Shown here: positions 1 through 41,395 of the stretch, piece by piece | Layout of the letters: each line of letters begins with the position of its first letter | Position numbering within the stretch: the stretch's first letter is position 1 | Source of the DNA: Lachnospiraceae bacterium | GTDB lineage: Bacteria; Bacillota; Clostridia; Lachnospirales; Lachnospiraceae | Direction: 5' to 3' | Length of the DNA: 41,395 nt | Assembly: GCA_017521605.1 (NCBI GenBank) | Contig: JAFXCD010000024.1 | Span: 1 to 41,395, forward strand | Made by a program: the position numbers and the translations under genes | The notes under the pieces: model-generated | What the model saw: only the letters and a program-made list of their open reading frames with translations | Told to the model about the DNA's origin: nothing | The model's database searches: none

Positions 1-134
1 TAAATAACCCCTTCTAGGGGTGGCGAAGGCGGCAAAGGCGATAGGCTTGAACGAAGTGAAAGCCAGCGTCTTTAGGCGCTGGCCGGTAACAAAGGCTTAT
101 AGCCGCAGAGCAAACCACCCGTTAGACGGGTGGT
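1..134 (+). mobile_element. Right end of a probable IS200/IS605-type element with omega-RNA-like hairpins
   Basis: Four clear hairpins lie in 134 bases: ACCCC/GGGGT at 7-11/17-21, GCCAGCG/CGCTGGC at 62-68/77-83, GGCT/AGCC near 95-105, and ACCACCCG/CGGGTGGT at 114-121/127-134. GC content is well above the flanking DNA. A compact hairpin just inside the edge is typical of IS200/IS605 right ends, and in elements carrying tnpB this segment is also the scaffold of the omega RNA, the guide for the TnpB nuclease. No tnpB is visible because the window starts here; the TAA at 1-3 could be its stop. If the call is right, bases just after 134 would be the guide. The family assignment is inference from structure; a non-mobile structured RNA or a repeated intergenic element is the alternative. 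Confidence 0.5.
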
Positions 135-137
135 GCT

Positions 138-435
138 GATTGGGAAAAGTGCAGGAAAGTTATGTGGGGCATGGAGTTGTGAGAAAAACGCAATCGAGTT
201 TTAGGGAGAAAGGTTAGTTTGAGGAGAGATGCGGATTGAGAGTTCAGGGGTGTTAGTTATTTAATGAGTGTGTTATAATGTTAAAAGAATTTTTGATTTT
301 AGAAGAGGATACAAAAGTGCTTAAAATAGTTGCATTTAGGAATTGCTACGATTCGTAGCACCATTGTAAACAAGAGGTCCTTGTGGCTACAGGAGCATTC
401 TGGTAGTATTTACTGTGAGAAAAGGAGGAGATAGT
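138..435 (+). repeat. Dispersed promoter-leader repeat, copy 1
   Basis: This block aligns end to end with 13470-13771. From the TATAAT to the GCTAC at 386-390 the two copies are both 117 bases long, and I count 93 identical positions without a gap. It contains an extended -10 promoter and about 150 bases of untranslated leader running into the ribosome site of the next gene. In the leader, ACAAG/CTTGT (370-374/380-384) forms a hairpin inside an outer GTAGC/GCTAC pair (355-359/386-390). A second fold, GCTACG/CGTAGC at 345-359, would compete with the outer pair in this copy only. A shorter related piece is at 10828-10892. Confidence 0.8.
271..279 (+). promoter_or_regulatory. Extended -10 promoter for the XRE/M50 pair
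   Basis: TG at 271-272, one base, then a perfect TATAAT at 274-279. No good -35 box is visible at the usual distance, as is common for extended -10 promoters. The predicted transcription start near 286 gives a leader of about 150 bases. The same element sits at the same relative place in the second repeat copy (13604-13612). Confidence 0.75.
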
Positions 436-876
436 ATGACTTTAGGAGAAAGAATAAAAGAATTTCGTCATATGGAGGGATTGTCACAGGAGGGGCTGGC
501 AGAAAAGCTGAATGTATCCAGACAAGCAATAACCAAGTGGGAAAGTGATAATGGAGTGCCGGATGTAGATAATCTGATTGCGCTTAGTAGACTAATGGGT
601 ATTACTCTGGATGAGCTTGTATTAGGAGAGCAAAAAGATGTCGAAGTGATTAAAGAGGTAGCGATTAAGCAAAGAACCAATAATTGTAGGGTATACCTTA
701 TTGCTGTAGGTGGTTTTTCTTTTGCTGAAATTTGTTTGTTCATATCACTCATTTTAAATATTGCTAATGGTAATGATTTGGCCGCTATAGTTAATTTGAT
801 TAACATATTGGTTCTTTTGATTCCTATTACAATTCATCTGAAAAAGTATTTCGAAACAAAGGGACGGGGAGAGTAG
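436..876 (+). CDS. XRE-family regulator with two C-terminal membrane segments
   Basis: A 146-residue protein. Residues 6-60 are a Cro/CI-type helix-turn-helix with the usual pattern (LSQEGLAEKLNVSRQAITKWE). Residues about 85-110 and 115-134 are hydrophobic and would anchor the C-terminus in the membrane, so this is a DNA-binding protein tethered to the inner face. The ATG at 436 is preferred over an upstream in-frame start at 415 because AAAGGAGG at 421-428 is correctly spaced. The stop is only 7 bases before the next gene, which encodes a membrane HExxH protein, so the two are almost certainly co-transcribed. Inference: the partner may process or respond to this anchored regulator. Its target and signal are unknown. 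It is transcribed from the repeated leader block. Confidence 0.9.
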   Translation: MTLGERIKEFRHMEGLSQEGLAEKLNVSRQAITKWESDNGVPDVDNLIALSRLMGITLDELVLGEQKDVEVIKEVAIKQRTNNCRVYLIAVGGFSFAEICLFISLILNIANGNDLAAIVNLINILVLLIPITIHLKKYFETKGRGE

Positions 877-883
877 TGCAGAT

Positions 884-1420
884 ATGGGTCATAAAATGAA
901 AAAGTTAGTGACAATTGTTTTTGCAATTTTAGCGTCGGGAGTAGCTTATATCGTCTTGCACGAGTTGGGTCATATGATAATTATGCTTTCTGCCGGAGCA
1001 AAAATTACAGAGTTTAGTATATTAACAGCTCACGTTACAAGCGTGGGTGGAAGTTATAACAATCTGTCTGATTTGTGGCTCCATGTGAACGGAGTAGCAT
1101 TTCCGGTGATTGCTTTGATGATATATATGTTACTTTATAGCAAGAAAACAAAGAATATGTTTTATCGTATATTTTCCTTTGTATTTTCAGTTTGTACAAT
1201 AGGAACTATGGGAGCCTGGGTATTCATACCTTTCCTTTATGTGCAGGGAAATGCGCCAGTTGGTGATGATGTTACTGATTTTCTGTATAACTTTACACAT
1301 GATCATCATCCACTGCTTGTAAGTGGAGTTGCATTGTTCATTATGACTGTTGCTATAGCGATTATGATTAAAAAAGGAATTGTGAAGAACTATATTTTGG
1401 AAATCAGGAGTGAAGTATGA
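884..1420 (+). CDS. Membrane HExxH protein, M50 (site-2 protease)-like
   Basis: A 178-residue integral membrane protein with about four hydrophobic helices. HELGH at residues 26-30 lies inside the first helix, the layout of M50/site-2-type intramembrane zinc metalloproteases, and an NGVAFP segment near residues 69-74 resembles the second M50 motif region. The protein is shorter than classical S2P enzymes and has no PDZ domain. A second ATG at 896 (MKKLVT) is an alternative start. It directly follows a membrane-anchored XRE regulator, which suggests a regulator/protease pair. Known for the family: M50 proteases cleave membrane-bound transcription factors or anti-sigma factors. That this one cleaves its neighbour is inference. 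The gene ends inside its own terminator. Confidence 0.75.
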   Translation: MGHKMKKLVTIVFAILASGVAYIVLHELGHMIIMLSAGAKITEFSILTAHVTSVGGSYNNLSDLWLHVNGVAFPVIALMIYMLLYSKKTKNMFYRIFSFVFSVCTIGTMGAWVFIPFLYVQGNAPVGDDVTDFLYNFTHDHHPLLVSGVALFIMTVAIAIMIKKGIVKNYILEIRSEV

Positions 1421-1440
1421 AAGGTACTTCACTCTTTTTT
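1408..1440 (+). terminator. Rho-independent terminator overlapping the end of the M50-like gene
   Basis: A perfect 10-bp stem GAGTGAAGTA/TACTTCACTC (1408-1417 and 1425-1434) with a 7-base loop, followed by TTTTTT at 1435-1440. The left arm encodes the last residues of the gene and the stop codon is in the loop. Confidence 0.95.
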
Positions 1441-1479
1441 AAGAAAGGTATTCAAATGAAAAATAGCATAAGGATTTAA

Positions 1480-1574
1480 GAGATAAATAGGATAGTTTTT
1501 ATCTCTAAATGAGAGAATAATTGATGGAATTATCTTCATCATTCTTGTTGATATCTGCATCATTATGGTATAAA
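1480..1574 (+). promoter_or_regulatory. Promoter and inverted repeat upstream of the Fic gene
   Basis: GAGATAAA (1480-1487) and TTTATCTC (1498-1505) form an 8-bp inverted repeat with a 10-base spacer, a possible operator. A promoter follows: TTGATA at 1548-1553, 15 bases, then TATAAA at 1569-1574 with an upstream TG (1566-1567). The short spacer is compensated by the extended -10. Confidence 0.55.
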
Positions 1575-1609
1575 ATGAAGGAGATAAATTTTAAATGAAG
1601 GAGATTTGG

Positions 1610-2656
1610 ATGAAAAAATTTGATTATACAAAGATTCCGGAAAAACTGTTAACACCTGAAATTGTTCAAATGCTGGGATGTATTCATGAACATAAAGGAA
1701 AGCAAGAATTATTTGTGGAAGCTAATATAGATGAATTAAGAACACTTCTTGAGGTTGCGTTGATTCAGAGTACAGGTGCATCAAATCGAATTGAGGGTAT
1801 CTTTACGAGTGATAAGCGCTTGGAAGAATTGGTAAAAGAGAAGGCCGAACCTAAAAATCGTTCGGAACAGGAGATTTCCGGTTATCGTGAAGTGTTGGCC
1901 AATATCCATGAGAGTTACGATTTTATTAATCCTAGGCCTAATATTATTCTACAGCTCCATAGAGATTTATATTCATTTTCTCAGAGGGGAGTTGGCGGAA
2001 ACTATAAAAACTCGGATAATGTAATTGCAGAAACGGATGCACAAGGGAAGCAAAAAGTTCGTTTTGTACCAGTACCGGCTTTTCAAACGTCAGAAGCAAT
2101 GGAAAAGCTTTGTACATGCTTATGTGAAGCTTGGGAAGAGAATAAAATTGATAAATTAATTCTAATTCCAATGTTTATTTTGGATTTTCTTTGTATTCAT
2201 CCGTTTGATGATGGTAATGGACGTATGAGTCGTCTTTTGACATTGTTACTGTTTTATAGAGCCGGATATATCGTGGGAAAGTATGTGAGTATGGAAATGC
2301 TCATAGAAAAAACGAAAGAAACATATTATGAAGCCTTGGAAAGCAGTTCGAGTGGATGGCATGAAGACGAGAATACGTATGAGCCATTTGTAAAGTATTA
2401 CCTCGGAATAGTTATTAAAGCTTACAGTGAATTTGAGAGCCGAGTAGAGCATTTAAGACATAAAGGTCTTTCAAAACCCGATAGAATCAAAGCTCTTATT
2501 GAAAGAAGAGTAGGAAAGATTTCTAAGAAGGAAATTATGGAACTTTGCCCGGATATCAGCAAAGTGACAGTAGAGAGAACATTGACTGAATTAGTGAAGA
2601 ACGGATATATAGCAAAGGTCGGTGCGGGTCCGGCTACAGCCTATGTGAAGGTATAA
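1610..2656 (+). CDS. Fic-domain AMP-transferase, autoinhibited class with C-terminal winged helix
   Basis: A 348-residue Fic protein; such enzymes usually transfer AMP from ATP to hydroxyl side chains of target proteins. The catalytic motif HPFDDGNGRMSR starts near residue 197 with the catalytic His first. An upstream SNRIEG near residue 58 fits the inhibitory helix motif (S/T)xxxE(G/N), whose Glu blocks ATP binding in the resting enzyme; because it lies in the same chain, before the Fic core, this is the class II arrangement. The last 60 residues look like a winged-helix domain, common in stand-alone bacterial Fic proteins. Two ATGs, 1595 and 1610, each follow an AAGGAG; 1610 has the better 6-base spacing, while 1595 would add five residues. 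No antitoxin-like partner gene is adjacent. The target is unknown. Confidence 0.9.
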   Translation: MKKFDYTKIPEKLLTPEIVQMLGCIHEHKGKQELFVEANIDELRTLLEVALIQSTGASNRIEGIFTSDKRLEELVKEKAEPKNRSEQEISGYREVLANIHESYDFINPRPNIILQLHRDLYSFSQRGVGGNYKNSDNVIAETDAQGKQKVRFVPVPAFQTSEAMEKLCTCLCEAWEENKIDKLILIPMFILDFLCIHPFDDGNGRMSRLLTLLLFYRAGYIVGKYVSMEMLIEKTKETYYEALESSSSGWHEDENTYEPFVKYYLGIVIKAYSEFESRVEHLRHKGLSKPDRIKALIERRVGKISKKEIMELCPDISKVTVERTLTELVKNGYIAKVGAGPATAYVKV

Positions 2657-2679
2657 GACTCGGAAAAACTGTTGCTTTA

Positions 2680-2804
2680 GTCCATTTCCCAAGTCCTGCC
2701 TTGCCAAGTTCTACACGCATTTCCCCGAGAAAAGAGGTGTCTTGCATCCGAGATAGCTCCCCCTAATAGCGAGTGCAACACAGGCAGCGTTGAATAATAA
2801 GTAA
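2680..2804 (+). repeat. Dispersed 125-bp repeat A, copy 1
   Basis: Aligns without gaps to 8803-8926; by hand count about 90 of 124 positions agree. Both copies end in TTGAATAATAA and are followed within 10-25 bases by a strong terminator hairpin. Both also share a short reading frame ending in LHPR and a TAG stop (2752-2754 here, 8875-8877 in copy 2), so it may be the 3' end of a lost gene plus its untranslated tail. Not recognised. With the terminator below it accounts for most of the gene-free stretch 2657-2971. Confidence 0.65.
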
Positions 2805-2814
2805 AATAAGGATT

Positions 2815-2853
2815 CTCCTCCTCAAACCGTAACGGTTTGGGGAGGAGTTTTTT
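2815..2853 (+). terminator. Rho-independent terminator with the CGTAACGG loop
   Basis: A long stem CTCCTCCTCAAACCGT/ACGGTTTGGGGAGGAG (one G-T wobble) followed by TTTTTT at 2848-2853. Its tip shares CGTAACGGTT or close variants with the hairpins at 10783 and 13433. It lies 160 bases after the Fic gene with repeat A between. Confidence 0.9.
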
Positions 2854-2971
2854 AGTTGGAAAAAGCAGGGAATATGTATTAATTTCAAGCTGTGTCAATA
2901 ATTAATTTGATACAACTCTCTTTATATGATATTGTAGTGTCATAAATAAAATGAGACACTGGATAACTATT

Positions 2972-3262
2972 ATGATAAAAACATTAGACGAAGCATTATA
3001 ATACGTAGCAGAATTGGAAGCAGAGAATAGAATATTGCTTGAAGAGGTGGAGCGTTATAGGTCTAGAAATCGTGCCGGTCGCAAGAAGCATGATGAGACA
3101 TGGACTGCATCATACAATGACTTTGCCGCGAAGTACGAAAAGGGTATGACCATTATGGAGATTGTAGCCCAAGGTGGAATTGGCCAAAGAACAGCATGCC
3201 GATATAAAGCGTATCATGACGAAATACGGAAGATAGGAGGGGAAGGCAGTGCAAAAGAATGA
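2972..3262 (+). pseudogene. Small HTH protein with a premature stop at codon 10
   Basis: Reading from the ATG at 2972 gives MIKTLDEAL, then TAA at 2999-3001, then an uninterrupted 87 codons (YVAELEAENRILLEEV onward) in the same frame. A single base change would restore a 96-residue protein with an N-terminal coiled coil and a helix-turn-helix-like tail (KGMTIMEIVAQGGIGQRTACRYK). Reinitiation at the ATG at 3014 would give 82 residues, so residual function is possible. The 3' end overlaps the start of the RhuM-like wreck by 14 bases, showing they were once an operon. An AGTGTC/GACACT pair (2936-2941/2955-2960) upstream may be an operator. Confidence 0.65.
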
Positions 3263-4095
3263 AATTATATTGTTTGAGACTGCAGATAAATCAATAACCA
3301 TTCAAGTAAATGTTGGACAGGAAACGGTTTGGTTAAATAGAAATCAGATGGCTGAACTCTTTGACAGGGATGTAAAGACCATCGGAAAACATGTGAGGGC
3401 TGCATTATAGGAAGAACTTGATGAGTCAACTGTCGCAAATTTTGCGACAGTTCAAAAAGAAGGTAATCGAACCATAGAGAGAAATATAGAATATTATAAT
3501 CTTGATATGATATCTCCATTGGTTATCGTGTAAAATCCAAACGGGGAGTGGAATTCCGGCGTTGGGCAAACTCTGTATTAAAGCAGTACATACTTCAAGG
3601 ATACGCTGTAAACAATAATCGTATTGCACAGTTGAACGAGGTAATACAAATTATGAAGCGTACAGAAAATGCTTTAGACAGCAGGGTAATGCATCAACTT
3701 ATAAGATATCAAATGAAGAATGTAAAGAAGTGATTGCCCAAATGCGGTTTGGAGCTGAATCCGACTTGTTTGGCAAGGAAAAGGATGATTCTTTTCGGGG
3801 AAGTATTGGTAATATATATCAATCCTTTGATGGACAAGAGTTTTACCCTACATTAGAGGAAAAAGCGGCACACTTACTCTACTTTGTAACGAAGAATCAT
3901 AGTTTCTATGATGGAAATAAACGCATTGCGGCTACGATGTTTCTTTATTTCTTAGATAAGAATGGTGTGTTATTCATGGATACCCAAAAGCTTATTGATG
4001 ATTATACATTGGTAGCGCTCACGATTATGATTGCAGAATCCAGACCGGATGAAATGGAAATGATGATTACGGTTATTATGAATTGTTTAAAGTAA
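3249..4095 (+). pseudogene. Broken RhuM-family protein with C-terminal Fic/Doc domain
   Basis: The GTG at 3249, with GGAGGGGAAGG in front, opens a RhuM-type N-terminus (VWLNRNQMAELFDRDVKTIGKH). Three lesions follow. There is an in-frame TAG at 3408-3410. A one-base loss near 3512-3516 shifts the frame of the conserved IGYRVKSKRGVEFRRWA block. A junction near 3680-3690 passes from ALDS straight to QGNASTYKI and lacks the linker normally found there. The C-terminal part is open from the last junction to 4095 and carries the Doc/Fic motif HSFYDGNKRIAA. RhuM-Doc fusions are known accessory proteins linked to toxin-antitoxin-like islands. The C-terminal fragment (GTG at 3730, 121 residues) could still be made but lacks a ribosome site. 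Confidence 0.85.
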
Positions 4096-4116
4096 TCAAT
4101 GTGAGCAGTGGATTTG

Positions 4117-4125
4117 TGTTATAAT
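4117..4125 (+). promoter_or_regulatory. Extended -10 promoter of glycerate kinase
   Basis: TG at 4117-4118 and perfect TATAAT at 4120-4125, in the recurrent local context TGTGTTATAATG. The -35 region is poor. The leader to the ATG at 4193 is about 60 bases. Confidence 0.7.
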
Positions 4126-4192
4126 GAAAATAGTTAAATTTGATTAAATAGCTGATAGCATCAATCATGTGAAAAGAGGAGATAGTTAGCAG

Positions 4193-5338
4193 ATGAATGT
4201 TGTAGTAGCGATGGATTCTTTCAAAGGCAGTCTATCCAGTCTGGAGGCAGGTAATGGGGTGAAGGAAGGGATATTAAAGGCAATGCCGGGTGCCAATGTG
4301 AGCGTGTATCCCCTGGCTGACGGTGGTGAGGGTACCGTGGAGGCGCTGGTTCTGGGACTGAATGGTAAGTTGGAAAAAGTGATGGTTACCGGCCCTTTAG
4401 GTGAACCGGTAGAGTGTACATACGGGATATTAGAATCTACAGGAACTGCTGTCATTGAAATGTCCCAAGCGGCAGGAATAACACTGGTTCCTGAGCAGGA
4501 TCGTAATCCGCTAAATACAACTACATATGGCGTCGGCGAAGTAATAAAAGATGCAATCAGAAAAGAGTGCCGACATTTTATCGTGGGTATTGGCGGCAGT
4601 GCCACCAACGATGGTGGTATTGGTATGCTTCAAGCATTGGGTTATGGTATGCTTGATTGTGATGGCATGCAGGTTGCTTACGGAGCAAAAGGATTGGAGC
4701 AATTGGTAACCATTCATGATGATGATGTGATTCCGGAATTAAAAGAGTGCGATTTCCGTATAGCGTGTGATGTGGTGAATCCTTTATGTGGAGAAAAGGG
4801 TTGTAGTACTATTTTCGGACCCCAAAAAGGAGCTACTCCAACTATGATTGCACAGATGGATCAGTGGCTTGAAGCTTACGCAGCCTTGACTGCTGCAAAA
4901 TATAAAAATGTAGACGTAAGCTTTCCGGGAACCGGAGCGGCAGGTGGTATGGGGTTTGCTTTCTTGGCCTATACGAATGCGGTGCTGGAATCCGGTATAA
5001 AAATTGTACTTGATGAGACCAAATTAGAAGAACATATTTTGAATGCAGATATGGTGGTTACCGGAGAAGGAAGGCTGGATGGACAAACTATTTTTGGTAA
5101 AGCGCCGATTGGAGTGGCTGAACTCGCAAAAAAGTATGGTAAAAGAGTTTTGGCATTTGCAGGAAGTGTAACCGAAGACGCAATAGAGTGTAATGCTCAT
5201 GGTGTAGATGCTTTCTTTCCGGTTCTCCAAAATGTTTGTACATTACAGGAAGCTATGGATAGTGATAATGCAAAGAAAAATATAATTTCTACCGTAGAGC
5301 AGGTCTTTCGTTTGATTGATTTTATGGGAAACAAATAA
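4193..5338 (+). CDS. glxK: Glycerate kinase, GlxK/GarK family
   Basis: A 381-residue protein matching the glycerate 2-kinase family in length and motifs. It opens with VVVAMDSFKGSLSS, then has YPLADGGEGT near residues 40-50, the VGIGGSATNDGGIGMLQALG block around residue 130, and VVTGEGRLDGQT near residue 290. The enzyme phosphorylates D-glycerate with ATP and feeds lower glycolysis; it is cytoplasmic. It is transcribed alone from its own extended -10 promoter, with GAGGAGAT about 10 bases before the ATG. No glycolate or tartronate pathway neighbours are seen, so the glycerate source is not evident. It separates the Fic island from the following XRE gene. Codon use is like the conserved genes further downstream. 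Confidence 0.95.
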   Translation: MNVVVAMDSFKGSLSSLEAGNGVKEGILKAMPGANVSVYPLADGGEGTVEALVLGLNGKLEKVMVTGPLGEPVECTYGILESTGTAVIEMSQAAGITLVPEQDRNPLNTTTYGVGEVIKDAIRKECRHFIVGIGGSATNDGGIGMLQALGYGMLDCDGMQVAYGAKGLEQLVTIHDDDVIPELKECDFRIACDVVNPLCGEKGCSTIFGPQKGATPTMIAQMDQWLEAYAALTAAKYKNVDVSFPGTGAAGGMGFAFLAYTNAVLESGIKIVLDETKLEEHILNADMVVTGEGRLDGQTIFGKAPIGVAELAKKYGKRVLAFAGSVTEDAIECNAHGVDAFFPVLQNVCTLQEAMDSDNAKKNIISTVEQVFRLIDFMGNK

Positions 5339-5382
5339 AGCAAGGGAACCGGGAGGGTGACTAAGGCATTTTTTTATTACAA

Positions 5383-5409
5383 ATTGCGTAACGCAATGTC
5401 CTGTTGCGT
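5383..5409 (+). promoter_or_regulatory. Palindromic operator upstream of the XRE gene
   Basis: ATTGCGT-A-ACGCAAT is a perfect 15-bp palindrome (5383-5397). A third half-site TTGCGT follows at 5404-5409, in direct orientation to the left arm and 20 bp away. The position 100 bases before an XRE regulator suggests autoregulation; that link is inference. Confidence 0.55.
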
Positions 5410-5504
5410 GATTTTTAGGCGGAAATGGCATATATTTTGTGTATGAGGTGGCGGTGAGATAATTTGTTTTGCCCACTGAAAAATATTTTCGGGAGGAAAA
5501 GTAT

Positions 5505-5888
5505 ATGAGCAATATTGGCAAGAACATTAGTAAGTTGAGAAAAGAGCAGGAAATGACACAGGACCAGTTGGCAGAAAGATTGCATGTGACAAGGCAGGCT
5601 GTATCGAATTGGGAGAACGGAAAGACACAACCCGATGTGGAGACTTTAGGTCAGCTGGCAGAATGTTTTGGAGTATCTGTAGAGATGCTGATTTATGGCA
5701 GGACTGAAGCACAGAATAATAATATTGTAATAGAAAAGACCGTTAAGAAGGGCATTGATGAATCTGTTGCCGTGGGAATTGCACTGGCAGTAGTGATTTC
5801 TTACACAAAATGGCAGTCCATCGGCTGGGCGATCTTCCATGGATTATTGAATTGGGTATATGTTATTTATTATGCAATTAAGTACTAA
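5505..5888 (+). CDS. XRE-family regulator with a C-terminal membrane tail
   Basis: A 127-residue protein. Residues about 5-60 form a Cro/CI-type helix-turn-helix (MTQDQLAERLHVTRQAVSNWE). The C-terminal half contains a weakly hydrophobic stretch (ESVAVGIALAVVISY) and a terminal segment rich in aromatic residues (GWAIFHGLLNWVYVIYYAIKY) that would insert in or lie on the membrane. This layout recurs in many clostridial XRE proteins and parallels the regulator at 436. The ATG at 5505 is chosen over an in-frame start at 5469 because GGGAGG at 5491-5496 is well placed. The gene stands alone, preceded by a palindromic operator that may be its own binding site. The signal is unknown. Confidence 0.9.
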   Translation: MSNIGKNISKLRKEQEMTQDQLAERLHVTRQAVSNWENGKTQPDVETLGQLAECFGVSVEMLIYGRTEAQNNNIVIEKTVKKGIDESVAVGIALAVVISYTKWQSIGWAIFHGLLNWVYVIYYAIKY

Positions 5889-5965
5889 ATTTTTAAGAAC
5901 TTGACCTTGTGATACGTATTTAGGTGTTAGGGGGAGAATGTTAGTTGTTGTATTTGTATGTTATG

Positions 5966-6100
5966 ATGAAAGTAAACTTTTATGTTGCAGACAGTGGAGC
6001 TTATATAGGGATAATAAGCGAAAATGTAAAGTCTGTGTTACAAGACTTTGAAAAAAAGCACATCTTAGTTGGTTTTGATGTAATGTGCTATGTGTCATAA
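5966..6100 (+). CDS. Possible 44-residue small ORF
   Basis: An open frame, MKVNFYVADSGAYIG through to VMCYVS, of 44 codons lies in the otherwise empty gap between two XRE genes. It has sensible composition, but no ribosome-binding site and its ATG overlaps a candidate -10 (TATGAT at 5962-5967, with TG at 5959-5960). Its end overlaps another extended -10 candidate (CATAAT 6096-6101) for the next gene. It may be a relic or chance. Not recognised. Confidence 0.25.
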   Translation: MKVNFYVADSGAYIGIISENVKSVLQDFEKKHILVGFDVMCYVS

Positions 6101-6167
6101 TGGTAATATCTTAATTATCTATTGGCCGATAGAACAAATGTGAAAAAATTTGATTGGAGAAGTACTT

Positions 6168-6905
6168 ATGAGTTTAGGAACTAACATACAATATTTACGC
6201 AAATTAAACAAACTAACACAGGAACAATTTGCTGAGAGGATGAGCATTACAAGACAAACTGTTTCAAGATGGGAAGCAGATGAGGTAACGCCGGAGCTTA
6301 ACAAACTTGTTGAGATGTGTTCCATGTTTTCCTGTAAATTAGATGAACTGGTTAGAGAAAATATGTCTGCCAAGGAGGAAATCTATTCTGAAGTGGAGAT
6401 TAGAAAAGTGCCTGCTTTCAAAATGGCAAGATACGTAATGATTTCACCTAATCCGGAATCGGATGTGCTGAATTATATGAAGAATTGGGGCAAGATGAGT
6501 GGACTGGTTGCTTCAGATCCAAACGCAAAACTTATTGGATGGGATTTCCCTTTTGTGTCTCAGGAATTACATACCAGATTTGGTCTTCATGGATATGTTG
6601 CTGCGTATGTACTTCCGGAAGGATTTCAGACGAACTGTCCGGGCGTGGAATATACTCAAAATAGAGAGGCAGAGTATGCAGTTATTACAGTAACAGAACC
6701 TTCCGTACAGCCTTTTGAGAGAATACCAACAGGATATAAATATATCATGGAATTTTTACAGGCTAACAATTTTAAAGATAAATTATGCGATGATATCATT
6801 AGTTGTTTCGAGCATGAATATGAAAAAGATGGTGTAGGTTATATGGATATCTATGTGCATGCTGCCAGTGTTACTAAAGTTGATGCATATTCTACGTTTC
6901 ATTAA
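6168..6905 (+). CDS. XRE-family regulator with GyrI-like effector-binding domain
   Basis: A 245-residue one-component regulator. Residues 5-60 are an XRE helix-turn-helix (LTQEQFAERMSITRQTVSRWE). Residues about 80-240 look like the GyrI/AraC effector-binding fold that binds small amphipathic ligands, with the EYAVITVTEPSVQPFERIP strand-and-turn region typical of it. Most such sensors use an AraC or MerR head; an XRE head is less common. The ATG at 6168 has GGAG at 6153-6156; an upstream TTG at 6150 is less likely. It is followed 35 bases later by a frameshifted C39-like protease gene with its own ribosome site, possibly in one transcript. It belongs to a local group of five genes with this sensor fold between 6 and 13.4 kb. 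Confidence 0.85.
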   Translation: MSLGTNIQYLRKLNKLTQEQFAERMSITRQTVSRWEADEVTPELNKLVEMCSMFSCKLDELVRENMSAKEEIYSEVEIRKVPAFKMARYVMISPNPESDVLNYMKNWGKMSGLVASDPNAKLIGWDFPFVSQELHTRFGLHGYVAAYVLPEGFQTNCPGVEYTQNREAEYAVITVTEPSVQPFERIPTGYKYIMEFLQANNFKDKLCDDIISCFEHEYEKDGVGYMDIYVHAASVTKVDAYSTFH

Positions 6906-6940
6906 TGTATGCTTAAATGAAATAAGAGGATGATTGTACA

Positions 6941-7310
6941 ATGAATAAAATCAATTATATTAAGCAACCTACAGAATACCTATGTGGTCAGGCTTGTGTT
7001 GCCATGCTTGCAGAGGTAACGGTAGAAGAAGTAGTTTCTGTCATGAAAAAACGATAAAGGTACAGGGAAAAAAGATATTGAGAAGGTGCTTAACTATTAT
7101 GGAATTAGGCAAGCAAAGACGATGAAGAAAGCAGATAACTCTTCTGTTTTGCCTAAAGTATGTATTCCCAAAGTGCTCTTGCCAAAATACAGTCATTGGA
7201 TTTTATATTATGATGGAAAATATTATGATCCGGAATTTGGATTGATGGAAGAAATATATCAAAAAGCAAGAATTCAATCATATTTGGAGATTTTTGTTGA
7301 CGAAGATTAG
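6941..7310 (+). pseudogene. Frameshifted C39-like cysteine peptidase
   Basis: The ATG at 6941, with AAGAGGA in front, opens MNKINYIKQPTEYLCGQACV, whose Cys at residue 15 fits the nucleophile of papain-like C39-type domains. The frame stops at TAA 7055-7057 directly after a run of six A (7046-7051). Dropping one A restores a continuous frame to 7310 that contains YSHWILYYDGKYYDPEFG, the His/Asp half of the active site. The repaired protein would be about 122 residues, a normal size for small C39_2-like domains. The lesion is either a real one-base insertion, ribosomal slippage at A6, or a sequencing error; the sequence alone cannot separate them. Confidence 0.75.
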
Positions 7311-7574
7311 GGGTAATAATTTGAAGAACTTTTGATTTTCATAAGTCCGTAAACTTTTAGACTTACGAGATGCTAGAAATTAGTAGAAGATTTGAAGTTT
7401 TCGACCTTCTTGTGGCAATTAGATGTGAATCAGGTGTATGATATTTATGGTGATGTCATTGACATACTTCATATTTGATGCTATATTATTGCTATTAAAG
7501 GAAAGGCACATCGTTTGATGTGAAAGGTGATGAAATGATTAGATAGTCTGATTTGGAAACATATTTAATGATTA
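7311..7574. other. Gene-free stretch with short repeats
   Basis: No convincing gene. AAGTCCGTAA at 7343-7370 starts a segment of about 30 bases that resembles 8709-8740, and it contains the inverted pair TAAGTC/GACTTA. A perfect 6-bp hairpin CACATC/GATGTG with a 4-base loop lies at 7507-7522 without a T run. Nothing else seen. Confidence 0.4.
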
Positions 7575-7741
7575 GAGCCTGTAATAGGTTTTATTAGTGT
7601 TACCGAAATTAGACTATGATTCATGGATTACCTTTTGGTTTGAAAAGGTTTATTTGTGTATGGTCTGTTTTCGAGAGAAAGCGGACCATTTTTTATCGTA
7701 AGAGTTTTCTTGATATGGAAATAAGACTAGATTACAGGCTC
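7575..7741 (+). ncRNA. Candidate structured leader RNA with internal terminator
   Basis: A perfect 11-bp inverted repeat, GAGCCTGTAAT (7575-7585) and ATTACAGGCTC (7731-7741), closes a 167-base segment. Inside are a 7-bp hairpin ACCTTTT/AAAAGGT (7630-7649) and a 13-bp terminator hairpin with a T run (7660-7694). The right closing arm ends 31 bases before the acetyltransferase start. The order of long closing stem, inner hairpin and terminator resembles an attenuator or riboswitch-like leader, but no known class fits. A small inverted-repeat mobile element is the alternative. Confidence 0.4.
7660..7694 (+). terminator. Terminator hairpin inside the candidate leader
   Basis: ATGGTCTGTTTTC (7660-7672) pairs with GAAAGCGGACCAT (7677-7689) over 13 bp with two G-T wobbles around a GAGA loop, followed by a run of six T. 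No gene ends nearby, so it would terminate a leader transcript rather than an upstream gene. Confidence 0.8.
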
Positions 7742-7772
7742 CGATAAGATTAAGAAACGGAGGATAAATTTT

Positions 7773-8699
7773 ATGAGAACCATAAGAACAAAACAGTTTC
7801 AGGTATTAACGGATATCGATATGGCGTGGGATTTTTTGGTGGAAATGTATAATATAGCTTTAAGTGAGGGAAAAGAAAGCATTAAAGCCCCGTTCTTTGA
7901 GTATGCTTTGACATCTGCATGGATGAATAAAAACTATTTATATCTATCCCGCTTCTGGTTGGAAGAAGATTTGGTAGTAGGTTTTGTTTTCTATGAAAAT
8001 CTGACAGACATTTATTTTGTTTTGCGTCCAGGCTATGAAGAATTGGCAGAGGAAATGGTTGTATATGCCAAGGACGCTTTTTATGAGTGGAACGGAGAAA
8101 AGAATTTCATGTTTTCTAAGGGACAAAAGGAACTTATGGAGGCTGCCGAAAAGAACGGATACCGGTTGGCATATATAGATAAAACCCACGTATTGGACAT
8201 GACAAAGGCGGAACTTAACTTTGAGTTGCCGGAAGGATTTCATTTTGTGAAACCGAAGGATGTGGACCCGGTAAAGCTAGCAAGATGTACTTGGAAAGGC
8301 TTCAATGAGTGGGAGTTGGGACCGTTTTTAGATTGGGATGTTCCGAATGATAGATCGGATTGGACTCCGCATAAATCCTATACCGATGTGATTAGCAATA
8401 TTATGGCACCGCCACCTCATTTCAAGGATGAATATGATGTAATTATTGCAAATGAAGAAGGAGACTATGTATGCTACTCCGGAATGTGGTGGGTGCCGGA
8501 AAACGGTCTTGCGTATATGGAGCCGTTGTGTACCATACCGGAATACGCTCATAGAGGCTTGGCGGCTGCAGCATTAACTGTTCATTATCGAAGATTTAAG
8601 GAAATGGGCGGTAAGCTTTTGACCGGAGGCGGAAGTGAATTTTACAAAAAGATAGGATATGATGTGGAGGAGTATTCCTGGGTTTATAAGAAGGCGTAA
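7773..8699 (+). CDS. Two-domain GNAT-family acetyltransferase
   Basis: A 308-residue protein. The C-terminal half is a GNAT acetyltransferase: a beta-strand MEPLCTIPEYAHRG leads into the acetyl-CoA pyrophosphate loop around residues 260-266 (HRGLAAA), then a long helix and a final GYDVEEYSWVYKK strand. The N-terminal half has the size and strand pattern of a second, degenerate GNAT fold, as in many 300-residue members. It is cytoplasmic and the substrate is unknown. AACGGAGGATAAA gives a good ribosome site. It lies behind a candidate structured leader with a terminator. A relic of a close paralogue's C-terminus survives at 23077-23130. Confidence 0.85.
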   Translation: MRTIRTKQFQVLTDIDMAWDFLVEMYNIALSEGKESIKAPFFEYALTSAWMNKNYLYLSRFWLEEDLVVGFVFYENLTDIYFVLRPGYEELAEEMVVYAKDAFYEWNGEKNFMFSKGQKELMEAAEKNGYRLAYIDKTHVLDMTKAELNFELPEGFHFVKPKDVDPVKLARCTWKGFNEWELGPFLDWDVPNDRSDWTPHKSYTDVISNIMAPPPHFKDEYDVIIANEEGDYVCYSGMWWVPENGLAYMEPLCTIPEYAHRGLAAAALTVHYRRFKEMGGKLLTGGGSEFYKKIGYDVEEYSWVYKKA

Positions 8700-8802
8700 T
8701 CAGGTCCGGTTAAGTCCGTAATATTTTAGTTTTATGGAGTAGTGAAGTGGGGAATGCCAATCCGATTCGTGTATTAGATTTCTTTGCTAAACAGTTCAAA
8801 AC

Positions 8803-8926
8803 GTCCATTTGTCAAGTCACGACTTACCATGAATTATATGGACTTCATCGAGAAATGGGGTATCTTACACCCAAGATAGCTACCCCTTTGTGCGAGTGCA
8901 GCGCAGGCTAGTTTGAATAATAAATA
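8803..8926 (+). repeat. Dispersed 125-bp repeat A, copy 2
   Basis: Gapless match to 2680-2803. In the shared frame this copy reads RPFVKSRLTMNYMDFIEKWG, then ILHPR and a TAG at 8875-8877; copy 1 reads a diverged version with the same LHPR ending. Identity continues past the stop, so the unit includes untranslated sequence. GGGGTATCTT/AAGATAGCTACCCC (8857-8886) can form an imperfect hairpin. Upstream, 8715-8802 holds an open frame without a recognisable start or product. This and the terminator below are all I see in 8700-9030. Confidence 0.65.
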
Positions 8927-8948
8927 ATGTTTTCTATTAAAATCTTTC

Positions 8949-8981
8949 GCTACCCCACTTTCCGGTGGGGTAGCTGTTTTT
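8949..8981 (+). terminator. Rho-independent terminator
   Basis: A perfect 10-bp stem GCTACCCCAC/GTGGGGTAGC (8949-8958/8965-8974) followed by TGTTTTT. It would end transcripts from the acetyltransferase and the repeat. Confidence 0.9.
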
Positions 8982-9039
8982 AATTATGTACAATAGTTCT
9001 AAGGTTTTGTGCTGTATGTTGTTGGTGTGTATGATGGTG

Positions 9040-9048
9040 TGTTATAAT
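9040..9048 (+). promoter_or_regulatory. Extended -10 promoter of the GNAT gene
   Basis: TG at 9040-9041 and TATAAT at 9043-9048, again in the context TGTGTTATAATG. TTGTTG at 9019-9024 with an 18-base spacer is a possible -35. Confidence 0.7.
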
Positions 9049-9093
9049 GTGTGTGAACCATGATGAAATTGAACTATATGGGAGATTATAGGT

Positions 9094-9561
9094 ATGCAGA
9101 TAAGAAAAGCTACGAGGGACGATATTGAAGCATTAAGAGCATTGTATTTAGAATTGGAACAAGATGCAGTTAAATATCAGCCGGAACATTTTGTGATTGG
9201 ATATAGAGATGATGACTTTTTTGAGAATATCTTTAATAGCGAAAATCAAGATATTTTAGTCGCTGAAGCAGAAGCAGGGGTGGTTGGATTTTCTCATGTC
9301 ATGATACTGAAACAGAAAAATGTGGCATGTCTTAAGCCACAAACATTAGTGTATATTCAAGATTTAGATGTGATAACACAGATGCGTGGTCAAGGAATAG
9401 GTTCACTACTAATGAAAACAAGTAAAGAGTATGGAATTGCTCATGGAGCTAACTTTATTAGAACACAGGTGTTTCCGCAAAATATAAGAGGTATGAGATT
9501 TTATGAAAAAAATGGCTTTTGTGAAATGATGAAGACCGTAGAATGTCTAATCAAAGAATAA
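9094..9561 (+). CDS. GNAT-family N-acetyltransferase
   Basis: A 155-residue single-domain GNAT enzyme. It starts with the usual MQIRKATRDDIEALRALY strand and helix, has a central VYIQDLDV strand, and carries the acetyl-CoA loop MRGQGIGSLLM at residues 97-107. The C-terminal NIRGMRFYEKNGF segment is the conserved NxxAxxFYxxxGF-type motif. It transfers an acetyl group from acetyl-CoA to an amine, and the substrate cannot be read from sequence. GGGAG sits about 10 bases before the ATG. It has its own extended -10 promoter and is followed by a decayed AraC gene. Family call is firm; function beyond that is unknown. Confidence 0.92.
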   Translation: MQIRKATRDDIEALRALYLELEQDAVKYQPEHFVIGYRDDDFFENIFNSENQDILVAEAEAGVVGFSHVMILKQKNVACLKPQTLVYIQDLDVITQMRGQGIGSLLMKTSKEYGIAHGANFIRTQVFPQNIRGMRFYEKNGFCEMMKTVECLIKE

Positions 9562-9627
9562 TGGCAAAAAAAGTCGAGAAACCATTTCTTCCTGTGTTGT
9601 ATACTGTTATTGCAAGGAGGTAATAAG

Positions 9628-9791
9628 GTGATAGAACATATTGAAGCGGTTCAAAGGATGCAGGATTATATTAAAATGAACATTGAGAATGATATGGCTA
9701 TTGCTGGGATAAATCAAATCCACGAATTCAGCTGGAACCAATCGGAACAAGAGGGTATATTGAGTTGTGTCCGGTAAAAAGCATGGAGTGA
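9628..9791 (+). pseudogene. AraC/effector-binding regulator with a central deletion
   Basis: A GTG at 9628 behind a perfect AAGGAGG opens MIEHIEAVQRMQDYIKMNIE, the typical first helix of clostridial AraC regulators. After about 27 residues the sequence jumps frame into PRIQLEPIGTRGYIELCPVK, ending with TGA at 9789-9791; this is the typical C-terminal strand pair of a GyrI-like effector-binding domain. Head and tail of a roughly 290-residue protein are thus kept and the middle is gone. Read without the frame jump it would give only 49 residues. The intact paralogue follows 99 bases later, so this is a decayed tandem copy. Confidence 0.65.
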
Positions 9792-9889
9792 ATTAATTTG
9801 AAGTTAACAACCTGACAAAACTTCGCAAGCCAGGAAATGTAATCATCTCAAATTGCTCCTATAATAGGCTTCGACAGGAGGAATAAAGT

Positions 9890-10780
9890 ATGGAGTGGAT
9901 AGCAGCAATGCAACAGGCAATTACTTATATGGAAGAACATCTTATGGAGGAAATTAACTATGAAGATGTAGCGAAACATGTGCACACTTCGAGCTACGAG
10001 TTTCATAGGGCATTTAGCTTTCTTACAGGGATGACTGCCAATACCTATATTCGCAACCGGAGGTTGTCTTTAGCAGGTAGAGAAATTGTAGAAACCGATG
10101 CTAAAATAACAGACATTGCGCTTAGATATGGTTATGAAACACCGGAGAGTTTTACAAAGGCATTTACAAGGTTTCATGGGATTGCGCCTAAATTTGCCAG
10201 AGAAGAATCTGCGAAGCTCTTACTTTTCAATCCACTTGTTATTAAAATAACTGTGGAAGGTGGTAAAAGTATGGATTACAGAATCGTACAAACAAAAGAA
10301 CAAAAATTTATTGCAGTGGTAAGAAGTTTTCAAAATGAAATTATTAATGATGAGGAAAATCATGATATTCCTGATTTTTGGGGAGAGTGTAATGACAAAA
10401 ATCTAATAGGGCCGATTTGCAATCTGCGACCGGAAGGAAAGCGAAACTTGTATGGGTTATGTTCTCCGACAAAGGAAGGTGTTGATACGTTTGAATATGG
10501 AATTGGTGTCTTGATTGATGAAGATACATCGGAGTTTGATTTCTCAGAAATGCAAAAAGCAGGTTATAGTATCTGGGATGTGAAACCGGGAACTTATGTT
10601 GTATTTGACTGCATCGGTGAGGATGGTGATTGTATCGGTGACACTTGGGCTAAATTCTATAAAGAATTCTTGCCACAAATGGGGTATGAATCAGAAGCAG
10701 AAACAGATTATGAAATATATTTTGAAAAAGGAAGAAGGGGTCTATTCTGTGAACTGTGGATTCCGGTAAGAAAAAAATAA
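9890..10780 (+). CDS. AraC-family regulator with GyrI-like effector-binding domain
   Basis: A 296-residue one-component transcription factor. Residues about 5-105 hold the two helix-turn-helix motifs of the AraC/XylS domain, including the conserved second motif IALRYGYETPESFTKAFTRFHG. Residues about 128-296 (MDYRIVQTKEQKFIAVVRSF onward) are a GyrI-like domain that in relatives binds hydrophobic or cationic small molecules. The head-first arrangement is that of Rob/BmrR-like sensors in clostridia. The ribosome site CAGGAGGAA is ideal. A TATAAT at 9860-9865 is a promoter candidate. It ends 3 bases before a strong terminator. Paralogues lie at 9628 (internal deletion) and 12645 (truncated). Confidence 0.92.
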   Translation: MEWIAAMQQAITYMEEHLMEEINYEDVAKHVHTSSYEFHRAFSFLTGMTANTYIRNRRLSLAGREIVETDAKITDIALRYGYETPESFTKAFTRFHGIAPKFAREESAKLLLFNPLVIKITVEGGKSMDYRIVQTKEQKFIAVVRSFQNEIINDEENHDIPDFWGECNDKNLIGPICNLRPEGKRNLYGLCSPTKEGVDTFEYGIGVLIDEDTSEFDFSEMQKAGYSIWDVKPGTYVVFDCIGEDGDCIGDTWAKFYKEFLPQMGYESEAETDYEIYFEKGRRGLFCELWIPVRKK

Positions 10781-10782
10781 TG

Positions 10783-10827
10783 AAATCTCCGCCTCAAACC
10801 ATAACGGTTAGGGGAGGAGATTTTTTT
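10783..10827 (+). terminator. Rho-independent terminator with a CATAACGG loop
   Basis: AAATCTCC (10783-10790) pairs with GGAGATTT (10816-10823); an inner AACC/GGTT stem lies around ATAAC, and a T7 run ends at 10827. The overall layout and tip sequence match the terminator at 2815-2853. Confidence 0.88.
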
Positions 10828-10892
10828 GTGGGGAATAGGGAAAAAAACTATGTGGTGTATGGAGTTGTGAGGAAAGTGATTGATAATTCGTA
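10828..10892 (+). repeat. Partial copy of the promoter-leader repeat
   Basis: GTGGGGAATAGGGAAAAA followed by CTATGTGGTGTATGGAGTTG and TGAGGAAAG matches the upstream third of the repeat at 138-435 and 13470-13771. The part with the TATAAT box and leader is absent. As in copy 2 it starts directly after a terminator with the conserved loop. Confidence 0.6.
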
Positions 10893-10948
10893 AGTATTAT
10901 GATATGATTAAAAACGAACACATATTCGATGACTAATGGGGGGAGGAC

Positions 10949-11419
10949 ATGAAAATGGAGTATAATAGATGTATTAAAGAGTCTTTCACGGTTGTTGGAA
11001 AGGAAGGTTCAACAACAGCAGGAGAAGGATTTATTCAGAACTTATGGGAAGAGGCTAATGGTCATTTTAATGAAGTGTCACATTTGGCAAAAAAAGATGA
11101 TAAAGGGAACATTGTTGGCATATGGGGAGCAATGTCAGATATGTCACGTTCTTTTCAACCGTGGGAAGATGGATTTGCCAAGGGACTCTATTTGGCAGGA
11201 GTAGAGTGTGTAGATGACGCTGAGGCTCCGGAAGGATGGACAAAGTGGGTGATTCCGGGGTATGAGTATCTTTATGTAGAGTGTGAAGGGGAGAATACAT
11301 TTCTTCAGGTGATAAAGTACATGGAAGAGAATAAGATTCCACTTGTTGGTGCAGTACATGATTTTACCTGTCCGGAGACCGGTAAAAATTATATGTTTTT
11401 CCCTATTGGGAGACTGTAA
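10949..11419 (+). CDS. Stand-alone GyrI-like effector-binding protein
   Basis: A 156-residue protein consisting only of a GyrI-like effector-binding domain with no DNA-binding head. Visible family features are the central IPGYEYLYVECEGENTFLQVI segment and the C-terminal CPETGKNYMFFPIGRL strand pair. Stand-alone members bind or in some cases hydrolyse small ligands; which applies here is unknown. GGGGGGAGGAC precedes the ATG, with a second in-frame ATG two codons later. It is the first gene of a probable three-gene transcript with the Cys-rich and HhH-like proteins (gaps of 41 and 54 bases). A TATGAT near 10897-10908 is a promoter candidate. Confidence 0.82.
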   Translation: MKMEYNRCIKESFTVVGKEGSTTAGEGFIQNLWEEANGHFNEVSHLAKKDDKGNIVGIWGAMSDMSRSFQPWEDGFAKGLYLAGVECVDDAEAPEGWTKWVIPGYEYLYVECEGENTFLQVIKYMEENKIPLVGAVHDFTCPETGKNYMFFPIGRL

Positions 11420-11460
11420 GAATAGTGACAAAGATACAGATTTTTAGGGAGGAAAAAATC

Positions 11461-12006
11461 ATGGCAAAAAACGATAATGCACATGCTATCAGGTTGATTG
11501 ATAGTTTAAGAAGAAATATAGGAAGTGATGTGGGAGATGAAGTTGAAGAGAACTACCCATTGTCAAAAAGTGCTAATATCGAGAAGAAATATGAATGGGC
11601 AAAGAATGTATGTGATTATCTTGATGAGCACTTTGATACTGAAACAATCATGAGTCTTAGAAAAGAATGTAGATGTAATGATGGCAAATCGATAGCAAAC
11701 AAGATTTTAAAGTATTTGAACAAAGCAGATAGCATTGAACAGTTTGTAAAGGAGTTTAATGCAAACGGATCCTTTGCATTTCTTGAATACATATCGGACA
11801 ATAAGATTCTTTTTTGTTATCCGGAATGCTATTGCGCTTGTATAAAAAGAGTACCGGGAGAAGTATCAAGAAGTTGGTGTTATTGCACATTGGGAAATGC
11901 AGAAGGAATTTTTAGAGAAGTGTTTAAGCGAGATGATATCAAAGTTACACTACTTGAAAGTATAAAGACTGGTGGAGACAAATGTGCAATTGAGGTGGAA
12001 TGGTAA
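11461..12006 (+). CDS. Cys-rich protein with V4R-like C-terminus
   Basis: A 181-residue soluble protein with ten cysteines, concentrated in ECRC (69-72), CYPECYCAC (119-127), WCYC (139-142) and C175. The C-terminal half, with WCYCTLGNAEGIFREVF and then TGGDKCAIEVEW, resembles the end of V4R/amino-thiazoline-hydrolase-like domains, where a glycine-rich turn and a final Cys-containing strand are diagnostic. It may belong to the DUF6144 group, but I am not certain. The cysteines could bind a metal or sense redox state; that is inference. The ATG at 11461 follows AGGGAGGAAAAAATC; an in-frame upstream start at 11425 lacks a site. Confidence 0.7.
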   Translation: MAKNDNAHAIRLIDSLRRNIGSDVGDEVEENYPLSKSANIEKKYEWAKNVCDYLDEHFDTETIMSLRKECRCNDGKSIANKILKYLNKADSIEQFVKEFNANGSFAFLEYISDNKILFCYPECYCACIKRVPGEVSRSWCYCTLGNAEGIFREVFKRDDIKVTLLESIKTGGDKCAIEVEW

Positions 12007-12060
12007 AAAGAATGAATCAATCACAATGGATAAATTAGTATTTTTTCTGCTGGAGGTGTT

Positions 12061-12588
12061 ATGTTGAATACGGATTATAAGATAGAGGCAATAAAAGTCC
12101 TATTGAATACGGATTGTATTTTGACAAGATATTATTCGTTGATTCCATACAAAGACATTCTGATAGAAAACTTGAATAAAATGGGATGCCATACAAAATC
12201 AGATTGCATGAAATTATCAGATGAGTCTTTATTAGAAGCGGGTTTATCGGATATTGAAATGGCACACCTCTTTAGAGCGTTTCTGGTTTTGTACGATATA
12301 AATCCGACGAAATTAAAAGAAATTAATTCTTTTTGTAAAGAGAAGGAAGAAATACAATCTTTTCAAGAATTGTATCAGTTGCCTGGGGTAAAAAAGACGA
12401 GAGCAATGCTCTATTTTAAGGCAGGTTTTCGATCTTTGGATGATATTGCAAATTCTTCGCCTCAAGAAATCATTGCAAAAACAGAGAACATTATAAGAAA
12501 AGAAAATCTGAGTTTAAAGGTGCCATTGATGAAGGAAGTTAAGACTCATATAGCTGTTGCAAGAGCATTTACAGATGTTTTGAAATAG
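12061..12588 (+). CDS. Helix-hairpin-helix (DUF4332-like) protein
   Basis: A 175-residue, mostly helical protein. Residues 105-135 (LYQLPGVKKTRAMLYFKAGF followed by RSLDDIA) read as a helix-hairpin-helix unit of the kind in DUF4332 proteins, and residues 40-70 look like a weaker copy of the same unit (KSDCMKLSDESLLEAGLSDI). Such units bind nucleic acid backbones non-specifically or mediate protein contacts. It has no catalytic motif or membrane segment. The ATG at 12061 follows GGAGGTGTT. It is the last gene of the run starting at 10949, with a truncated AraC gene behind it. The partner and role are unknown. Confidence 0.7.
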   Translation: MLNTDYKIEAIKVLLNTDCILTRYYSLIPYKDILIENLNKMGCHTKSDCMKLSDESLLEAGLSDIEMAHLFRAFLVLYDINPTKLKEINSFCKEKEEIQSFQELYQLPGVKKTRAMLYFKAGFRSLDDIANSSPQEIIAKTENIIRKENLSLKVPLMKEVKTHIAVARAFTDVLK

Positions 12589-12644
12589 ACAAAATAGAGC
12601 AAACAAAGACAGGAATCCTAATGCCTCAGGACATATAATCATAC

Positions 12645-13349
12645 GTGACAGATATGACACCGACAGAATATTTGCGAAATCGACGCCTTTCACAAGCGGG
12701 GGCGGAGCTGGCAAATGGAGACAAACGTGTTATAGATGTGGCATTGAAGTATGGATATGATTCGCCGGAAAGTTTTGCGAAAGCGTTCTCCAGATTTCAT
12801 GGTTTTTCGCCAATGCAAGCTAGAAAAGGTAGTCCTATTAAGTTTATGAATCGGTATACAATCCGAATCACAATCGAAGGAGGCAATATTATGGAATACC
12901 AAATTGAAAAGTGGGAAGCTATGGATTTGCTTGTACATACGAAGACTTTCCATGTAGAAACAAGTGAGAAGGAAATACCTGTATTCTGGGATGAATATTA
13001 TGAAAACGAAGAATATAGAAAGATACCGGGATACTTAGGAATTTGCGCACATAAGAAGACAGATAGTGATGTGCTTCAGTATGGAATTGGGTGTAAAGCT
13101 TCTGATGTGGAAGGCATTCCTGAAGGATTTGAGATTATACATATTCCGGAATATTCTTGGGCAGTATTTCGTTGTGTCGGACCATCACCGGATGCTATTC
13201 AAGCAATGTGGGACAGAATTTATAATGAATGGCTCCCAATAGCAGAATATGAACTGATACCTGATTATTATATTGAAAATTATTTGCCGGGCAATCCAAC
13301 AGCACAGGATTATGTAAGTGAAATCTGCATTCCGGTGAAAAGGTGTTGA
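12645..13349 (+). pseudogene. 5'-truncated AraC/effector-binding regulator
   Basis: From a GTG at 12645 the frame reads TDMTPTEYLRNRRLSQAG onward, which is the middle of an AraC domain: the first helix-turn-helix (about 45 residues) is missing, and a TAA lies four codons upstream in the same frame. The second motif (VALKYGYDSPESFAKAFSRFHG) and the whole GyrI-like effector domain (MEYQIEKWEAMDLL to the end) are intact. No ribosome site precedes the GTG. An internal ATG at 12891, after GAAGGAGG, could still yield a 152-residue stand-alone effector domain, like the gene at 10949. It is a paralogue of the gene at 9890. The lesion was probably a deletion joining it to the HhH gene. Confidence 0.75.
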
Positions 13350-13432
13350 TTTAGTTTATGAACAATAGTAGCTTACAAACAATTTAACACTACTTGGCAT
13401 AAGGCTTGCAGAAAGTAAATAAATGTATGAAA

Positions 13433-13465
13433 AATGGCTCAGATTCGTAACGGTTCTGAGCCATT
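13433..13465 (+). terminator. Hairpin terminator with a CGTAACGG loop
   Basis: A perfect 11-bp stem AATGGCTCAGA/TCTGAGCCATT (13433-13443/13455-13465) whose 11-base loop contains CGTAACGG. The following GCTTGTTTG is a weak T run. It is immediately followed by copy 2 of the promoter-leader repeat. Confidence 0.7.
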
Positions 13466-13469
13466 GCTT

Positions 13470-13771
13470 GTTTGTGGGAGAAAGTGGCAGAAAGCTATGT
13501 AGGGTATGGAATTGTGAGGAAAAAGCAATCGGGTGCTGGGAGAAATATTGGCTTTAGGATAGTCGTCAATTGTGAGTTTAGGGTATAAGATATTGAGTAG
13601 GTGTGTTATAATGTTGAAAGACATTTTGATTTTAGTAGAGTGAACTAAAGAGCTTAAAGTAATTGTATTTAGCCATTAGTATGATACGTAGCACAAATCT
13701 AAACAAGAGATTCTTGTTGCTACTTTGGTCTAATGCCAGTATGAACTGTGAGAGAACGGGAGGAATATAAA
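13470..13771 (+). repeat. Dispersed promoter-leader repeat, copy 2
   Basis: The counterpart of 138-435. The extended -10 is at 13604-13612 and the leader is about 150 bases. Here the inner hairpin is longer (AACAAGA/TCTTGTT, 13702-13708/13712-13718) and sits inside the same GTAGC/GCTAC pair (13688-13692/13719-13723). The competing upstream hairpin of copy 1 is degraded. With the terminator above, this covers the gene-free stretch 13350-13771. Confidence 0.8.
13604..13612 (+). promoter_or_regulatory. Extended -10 promoter of the GH2 gene
   Basis: TG at 13604-13605 and TATAAT at 13607-13612, 165 bases before the ATG; the matching distance in copy 1 is 162. The core TGTGTTATAATGTT is identical in both copies. 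Confidence 0.75.
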
Positions 13772-16246
13772 ATGAAGAGTATTAGTTTGGATGAAAAATG
13801 GAGATTTAGAAGAAGTTTTTTGGATTCCGTGGGAATGTTGTCACAAGACTTAGGTGTAGAGGTGAATCTTCCTCATGACGGAATGATTGGAACGCCTGTA
13901 TCGCCGGATGCACCTGCTAAGTCGGATAGTGGATATTTTGTAGGTGGGTTGACCAATTATACCAAATATGTTTTGATTCCTAAGGAATGGGAAAATGATT
14001 GCGTGGGATTAAAATTTGATGGAGTTATGATGAATGCTACGGTCGAGATAAACGGTTGTAAGGTAGGTCTTCAGCATTATGGTTACGTACCATTCTATGT
14101 AGATTTAACTAATTATGTGACTTTTGGAGAAGAGAACCGTATTACGATTAATCTCAATACAAGTATGCAAACCAATTCACGTTGGTATACCGGGTCAGGA
14201 TTGTTTCGAGGGGTAAAGCTCTGCCATGGCCCAAGAGTACATATTGTCACGGATGGAGTAGTTGTAAATACGAAGGAAGTGGCGGATGGATATGCCTTCT
14301 TAGAAGCACAGGTGGAAGTAGAAAATGCCACATTGGAAAACAGACTGGTGGAAGTATCAATATTGATTTCAGAAGAGGGAGAAAAGGAGATTCTGACTAA
14401 AACAAAACGTGTGATACAGATTAATCCCGGCAAGAAAGAAATTGCAAGAATCGACCTTCATCTGAAGAATCCAAAACTTTGGAATGTGCAAGAACCTAAT
14501 TTGTATCAGGTTAAGGTTCTGGCTAAGGATTTGGGAGTATATCGTACCCATTTTGAGAAAGCTGAGCATTTTTACGTGGATGAAGCAATGACTCTGTTGG
14601 GGATTCGTACCATTACTGCAGATGCAGTTCGTGGTCTAAGAATTAATGGGAAAGAAGTAAAATTGAAAGGTGGTTGTTTGCATCATGATAATGGATTACT
14701 GGGGGCGGTGAGCCTTTATGAGATGGAAGCAAGAAAGATAAAGAAATTAAAGGAAGTAGGCTTTAATGCCATCCGTACTGCTCACAATCCACCCTCTGCA
14801 GCACTGATTGAGGCATGTGACCGTCTGGGAATGTATGTGTTTGATGAGGCTTTCGATGCTTGGGGCATGGGTAAACGCGGAGGTGATTATAACCAATATT
14901 TTGCAACAGATTGGGAAAAGGATATCACCGCTTTAGTAAGAAGAGACAGGTCCCATCCTTCCGTTATTATCTGGTCCACCGGAAACGAAATCCCGGAAAG
15001 AGGAGGGCTTGGAAACGGATATACTCTGGCTACACAGCTTGCTGAAACAATTCGTAAGCTGGACGGGACCAGACCTGTCAGCAATGGAATTTGTACCCTT
15101 TGGAGTGGTTTGGATGATGCACTGGCAACGGGGCGTAATCAGGAGCAGAATGCTTCTGAGGAACAGTCTTCTGTTATGTGGGAAAACATTACGGAGCCCT
15201 TTACTAATGGATTAGATATTGTGGGATACAATTATATGGAAGACAATTATGAGAAGGACCATGAAATGTTCCCAGAAAGAGTTATACTGGGTTCAGAGAA
15301 TTTTGCCAAGGAAATCGGCTATCGCTGGCCCTTAGTAGAGCGCCTTCCTTATGTCATAGGTGATTTTACTTGGACAGCTTGGGATTATCTGGGAGAAGCC
15401 GGAATCGGAAAAGCAGTATATGTAGATGCTGAAGATTCATTGGTACAAAAAGGAACATGGTCATTGATGCCACCATCAGGGTCTCCGTTTCCATGGAGAA
15501 CAGCCAATGATGCAGATTTTGACATTATGGGACATATGCTTCCGCAAGGAGCTTACAGAAGTGTTGTTTGGGGAAGTAACAAAACGTATCTTTTTACCTT
15601 ACATCCGACGACTTTTCATAAGGTTGAGATGATGACTATGTGGGGATTCCCGGCAGTTCTTTCCTGCTGGAATTATGCCGGTTATGAAGGCGAGCCCATA
15701 GAATTGGTTGTTTATTCCAATGCTGAAGAGGTAGAAGTGCTTATAAACGGGAAGTCTATCGGAAGAAAGTCAGTTTGTATGGAAAGACCTATGCCGAATT
15801 CTGTACATTTTAAAACCGTTTATGAGCCCGGAAAAGTGGAGGCTGTAAGTTACTGTGGTGGCAAAGAAATTAGCAGGGATGTACTGGTGACCGCTGGAGA
15901 GCCGGCTGGGATTGATTTGATTCCGGAAAAATTGGAAATGAGAGCAGATGGACATGACCTTATCTGCCTGAACGTGGAAATCAGGGATAAGGAAGGTTGC
16001 TTAGTGCCGGATGCATCTGTTCCGATAAAAGCAGAAGTATACGGATGTGCAGTACTTGCCGGTTTTGGTTCTGCGAATCCGGTGACAGATGAGGATTATA
16101 CGGATGATTTCACGGTAAGTTACAGAGGTCGTGCCATGGCTATAATACGTTCCGGTTACGAAAGTGGAAGCGTTAATGTCAAGGTGTCAGCAGAGGGTAT
16201 GGAATCTGTGCAGGTAGAGCTACAGGTAATTGGCACCGGCAATTAA
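13772..16246 (+). CDS. Glycoside hydrolase family 2 beta-galactosidase-type enzyme
   Basis: An 824-residue GH2 protein. The N-terminus is a jelly-roll sugar-binding domain (VNLPHDGMI, SDSGYFVGGL), followed by an Ig-like domain and a TIM barrel starting near residue 285. The barrel carries FNAIRTAHNPPS and the acid/base Glu in STGNEIPE (E406); the probable nucleophile is the Glu of LGSENF (E509). C-terminal beta-sandwich modules (DUF4982-like, then a bacterial Ig-like region) complete a common architecture. There is no signal peptide, so it acts on imported oligosaccharides. Specificity (galactoside, glucuronide, fucoside) cannot be fixed by eye. The ATG at 13772 after GGGAGGAA is preferred over a GTG at 13748. 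It is transcribed alone from the repeated leader. Confidence 0.9.
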   Translation: MKSISLDEKWRFRRSFLDSVGMLSQDLGVEVNLPHDGMIGTPVSPDAPAKSDSGYFVGGLTNYTKYVLIPKEWENDCVGLKFDGVMMNATVEINGCKVGLQHYGYVPFYVDLTNYVTFGEENRITINLNTSMQTNSRWYTGSGLFRGVKLCHGPRVHIVTDGVVVNTKEVADGYAFLEAQVEVENATLENRLVEVSILISEEGEKEILTKTKRVIQINPGKKEIARIDLHLKNPKLWNVQEPNLYQVKVLAKDLGVYRTHFEKAEHFYVDEAMTLLGIRTITADAVRGLRINGKEVKLKGGCLHHDNGLLGAVSLYEMEARKIKKLKEVGFNAIRTAHNPPSAALIEACDRLGMYVFDEAFDAWGMGKRGGDYNQYFATDWEKDITALVRRDRSHPSVIIWSTGNEIPERGGLGNGYTLATQLAETIRKLDGTRPVSNGICTLWSGLDDALATGRNQEQNASEEQSSVMWENITEPFTNGLDIVGYNYMEDNYEKDHEMFPERVILGSENFAKEIGYRWPLVERLPYVIGDFTWTAWDYLGEAGIGKAVYVDAEDSLVQKGTWSLMPPSGSPFPWRTANDADFDIMGHMLPQGAYRSVVWGSNKTYLFTLHPTTFHKVEMMTMWGFPAVLSCWNYAGYEGEPIELVVYSNAEEVEVLINGKSIGRKSVCMERPMPNSVHFKTVYEPGKVEAVSYCGGKEISRDVLVTAGEPAGIDLIPEKLEMRADGHDLICLNVEIRDKEGCLVPDASVPIKAEVYGCAVLAGFGSANPVTDEDYTDDFTVSYRGRAMAIIRSGYESGSVNVKVSAEGMESVQVELQVIGTGN

Positions 16247-16260
16247 GAAGAATGGTGTGT

Positions 16261-16293
16261 AGGGAATCCAATCTGTGGTTGGATTCCCTTTAA
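16261..16293 (+). terminator. Rho-independent terminator of the GH2 gene
   Basis: A perfect 11-bp stem AGGGAATCCAA/TTGGATTCCCT (16261-16271/16279-16289) with a 7-base loop, followed by TTTAAAA. Confidence 0.85.
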
Positions 16294-16382
16294 AATGTTC
16301 AAACCAACGCGTTATTGTTTTTGTGTGCCTGAAGACACTAAGTCTACTTTCCGTAGGTAGTAAAATAATCCTCTTACAGTTA

Positions 16383-16391
16383 TGATATAAA
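16383..16391 (+). promoter_or_regulatory. Extended -10 promoter of the XRE-SOR gene
   Basis: TG at 16383-16384, one base, TATAAA at 16386-16391. It lies only 19 bases before the ATG at 16410, so the leader is very short but includes ACGGAGGTGA. Confidence 0.55.
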
Positions 16392-16409
16392 TACGGAGGT
16401 GACAAAAAG

Positions 16410-17087
16410 ATGAATCAATATGTTACAGGAGCAGTTATCAAAGAATTGCGTGAAAAGAAAAATATGACCCAGGCAGAATTCGCTCAAAGGTTATGCGTTT
16501 CGGCTAAAACCATATCAAAATGGGAGACTGCAAAAGGGTATCCGGATATTTCTTTGTTGGAACCCATTGCAAGTGTTTTGGGAGTTTCTGTTACGGAGCT
16601 TATTTCTGGAAATACAGTCAGTAACGGAAATGTGTCTGCGAATATACTACGTTCGAAATTTTATGTGTGTCCGGTTTGTGGAAATATCGTACATAGCATG
16701 GGCGAATCAGTAATTCAATGTCATGGAATATTGCTTACACCATGCCAGGCGGAAGAAACCGACGAGAAGCATATGATATTTGTGGAACGAGTTGAAGATG
16801 AATATTATGTTCGCATAGAGCATGAAATGACCAAACAGCACTATATCACTTTTGTTGCGACATTGTCTGCAGATAAGTTGCAGATGATAAAGCTTTATCC
16901 GGAAGGAAATGCAGAAGCACGATTTAAGATAAATGGAGTGAAAAGGATACTATTTTATTGTAATAGAGATGGCTTATTTACTATAAATGTGATGAAAGGA
17001 ATTGATGATAAGCAAGCGTCCTATGATGATGTGGAAGAATGTCGGGCATTGGAACTGACAGCAGAGAAACTATTTAAAATATTATAA
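16410..17087 (+). CDS. XRE regulator fused to a superoxide-reductase-like domain
   Basis: A 225-residue protein. Residues 7-65 are an XRE helix-turn-helix (MTQAEFAQRLCVSAKTISKWE). Residues 84-225 resemble desulfoferrodoxin/superoxide reductase: a rubredoxin-like start (CPVCGN at 87-92, then C104-H105) and the Ig-like core with HEMTKQHYITFV (His138 and His144) and FYCNRDG (Cys184). In active superoxide reductases the last motif is CNxHG, supplying Cys and His to the iron; here the His position is Asp. The enzyme site is therefore probably altered or lost and the domain may act as a metal or redox sensor. That role is inference. It is transcribed on its own, between the GH2 and GH120 genes. Confidence 0.82.
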   Translation: MNQYVTGAVIKELREKKNMTQAEFAQRLCVSAKTISKWETAKGYPDISLLEPIASVLGVSVTELISGNTVSNGNVSANILRSKFYVCPVCGNIVHSMGESVIQCHGILLTPCQAEETDEKHMIFVERVEDEYYVRIEHEMTKQHYITFVATLSADKLQMIKLYPEGNAEARFKINGVKRILFYCNRDGLFTINVMKGIDDKQASYDDVEECRALELTAEKLFKIL

Positions 17088-17124
17088 AAAACTACAGTTT
17101 GAGGTATCGCTACATATTATTCTG

Positions 17125-17192
17125 TGTTATAATAAAATATATGCAAAACCTTGATGAATCGTGAATTTAGAATAAGGTGATTCATGACAAGG
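17125..17192 (+). promoter_or_regulatory. Extended -10 promoter and leader hairpin of GH120
   Basis: TG at 17125-17126 and TATAAT at 17128-17133. Sixteen bases downstream, CCTTGATGAATC (17149-17160) pairs with GATTCAT plus CAAGG (17179-17192) as 12 bp interrupted by a 2-base bulge. Its position just after the transcription start suits an operator or a 5' stabilising hairpin. No T run follows. Confidence 0.6.
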
Positions 17193-17239
17193 AGAGGCAT
17201 AAATGTATTGAGAGTGGAAGGAATCGTTAGGAGGAATTT

Positions 17240-19270
17240 ATGGAGTATCATGTGGCGAAAACAGGAAATGACGGGGCACAAGGAACCCAAGAACAGCCCT
17301 TTTTGACTATTTCTAAAGCAGCACAGGTGGCTGTGGCCGGGGATGTGGTTATGGTACATGCAGGTGTGTACAGAGAGTGGGTAAGCCCGGTAAATGGTGG
17401 AACAGAGGATGCAAGAATTGTGTATCAGTCCGTAGGTGATGGGGAAGTAGTGATTACCGGTGCGGAACAGTTGAAAGATTGGAAAAAGGTCGATGGTCAG
17501 GTATGGACTGCAGAAGTAGATAACAGTATCTTTACGGTACGAAATCCCTTCAAGGAAGATTTGGCCGGAGACTGGTTGTTTAAGGGCGCATTTGTGCCTC
17601 ATTTGGGTGATGTATACTTGAACGACATGCCAATGTATGAAGCGGCATCTGTAGAAAAGTTGTTGGAACCTGAGGTTTGGCCGGATGCCAAGTATGCAGA
17701 AGAGTCTAAGTTGGTATGGTATGCGGAAGTTGGAGAAGAGACTACCAAGTTTTGGGCGAATTTTGGTGATGTAGATCCCAGAGAGGAAAATGTAGAAATT
17801 GTTGTACGTCCTTTCTGTTTCTGGCCGGAGAAGACAGGGCTTAATTATATTACCGTGAAAGGTTTTACTATTTGTAAGGCAGCACCTCAATGGGCACCTC
17901 CAACTGCATTGCAGGAAGGTATGATTGGACCTCATTGGAGTAAGGGCTGGATTATTGAAGATAATGAGGTTTTTGGTACAAAATGTGTTGGTATCAGTTT
18001 GGGCAAGGATTTGGATGAGGGACACAGCAGAGGACCTAAAGGTAAGGATAAGTTTGGTACCCAGAGAGAACAGGAAGTGATTTTTCATGCTTTACAAGGC
18101 AACTGGCACAAGGATAATATTGGTAGTCATATTGTGCGGAACAATATTATTCACGATTGCGAGCAGGCCGGAGTGGTAGGTCATTTGGGTGGTGCATTTA
18201 GTACCATTGAAGGTAATACCATCTACCATATTCATCATAAGATGATATTTCATGGTGCAGAAGTGGCAGGCATCAAGCTACATGCATCTCTGGATACGCA
18301 AATTATTAATAATAAGATATATGGCTGTTATCGTGCTATTTGGCTGGATTGGCAGGCACAGGGCACCAGAATAAGCAGGAACGTTTTTTTTGACAACAAA
18401 TCAGAGGATTTCTTCGTAGAGGTATGCCACGGTCCTTATTTGGTGGATCACAATCTGTTCCTGTCCAAGATGAATTTTAGAAATTTGGCACAAGGTGGTG
18501 CTTTTGTACATAATCTTTTTGCCGGAAGAATGGTACTGCGTGAGGAACTGTCCAGATGGACTCCTTATCATTTCGCACATGAAACAGCAGTAGCCGGTTA
18601 TAACAATTTTACAGGTGGTGATGACCGTTATGTAAATAACCTGTTCCTGTTTGATGGCGATGAAGACAAGTCTGTTAAGCCTATGACTTTCTTTGAGCAT
18701 TTGCCTCTGCCTCCTCGTAAGGAGAATAAGGAGAAGGGTCAGATTATGGATGGTGTGCCGGATGATTCTGTTTGTTATCTCTATCCTTCAGGACTTTCTG
18801 CTTATGATAAATATCCTAATGGTACCGAGAAGAAGCCTTGGGAGTATACTGAGGAAGAACGTAAGGAAAGAATGGAAAAGTATGGAAATATTTATCCGTT
18901 AGGGCGATGGGCGATTCCTGTAAAGATTAAGGGAAATGCTTACTTTGGCGGTGCGGAAGGTAGTGCGCATGAGCCGGAAGCAAAGGTTTGTGCAGAGGTA
19001 GGTATTACTGTGGAACTTTCTGAAAAGAAGGATAAGGTATCTATATGTATCAAAAATCCGGAACTTCTTGGAGGTGAAGGTTCTGAGCTTCTGTCCGCTG
19101 ATACTCTAGGCGAATCCTATCATGCGGAAATGGCTTATGAGAATCCGGACGGAACCAATATTGTATTTGATACGGACTTTTTCGGAAAGAAGCGTCCTAC
19201 AGGCAATGTAACACCGGGACCTTTTGAAGTGATGGGTGTGGAAGAAATGGAAAAAGAGTTTGTGCTATAA
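17240..19270 (+). CDS. Glycoside hydrolase family 120 beta-xylosidase
   Basis: A 676-residue right-handed beta-helix protein that matches from end to end what I recall of the GH120 beta-xylosidase of Thermoanaerobacterium (MEYHVAKTG start, AGDVVMVHAGVYREWV, PWAPPTA-like segment, WSKGWIIEDN, VGHLGG, AGIKLHA). The nucleophile Asp is in IWLDWQAQGTR (D370) and the acid/base Glu in FVEVCHGPYLVDHN (E394), 24 residues apart against 23 in that enzyme. It releases xylose from the non-reducing end of xylo-oligosaccharides. There is no signal peptide, so it is cytoplasmic. The ATG at 17240 follows TTAGGAGGAATTT. The PfkB kinase 129 bases downstream may share the pathway, although a terminator-like hairpin lies between. 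Confidence 0.9.
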   Translation: MEYHVAKTGNDGAQGTQEQPFLTISKAAQVAVAGDVVMVHAGVYREWVSPVNGGTEDARIVYQSVGDGEVVITGAEQLKDWKKVDGQVWTAEVDNSIFTVRNPFKEDLAGDWLFKGAFVPHLGDVYLNDMPMYEAASVEKLLEPEVWPDAKYAEESKLVWYAEVGEETTKFWANFGDVDPREENVEIVVRPFCFWPEKTGLNYITVKGFTICKAAPQWAPPTALQEGMIGPHWSKGWIIEDNEVFGTKCVGISLGKDLDEGHSRGPKGKDKFGTQREQEVIFHALQGNWHKDNIGSHIVRNNIIHDCEQAGVVGHLGGAFSTIEGNTIYHIHHKMIFHGAEVAGIKLHASLDTQIINNKIYGCYRAIWLDWQAQGTRISRNVFFDNKSEDFFVEVCHGPYLVDHNLFLSKMNFRNLAQGGAFVHNLFAGRMVLREELSRWTPYHFAHETAVAGYNNFTGGDDRYVNNLFLFDGDEDKSVKPMTFFEHLPLPPRKENKEKGQIMDGVPDDSVCYLYPSGLSAYDKYPNGTEKKPWEYTEEERKERMEKYGNIYPLGRWAIPVKIKGNAYFGGAEGSAHEPEAKVCAEVGITVELSEKKDKVSICIKNPELLGGEGSELLSADTLGESYHAEMAYENPDGTNIVFDTDFFGKKRPTGNVTPGPFEVMGVEEMEKEFVL

Positions 19271-19310
19271 AACCTATTTAGAAAAAGTTTTATTGTACTT
19301 AAGTTAAGTG

Positions 19311-19345
19311 GACTGAATTCGTATGATACCGAATTCAGTCTTCTT
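19311..19345 (+). terminator. Hairpin terminator after GH120
   Basis: An 11-bp stem GACTGAATTCG/CGAATTCAGTC (19311-19321/19330-19340) followed by TTCTT. The T run is weak, so read-through to the kinase gene is possible. Confidence 0.7.
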
Positions 19346-19399
19346 GAGATATGGGAATTTAGGACTTTTTAGATACACAAAAATAAGAGAGGTATTTCT

Positions 19400-20308
19400 A
19401 TGAGTTATGAGGTATATTTGCACGGACAGATTTTGGGAACACATTCTTTCTGGCTAAAAGGAGAGTTTGTACAGCCGGATGAGTATGCAGAGATTCGGAA
19501 AAAATATTTCCTACCTGGTGGTGAAACCGGCACGGCAGCGACGGTATTGGCTTCTTTGGGAGCGCATGTGAAGATGGATGGTACTCATATTGGTACTCAG
19601 GTGGCACCGCTGTTAAAGGAGTTTTATAAGGATAAGACAGTAGATATGTCTTCTATTTATTTTGACCCGGAATATGAAGGTTTGATGGATTATGTGGTGA
19701 TTGCAGGATTGGTCCGTTCACCAATGGGATTCTTTCAGACCCTTTATGAGAGTGGTGAGAAGCGGTGGAATATGCCGAAGGAAGAGGATATCGCAGGATG
19801 TAAGGTGGCAGGAATTGACCCATATTTTCAGGAGGAAACTCAAGCGGCAGCAGAGTTGTGTGTAAAGCATAAGAAGCCTTATGTAACTATTGATAGCAGA
19901 CATGACAGCTATTTACATCAGAATTGTGCTGTGAATGTGGTGTCTAAGGAATGCACTCATAGGTATCAGGAAGAAGGCTATAGCAGGGAAGAGATTTTTC
20001 AGAAGCTGGTTGAGACCACAGAAGGTCTTGTGGTAATTACCTCTGGTGAGAAGGATATGTTATATGGCAGAAAAGGACAGCCAATGAAACGTATGAAGCC
20101 TTTTTCGGTGGAGGTAAAGAGTACGTTAGGTGCTGGTGATACTTTTAAAGCAGGCTGTATTTATGGTTTGCTGAAAGGTTTGACAGATGAGGAACTGGTA
20201 CAGTTTGCAAGTGCCTGCTCAGCAATTGCTATTTCCAGATTTCCTTTGCCTTTAAATCCGCCTACCTTGGAGGAAGTGAACTCATTGTTGGAGAAAGGAA
20301 AGCTGTAA
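19400..20308 (+). CDS. PfkB/ribokinase-family sugar kinase
   Basis: A 302-residue carbohydrate kinase. The N-terminal signature is near residue 40 (PGGETGTAATVLASLG), where the Gly-Gly pair contacts the sugar. The C-terminal signature STLGAGDTFKAGCIYGLLKG contains the catalytic Asp at 247 and the anion hole of the ATP site. It phosphorylates a sugar or sugar-derived compound in the cytoplasm; the substrate is uncertain because the N-terminal region differs from ribokinase and fructokinase. It follows the beta-xylosidase and is separated by only 19 bases from the HTH-ParB-like gene, so it may lead that transcript. AAGAGAGGTATTTCT provides the ribosome site. Confidence 0.88.
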   Translation: MSYEVYLHGQILGTHSFWLKGEFVQPDEYAEIRKKYFLPGGETGTAATVLASLGAHVKMDGTHIGTQVAPLLKEFYKDKTVDMSSIYFDPEYEGLMDYVVIAGLVRSPMGFFQTLYESGEKRWNMPKEEDIAGCKVAGIDPYFQEETQAAAELCVKHKKPYVTIDSRHDSYLHQNCAVNVVSKECTHRYQEEGYSREEIFQKLVETTEGLVVITSGEKDMLYGRKGQPMKRMKPFSVEVKSTLGAGDTFKAGCIYGLLKGLTDEELVQFASACSAIAISRFPLPLNPPTLEEVNSLLEKGKL

Positions 20309-20327
20309 TAAATTTTGGAGAAGACTC

Positions 20328-21068
20328 ATGAATTATTTAAATGCAAAAGAAGTGCTTCCACCGGAGCTTTTTCGGGAAATTCAAAAGTATGCAGGCGGTA
20401 ATTTGTTATATGTGCCCCTTGCAGAGGAAAAAGAGAAGCATTGGGGCGAGGTGTCCGGACAGAAACTGTATTACAAAAAGCGGAATCGAATGATACAGAA
20501 TAAGTTTTTATATGGGGTATCGGTAGCTGAATTGGCAAAGGAATATGCATTGTCCTCAGAAACCATAAAGAAGATTGTATATGAGAAGCAAGGAAGAGAA
20601 GAACTGCAATTTTCACCGGGGGTACAATCTGCCAAGGAATACAATGAAAATAATATGTTGGAAGAATGGATTCATACATACCTTTTGTTTGAACGAAAAA
20701 ATAAGGTGTTTTCCGATGGATTGCATTTAGAAAAGCGATATTATTTGGGACCTTTGGCTATGCCTCTTTCCATGTTCGTACGAAGTAGTGGACCGGAGGA
20801 GGGAATTAAGTGGCAGGTACATCCGGTGGTATTTGAGGATAGAGTGAATACATGGAGAGAAAAGATTCAAAAGGAGGAAATTCTGCCGCCGGTAATTGTA
20901 GGCTATGCGGGGGGAGAATTTGAGATTAATTGTAATAATCCCTTGTTTGAAGCCTTGCTGCGGGAAGGAGTAACCTATTTTCCGGTGATTATGTGGACAA
21001 CCAAGAAGGATGATTATGAGGATTTTGTTAGTAAGTATGCACCATATACCGAGTTCGTTTTAAAATAA
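20328..21068 (+). CDS. HTH (Mor/CD3324-like) protein fused to a ParB-like domain
   Basis: A 246-residue protein. Residues 1-88 (MNYLNAKEVLPPELFREIQK onward, HTH at GVSVAELAKEYALSSETIKK) match the small Mor/CD3324-type helix-turn-helix proteins of clostridia. Residues 110-235 align with most of the protein at 22012: EEWIHTYLLFERKNKVFSDG, then EKRYYLG, PPVIVGYAGGEFEI and FPVIMWTT have counterparts in order there. The ParB-like catalytic loop, DGRHR in the paralogue, is replaced by CNNPL at 202-206, so this copy is probably not catalytic. Inference: a DNA-binding partner or sensor for the active paralogue. It starts 19 bases after the kinase gene. Confidence 0.75.
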   Translation: MNYLNAKEVLPPELFREIQKYAGGNLLYVPLAEEKEKHWGEVSGQKLYYKKRNRMIQNKFLYGVSVAELAKEYALSSETIKKIVYEKQGREELQFSPGVQSAKEYNENNMLEEWIHTYLLFERKNKVFSDGLHLEKRYYLGPLAMPLSMFVRSSGPEEGIKWQVHPVVFEDRVNTWREKIQKEEILPPVIVGYAGGEFEINCNNPLFEALLREGVTYFPVIMWTTKKDDYEDFVSKYAPYTEFVLK

Positions 21069-21096
21069 AGTCGGTATATGGGGAGTTGCGATTCTA

Positions 21097-21142
21097 TGGT
21101 AAAATATGATGACACAGAATGTCAGAAGAGCTTCTGTGTCAT
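21097..21142 (+). promoter_or_regulatory. Extended -10 promoter with a hairpin at the transcription start
   Basis: TG at 21097-21098 and TAAAAT at 21100-21105. The perfect 11-bp inverted repeat ATGACACAGAA/TTCTGTGTCAT (21109-21119/21132-21142) begins about where transcription should start and is followed by GTTTATTTATT. It may act as an operator, a 5' RNA cap-hairpin, or a terminator for the upstream gene. Confidence 0.55.
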
Positions 21143-21170
21143 GTTTATTTATTAAAGGTGGTATCATAGG

Positions 21171-21995
21171 ATGACTAGGGTTACGGTAAGAAATAATATA
21201 TTCCAGCATGTTCAGGTATTAAAGAATAATCGGAAAAAGAGGAAGCAATACCGGGAGTTTGTGGTAGAAGGGGTACGAAATATAAATGAAGCAGTAAAAA
21301 ATGGATGGAGAATACAGGCTTTTCTGTGTAAAGAAGGGAAGCTTTCCCAGTGGGCAGAAGAACTAATTGCTACAGTAGAAACAAAAGAAAATTATTGTTT
21401 TTCTAAAGACTTGATGGCGGAATTAAGTGGTAAGGAAGATACTTCTGAGTTAATGGCAATAGTGGAAATAAAGGACATTAGTCTTGACGAGCTGACACTT
21501 ACAAAAAATCCCTTCTTTGTACTGTTTGACCGCCCATCTAATAAAGGGAATTTGGGCTCCGTTATACGTTCTTGTGATGCTCTTGGGGTAGATGGACTTA
21601 TTATGACCGGACATGGAGTGGATTTGTATGAACCCGAGGTAATTGCAGCTTCTATGGGCTCCTTTTTTTCTTTGCCGGTTGTAAGAGTGGCTGAGTCAAA
21701 GGAACTGCAGGCATGGATATGTTCTATGAAAGAACAGTATGAAAGTTTTCGTATATATGGTTCGACTGCTCATCAGCAAAAAACAATTTATGAGCTGGAT
21801 TTTACTTGTCCCTTGTTGCTTTTTGTGGGAAATGAGACTAATGGGCTAAGCTTTGCGTATAAGGAGTTGAGCGATGAACTTTGTACCATACCCATGGATG
21901 AAACAGGTACAGCTTCATCATTCAATGTCAGTTGTGCGGCATCCATTATGATGTATGAGGTGTTACGGCAACGAAAGACACAGTCGAAAATATAG
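21171..21995 (+). CDS. TrmH/SpoU-family RNA 2'-O-methyltransferase
   Basis: A 274-residue knotted methyltransferase. The N-terminal region (residues 1-110, HVQVLKNNRKKRKQYREFVVEG) is the substrate-binding domain seen in rRNA guanosine methyltransferases. The catalytic SpoU domain has motif 1 (FDRPSNKGNLGSVIRSCDAL) with the conserved Asn and Arg, motif 2 (LLFVGNETNGLS) with the conserved Glu, and motif 3 (IPMDETGTASSFNVSCAASI), which makes the trefoil knot and SAM site. It probably methylates a ribose in rRNA or tRNA. Its neighbours on both sides are ParB-like paralogues; the next gene starts 16 bases after it. It has its own promoter and hairpin. The target nucleotide is unknown. Confidence 0.92.
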   Translation: MTRVTVRNNIFQHVQVLKNNRKKRKQYREFVVEGVRNINEAVKNGWRIQAFLCKEGKLSQWAEELIATVETKENYCFSKDLMAELSGKEDTSELMAIVEIKDISLDELTLTKNPFFVLFDRPSNKGNLGSVIRSCDALGVDGLIMTGHGVDLYEPEVIAASMGSFFSLPVVRVAESKELQAWICSMKEQYESFRIYGSTAHQQKTIYELDFTCPLLLFVGNETNGLSFAYKELSDELCTIPMDETGTASSFNVSCAASIMMYEVLRQRKTQSKI

Positions 21996-22011
21996 AAAGA
22001 GAGTGTTAAGT

Positions 22012-22461
22012 ATGATTTATGGAACGTTGACTTTGGCAAGGCAGTATGCTGAAGTGGGAAGAATAGATGAATGGTTGCAGAAATTTCTGCGTGCAGATGG
22101 AAAGAATCTGGCACTTGCAGATGGGATTTTAAAGGAAAAACGATACTATTTTGGATTGCAGGAGATTACTATTGCTTTACTTTCTGACATAAAATCAGGG
22201 GCACCGGAGTATTTGCATGCAGTAAATGATATTCAATACTTTTTTGAGGTGGTGGATAGGATGAAGGAAAGCCTGGCAGACGGTTGGGATGCGCCGCCGC
22301 TTATTGTGGAATATGTTTATGGAAAGTTTCAGGTGGATGATGGCAGACATAGGTTGGAAATGTATCGACAGTTGGGGATAGAAAAGGTCTGGGCAGTAGT
22401 ATGGACCACAGGAGAAGATAACAGGAAAACAGTTGAGAAGATTTTGGAGGAGAATTTATGA
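22012..22461 (+). CDS. ParB-like protein with an intact DGRHR motif
   Basis: A 149-residue protein. Its C-terminal part (APPLIVEYVYGKFQVDDGRHR, LEMYRQLGIEKVWAVVWTT) has the strand-motif-helix-strand pattern of ParB N-terminal/Srx-like domains, with DGRHR at 110-114 as the nucleotide-binding or catalytic loop. The rest aligns with the C-terminal domain of the gene at 20328. Known ParB/Srx-fold activities include CTP binding, nuclease, and ATP-dependent kinase reactions; which applies is not visible. The start at 22012 follows GAAAGAGAG; an in-frame ATG at 21955 inside the methyltransferase gene is unlikely. It overlaps the next gene by 4 bases (ATGA), so the two are translationally coupled. 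Confidence 0.75.
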   Translation: MIYGTLTLARQYAEVGRIDEWLQKFLRADGKNLALADGILKEKRYYFGLQEITIALLSDIKSGAPEYLHAVNDIQYFFEVVDRMKESLADGWDAPPLIVEYVYGKFQVDDGRHRLEMYRQLGIEKVWAVVWTTGEDNRKTVEKILEENL

Positions 22462-23063
22462 TTGGACAATGTATAAAATGTGGAAATTATAATTGGGATA
22501 AGGAAGTTGATGGGAATATGGTTTGTTGTCCCGCGTGCGGCCATACATGGGAAAAAGTAACCTTGCCTTTATTTATTCTGACAGGCTGTAGTGGTGTGGG
22601 AAAGACCACTACAGCACAATGTATTCAGCAGAAGAAAGTGGATTTTGTGGTGTTGGATGCGGATATTTTTTATGCAAGACTGAATCCTCAAACGGAAGAG
22701 GAGCACTTTAAATGGGTAGATTTGATTGAGCAGCTTTCTATGAATATCATACAGGCTGGTCATCCGGTACTATGGACCATGGCAGGAAATCTGGACAAGC
22801 TGAATAGAGTATATTGTAGCCGATTCTTTACCGAAGTGAAGTGTCTTGCTTTGACTTGTGAGGAGAAGGTTCTCAGAAAACGTATGAGGGAAGGCAGAGG
22901 TATTACGGATGAGAACTGGATTCAGGGTTCGGTGGATTATAACGAGTATTTCAGAACACATGACCATCATGGAGATACGGGGTTTGAAACCTTTGATATT
23001 AGTGAAAAAAGTGTTGAAGAAGTGGCAGATTATGTGATAACCTGGGTAAAGAAGAACTATTAA
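22458..23063 (+). CDS. P-loop kinase-like NTPase with N-terminal zinc ribbon
   Basis: A 201-residue protein. Residues 5-27 form a zinc ribbon (CIKC and CPAC). The Walker A loop GCSGVGKTT is at 43-51, a Walker-B-like VVLDADIF near 68-75, and a lid-like KRMREGRGI region near 137-145. The size and order are those of small nucleoside or adenylate-type kinases of the AAA_33 group, which phosphorylate small molecules or RNA ends. Fusion to a zinc ribbon suggests binding of nucleic acid or of a protein. It overlaps the ParB-like gene by 4 bases (ATGA), so the pair probably acts together. The substrate is unknown; a link to RNA, given the methyltransferase next door, is inference. Confidence 0.8.
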   Translation: MIGQCIKCGNYNWDKEVDGNMVCCPACGHTWEKVTLPLFILTGCSGVGKTTTAQCIQQKKVDFVVLDADIFYARLNPQTEEEHFKWVDLIEQLSMNIIQAGHPVLWTMAGNLDKLNRVYCSRFFTEVKCLALTCEEKVLRKRMREGRGITDENWIQGSVDYNEYFRTHDHHGDTGFETFDISEKSVEEVADYVITWVKKNY

Positions 23064-23076
23064 GAAAAATAGGAGA

Positions 23077-23130
23077 ATCGGTTATAATGTAGAGGAGTAT
23101 TCTTGGGTGTATAAAAAGATTCGCAATTGA
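23077..23130 (+). pseudogene. Relic of a GNAT C-terminus
   Basis: One frame reads IGYNVEEYSWVYKKIRN and stops at 23128-23130. This is nearly identical to the last residues of the acetyltransferase at 7773 (IGYDVEEYSWVYKKA). Only about 17 codons remain, directly after the kinase gene. It marks a lost paralogue, deleted when the kinase gene or its cluster arrived. Confidence 0.7.
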
Positions 23131-23207
23131 AATTAAGTGAATTTCTGTAAAATGCTGCTATATGAATATCAGAGCAAAGGAAAGGTGGCAGACAGAAGGA
23201 TTAAGAT

Positions 23208-23265
23208 GATATAAGGATATAAGGATATAAGAAAAGTCTCAGAACATTTGGGTTCTGGGACTTTT
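23208..23265 (+). terminator. Terminator preceded by a 3 x 8-bp tandem repeat
   Basis: GATATAAG is repeated exactly three times (23208-23231). It is followed at once by a 14-bp stem AAAAGTCTCAGAAC/GTTCTGGGACTTTT (23232-23245/23252-23265) with one G-T wobble, which ends in a T run. It terminates the ParB-like/kinase transcript. Confidence 0.88.
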
Positions 23266-23383
23266 GTAGATTAACCTTACCAATCTGTAAGGATAATCAA
23301 TGGTACTTCTCTTACTGATGGGATATGATAAGCACATAATGAGTAAGGCTCCAAGAAAAATAAAACGAAAAGAGGAAAAAGAA

Positions 23384-23608
23384 ATGAAGAAGAACTTAAA
23401 GGATGTAGTAGTAAAAGTGGCAGGTGTTGTAGGTTTTGCAGTGCTTTGTATGGTAGCATATTATGGATTGTCTATGTTTTTATTACAGAATGGTGTACAG
23501 AATATGACTTCTATGTTGTGTCCGGTAGTTGCTGTAGCTTGTGCCTGCATTGCCATAGGGGCAGAAGGTAAGCAGAAAGCTAAGGAAACTACTGGTGTCG
23601 ATGTGTAA
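23384..23608 (+). CDS. Small two-helix membrane protein
   Basis: A 74-residue protein with hydrophobic segments at about residues 10-32 and 42-60 and a charged, Lys-rich C-terminus (EGKQKAKETTGVD). The ATG at 23384 follows AAGAGGAAAAAG; the frame is open further upstream to 23300 but without a ribosome site. I do not recognise a family. It is a separate unit, with a terminator upstream and a promoter for the two-component system downstream. It could be a small modulator of the neighbouring sensor or transporter; position alone suggests this and the evidence is weak. Confidence 0.7.
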   Translation: MKKNLKDVVVKVAGVVGFAVLCMVAYYGLSMFLLQNGVQNMTSMLCPVVAVACACIAIGAEGKQKAKETTGVDV

Positions 23609-23623
23609 GTATAAGAGTTTTAG

Positions 23624-23652
23624 TTGCATGACTGATATACAGTTGTTATAAT
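23624..23652 (+). promoter_or_regulatory. Promoter of the two-component system
   Basis: TTGCAT at 23624-23629, a 17-base spacer, and TATAAT at 23647-23652 with TG at 23644-23645. No TNACA-N4-TGTAA operator is seen here, unlike upstream of the transporter and esterase. Confidence 0.7.
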
Positions 23653-23719
23653 AGGAAATGCATGTTAATGATGTAGCATGATAAAGATAACAAAATTATT
23701 AGAAGCATTGGAGAAATGC

Positions 23720-24451
23720 ATGAAAAAGATTGGAATTTTAGAGGATGATGAAGTACTGGGCAGGGAATTACAGTACTTCTTGGAATCAAATGGTTATGAG
23801 GCAAGATGGATTGCACCTAAGGAATACGAAGGAAAAAGGACAGAGGATTTAATCAGACTTTTGATTAGTGAAAATCTTCATTTGCTACTGTTGGATATCG
23901 GACTGCCGGGAGTAAATGGTTCGCACTTGTGCAAGGAGTTTCGTACCCGGTCAGAGGTTCCGGTAATTATGATTACCAGTAAGAATGATGAATTGACAGA
24001 ACTGATGTCCATTAATAACGGAGCAGATGATTTCGTGGCAAAGCCCTTTAATCCTCAAATTTTGGTGGCGCATATGGAATCTGTATTAAGAAGAGCCTAT
24101 AAATCCACTGTAAATGCAGAGGAATTACATATTGTACAGGAAGTTACGGACGCCCAGGGACAACCTATGCGTCAGGAATTTGTGTTCGAGCCTTTAAAAG
24201 GGCGCATCACAAATGATGAACGTACAGTGGAATTATCAAAGAATGAGCTTCAGATTTTGAAATCTCTTGTGAAGCGACAGGGAGAGATTGTGTCCAGAGA
24301 CGACATTATTAATGCTCTTTGGGATAATTGTATGTTTGTGGATGATAATACATTGACCGTAAATATGACTCGTTTGAAAGGAAAACTGGAGGATATTGGT
24401 ATCTTTGGTGCGATTGTGACAAAGCGAGGAATGGGGTATCAGTTGGTATGA
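23720..24451 (+). CDS. BceR-like response regulator (OmpR/PhoB class)
   Basis: A 243-residue response regulator. The receiver domain (1-120) has the acidic pair in ILEDDE, the phospho-acceptor Asp59 in LLLDIGLPG and the conserved Lys108 in VAKPF. The C-terminal winged helix (about 150-243: VELSKNELQILKSLVKRQGE to RGMGYQLV) is of the PhoB type. The start at 23720 has GGAG six bases upstream; the longer frame from 23678 is unlikely. It overlaps the sensor kinase by ATGA. Context makes it the BceR-type regulator of the adjacent ABC transporter, and two TNACA-N4-TGTAA sites downstream fit the published BceR-family binding motif. Confidence 0.93.
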   Translation: MKKIGILEDDEVLGRELQYFLESNGYEARWIAPKEYEGKRTEDLIRLLISENLHLLLLDIGLPGVNGSHLCKEFRTRSEVPVIMITSKNDELTELMSINNGADDFVAKPFNPQILVAHMESVLRRAYKSTVNAEELHIVQEVTDAQGQPMRQEFVFEPLKGRITNDERTVELSKNELQILKSLVKRQGEIVSRDDIINALWDNCMFVDDNTLTVNMTRLKGKLEDIGIFGAIVTKRGMGYQLV

Positions 24452-25458
24452 AATACGGACGGTATATTGTAGAACATAAAATATGGATAATGGTTTTTGC
24501 AATACTTCTTGGTTCCATAGAGGTATTTTTGATAACCTTTTCCGGCAGTGACTGGCTGATGATATATGTGGCGATTGCTGCTTTGTTTGCGTTTTTGATA
24601 GGAACGTATATGGAGTATTTAAAATGGAAGAAGTATTTTGGCAGGATAGAAGAGATTTATGTAGGGTTGGATAAAAAATACCTATTGTGTGAAATAATGG
24701 AGGCCGGAAACAGACAGGAGGAACAGCTGCTTAAGGAATTGTTTTATGAGATGGAAGTCAGTATGAATGAGAATGTATCCAGATATCGTAGGAACACACA
24801 GGAATATAAGGAATATGTGGAGACCTGGGTTCATGAGATTAAGATACCGATAGGGGCTATGAAAATGATATTAGCAAACCACCCAGAGGCAGATTTCGGA
24901 CAGGGAGAAGAGCTTTCCCGTATGGAGAGCTATGTGGAACAAGCATTGTATTATGCAAGAAGTAATGAAGTGGAGAAGGATTACCTGATTAATAGTGTTT
25001 CTTTGCAACAGGTTATACAACAGGTTATTTTAAAGAGGCGTACGACCTTGCGTGGAATAAATGCCCATATGAATTTACACGATTTAGAACTGACGGTACA
25101 TAGTGACAGCAAATGGTTGGAATTTATGCTGGGTCAGGTTGTGGATAATAGTATTAAATATGGTGATAAGGATGAGTTTGTGTTGGAAATCTATGGAGAG
25201 AAACAGGAAAATGCCACCTTGCTCCATGTTAAGGATAATGGGGTGGGTATAAAATCTACAGAGATTTCAAAAGTTTTTGAAAAGGGGTTTACAGGAAGCA
25301 ATGGCAGAAAGGGAGCTAACTCTACAGGTATAGGTTTATATCTTTGTAAAAAGCTTTGTAGGCGTTTAGAGCATGATTTACGGATTACATCTGAGGAATG
25401 GAAGGGGACTACAGTAACCTTCATATTTCCCCATTCATCAATGATAGATATGAAATAA
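24448..25458 (+). CDS. BceS-like intramembrane-sensing histidine kinase
   Basis: A 336-residue kinase with two transmembrane helices (about 10-30 and 35-55) and almost no extracellular loop, the hallmark of intramembrane-sensing BceS-type kinases, which receive their signal from the transporter. The phospho-acceptor is His129 in ETWVHEIKIPIGA. The ATPase domain has the N box (GQVVDNSIKYG), G1 box (VKDNGVGI) and a second glycine-rich box (GIGLYLCKKLC). It overlaps the response regulator gene by 4 bases. A promoter with a duplicated operator separates it from the transporter genes, so transporter expression can be raised independently of the sensor. Confidence 0.93.
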   Translation: MKYGRYIVEHKIWIMVFAILLGSIEVFLITFSGSDWLMIYVAIAALFAFLIGTYMEYLKWKKYFGRIEEIYVGLDKKYLLCEIMEAGNRQEEQLLKELFYEMEVSMNENVSRYRRNTQEYKEYVETWVHEIKIPIGAMKMILANHPEADFGQGEELSRMESYVEQALYYARSNEVEKDYLINSVSLQQVIQQVILKRRTTLRGINAHMNLHDLELTVHSDSKWLEFMLGQVVDNSIKYGDKDEFVLEIYGEKQENATLLHVKDNGVGIKSTEISKVFEKGFTGSNGRKGANSTGIGLYLCKKLCRRLEHDLRITSEEWKGTTVTFIFPHSSMIDMK

Positions 25459-25508
25459 CCTTACAGGAATGTAAGGTTATTGTAAGTTTAAGCCATGGTT
25501 TTTATAAA
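25457..25508 (+). promoter_or_regulatory. BceR-type operator and promoter of the ABC transporter
   Basis: AACCTTACA-GGAA-TGTAAGGTT (25457-25478) is a perfect inverted repeat containing TNACA-N4-TGTAA. A third half-site TGTAAG starts 11 bp after the second (25481-25486), on the same face of the helix. TTGTAA (25480-25485) doubles as a -35, with TATAAA at 25503-25508 after a 17-base spacer. A near copy is at 28365-28394. Confidence 0.85.
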
Positions 25509-25562
25509 GATAGGAGAGTAAGATAAGGGTAAGAGAACAAATTACTTTCTTAGGAGGTTTTA

Positions 25563-26333
25563 ATGAGTACAGTATTAGAAGTAAAGAATGTAGAAAAATA
25601 TTATGGAACAAAAGGCAGTCTTACAAAGGCTTTGGATGATATTAGTCTTGCTGTGGAAAGCGGTGAGTTTGTAGGAATTATGGGAGCCAGTGGTAGTGGA
25701 AAAACTACTCTGTTGAATTGTATTTCCACGATTGATAAAGTAACCGGAGGAAGTATACAGGTAAATGACAAAGAAATTACTTCTTTGCGCGGAAAGGCAT
25801 TGAACCGTTTCCGTAGAGAAGAAGTGGGTTTTGTGTTTCAGGATTTCAATCTTTTGGATACTATGACGGCTTATGAGAACATTGCTTTGGCATTGTCTAT
25901 TCAGAAGGTGAAGGTTACCGAGGTTGAGAGAAGAGTAAAGGAAATTGCGGAAAAACTGGGTATTACAGAGGTGCTTTCCAAATATCCTCATCAGATGTCA
26001 GGAGGTCAAAAGCAGCGTGTGGCAAGTGCCAGGGCAGTGGTTACAAATCCGAAACTGATATTGGCAGATGAGCCTACCGGTGCATTGGATTCCAAGTCGG
26101 CAAGAATACTTTTGGAAAGCTTTAAGACCTTAAATCAGGAGATGAAAGCCACTATTTTGATGGTGACTCATGATGCGTTCGCAGCCAGTTATGCATCCAG
26201 AATTATTTTTATTAAGGATGGAAAGGTTTTCACTGAATTGGTAAGAGAAGAACGGGAATCAAGAAAGGCATTTTTTGAAAGAATCATTCATGTAGTTTCT
26301 CTTCTGGGAGGTGAGATGAATGAACTGGTATAG
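25563..26333 (+). CDS. BceA-like ABC transporter ATPase
   Basis: A 256-residue ATPase of the MacB/LolD/BceA group. Walker A GASGSGKTT is at 41-49, a Q-loop in FVFQDFNLLD, the signature MSGGQKQR near 145-152, Walker B LILADEPTGALD, and the switch His in VTHD. The C-terminal extension of about 30 residues is common in BceA-type proteins. It pairs with the large permease that follows, overlapping it by 14 bases. Bce transporters free lipid-linked cell-wall precursors from antimicrobial peptides such as bacitracin and pass the flux signal to the kinase. The peptide handled here is unknown. TTAGGAGGTTTT is the ribosome site. Confidence 0.95.
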   Translation: MSTVLEVKNVEKYYGTKGSLTKALDDISLAVESGEFVGIMGASGSGKTTLLNCISTIDKVTGGSIQVNDKEITSLRGKALNRFRREEVGFVFQDFNLLDTMTAYENIALALSIQKVKVTEVERRVKEIAEKLGITEVLSKYPHQMSGGQKQRVASARAVVTNPKLILADEPTGALDSKSARILLESFKTLNQEMKATILMVTHDAFAASYASRIIFIKDGKVFTELVREERESRKAFFERIIHVVSLLGGEMNELV

Positions 26334-28356
26334 TTTAGCCTATAAGAATATCAGAAAAAGTATGAGGGATTATGTAGTGTATTTTTTGACTTTGATATTT
26401 GGAGTTGCCATATTCTATATTTTTAATTCCGTTGGTGACCAGAGTGCTATCTTAAGTCTTTCGGAAACAGGTTATGAATTTATTAAACTGATGCTAATGC
26501 TTTTAGAAATGCTTTCTATTGGAGTGGCATTTGTATTAGGATTCCTAATCATTTATGCTAATAAATTTCTGATTCAAAGAAGAAAAAAAGAATTTGGGAT
26601 TTACTTGTTATTAGGTATGAATAAAAGGGATGTGTCTAAGGTATTGATTGGAGAGACCTTTCTTGTAGGTATGCTGTCTTTGGTGGCAGGTATTGGAATT
26701 GGTATTTTTGTATCTCAGTTTGTATCTATTCTGTTAGCTAAATTTTTTGAAGCAGATATGAGTAATTATGTGTTTACCATTTCCGTTGGAGCTGTTATAA
26801 AAACAATTATTAATTTTATGGTGATTTATCTGGTGGTACTGTTGTTTCATTCTGTAACTATTTCCAAATTGAAGCTAATTGATTTGATTTCGGCTGAAAA
26901 GAAAGCAGAAAAGCAGAAGTTTAAGAATCCTGTATTGGCAATGATTGTATTTCTGGTATCAGTGGCAGCTCTTGGAGTAGCTTATTATCGTGTAGCTTTT
27001 TGCGGTAGTGAAGTAATGAAAAAGGAAATGCTTTCTTGGATACTAGTAGGGATTATATCAACGTTTTTGTTATTCTGGTCTATGTCAGGTTTTCTGTTAA
27101 GCAGCATTAAGAAAGTAAGAGGATTCTACTATAAGGAGCTAAATTCCTTTGTTGCAAGACAGTTTTGTAAGAGTATTAATTCATCTGTAGTTTCTATGGG
27201 AATCATATGTCTTATGCTATTTTCCATGATCTGTACTTTTTCAGGAGGATTATCCGTAGCTCATCAACTACAGGAAAATGTGCGGAAAATGACACCGGTG
27301 GATTTTAGCATTATTTATTTTGCGCAAGAACCTATTGAGGATTGCCTTAAAAGGGAAGGAATGCCATTAGAAACCTGGGCAGAGGATTATGTGGAGTTAC
27401 CTATATATCATACGGAGAATATGACATGGGAAACAGGTTTGGGAGACGTTGCAACAATTGCAAAACAGCAGTTTCCTGTAGCTCGCTGGAATACACCGGA
27501 AAATATTATGAGCCTGACAGATTATAATACACTGGCAAGTATGTATGGACTGGAAACCTATGAATGCAAGGAGAATGAATACTTAATAGTTTGTGATTTT
27601 TTATTGTTAAAGGAGTTTCGAGACAGTGGAATGGCACAAGGGGTAACACGACAGATTGGTGCAAGTATTCTGAAACCTGCTTTGTCCCAATGTGTTGAAG
27701 GTTATTTGGGGATGTCCGGTATGAATAATAATTTAGGTATCGTTGTTGTTCCGGATATTGTGATTGAAAAGGAGAAGAGCAGTCTGCAGAGAGCAGGATA
27801 TGTGATGGCTGGTAATTATATTGTTACTTCCAAGGAAGAAAAGAAGGAGATGAACGGAAATTTGTGGGAGGCTGCTTCTGCATATACGGTAATGGATTAC
27901 AATTCAGAGAATCCAATTCCGTCTATGACTTTAGGAACACAGGTGGATATCCGGGAATCCAATAATGGTCTTACCATGATTGTGGCATTTGTGGTTATTT
28001 ATATCGGTATTGTATTTTTGATTGCAAGTGCAGCAATGCTTTCTTTGAAGGCGCTTTCAGAGTCAATTGATTCTACCGGTAAATATGAAATTCTTAAGAA
28101 AATAGGTTGTGAGAGCAGAAACTTGAAAAAAGCATTGTTTTTGCAGATTGGAGTATATTTTATATTACCATTAGTGGTTGCTATTATTCATTCAGTATTC
28201 GGCCTTCAGTATGTAAGTTATGTGATTAATGCATTTACCAGACAGAACATTGTTTGGGGAGTGTTAGTGACCGGAATATTGTTAATTGTGTTATATGGTG
28301 GATATTTACTTGCTACCTATAGTGGAAGCAAGCGGATTGTAGGTCTGGAAGATTAA
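26320..28356 (+). CDS. BceB-like ABC transporter permease
   Basis: A 678-residue FtsX-fold permease with about ten transmembrane helices. Four to six helices precede a large extracellular domain (about residues 315-540), which is the peptide-binding module characteristic of BceB; three or four more helices follow, with a typical final FtsX helix and IVGLED tail. The size fits the family (usually 620-680). It overlaps the ATPase gene by 14 bases and starts with GGGAGGTGAG upstream of the ATG. In this family the permease and the sensor kinase form one sensory complex in the membrane. The extracellular domain is the fast-evolving part, so peptide specificity cannot be guessed. Confidence 0.94.
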   Translation: MNWYSLAYKNIRKSMRDYVVYFLTLIFGVAIFYIFNSVGDQSAILSLSETGYEFIKLMLMLLEMLSIGVAFVLGFLIIYANKFLIQRRKKEFGIYLLLGMNKRDVSKVLIGETFLVGMLSLVAGIGIGIFVSQFVSILLAKFFEADMSNYVFTISVGAVIKTIINFMVIYLVVLLFHSVTISKLKLIDLISAEKKAEKQKFKNPVLAMIVFLVSVAALGVAYYRVAFCGSEVMKKEMLSWILVGIISTFLLFWSMSGFLLSSIKKVRGFYYKELNSFVARQFCKSINSSVVSMGIICLMLFSMICTFSGGLSVAHQLQENVRKMTPVDFSIIYFAQEPIEDCLKREGMPLETWAEDYVELPIYHTENMTWETGLGDVATIAKQQFPVARWNTPENIMSLTDYNTLASMYGLETYECKENEYLIVCDFLLLKEFRDSGMAQGVTRQIGASILKPALSQCVEGYLGMSGMNNNLGIVVVPDIVIEKEKSSLQRAGYVMAGNYIVTSKEEKKEMNGNLWEAASAYTVMDYNSENPIPSMTLGTQVDIRESNNGLTMIVAFVVIYIGIVFLIASAAMLSLKALSESIDSTGKYEILKKIGCESRNLKKALFLQIGVYFILPLVVAIIHSVFGLQYVSYVINAFTRQNIVWGVLVTGILLIVLYGGYLLATYSGSKRIVGLED

Positions 28357-28364
28357 TATACAAA

Positions 28365-28417
28365 AACCTTACAGAAATGTAAGGTTTTTGTAAGTTAATT
28401 GCATGGTAGACTACTAA
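28365..28417 (+). promoter_or_regulatory. BceR-type operator and promoter of the Ere-like gene
   Basis: AACCTTACA-GAAA-TGTAAGGTT (28365-28386) matches the operator at 25457 in 20 of 22 positions. The third half-site TGTAAG (28389-28394) again lies 11 bp after the second. TTGTAA at 28388-28393 and a weak TACTAA at 28412-28417 make the promoter. This puts the next gene in the same regulon. Confidence 0.8.
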
Positions 28418-28496
28418 AAATTAGAATAAGATATTTATATAAGAAGTCCGATACGTTATAGGTATCGAATATTAAGTAGTTATATTGGAGGAGCTT

Positions 28497-29780
28497 ATGA
28501 AAAAGTGTAAAAATAGGATGAAGAAGATATTGTGTTGGGGAACAGTAGCATTGACGTTACAGGGAGCATTAACGGGTTGTGGCAGCAAGAGTGGTACAGA
28601 GATGACAGATTTTGCGGCTTATGTACAGGATGTGGAAAGTATAGGGATTCCCGAAGAGGTGCGAATTGTTGCACTGGGTGAAGCGACCCATGGCAATAAG
28701 GAATTTCAGGAATTAAAGCTAGATGTGTTTGCGCATTTGGTAGAAACTACATCTGTTAGAGCATTTGCCTTGGAGGGAGATTTTGGTGGTTGTGCATTGG
28801 CAAACAGGTATATTTTAAACGATGAAGGAACAGCAGAGGAAGCGGTAAAGAAGTTGGGTTTTCAAATATATAGAACAGACCAGATGTTGGAATTGGTACA
28901 GTGGATGCATGATTATAATCTGAAGGCTTCACCGGAAAATAAGGTTCGATTTTATGGTTTTGACATGCAAAGGGATTTGAACAGTCTGGAATTGATAAAA
29001 GATTTTTATGAAGGCACAGCTCCTGCAAAAGCAATGGAGTATAGTGAAAAACTGTCGAAGCTTTATGGAGAGGAAGAATATACTTATGATAAGTCTGATT
29101 TGCCTGAAATAGAGAAGTTACTAAAGGATATTGTTAAGGATTTGGAAGAAAATGAAGCCGGCTATGCAGCAAAGGATGAGGAGGCTTATGCCTATGCATT
29201 ACAGGGAGCCAAATGTCTTTTACAAAATTTAGAATTGCAAGATGCAGGTAGTAATTACAGTGAGATCCGTGATAAAAATATGAATAAAAATGTAAAGTGG
29301 ATCTTAGAGAGAGAAGAAAATAAGTATGGAACAAAACTAATGATTTCCGGTCATAATGGACACGTGGCAAAAGTGGTGAATAGCTCTTATACAAATATGG
29401 GGTCTTATCTGTATGAGGAGATGGGTAGGGAATATTTCGTTATTGGTACGGACTTTTATAATACGACCTGTAATTTACCTGAGGGAGACGGTCGTTCCGA
29501 TTTTGAATTTTGTTCTGATGACCCTTTGGCAGAAGCAGTAGGAGATTTGGAAAAAAACATATATTTCTTGGATTTTACGAATGCAAGAGAGTCAAAGGAG
29601 CTTTCAAAGCTGATTGATGCTTCTGTACCTACCGGTAGCCTGGGTGAAAGCTATTCACCATTAATGAAAGTTATGAAAAGTACCTATCAGATTAATATAG
29701 CTCCAGGGAAATTGTATGACGGAATGATTCTGGTGTATGAGGCAACACCTATTCAGGTATGGGACTATATAGAAAAGTAA
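28497..29780 (+). CDS. Erythromycin-esterase-family lipoprotein
   Basis: A 427-residue protein. Residues 1-28 are a lipoprotein signal: Lys-rich start, hydrophobic core and the lipobox LTGC with Cys28, so it is anchored on the outer face of the membrane. The mature part is an Ere-type domain: VALGEATHGNKEF carries the catalytic-motif Glu62 and His65, and SGHNGH near 285-289 the second His cluster. Known Ere enzymes open macrolide rings, but most family members have other or unknown ester substrates, and a lipoprotein form acts outside the cell. The ATG at 28497 follows TTGGAGGAGC. The promoter carries a Bce-type operator, suggesting a role in peptide-antibiotic or envelope stress rather than macrolide resistance. 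Confidence 0.85.
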   Translation: MKKCKNRMKKILCWGTVALTLQGALTGCGSKSGTEMTDFAAYVQDVESIGIPEEVRIVALGEATHGNKEFQELKLDVFAHLVETTSVRAFALEGDFGGCALANRYILNDEGTAEEAVKKLGFQIYRTDQMLELVQWMHDYNLKASPENKVRFYGFDMQRDLNSLELIKDFYEGTAPAKAMEYSEKLSKLYGEEEYTYDKSDLPEIEKLLKDIVKDLEENEAGYAAKDEEAYAYALQGAKCLLQNLELQDAGSNYSEIRDKNMNKNVKWILEREENKYGTKLMISGHNGHVAKVVNSSYTNMGSYLYEEMGREYFVIGTDFYNTTCNLPEGDGRSDFEFCSDDPLAEAVGDLEKNIYFLDFTNARESKELSKLIDASVPTGSLGESYSPLMKVMKSTYQINIAPGKLYDGMILVYEATPIQVWDYIEK

Positions 29781-29786
29781 TAAACA

Positions 29787-29812
29787 TTTAGCCCCCTATC
29801 ATGGGGGCTAAA
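29787..29812. terminator. Bidirectional terminator between convergent genes
   Basis: A 10-bp stem TTTAGCCCCC/GGGGGCTAAA (29787-29796/29803-29812) with a 6-base loop lies between the Ere-like gene and the converging CoA-transferase. T-rich flanks exist on both strands but are short. Confidence 0.8.
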
Positions 29813-29832
29813 TGGGTAGTTTATAGAATCTG

Positions 29833-31362
29833 CTAATATTGTAATAACGGATCAACTTCCACCTCGAAAGGCAGTAAATCAAGTATATCACCATGCATAT
29901 CCACGCCGGGATAGACTTCAATCAGGCGAAGTCCTTTTTCACCCAGCTCGAATACACAACGCTCAGTAACATAGAGTACCTTTTGGCAATTAGCACGTGC
30001 ACGTTTGGCAGAAAAGCTGATACTGGTAATCTTGTCCACAAACTTAGGCATAGAACCATTGTTCCTGATGGTAATCTTGCCGTCGTTTTCATCCACATCC
30101 AGTCCCTTGGTGTTAAAGGTGAGGCAGAAGATTACAGTGCCGGTTTTGGCTGTAATATTGGCAAAACCACCAATTCCTGCATAGGTTCCGGGACTACGGT
30201 GAGCATTTACATTACCTTGTTTGTCTACTTCGATGCCACCCATAAAGCAGATATCCAGACCACCATTATTATATAAGTCGAACTGGTTGGCCATATCATA
30301 CACGGCATCTGCTCCGATAACCGCACCGAATACCTTGCCAGAGGCAGGGAAACCGCCCACACCACCGGATTCCACAGTTAAGGTTACTTTGTCTAAGATG
30401 CCACTTTCACGAGCATATTTAGTAACGGTTTCGGGGATACCTACACCAATGTTTACAATATCGTCTTCCTTTAATTCCATTGCAGCACGCTTGCCGATAA
30501 TATTGCCGGGAATGTTCACCACACTTTTTGTGGATGTGCGACTTTCAAGCATTTCACTCCAATCCGTCCACTGAGAGTAGGGTATTTCAAAACTACCGGT
30601 AAGGGATTCAAAAGCAGCATGTCTGGGTTGGGGCTTCACCATAACAATAGCATCAACCAAACAGCCCGGAATAATGGTATTACGGGGTCTGGAAGGACCG
30701 TTCACAATGCGGTCTACCTGCACGATTACCTTACCACCATTAGCTTTGGTAGCCTGACATATAGAAAGGGCATCACCGGACATATACATATCATCAAAGG
30801 TAATATTACCTTTATAGTCAGAAACAGTTCCTTTGATTATGGCAACATCAATTTTGGGAAGCTTGTAATATAAGTATTCTTCCCCATCTACATCAACACG
30901 CTTTACCAAAGAATCATCGTGAGAAATATTATTGATGCCGGGACCATCTACCAGGGGATCTACGAAAATATCCAATCCCACCTTGGAAAGGGCACCGGGA
31001 ATTCCACCGGCCTGAGCACGGATAGCATGGGAGATACAACCCAGAGGAAGATTGTATGCTTCAAATCGATCTTCTAAAACCAATTTTTTTGTGCTGAACA
31101 TAGCACCAAAATGACCACAGATAATCTTGTCTACGGCACCATCCTTTATGTATCCTTCCGCATTGCTTGTCTCGTCCCACACACCAAAACCGGCACTGGA
31201 AATCATAGTCAGGTTTTTGGGAGAACCGGTTGCTTTGTATTTGCGATAAATGGCCTCATGTAATGCTACCGGATTTTCTATTCCTAAGAAAGAATTCAGA
31301 CAGATTACATCTCCATCTTTGATTAAATTGATTGCTTCATCAGAAGTCATGATTTGGTACAT
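29833..31362 (-). CDS. YdiF-type acyl-CoA:acetate CoA-transferase (fused alpha-beta)
   Basis: A 509-residue single-chain family I CoA-transferase. The N-terminal half holds the alpha-type domain (MTSDEAINLIKDGDVICLNS, AGFGVWDE, CGHFG) and the C-terminal half the beta-type domain with the catalytic Glu331 in LTVESGGVGG. The enzyme moves CoA between acetate, propionate or butyrate and their CoA esters, a typical fermentation step in gut clostridia. It is cytoplasmic. AGAGG precedes the start; a shorter start at the second Met (MTSDEA) is possible. It has its own - strand promoter and faces a divergent dehydrogenase gene. Confidence 0.92.
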   Translation of the reverse strand: MYQIMTSDEAINLIKDGDVICLNSFLGIENPVALHEAIYRKYKATGSPKNLTMISSAGFGVWDETSNAEGYIKDGAVDKIICGHFGAMFSTKKLVLEDRFEAYNLPLGCISHAIRAQAGGIPGALSKVGLDIFVDPLVDGPGINNISHDDSLVKRVDVDGEEYLYYKLPKIDVAIIKGTVSDYKGNITFDDMYMSGDALSICQATKANGGKVIVQVDRIVNGPSRPRNTIIPGCLVDAIVMVKPQPRHAAFESLTGSFEIPYSQWTDWSEMLESRTSTKSVVNIPGNIIGKRAAMELKEDDIVNIGVGIPETVTKYARESGILDKVTLTVESGGVGGFPASGKVFGAVIGADAVYDMANQFDLYNNGGLDICFMGGIEVDKQGNVNAHRSPGTYAGIGGFANITAKTGTVIFCLTFNTKGLDVDENDGKITIRNNGSMPKFVDKITSISFSAKRARANCQKVLYVTERCVFELGEKGLRLIEVYPGVDMHGDILDLLPFEVEVDPLLQY

Positions 31363-31398
31363 CTTATTGGCCTCTTTTCTAATAATATCAATAGCTAT

Positions 31399-31427
31399 AT
31401 CATAACATCACAATATTGTTTTTGCAA
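31399..31427 (-). promoter_or_regulatory. Promoter of the CoA-transferase
   Basis: On the - strand: TTGCAA (31427-31422), a 17-base spacer and TATGAT (31404-31399), the latter preceded by TG and one base. A well-spaced sigma-A type promoter. Confidence 0.7.
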
Positions 31428-31451
31428 TAAAAATGGTGATATAAACCAATA

Positions 31452-31481
31452 TTACAACTATGATAGGTTGTATGGTATACT
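31452..31481 (+). promoter_or_regulatory. Promoter and operator of the dehydrogenase
   Basis: TATACT at 31476-31481 with TG at 31473-31474 and TTACAA at 31452-31457 as a possible -35 (18-base spacer). TACAAC/GTTGTA (31453-31458/31467-31472) is an inverted repeat lying between the two boxes, a good place for a repressor. Confidence 0.55.
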
Positions 31482-31515
31482 ATGTAAGAACAGATGTGGC
31501 AAGGGAGGTAATAAC

Positions 31516-32226
31516 ATGTATGATTTTGAGAATAAAGTGGTGGTTGTAACCGGTGGGGCTCGTGGTATTGGAAAATGTATCTGCGAAGAATTTGAAAAAC
31601 AAGGTGCAAAGGTTTGTGTGATAGATGTGTCTGATAATTCGTATTTTGTAGGCGATTTGGCTTGTCAGAAAACTTTGGAAAGGTTTTGTCAAAAAGTAAT
31701 ATCAGATTATGGTCATATTGATTATTTGATTAATAATGCACCACCCTTATTTAAGGGAATTGAGCAGTGTACTTATGAGGAGTTCCAATATTCTTTGAGT
31801 GTGGGAGTGACGGCTGCATTCTATCTTACGAAGTTCTTCGTGCCTTATTTTGCGAAGGGTGCCTGTATAATTAATATCTCGTCCAGCCGTGACCGGATGA
31901 GTCAGCCTCAGACAGAAAGCTATTCTGCGGCAAAAGGCGGTATTGCAGCACTTACACATAGTATGGCTGTTAGTCTGGCAGGAAAGGTAAGAGTAAATTC
32001 AATATCTCCGGGATGGATTGATGCGGCATATAAGGGATATGAGGGCGCTGATGCAGCACAGCAACTTGTAGGAAGAGTAGGGAATCCGACGGATATTGCG
32101 AATATGGTATTATTCCTTTGTTCAGATAAGGCAGGATTTATAACAGGAGAAAATATTTGTATTGATGGTGGAATGACCAGGCAGATGATATATCATGATG
32201 AGTTTGGCTGGAGTTTGGAAGAGTAG
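31516..32226 (+). CDS. Short-chain dehydrogenase/reductase
   Basis: A 236-residue classical SDR enzyme. The dinucleotide-binding TGGARGIG is at 12-19, NNAP (NNAG in most members) at 73-76, and the catalytic set Ser (ISSS, 122-124), Tyr136 and Lys140 in ESYSAAK. The C-terminus has the usual GWID segment and ends GENICIDGGMTRQM. It oxidises or reduces a hydroxyl/keto group with NAD(P); the substrate is unknown. The ATG at 31516 follows AAGGGAGGTAATAAC, and the open frame further upstream has no site. It is transcribed divergently from the CoA-transferase, so a shared control region of about 150 bases is possible. Confidence 0.92.
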   Translation: MYDFENKVVVVTGGARGIGKCICEEFEKQGAKVCVIDVSDNSYFVGDLACQKTLERFCQKVISDYGHIDYLINNAPPLFKGIEQCTYEEFQYSLSVGVTAAFYLTKFFVPYFAKGACIINISSSRDRMSQPQTESYSAAKGGIAALTHSMAVSLAGKVRVNSISPGWIDAAYKGYEGADAAQQLVGRVGNPTDIANMVLFLCSDKAGFITGENICIDGGMTRQMIYHDEFGWSLEE

Positions 32227-32390
32227 TCTATGGATAATTCTACATAAAATGTAGTCATACATCATACAAAATTCTTGCCAAATACCTTATAAAAATGTTA
32301 GACTATAATAACCTGTAATAGAAAGAGAACTGTAAAGTTTTCGGAAGGTTACAGAATTGTGTAAGTGACGATTTGATGAGGTGAAAGCAT

Positions 32391-33887
32391 ATGCTGTTCA
32401 ATTCATATGAATTCATATTTATCTTTTTACCAATTGCTTTTATTGGTTATTTTGGATTGAATTATATAGGAAAATATAGAATTGCCACAGTTTTATTAAC
32501 TTTAATGTCCTTATTCTTTTATGGATATCATAAAATAGATTATTTGTGGATTATCTTATGTAGTATAATTTTGAATTACGGACTGCATAGGTTATTGCTT
32601 GGACAAGCACAAAGAAATAAAAGATTCTGTAAGGCCATTTTGGTTTTGGGCATAGTGGCAAATGTAGGGATTTTGTACTTTTTCAAATATTTTAATTTCA
32701 CAGTTGATATAGTTAATGCTCTTACAAGGCAAAGTATAAATATTATGCAGATTGCTTTGCCCCTTGGTATTAGTTTTTTTACTTTTCAGCAAGTGGGATT
32801 TTTGGTGGATAGTTATAAGGGTGAAATCAACAAGCAGAGATTTTGGCCATATGCACTATTTGTAACATTTTTTCCGCAGTTAATAGCAGGGCCTATTGTA
32901 AATCATGATGAGATGCTACCCCAATTTGAGAGCAAGGAAAATAAATGCATTCAATGGGACAATATTATGTTGGGAATTCGCGCATTTGTTTATGGTTTAA
33001 GCAAGAAGGTGTTGATTGCTGATACCCTGGGAAAAGCGGTGGATTGGGGTTATCAATATTATGAAGTATTAGATGGTTTAAATATTGCATTGGTTATTAT
33101 TCTATATTCGCTACAGTTATACTTTGATTTTAGTGGATATTGCGATATGGCACGAGGATTGGGGTATTTCTTCAATATCCAAATTCCGTTGAATTTTAAT
33201 TCTCCTTATAAATCTAAGAATATGGTTGATTTTTGGAGAAGATGGCATATTACATTGGGACGTTTTTTCACCCGTTATGTTTATATACCTTTGGGGGGAA
33301 ACAGAAAAGGATTTATCCGAGGACTTCTTAATGTATTTATTGTTTTTTGTATTAGTGGAATCTGGCATGGCGCAGGATGGACCTTTGTGGTATGGGGATT
33401 AGTACATGCTTTTGCACAGGTATGTACCCGAATCTGGTGGAAGTTAAAGGAAAAATGTAATTTGCCTCAAATAAAAAACAAGCTTATTAAGTGGTTTTCA
33501 GATTTGGGTTGTATGGTGATAAGCTTTTTGTTTGTTGCGTTTGCATTTGGTATATTCCGTGCAGACAATCTGACACAGGCATGGGGGATGATTAGGCGCT
33601 TACCGGCTATAAGTGAACTTCATCCTCCATTAGAAATAGCTTCCTTTTTATGTTTTAAGGAAACAGATTTAGTGCTGAAAGTATTGGGGCAAGAGAATCA
33701 TCCGCTTATTCAGATGTGTCTGTTTTTGGGAATTGTGGCAACAATTACCTGGGGCGGTAAAAATGTTTATGAAACAGAAAAAGCATACAAAGCCGGTTAT
33801 TTATCTGTTGCCATATATGGCGTGTTGTTTGTATGGTGTGTACTGTCGCTGTCCAACGTCAGTACCTTTTTGTATTTTAACTTTTAG
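32391..33887 (+). CDS. MBOAT-family membrane O-acyltransferase (AlgI/DltB-like)
   Basis: A 498-residue polytopic membrane protein of the MBOAT family, with about ten transmembrane helices. The two conserved histidines are His286 in FWRRWHITLG and His326 in SGIWHGAGW; FPQLIAGPI and YFDFSGYCDMA are further landmarks. Members carry acyl groups across the membrane to polysaccharides (alginate, teichoic acid) with help from an extracytoplasmic SGNH partner. That partner is the next gene, 9 bases downstream, and a GH43 enzyme completes the operon. The start at 32391 follows GATGAGGTGAAAGCAT. A TATAAT at 32304-32309 is the likely -10. The polymer is unknown. Confidence 0.93.
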   Translation: MLFNSYEFIFIFLPIAFIGYFGLNYIGKYRIATVLLTLMSLFFYGYHKIDYLWIILCSIILNYGLHRLLLGQAQRNKRFCKAILVLGIVANVGILYFFKYFNFTVDIVNALTRQSINIMQIALPLGISFFTFQQVGFLVDSYKGEINKQRFWPYALFVTFFPQLIAGPIVNHDEMLPQFESKENKCIQWDNIMLGIRAFVYGLSKKVLIADTLGKAVDWGYQYYEVLDGLNIALVIILYSLQLYFDFSGYCDMARGLGYFFNIQIPLNFNSPYKSKNMVDFWRRWHITLGRFFTRYVYIPLGGNRKGFIRGLLNVFIVFCISGIWHGAGWTFVVWGLVHAFAQVCTRIWWKLKEKCNLPQIKNKLIKWFSDLGCMVISFLFVAFAFGIFRADNLTQAWGMIRRLPAISELHPPLEIASFLCFKETDLVLKVLGQENHPLIQMCLFLGIVATITWGGKNVYETEKAYKAGYLSVAIYGVLFVWCVLSLSNVSTFLYFNF

Positions 33888-33896
33888 GGGAACAAG

Positions 33897-34943
33897 GTGA
33901 AGAGTATTAAGAAAAAAATTTTGCTATTTTTAGTTATAGCTACTATACCATTGGTGATGATAGGGACGATAATAGGTGTCATAGATCCATTTTTTGTATA
34001 TCACCCGCCACTGATAAATGGATATTATGTTGTGGATAATCAATTGGAACAAAATCCCGGCATGGCAAAGCATTTTGAGTATAACAGTGTAATGCTGGGA
34101 TCATCTATGACTACAAATTTCGATACAGCTCTTTTTGATGAAAAATTGGGCTGTAAGATGATAAAATTGTCTTATAATGCAGCATATCCTCATGATATTG
34201 ATAAGATTATGGGAATAGTAATGGAAGAGAAGGATGTACTAGAACATGCTTTTTTGTGTATAGATATAGCTAATTATCTATATGAGCCGGGAACTTTATC
34301 TTATACGTATCCGGAGCATTTGTATGATGATAATATTTTGAATGACTTGAAATATTTGTTAAGCAAGGATGTTTTATTAGATTACGTTCTAATTCCTTAC
34401 AAAAAAGAGAGTCACATTAAGTTAAATGAAATATACTGGCACTGGCAGTATATGACCTATGGAAGAGAACAGGTATTGACCAATTATGCAATACCTCAAA
34501 AAGAACAATCTATGACAACACAGTATAGTATAGATAATTTAAAAAAGAATCTGGAAACCTATATAGTACCATATATTCAGGCAACACCGGATACAAAATG
34601 GCATGTTTTCTTTCCACCATATAGTATGCTATATTGGAATAATAGTATAGTGTTGGAAGAATTGGATGTGAAAATGAAGGGGATGGAATATATCACAGAG
34701 TATCTGATGGGGTTTGATAATGTGGAGATTCATTATTTCCAAGATTGTGAAGAATGGATTGTAAACCTTGATAATTATACAGATGTGACTCATTATTCCA
34801 AGGAAATTACAGATTTAATGACAGAGCAATTGTGCAAAGGTATTAACAAGGTAACAAAGGAGAATTATGGGCAACGTTTAACGGAATTTCATAATTTTGT
34901 GATAGATTATGACTATAAAAAGCTTATTAATGGAGGTAACTGA
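33897..34943 (+). CDS. SGNH-like acyltransferase partner, membrane-anchored (DltD/AlgJ-like role)
   Basis: A 348-residue protein with a single N-terminal transmembrane helix (residues 8-30) and an extracytoplasmic domain. VMLGSSMTTNF (Ser69/Ser70) is the GDS-like nucleophile block and DVTHYS (Asp296, His299) near the C-terminus is the Asp-x-x-His pair of SGNH/GDSL enzymes. This pattern, next to an MBOAT gene, fits the DltD/AlgJ/PatB type that completes O-acylation on the outer face. It starts with GTG at 33897 after AGGGGAACAAG, 9 bases after the MBOAT stop, and ends 3 bases before the GH43 start, so the three are one operon. Confidence 0.85.
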   Translation: MKSIKKKILLFLVIATIPLVMIGTIIGVIDPFFVYHPPLINGYYVVDNQLEQNPGMAKHFEYNSVMLGSSMTTNFDTALFDEKLGCKMIKLSYNAAYPHDIDKIMGIVMEEKDVLEHAFLCIDIANYLYEPGTLSYTYPEHLYDDNILNDLKYLLSKDVLLDYVLIPYKKESHIKLNEIYWHWQYMTYGREQVLTNYAIPQKEQSMTTQYSIDNLKKNLETYIVPYIQATPDTKWHVFFPPYSMLYWNNSIVLEELDVKMKGMEYITEYLMGFDNVEIHYFQDCEEWIVNLDNYTDVTHYSKEITDLMTEQLCKGINKVTKENYGQRLTEFHNFVIDYDYKKLINGGN

Positions 34944-34946
34944 TTA

Positions 34947-35882
34947 ATGGAAGAGAATAAGAAAAGGGGATTTGGTAAGAATCCCATTATTACGTCAATT
35001 TACACAGCGGACCCTGCACCTATGGTCTATGGAGATACATTGTATCTTTATACGACACATGATGAGGATGAGTTGGTTAATGATTTCTATACTATGGTTG
35101 ACTGGTATTGCTTTTCAACGAAAGACATGGTTAACTGGACGGATCATGGTAAGATTTTCTCGCTAGATGATATAGAGTGGGCTGATGACAGAGCATGGGC
35201 TCCACAGGCAGTGGAACGTAATGGTAAGTTCTATCTTTATTGTCCCGTACATAAAACAAATGGTGGTATGGCCATAGCTGTAGGTGTTTCAGACAGTCCT
35301 ACAGGTCCTTTTAAGGATTTGGGATATCCGCTAATTGATGAAGGTGACTGGAATGATATTGATCCCACAGTGTATATTGATGATGATGGACAGGCATACC
35401 TTTATTTTGGTAATCCGGAGCTTCGCTATGTGCTTCTGAATGAGGATATGATTTCATATAATCAGGAAGTGGGTATTGTGAAGATTCCCATGACAGAGGA
35501 ATCCTTTGCAAAGGGTAGTCATTTTACAGGAACTACCTACGGTGAAGGACCTTGGTTCTATAAGAGAAACGGTCTTTATTATATGGTTTATGCAGCGTTT
35601 GCGTTGGATAAGAAGGATGAGCATCTTGCTTACTCTACAGCGGTTTCACCTACCGGACCTTGGGTATATGGAGGGGTACTGATGACAGAAGAGGGAGGCG
35701 TATTTACCAACCATCCCGGTATTGCTGATTTTAAGGGACATTCCTATCTGTTCTATCATACCGGTGAGTTACCTGGAGGAAGCCTGTTCCATAGAAGTGT
35801 TTGTGTGGCAGAATTTACCTATAATGAAGACGGAAGTATTGATACCATTCCAAAATGTAATGGAGTTTATGGAATAGAATAA
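34947..35882 (+). CDS. Glycoside hydrolase family 43 enzyme
   Basis: A 311-residue five-bladed beta-propeller of family GH43. The three acidic residues are visible: the base Asp22 (TADPAPM), the pKa-tuning Asp139 (WNDIDPTVY) and the acid Glu200 (YGEGPWFYKRNG). HHPG-like and LFYHTG segments near the end are usual. Such enzymes remove arabinofuranose or xylose from arabinoxylan or arabinan fragments. There is no signal peptide, so it is cytoplasmic. It lies 3 bases after the SGNH gene with GGAGG just before the start, hence translationally coupled to an O-acylation system, which is unusual company. Exact specificity cannot be told. Confidence 0.92.
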   Translation: MEENKKRGFGKNPIITSIYTADPAPMVYGDTLYLYTTHDEDELVNDFYTMVDWYCFSTKDMVNWTDHGKIFSLDDIEWADDRAWAPQAVERNGKFYLYCPVHKTNGGMAIAVGVSDSPTGPFKDLGYPLIDEGDWNDIDPTVYIDDDGQAYLYFGNPELRYVLLNEDMISYNQEVGIVKIPMTEESFAKGSHFTGTTYGEGPWFYKRNGLYYMVYAAFALDKKDEHLAYSTAVSPTGPWVYGGVLMTEEGGVFTNHPGIADFKGHSYLFYHTGELPGGSLFHRSVCVAEFTYNEDGSIDTIPKCNGVYGIE

Positions 35883-35888
35883 TTTATT

Positions 35889-35920
35889 AAAAAAGAGATA
35901 TTTTTACAATATCTCTTTTT
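35889..35920. terminator. Bidirectional terminator at the end of the GH43 operon
   Basis: A stem of 12-14 bp, AAAAGAGATATT/AATATCTCTTTT (35891-35902/35908-35919), with a 5-base loop and T runs on both strands. It serves the GH43 operon on + and the small - strand ORF, whose stop codon lies in the loop. Confidence 0.92.
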
Positions 35921-36156
35921 GTTTATAGGAAATGGGGGAGTACAGTAGTGTCCGCTTTTTAGTGTAGGAAATAATTGAGCATGGTAAATTGTCACCCAAC
36001 TTGTTGTATTCTGCTTCATGTATGTTAATTTGTATATCACAATTTATTTGGCTGGCAATTACTACTACAACTAGCAATAATATAGTAAGAAGCAGTGTGA
36101 CAATAGTTTTTTTTGCTTTTTAAAAAATTAATAAAATATAATTTGACATTGTTCAT
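35904..36156 (-). pseudogene. Small membrane or secreted ORF interrupted at an A8 tract
   Basis: On the - strand, GGAGAGAGATAGAAG precedes an ATG at 36156 that opens MNNVKLYFINFLKSKK. After a run of eight A (T8 at 36107-36114 on +) the frame goes to a stop at 39 residues. Reading seven A instead gives 83 residues: a strong hydrophobic helix (TIVTLLLTILLLVVVVIA) then a short polar part with two Cys, ending exactly in the terminator. The total length of 253 bases is one more than a multiple of three. It could be a frameshift mutation, slippage-dependent expression or phase variation at A8, or a sequencing error. It is probably co-transcribed with the upstream - strand gene, 20 bases away. Confidence 0.6.
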
Positions 36157-36176
36157 CTTCTATCTCTCTCCATTCT

Positions 36177-37097
36177 TTACTTAAGTTTGACAATTCCACC
36201 AAGGCCACTCTTTTTTTGGTCGGAATAATATATGGATTCCATAATCCATATACTAATGAACAGAAAGCAGGCCATGAAATGGCTCATAAATAGCAGTACG
36301 AATGGGTCAGTGGCATACGGAGAAGGGAGTGGTGTACCGAAGAGAGGATGTATGATAAATCCGATAAGAATACTACATAGAATCATTCCATACAAAATAA
36401 GGGGTTTCAACTTACCTCGGAAACCACAGTTGAAAGTGTAGCCAATCCATACAAGAAAAGAAACAGCAAGACCGGTGGGAACAACTATGTCACCATACTG
36501 ATAGGCAATGGCCCACAGAAGAATGGCAGGCATACTTCCTATGAAAGCACCTAGAATTCCACGTTTGTAAGTTGGATATTTCTTAAAGAAAAATGCATGT
36601 CCTTGCTGAGAGAGTCGTTTCATTTTGCCACAGCATTTTTTGTGTAGGTGTCTGGTTATTCCTGTGCCGGATATACTATACCACCTGCTGTTGTTATCAT
36701 CCATTATACATCCACATTCCGTACAAATATTGGCATGTGAAGCATGATACTTTTCAAGTAGAGGAAGGAGCCAGGCTATAAAATCTGCAATAGTGTTACA
36801 ATTCATAGTATCAGGATAGAAATTCCACATGAAAAATAAGTGATGATTATTAACCTGATAATTGGTAATGTGATAGGTTGCTCGCATATCAATAGTAGAC
36901 AAATAATTAGTAAGAGCCGCCTTATCCTCTTTTGTGGGAAAGGAAGTGCTAATGCATAATTCCGGTAATCCAAAAGGATTGATTAAAAGGGTAATATCGT
37001 AGTTGTTTAATATGCCATAATACATATTATGATCAAGAAGGGGGAGTTTAGTGGGTTTCAGCCCTTGTGATTCCACATAATCAAAAAATGAAGTCAT
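36177..37097 (-). CDS. Zinc-ribbon membrane protein of unknown function
   Basis: A 306-residue protein. The N-terminal 130 residues are soluble with strand-rich patterns (MTSFFDYVESQGLKPTKLPL onward). A metal-binding cluster follows, CTECGC and then HLHKKCC, enough for one zinc site. The last 130 residues hold four hydrophobic helices (about 185-205, 210-228, 235-255 and 272-295). I do not recognise a family with certainty. Start 37097 is preferred because AAAGGATAGAAA precedes it; an ATG at 37121 adds eight residues but has no site. The following - strand ORF starts 20 bases after the stop and is also a membrane protein, so a two-gene transcript is likely. Confidence 0.72.
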   Translation of the reverse strand: MTSFFDYVESQGLKPTKLPLLDHNMYYGILNNYDITLLINPFGLPELCISTSFPTKEDKAALTNYLSTIDMRATYHITNYQVNNHHLFFMWNFYPDTMNCNTIADFIAWLLPLLEKYHASHANICTECGCIMDDNNSRWYSISGTGITRHLHKKCCGKMKRLSQQGHAFFFKKYPTYKRGILGAFIGSMPAILLWAIAYQYGDIVVPTGLAVSFLVWIGYTFNCGFRGKLKPLILYGMILCSILIGFIIHPLFGTPLPSPYATDPFVLLFMSHFMACFLFISIWIMESIYYSDQKKSGLGGIVKLK

Positions 37098-37146
37098 ATT
37101 TTCTATCCTTTTTGGTGGCATAATTCAATAGTATTCTTTAAACTAG

Positions 37147-37175
37147 AGTATACCTTGAATGGAAGAAATGTGCAA
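37147..37175 (-). promoter_or_regulatory. Promoter of the zinc-ribbon membrane gene
   Basis: On the - strand, TTGCAC (37175-37170), a 17-base spacer and TATACT (37152-37147). The start codon at 37097 is 50 bases downstream. A divergent TATAAT for the lipid kinase is at 37226-37231 on +. Confidence 0.65.
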
Positions 37176-37271
37176 ATAAAGTCTTTGTGTATGAAAATAG
37201 TCTTTCCTAATAGAACCTTTTTAGTTATAATCTATGTATGATTTGTTTGTTATGATTAGGAGTAACAGAAT

Positions 37272-38162
37272 ATGAGAAAGAAAATGTTATTTGTTTATAA
37301 TCCCAAGGCCGGTAAGGGGCAGATTAGAAGTAAGCTGGCAGATATATTAGATATATTTGCCAAGGCGGATTATGAGATTACCATATATCCCACACAGAAG
37401 TCCGGTGAGGCAACACAAATTGTGGAGCAAAGAGATGAAGAATATGATTTGATAGTGTGCAGTGGTGGGGACGGAACATTGGATGAAGTAGTAAGTGGTA
37501 TGATGAATAGTGGAATTATCACTCCTTTAGGTTATATACCGGCCGGAAGTACCAATGATTTTGCACAAAGTCATGGATTACCGAAAAATATGATTAAAGC
37601 AGCGCATATAGCTGTAGAAGGAAGAGATTTTGCCTGTGATGTGGGCAGACTTAATAAGGATACTTTTGTATATGTGGCGGCTTTTGGGTTGTTTACAAAT
37701 GTGACTTATGAGACGGCACAGGATATGAAAAATGCTCTGGGGCATATGGCATATATTTTGCAGGGAGTAAAGAGTCTTTCTGTTATTCCGTCATATTCCA
37801 TGAAAATTACATATGACGATCAAGTGATAGAAGACGATTTTATGATAGGGATGATTACAAATTCTGTATCAGTAGGCGGTTTTAAAGGAATTACAGGGAA
37901 ACATGTAAAACTGGATGACGGTGTATTTGAAGTGACATTGATTAAGCGTCCTAAAACAATTAAGGCATTGAATGACTTGATTTTGTCTTTGATGAATCGG
38001 GAATTTGATGCAGATGATATGTATTTCTTTAGAACAGATAAACTGGTATGTGAAGCAAAAGTACCTGTTTCGTGGACTGTTGATGGGGAAAATGGTGGCT
38101 GCCATGAAAGAATAGAAATACAAAATCTATGTAAAGCCATCAAAATTCGTGTGACAGAATAA
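37272..38162 (+). CDS. Diacylglycerol/lipid kinase, DgkB/YegS family
   Basis: A 296-residue lipid kinase. FVYNPKAGKGQ at the start, SGGDGTLDE (nucleotide-binding GGDG at 65-68), IPAGSTNDFA and the late VDGENGG are the family's conserved blocks in the right order. It phosphorylates diacylglycerol or a related lipid with ATP at the inner membrane face, recycling diacylglycerol released by lipoteichoic acid synthesis in Gram-positive bacteria. The length is normal. TTAGGAGTAACAGAAT precedes the ATG and a TATAAT lies at 37226-37231. It is a single gene, divergent from the zinc-ribbon membrane gene and followed by a chemoreceptor with its own promoter. Confidence 0.94.
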   Translation: MRKKMLFVYNPKAGKGQIRSKLADILDIFAKADYEITIYPTQKSGEATQIVEQRDEEYDLIVCSGGDGTLDEVVSGMMNSGIITPLGYIPAGSTNDFAQSHGLPKNMIKAAHIAVEGRDFACDVGRLNKDTFVYVAAFGLFTNVTYETAQDMKNALGHMAYILQGVKSLSVIPSYSMKITYDDQVIEDDFMIGMITNSVSVGGFKGITGKHVKLDDGVFEVTLIKRPKTIKALNDLILSLMNREFDADDMYFFRTDKLVCEAKVPVSWTVDGENGGCHERIEIQNLCKAIKIRVTE

Positions 38163-38179
38163 AAAAATAGAAAGAAATG

Positions 38180-38208
38180 TTGTTGCAATTCAAAAATTGT
38201 GTTAGAAT
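38180..38208 (+). promoter_or_regulatory. Promoter of the chemoreceptor
   Basis: TTGTTG (38180-38185), a 17-base spacer and TAGAAT (38203-38208) with TG at 38200-38201. This is a housekeeping-type promoter; no sigma-D (flagellar) boxes are apparent. Confidence 0.6.
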
Positions 38209-38272
38209 AGATTCAATACATGCTGGTGCAGAGGGGAATTGCTGGTAAAAGGGCAAAATAACGAAAGGAGAA

Positions 38273-38305
38273 GGACGTAAAGGAGTACGTCCAATGTACA
38301 CATGA
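38273..38305 (+). promoter_or_regulatory. Shine-Dalgarno hairpin and three-codon leader ORF
   Basis: GGACGTA/TACGTCC (38273-38279/38286-38292) is a 7-bp hairpin whose 6-base loop is AAGGAG. Eight bases after this site is an ATG (38294) that opens ATG TAC ACA TGA. Its TGA (38303-38305) overlaps the receptor's own ATG (38302), which is 16 bases from the site and thus poorly spaced. Translation would run through the mini-ORF and restart. Confidence 0.55.
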
Positions 38306-39876
38306 AGCTAAAGGTTAAGTTATTGGTGATTCAGGTTTATGTAATTTGTGTACTGTCAATTTTGCTATCAGTAGCAGGAATTAATGCAGTGAAAAACACT
38401 ATGTATGCAGACGCAGAGGGCGCATTACAAATGGCAGCAATCGGATACAATGAGGATGTAAGTTATTTAAAGAATGCTGATAGGGTTGTGGAGATTGCTG
38501 TTTTTGAAGGTGACACAGTTAAAGAGTCTTCATTATCGGCATTTATAGGAAGCAAAGCAGGAGAGGAAGCATTGCAGGTTGCTTTGAAGGAAAAAAGAGC
38601 TTATTTCGAGAAGAAGCTCATAATTGATGGTCAGAAGTATTGCGGATATTATTTGCCTACAGACAATGGAATGGTTTTAGCAGTGGAGTCTAATGCATAT
38701 ATTGCTGAGAAGTTAAAAGACTTTATGATTTTGTTTTTAGGAATTTCAGGTGCAGTTATTGTAGTGTGTGGTATTGCATTATGGTTGATTACCACACGTA
38801 TTGTTGGAAGAGTGAATCGATCCAGTGAAGCAATTAAAGCATTGGCAGAAGGGGATTTGACCAAGGAAATAAAGACCTATCCGGGAGCGAAGGAAGAGAC
38901 CTATGTTATTTGTAATGATGCTGCATCCTTAAGGGAATCCTTACGGGGCATGGTAGAAACCATTAAGAGCGGTGCCAATCGTTTGGATAAGAGTAGTGAT
39001 CAGTTTAAGGAGCATTTTACTACCATCAATACCACTGTTGAAGATGTAAATACGGCTATTGATGAAATTGCTCAAAGTGCAAGTGCATTGGCAGATGACG
39101 CCATCGGTATGACAGGTCGTGTTACTGATATGGGTGAATCTATTGATAGTAATAACAATAGCATTATTAATCTGGAAAATGTAGTAGATAATATGAATGC
39201 AGTTTCAGAAAAGGCAAATGTGTTGTTAACCGGTTTATCAAAGTTAAATGAAAAGACCCAGGATGCTATTAAAGTGGTAAGTGAAAAGACCCAGGCTACT
39301 AATATTTCTGTTGATAAGATTAAGGATGCTGTTAACATGATTCAGTCTATTGCAGGGCAGACCAATTTACTTTCTCTGAACGCGTCTATTGAAGCAGCAA
39401 GAGCAGGAGAGGCTGGTAGAGGTTTTGCAGTGGTTGCGGATGAAATTCGCCAGCTGGCAGACAGCTCAGCAAGCAGTGCAAGAGCCATTGAAGAGATTAT
39501 TGTAGAATTATTAGAGAATTCCAATGATGCAGTAGAAAAAATGAACAATGTGACTGCTAATTCAGAAGAGGAAGAGAAGAGTCTGGTAGCTACCAAAGAA
39601 GCATTCCGTCAATTGCAGGAAGAAGTAGAGACAGTATCCCGTGCTACTGCGGATATCGCAAATCAGATGGATGCCTTAATTGATGCCAAGGAAGGTATTG
39701 CTACATCTGCAAGTAATTTATCAGCGGTATCAGAAGAAAATGCTGCAGCTACAGAAGAAACATCTGCTTCTATGCAAACATTGAAGTCTAATATTGATGA
39801 ATGTGTAATAGAAGTTGATTCATTGGCTGAAATGAGTAGTGATTTATCTAAGCAGGTTGCTAAGTTTAAATTGTAA
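38302..39876 (+). CDS. Methyl-accepting chemotaxis protein
   Basis: A 524-residue chemoreceptor. A first membrane helix (about 5-29), a periplasm-type sensor of about 110 residues resembling a single Cache domain, a second helix (about 140-165), a HAMP domain (to about 215), then a coiled-coil signalling domain with the conserved hairpin tip [20 protein letters not shown]. Methylation-helix Glu/Gln runs flank it. It reports to CheA/CheW, and motility genes are not in the window. The sensor lacks a recognisable ligand signature. Its start codon sits behind a hairpin-borne ribosome site and a three-codon ORF, suggesting coupled translation. Confidence 0.94.
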
Positions 39877-39883
39877 AAATCAG

Positions 39884-39914
39884 AGGACGTCACAGTTGAC
39901 GTCCTTCTATTTTT
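39884..39914. terminator. Bidirectional terminator between chemoreceptor and AraC gene
   Basis: A perfect 9-bp stem AGGACGTCA/TGACGTCCT (39884-39892/39897-39905) with a 4-base loop. TCTATTTTT follows on +, and CTGATTTTT on -. It overlaps the last bases of the converging AraC gene's transcript. Confidence 0.9.
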
Positions 39915-40770
39915 GTCTTATATATTGTTCCCTATACTTGCTGGGAGATAGACCAGTATTTTTCTGAAAGGTTTTAAAAAAGTAGGCATAGCTGGAATAA
40001 CACAACTTATCCTGAACCTGAGTTACTGTGTATCCTTCACGAAGTAAGGATTGTGCTGTGGCTATCTTTTGTAAGGTGATGTAATGGTTTATAGAAATGT
40101 GGGCATGTTTCTTGAACAACCTGGACAGGTAGTCCGGATGCAGATAAAAATGTGCTGCCAGGTCAGAAACGGTCAGGTTTTCACAAATGTGTTCATGGAT
40201 GAAAGCGATGATTTTATTTGTATTATGCTGACCGGATGAAATAGGAAAACAGTGTGTACTTTCCGGAGAGAGAAGGCTTACCATTTGATTCAGAGTAGAA
40301 AGCAGGTCGAAAAAGCAAGACAGAGCTTCCGGTTTAGTAAAGGAAGAGAAAGAAATCAAATGGTCCAGACCAATTGCCCATTTTTTACTCATGGAAGGAT
40401 TGGGGGTTAGTAATAAAGGCTTGGAGTTTTCCTTCAGATAGGTAAAAGTATCCTTCTTGTTACAGAATACGCTGTCCAGCCATTGTGCATTTATACTTAG
40501 AATGTAACGTTCATAAACCTTGCCGGTTTCGTGGTAAAGCTGATGCACACAGAATGGAGGTATGATGATTAATGTGCCTGCCGGGACTGCGGATACAGTA
40601 TCGTTTAGAAGGACGTCCGGCAAATCGGATAAGGTAAAATACAGTTCCACAGCATTGTGGGAATGTGGACCTACCGGGGAATCTGTATGGTTGTTGCGAT
40701 AAAATGCATCAAAAGGAGCAGCTACCGGGAAGGTTAGATTATTAGGAGTGTTACTTGTGTTTTCTGGCAT
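39907..40770 (-). CDS. AraC-family regulator with N-terminal cupin
   Basis: A 287-residue sugar-type AraC regulator. The N-terminal half is a cupin: PHSHNAVELYFTLSD and VPAGTLIIIPPFCVHQ are the two strand-loop motifs of the ligand barrel. The C-terminal 100 residues carry two helix-turn-helix motifs (LTVSDLAAHFYLHPDYLSRLF and VQDKLCYSSYAYFFKTFQKN). AAGGAGG lies at an ideal distance before the ATG. It is divergent from a Gfo/Idh/MocA oxidoreductase with a 151-base gap, the normal layout for a regulator and the sugar-metabolism gene it controls; that control is inference. Confidence 0.93.
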   Translation of the reverse strand: MPENTSNTPNNLTFPVAAPFDAFYRNNHTDSPVGPHSHNAVELYFTLSDLPDVLLNDTVSAVPAGTLIIIPPFCVHQLYHETGKVYERYILSINAQWLDSVFCNKKDTFTYLKENSKPLLLTPNPSMSKKWAIGLDHLISFSSFTKPEALSCFFDLLSTLNQMVSLLSPESTHCFPISSGQHNTNKIIAFIHEHICENLTVSDLAAHFYLHPDYLSRLFKKHAHISINHYITLQKIATAQSLLREGYTVTQVQDKLCYSSYAYFFKTFQKNTGLSPSKYREQYIRQK

Positions 40771-40921
40771 TTAATGGCCTCCTTATACAAAAGTCGGAAA
40801 AGTATATAAAACAAGTATTATATATACATATTATTTCATTTGGAGATTTATTACAATAGGCTTAGATAGAATTTGTAGGAATAATCAAAAAGTTTTGTGT
40901 AAGGAAGAAGGGATTATTGTA
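40771..40921. promoter_or_regulatory. Divergent control region, AraC / oxidoreductase
   Basis: A very AT-rich gap between two divergent starts, with TATAT-type runs at 40803-40832. No clean -35/-10 pair or palindrome stands out. Direct-repeat half-sites for the AraC protein would be expected here but I cannot define them by eye. Confidence 0.35.
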
Positions 40922-41395
40922 ATGAAAAAGGTCGGCATCATAGGTTGTGGAAATATAGCGCAGGTACATGCTTGGGTGCTACATGATATGAAAGATGCGG
41001 AGCTTGTGGCTGTTTGTGATACAGATGCTGCAAAGGCTCAGGTATTGTCGGAAAAGTGGACTGAAGGTAAGGCGAAGGTGTTCACCGATTGGCGAAAGTT
41101 GTGTCATGCGGAGTTAGACGTGGTCCACATTTGCACACCCCATTATTTACATGCACCTATGGCAGTAGAGCTGTTAAAACAAGGTAAGACAGTCTTTATG
41201 GAAAAGCCCTGTGCTATTTCCGGAGAACAGTTTGAAGAACTGAAACAGATAGATAAGAAACACCCCGGAAAGCTGGGATTCTGTTTTCAGAACCGTTATA
41301 ATGAGACCACTTTGGCTATGGATAAAATGGTGGAGGAAGGTCTCATTGGTGAGATAAGGGGAGCAAGGGCTTTTGTAACTTGGCGAAGAGATGAA
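40922..41395 (+). CDS. Gfo/Idh/MocA-family oxidoreductase (cut by window end)
   Basis: The first 158 residues of an NAD(P)-dependent sugar or inositol dehydrogenase. The Rossmann start VGIIGCGNIAQVH is at residues 4-16, followed by VCDTD, HICTPHYLHAP and the catalytic-lysine motif MEKPCA near residue 99-104. The last visible codon is complete at the window edge; full members are 330-390 residues. AAGGAAGAAGG precedes the ATG. It is divergent from the AraC-cupin gene, suggesting a sugar-derivative catabolic locus that continues beyond the window. The substrate is unknown. Confidence 0.92.
   Translation, partial: MKKVGIIGCGNIAQVHAWVLHDMKDAELVAVCDTDAAKAQVLSEKWTEGKAKVFTDWRKLCHAELDVVHICTPHYLHAPMAVELLKQGKTVFMEKPCAISGEQFEELKQIDKKHPGKLGFCFQNRYNETTLAMDKMVEEGLIGEIRGARAFVTWRRDE

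Follow-up and report, generated by a model that had tools for sequence, protein, structure and literature searches.

The window, the whole stretch of DNA that was analyzed, is 41,395 nucleotides long and makes up all of contig C6 of a Lachnospiraceae genome (G000; 3,806,430 bases in 125 contigs). It carries two copies of a noncoding block, copy A in front of a gene for an XRE regulator and copy B in front of a gene for a GH2 glycosidase. We consider it probable that the block is a duplicated DNA control region. Copy A would be the XRE gene's own control region, in which the XRE protein most likely binds a palindrome. Copy B now fronts the GH2 gene, which is probably an XRE target. The genes concerned were as follows.
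436-876, + strand: XRE (HTH_3) regulator of 146 aa (Pfam HTH_3, E 6e-15), with a C-terminal half that is hydrophobic by eye
884-1420, + strand: M50-like membrane protein (Peptidase_M50, E 7e-4, below the family cut-off)
13772-16246, + strand: GH2 glycosidase behind copy B (Glyco_hydro_2_C, E 4e-24)

The original prediction had described 138-435 and 13470-13771 as a duplicated block. Local blastn analysis paired 141-429 (copy A) with 13475-13764 (copy B) on the + strand, with 74.7% identity over 292 columns (E 1e-45). This likeness is far above the chance level, confirming that A and B are homologous and that the duplication is real. Positions 248-423 and 13581-13756 aligned without gaps, and 132 of their 176 bases were identical. 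The 93 ungapped matches reported earlier for the 117-base core were reproduced exactly by a recount over 273-389. All 19 candidates from the genome itself were scored, and no full copy was found in it besides A and B. The mismatches between A and B were clustered (179 of 20000 shuffles were as uneven). A coding reading of the block was rejected. Both copies contained stops in all six frames, and the ungapped mismatches were distributed by phase as 17, 14, and 13, showing no clear codon periodicity.

On its left side, copy A is bounded by a repeat.
1-141, + strand: hairpin-rich repeat, with a 100% copy at the end of contig C71, where identity stops after base 141
The DNA fold of 1-137 had a z of -5.8, and the repeat resembles what we take to be the right end of an IS200/IS605-type insertion sequence. 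Copy A begins where this repeat ends, so its left edge is probably not original, and the A/B homology may once have extended further left.

Judged from its sequence relatives, the block is a composite. Its upstream half is a post-ppdK spacer, and its downstream half consists of a palindrome and a weak promoter-like pair. Three stretches of the window contain the spacer element.
142-248, + strand: upstream half of copy A (post-ppdK spacer element), with similarity to ppdK spacers detectable over about 142-223
13393-13526, + strand: left flank and upstream half of copy B, consisting of post-ppdK sequence that includes a terminator (13433-13465)
10767-10875, + strand: a further shortened copy, with the terminator and the start of the post-ppdK element and without the operator part
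In contig C27 of the same genome and in genomes G276 and G115, the ppdK terminator is followed by sequence that is 73-80% identical to the upstream half of copy A for about 80 bases. The identity of this half to the post-ppdK sequence of G131 was 82% over 56 bases. When copy B was used as the query, a third, partial match was found in C27, directly behind the terminator of a complete ppdK gene. Here, 13393-13526 matched the sequence just after ppdK at 85.9% over 135 bases, terminator included, and local blastn thus carried the homology of copy B to the post-ppdK region leftward through the terminator and beyond the block. The shortened copy was 72% identical over 119 bases to G131 downstream of ppdK and 80% identical over 55 bases to copy B. 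The aligned post-ppdK element reads roughly TATGTGGGGTATGGAGTTGTGRGGAAAAAGCGATTGG.

Among 138 genomes of the genus, the sole match of more than 50 bases outside the genome itself was located behind ppdK in G276. Among 397 genomes of the family, drawn from a larger group, two further matches of more than 50 bases were found, both again behind ppdK; their genomes, G115 and G131, each belong to another genus. The element sits between the ppdK terminator and the next gene in these four genomes (G000 in C27, G276, G115, and G131). Copies A, B, and 10767-10875 have the spacer element without an adjacent ppdK gene. A tree of the seven spacer copies contained no supported fork.

In G000 (C27), G276 (C20), and G115 (C10), no more than about 1.1 kb of contig remains after ppdK, and the contig of G131 continues for tens of kb. 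By eye, the four genomes appear to differ from one another in the first reading frames that follow ppdK. The differing neighbors of ppdK, together with the extra spacer copies in the window, hint that the 3' side of ppdK is a variable site; four genomes are few. A broader proposal is that this side serves as a landing pad in Lachnospiraceae. A conserved unit made up of a terminator, a G-rich spacer, and a promoter would repeatedly capture accessory genes and be copied with them as a loose cassette array; in this genome, one unit would have gained the XRE operator and placed the glycosidase under that regulator. We regard this proposal as rather doubtful. Downstream of ppdK in G131, no second spacer copy was found, and no integrase was recognized by eye among reading frames of at least 110 aa, so this genome gave the proposal no help. 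A literature search found no paper joining ppdK, Lachnospiraceae, an intergenic region, and insertion.

Other repeated or broken sequences were observed in the window. A 125-base repeat (2680-2804 and 8803-8927, 73% identity) is followed each time by a terminator-like hairpin, the second of which was recognized by eye. The final bases of the repeat are similar to the end of ppdK (for 2779-2803, 96% over 25 bases). Short reading frames that seem to be broken were seen by eye to cluster at 3014-4095 and are possibly gene remnants. A palindromic repeat (25448-25499 and 28356-28407, 83%) flanks ABC transporter genes that follow a two-component system.

From P1 onward, the block contains the following parts.
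269-279, + strand: extended -10 region of P1, TGTTATAAT, with TATAAT at 274-279; 269-278 are identical in A and B
279-344, + strand: middle segment, present in A and B only, with 52 of 66 bases matching
345-370, + strand: putative operator, GCTACGATTCGTAGC followed by CACNNNTGTAAA, which recurs upstream of XRE orthologs in G206, G306, and, altered, G280
381-409, + strand: putative weak gene-proximal promoter P2 (TTGTGG, 17 bp, TAGTAT), a pattern placed by eye
13678-13703, + strand: operator-like site of copy B with a changed left arm, AGTATGATACGTAGC followed by CACNNNTCTAAA, from the A/B and five-sequence comparisons
In the downstream half, the palindrome GCTACGAWTCGTAGC is followed by CACNNNTGTAAA and then by the weak promoter-like pair. 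P1 has a perfect extended -10 and little at -35 in both copies, and it is also present in the ppdK spacers of C27 and G276. A consensus promoter scan reported neither P1 nor P2. The middle segment had no detectable relation to the leader of G280, as shuffles were as good in 1864 and 1287 of 2000 local alignments and in 1186 and 311 of 2000 global alignments. The 15-base inverted repeat (345-359) precedes the XRE start by about 77 bases. After the element, a P2-like arrangement was recognized by eye in five sequences, in which 16 or 17 bases separate a TTG-type -35 from a -A---T -10. The P2 spacer was the most divergent segment tabulated (8 of 17 bases matching), a value that is not significant alone (6575 of 20000 shuffles). 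Compared with copy A, copy B keeps 8 of 9 bases at 353-361 and 4 of 7 bases of the left palindrome arm. Binding at this degraded site may be weak or lost.

To find relatives of the XRE gene, its protein was searched against the 138 genus genomes, with at most 28 candidates scored per genome. Matches at E 1e-15 or better were present in 61 of them, the genome itself included. The closest orthologs were those of G280, G306, and G206 (58-61% over 142/146 residues), followed by weaker relatives in G330, G236, G276, and G212 (33-41% over 131-141 residues). Most of the remaining matches covered the HTH part. The three close orthologs are preceded, at a similar distance from the start codon, by GCTACGAATCGTAGCACNNATGTAAA and then TTCTTG (GCCACGAAAGGTAGCAATAATGTAAA in G280). 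The palindrome was perfect in G206 and G306 and imperfect in G280. In G206 and G306, the shared sequence begins at the palindrome, and the sequence preceding it differs. At the three closest orthologs, with changes in G280, the palindrome thus recurs together with CACNNNTGTAAA and a YCTTG string close by, in line with the earlier suggestion of a shared operator set.

Dinucleotide shuffles were used to evaluate the local alignments. For A-G206, A-G306, G280-G206, and G280-G306, 0 of 2000 shuffles were as good. The counts were 4 for B-G280, 51 for B-G306, 56 for B-G206, and 63 for A-G280, each of 2000; the last three matches are borderline. Sixteen other XRE loci scored 12-18, compared with 32-35 for G206 and G306, and the best of them was equaled by 9 of 300 shuffles. 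The four relatives at 33-41% also scored 12-18, with a lowest shuffle count of 29 of 500. The operator part was thus not detected at these 20 more distant XREs, and the link between operator and XRE comes from few genomes. Because G206 and G306 hardly differ here, the three orthologs represent about two lineages. Within that range, the downstream part of the block reads as the operator and promoter of the XRE gene. A literature search on the operator gave nothing related by title among the matches listed. After the XRE and M50-like genes, 1595-2656 encodes a Fic-domain protein resembling SoFic (PADLOC E 1e-37).

The gene behind copy B was compared with its relatives in the same way. GH2 matches at E 1e-100 or better were found in 30 of the 138 genus genomes, the genome itself included. 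Twenty GH2 loci were fetched; one was the window's own, two were cut off before the start, and 17 were compared. None of the 17, one of which had only about 100 bases upstream, carried the block, and the best match was 13 bases long (E 0.1). The block therefore appears new at GH2 in this lineage, and its operator part appears older at XRE. This pattern suggests that an XRE-type region was copied to GH2 or that GH2 replaced a second XRE copy.

The two copies could also be a neutral leftover of a segmental duplication around ppdK, in which case the promoters would be common by descent and the regulator no longer common. Several diverged post-ppdK pieces in the first 14 kb agree with this explanation, and the 75% identity and the degraded palindrome arm of copy B fit drift. 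However, the mismatches are unevenly spread (the 179 of 20000 shuffles given above), both copies retain an intact P1 -10, and XRE orthologs of other genomes share the operator part. We judge a neutral leftover to be unlikely, and a duplicated control region remains our preferred reading.

The complete block was then sought elsewhere. It was not found in the other 137 of the 138 genus genomes, with at most 5 candidates scored per genome, or in the other 396 of the 397 family genomes, with at most 2 scored per genome. A third multi-genome DNA search scored at most 3 per genome. With so few candidates scored in each genome, these searches could have overlooked a weak copy. When 101 genus genomes were searched with 248-435 alone, only matches of 18-50 bases were obtained outside A and B. 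The phage and plasmid collections contained no match to the block. Short matches occurred at 8 places in the genus search (23-49 bases) and 5 places in the family search (29-44 bases). Eight of these 13 were inside stop-free frames of at least 160 codons, and the other 5 were in shorter frames (31-82 codons); all 13 were taken as chance.

Pattern scans were performed for the operator. The pattern CGTAGCANNNWTSTAAA was found at 8 places in 7 of the 138 genomes, against 5 places for a reversed control. Four of the 8 were A, B, G206, and G306; tblastn found no XRE relative in the loci of the other four. A scan with ACGANTCGTAGCANNNNTGTAAA in a collection of 84,980 named species, which leaves out records very near the window, gave 4 records. 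Two were Lachnospiraceae metagenome assemblies from roe deer (RGIG4575 and RGIG4583), which are very likely G206 and G306. The other two matches, L108 and L109, were within long open frames and were discarded as chance. The XRE protein was also scanned against this collection; 130 stretches matched, and none encoded a relative. Three pattern scans of viral contigs gave 1, 0, and 3 matches, and the surroundings of the three look unrelated.

Spread of the block as a unit is thus seen only within this genome, which has two copies: at the few candidates scored per genome, no full block was found in the 137 genus genomes or the 396 family genomes, and none was found in the phage and plasmid collections. 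What the search of related genomes did recover was the operator part, upstream of XRE in G280, G206, and G306. Two noncoding copies of about 300 bases at unrelated genes might also be expected of a nonautonomous, MITE-like mobile element that inserts upstream of genes. The genome has only two full copies, none was found elsewhere, and the homology of copy B to the ppdK region runs on past the block. Moreover, no terminal inverted repeats lay at the block edges among the 25 longest of 34 inverted pairs (at least 25 bases). We consider such an element extremely improbable.

The original prediction had also proposed a regulatory RNA. On this reading, the leader of about 150 bases downstream of P1 would be a structured RNA, such as a riboswitch or a protein-binding leader, that controls both genes. 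In favor of this reading, both copies have conserved a long leader at a similar distance from the start codon, and GTAGC and GCTAC arms are present in both. No Rfam family was matched at its gathering score. Relaxing the search to E up to 10 brought up three weak matches (E 1.7, 5.8, and 5.2), all far under their gathering scores. The fold energies were within the shuffle range, with z -1.2 (25 of 200 shuffles as stable) and z +0.5 (143 of 200). For the fold of copy A (49 pairs), copy B keeps 23 pairs unchanged, has 7 with one side changed and 0 with both changed, and breaks 19. For the fold of copy B (42 pairs), copy A keeps 22 unchanged, has 5 with one side changed and 0 with both changed, and breaks 15. 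Copy B has AGTAT in place of the left arm GCTAC (345-349), so the nested hairpin of the original prediction differs between the copies.

The covariation check was extended to related genomes. For five sequences, the 7-pair palindrome was the only structure that RNAalifold predicted; it had 0 double changes and an unfavorable covariation term. For seven spacers, no structure was predicted. The earlier remark that no compensatory base changes were visible was therefore correct, both for A against B and for the five sequences. A palindrome in DNA accounts for the sole hairpin kept, and the middle segment of the leader was not recognizable in G280. Cis-regulatory RNA families in Rfam likewise have long conserved 5' leaders; here, in contrast, no family reached the cut-off and no covariation was seen. 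With unremarkable folding as well, the regulatory RNA was rejected, and we rate it as very unlikely. Overall, the operator part of the earlier interpretation was supported, and the RNA part was not.

The preferred reading, a duplicated DNA control region, suggests the following mechanism. Copy A would combine an upstream promoter, P1, within a ppdK-type spacer with a gene-proximal palindromic operator and a weak promoter, P2. The palindrome lies about 66 bases after the inferred start of P1 and about 64 bases before that of P2. The XRE protein most likely binds it and would thereby autoregulate its own gene; bound XRE could block transcripts from P1 or act on P2. With the copied composite region now reaching to within a few bases of its start codon, GH2 has probably come under the control of this XRE protein or of a related one. 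The site in copy B retains its right side (8 of 9) but has a changed left arm (4 of 7), and GH2 may therefore respond weakly or to another XRE. From these sequence comparisons, we infer that XRE binds, that P1 and P2 are used, and that copying went from XRE to GH2.

Autoregulated repressor genes of the XRE/Cro-CI type have a palindromic operator upstream. Similarly, the HTH_3 gene here follows a 15-base palindrome that is kept, whole or in part, with its closest orthologs. Differences are that binding is putative here, that the protein has a hydrophobic C-terminal half and an M50-like neighbor, and that a second copy of the control region stands at a glycosidase gene.

The case also resembles horizontal regulatory transfer, or the switching of intergenic regions, a term present in PMC5890482 and PMC9944727. 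As in that process, a regulatory region here stands apart from its original gene. Unlike in it, both copies are in one genome and are 25% diverged, and no donor allele was found at GH2.

If the preferred reading is right, the window would provide a small, testable case of a gene that changes its control via the regulatory DNA of another gene. Its setting would be gut bacteria, in which few regulators have been worked out. The palindrome offers a candidate operator sequence for an uncharacterized XRE protein. The spacer behind ppdK, which is conserved and has been copied repeatedly, may point to a site that varies in these genomes.
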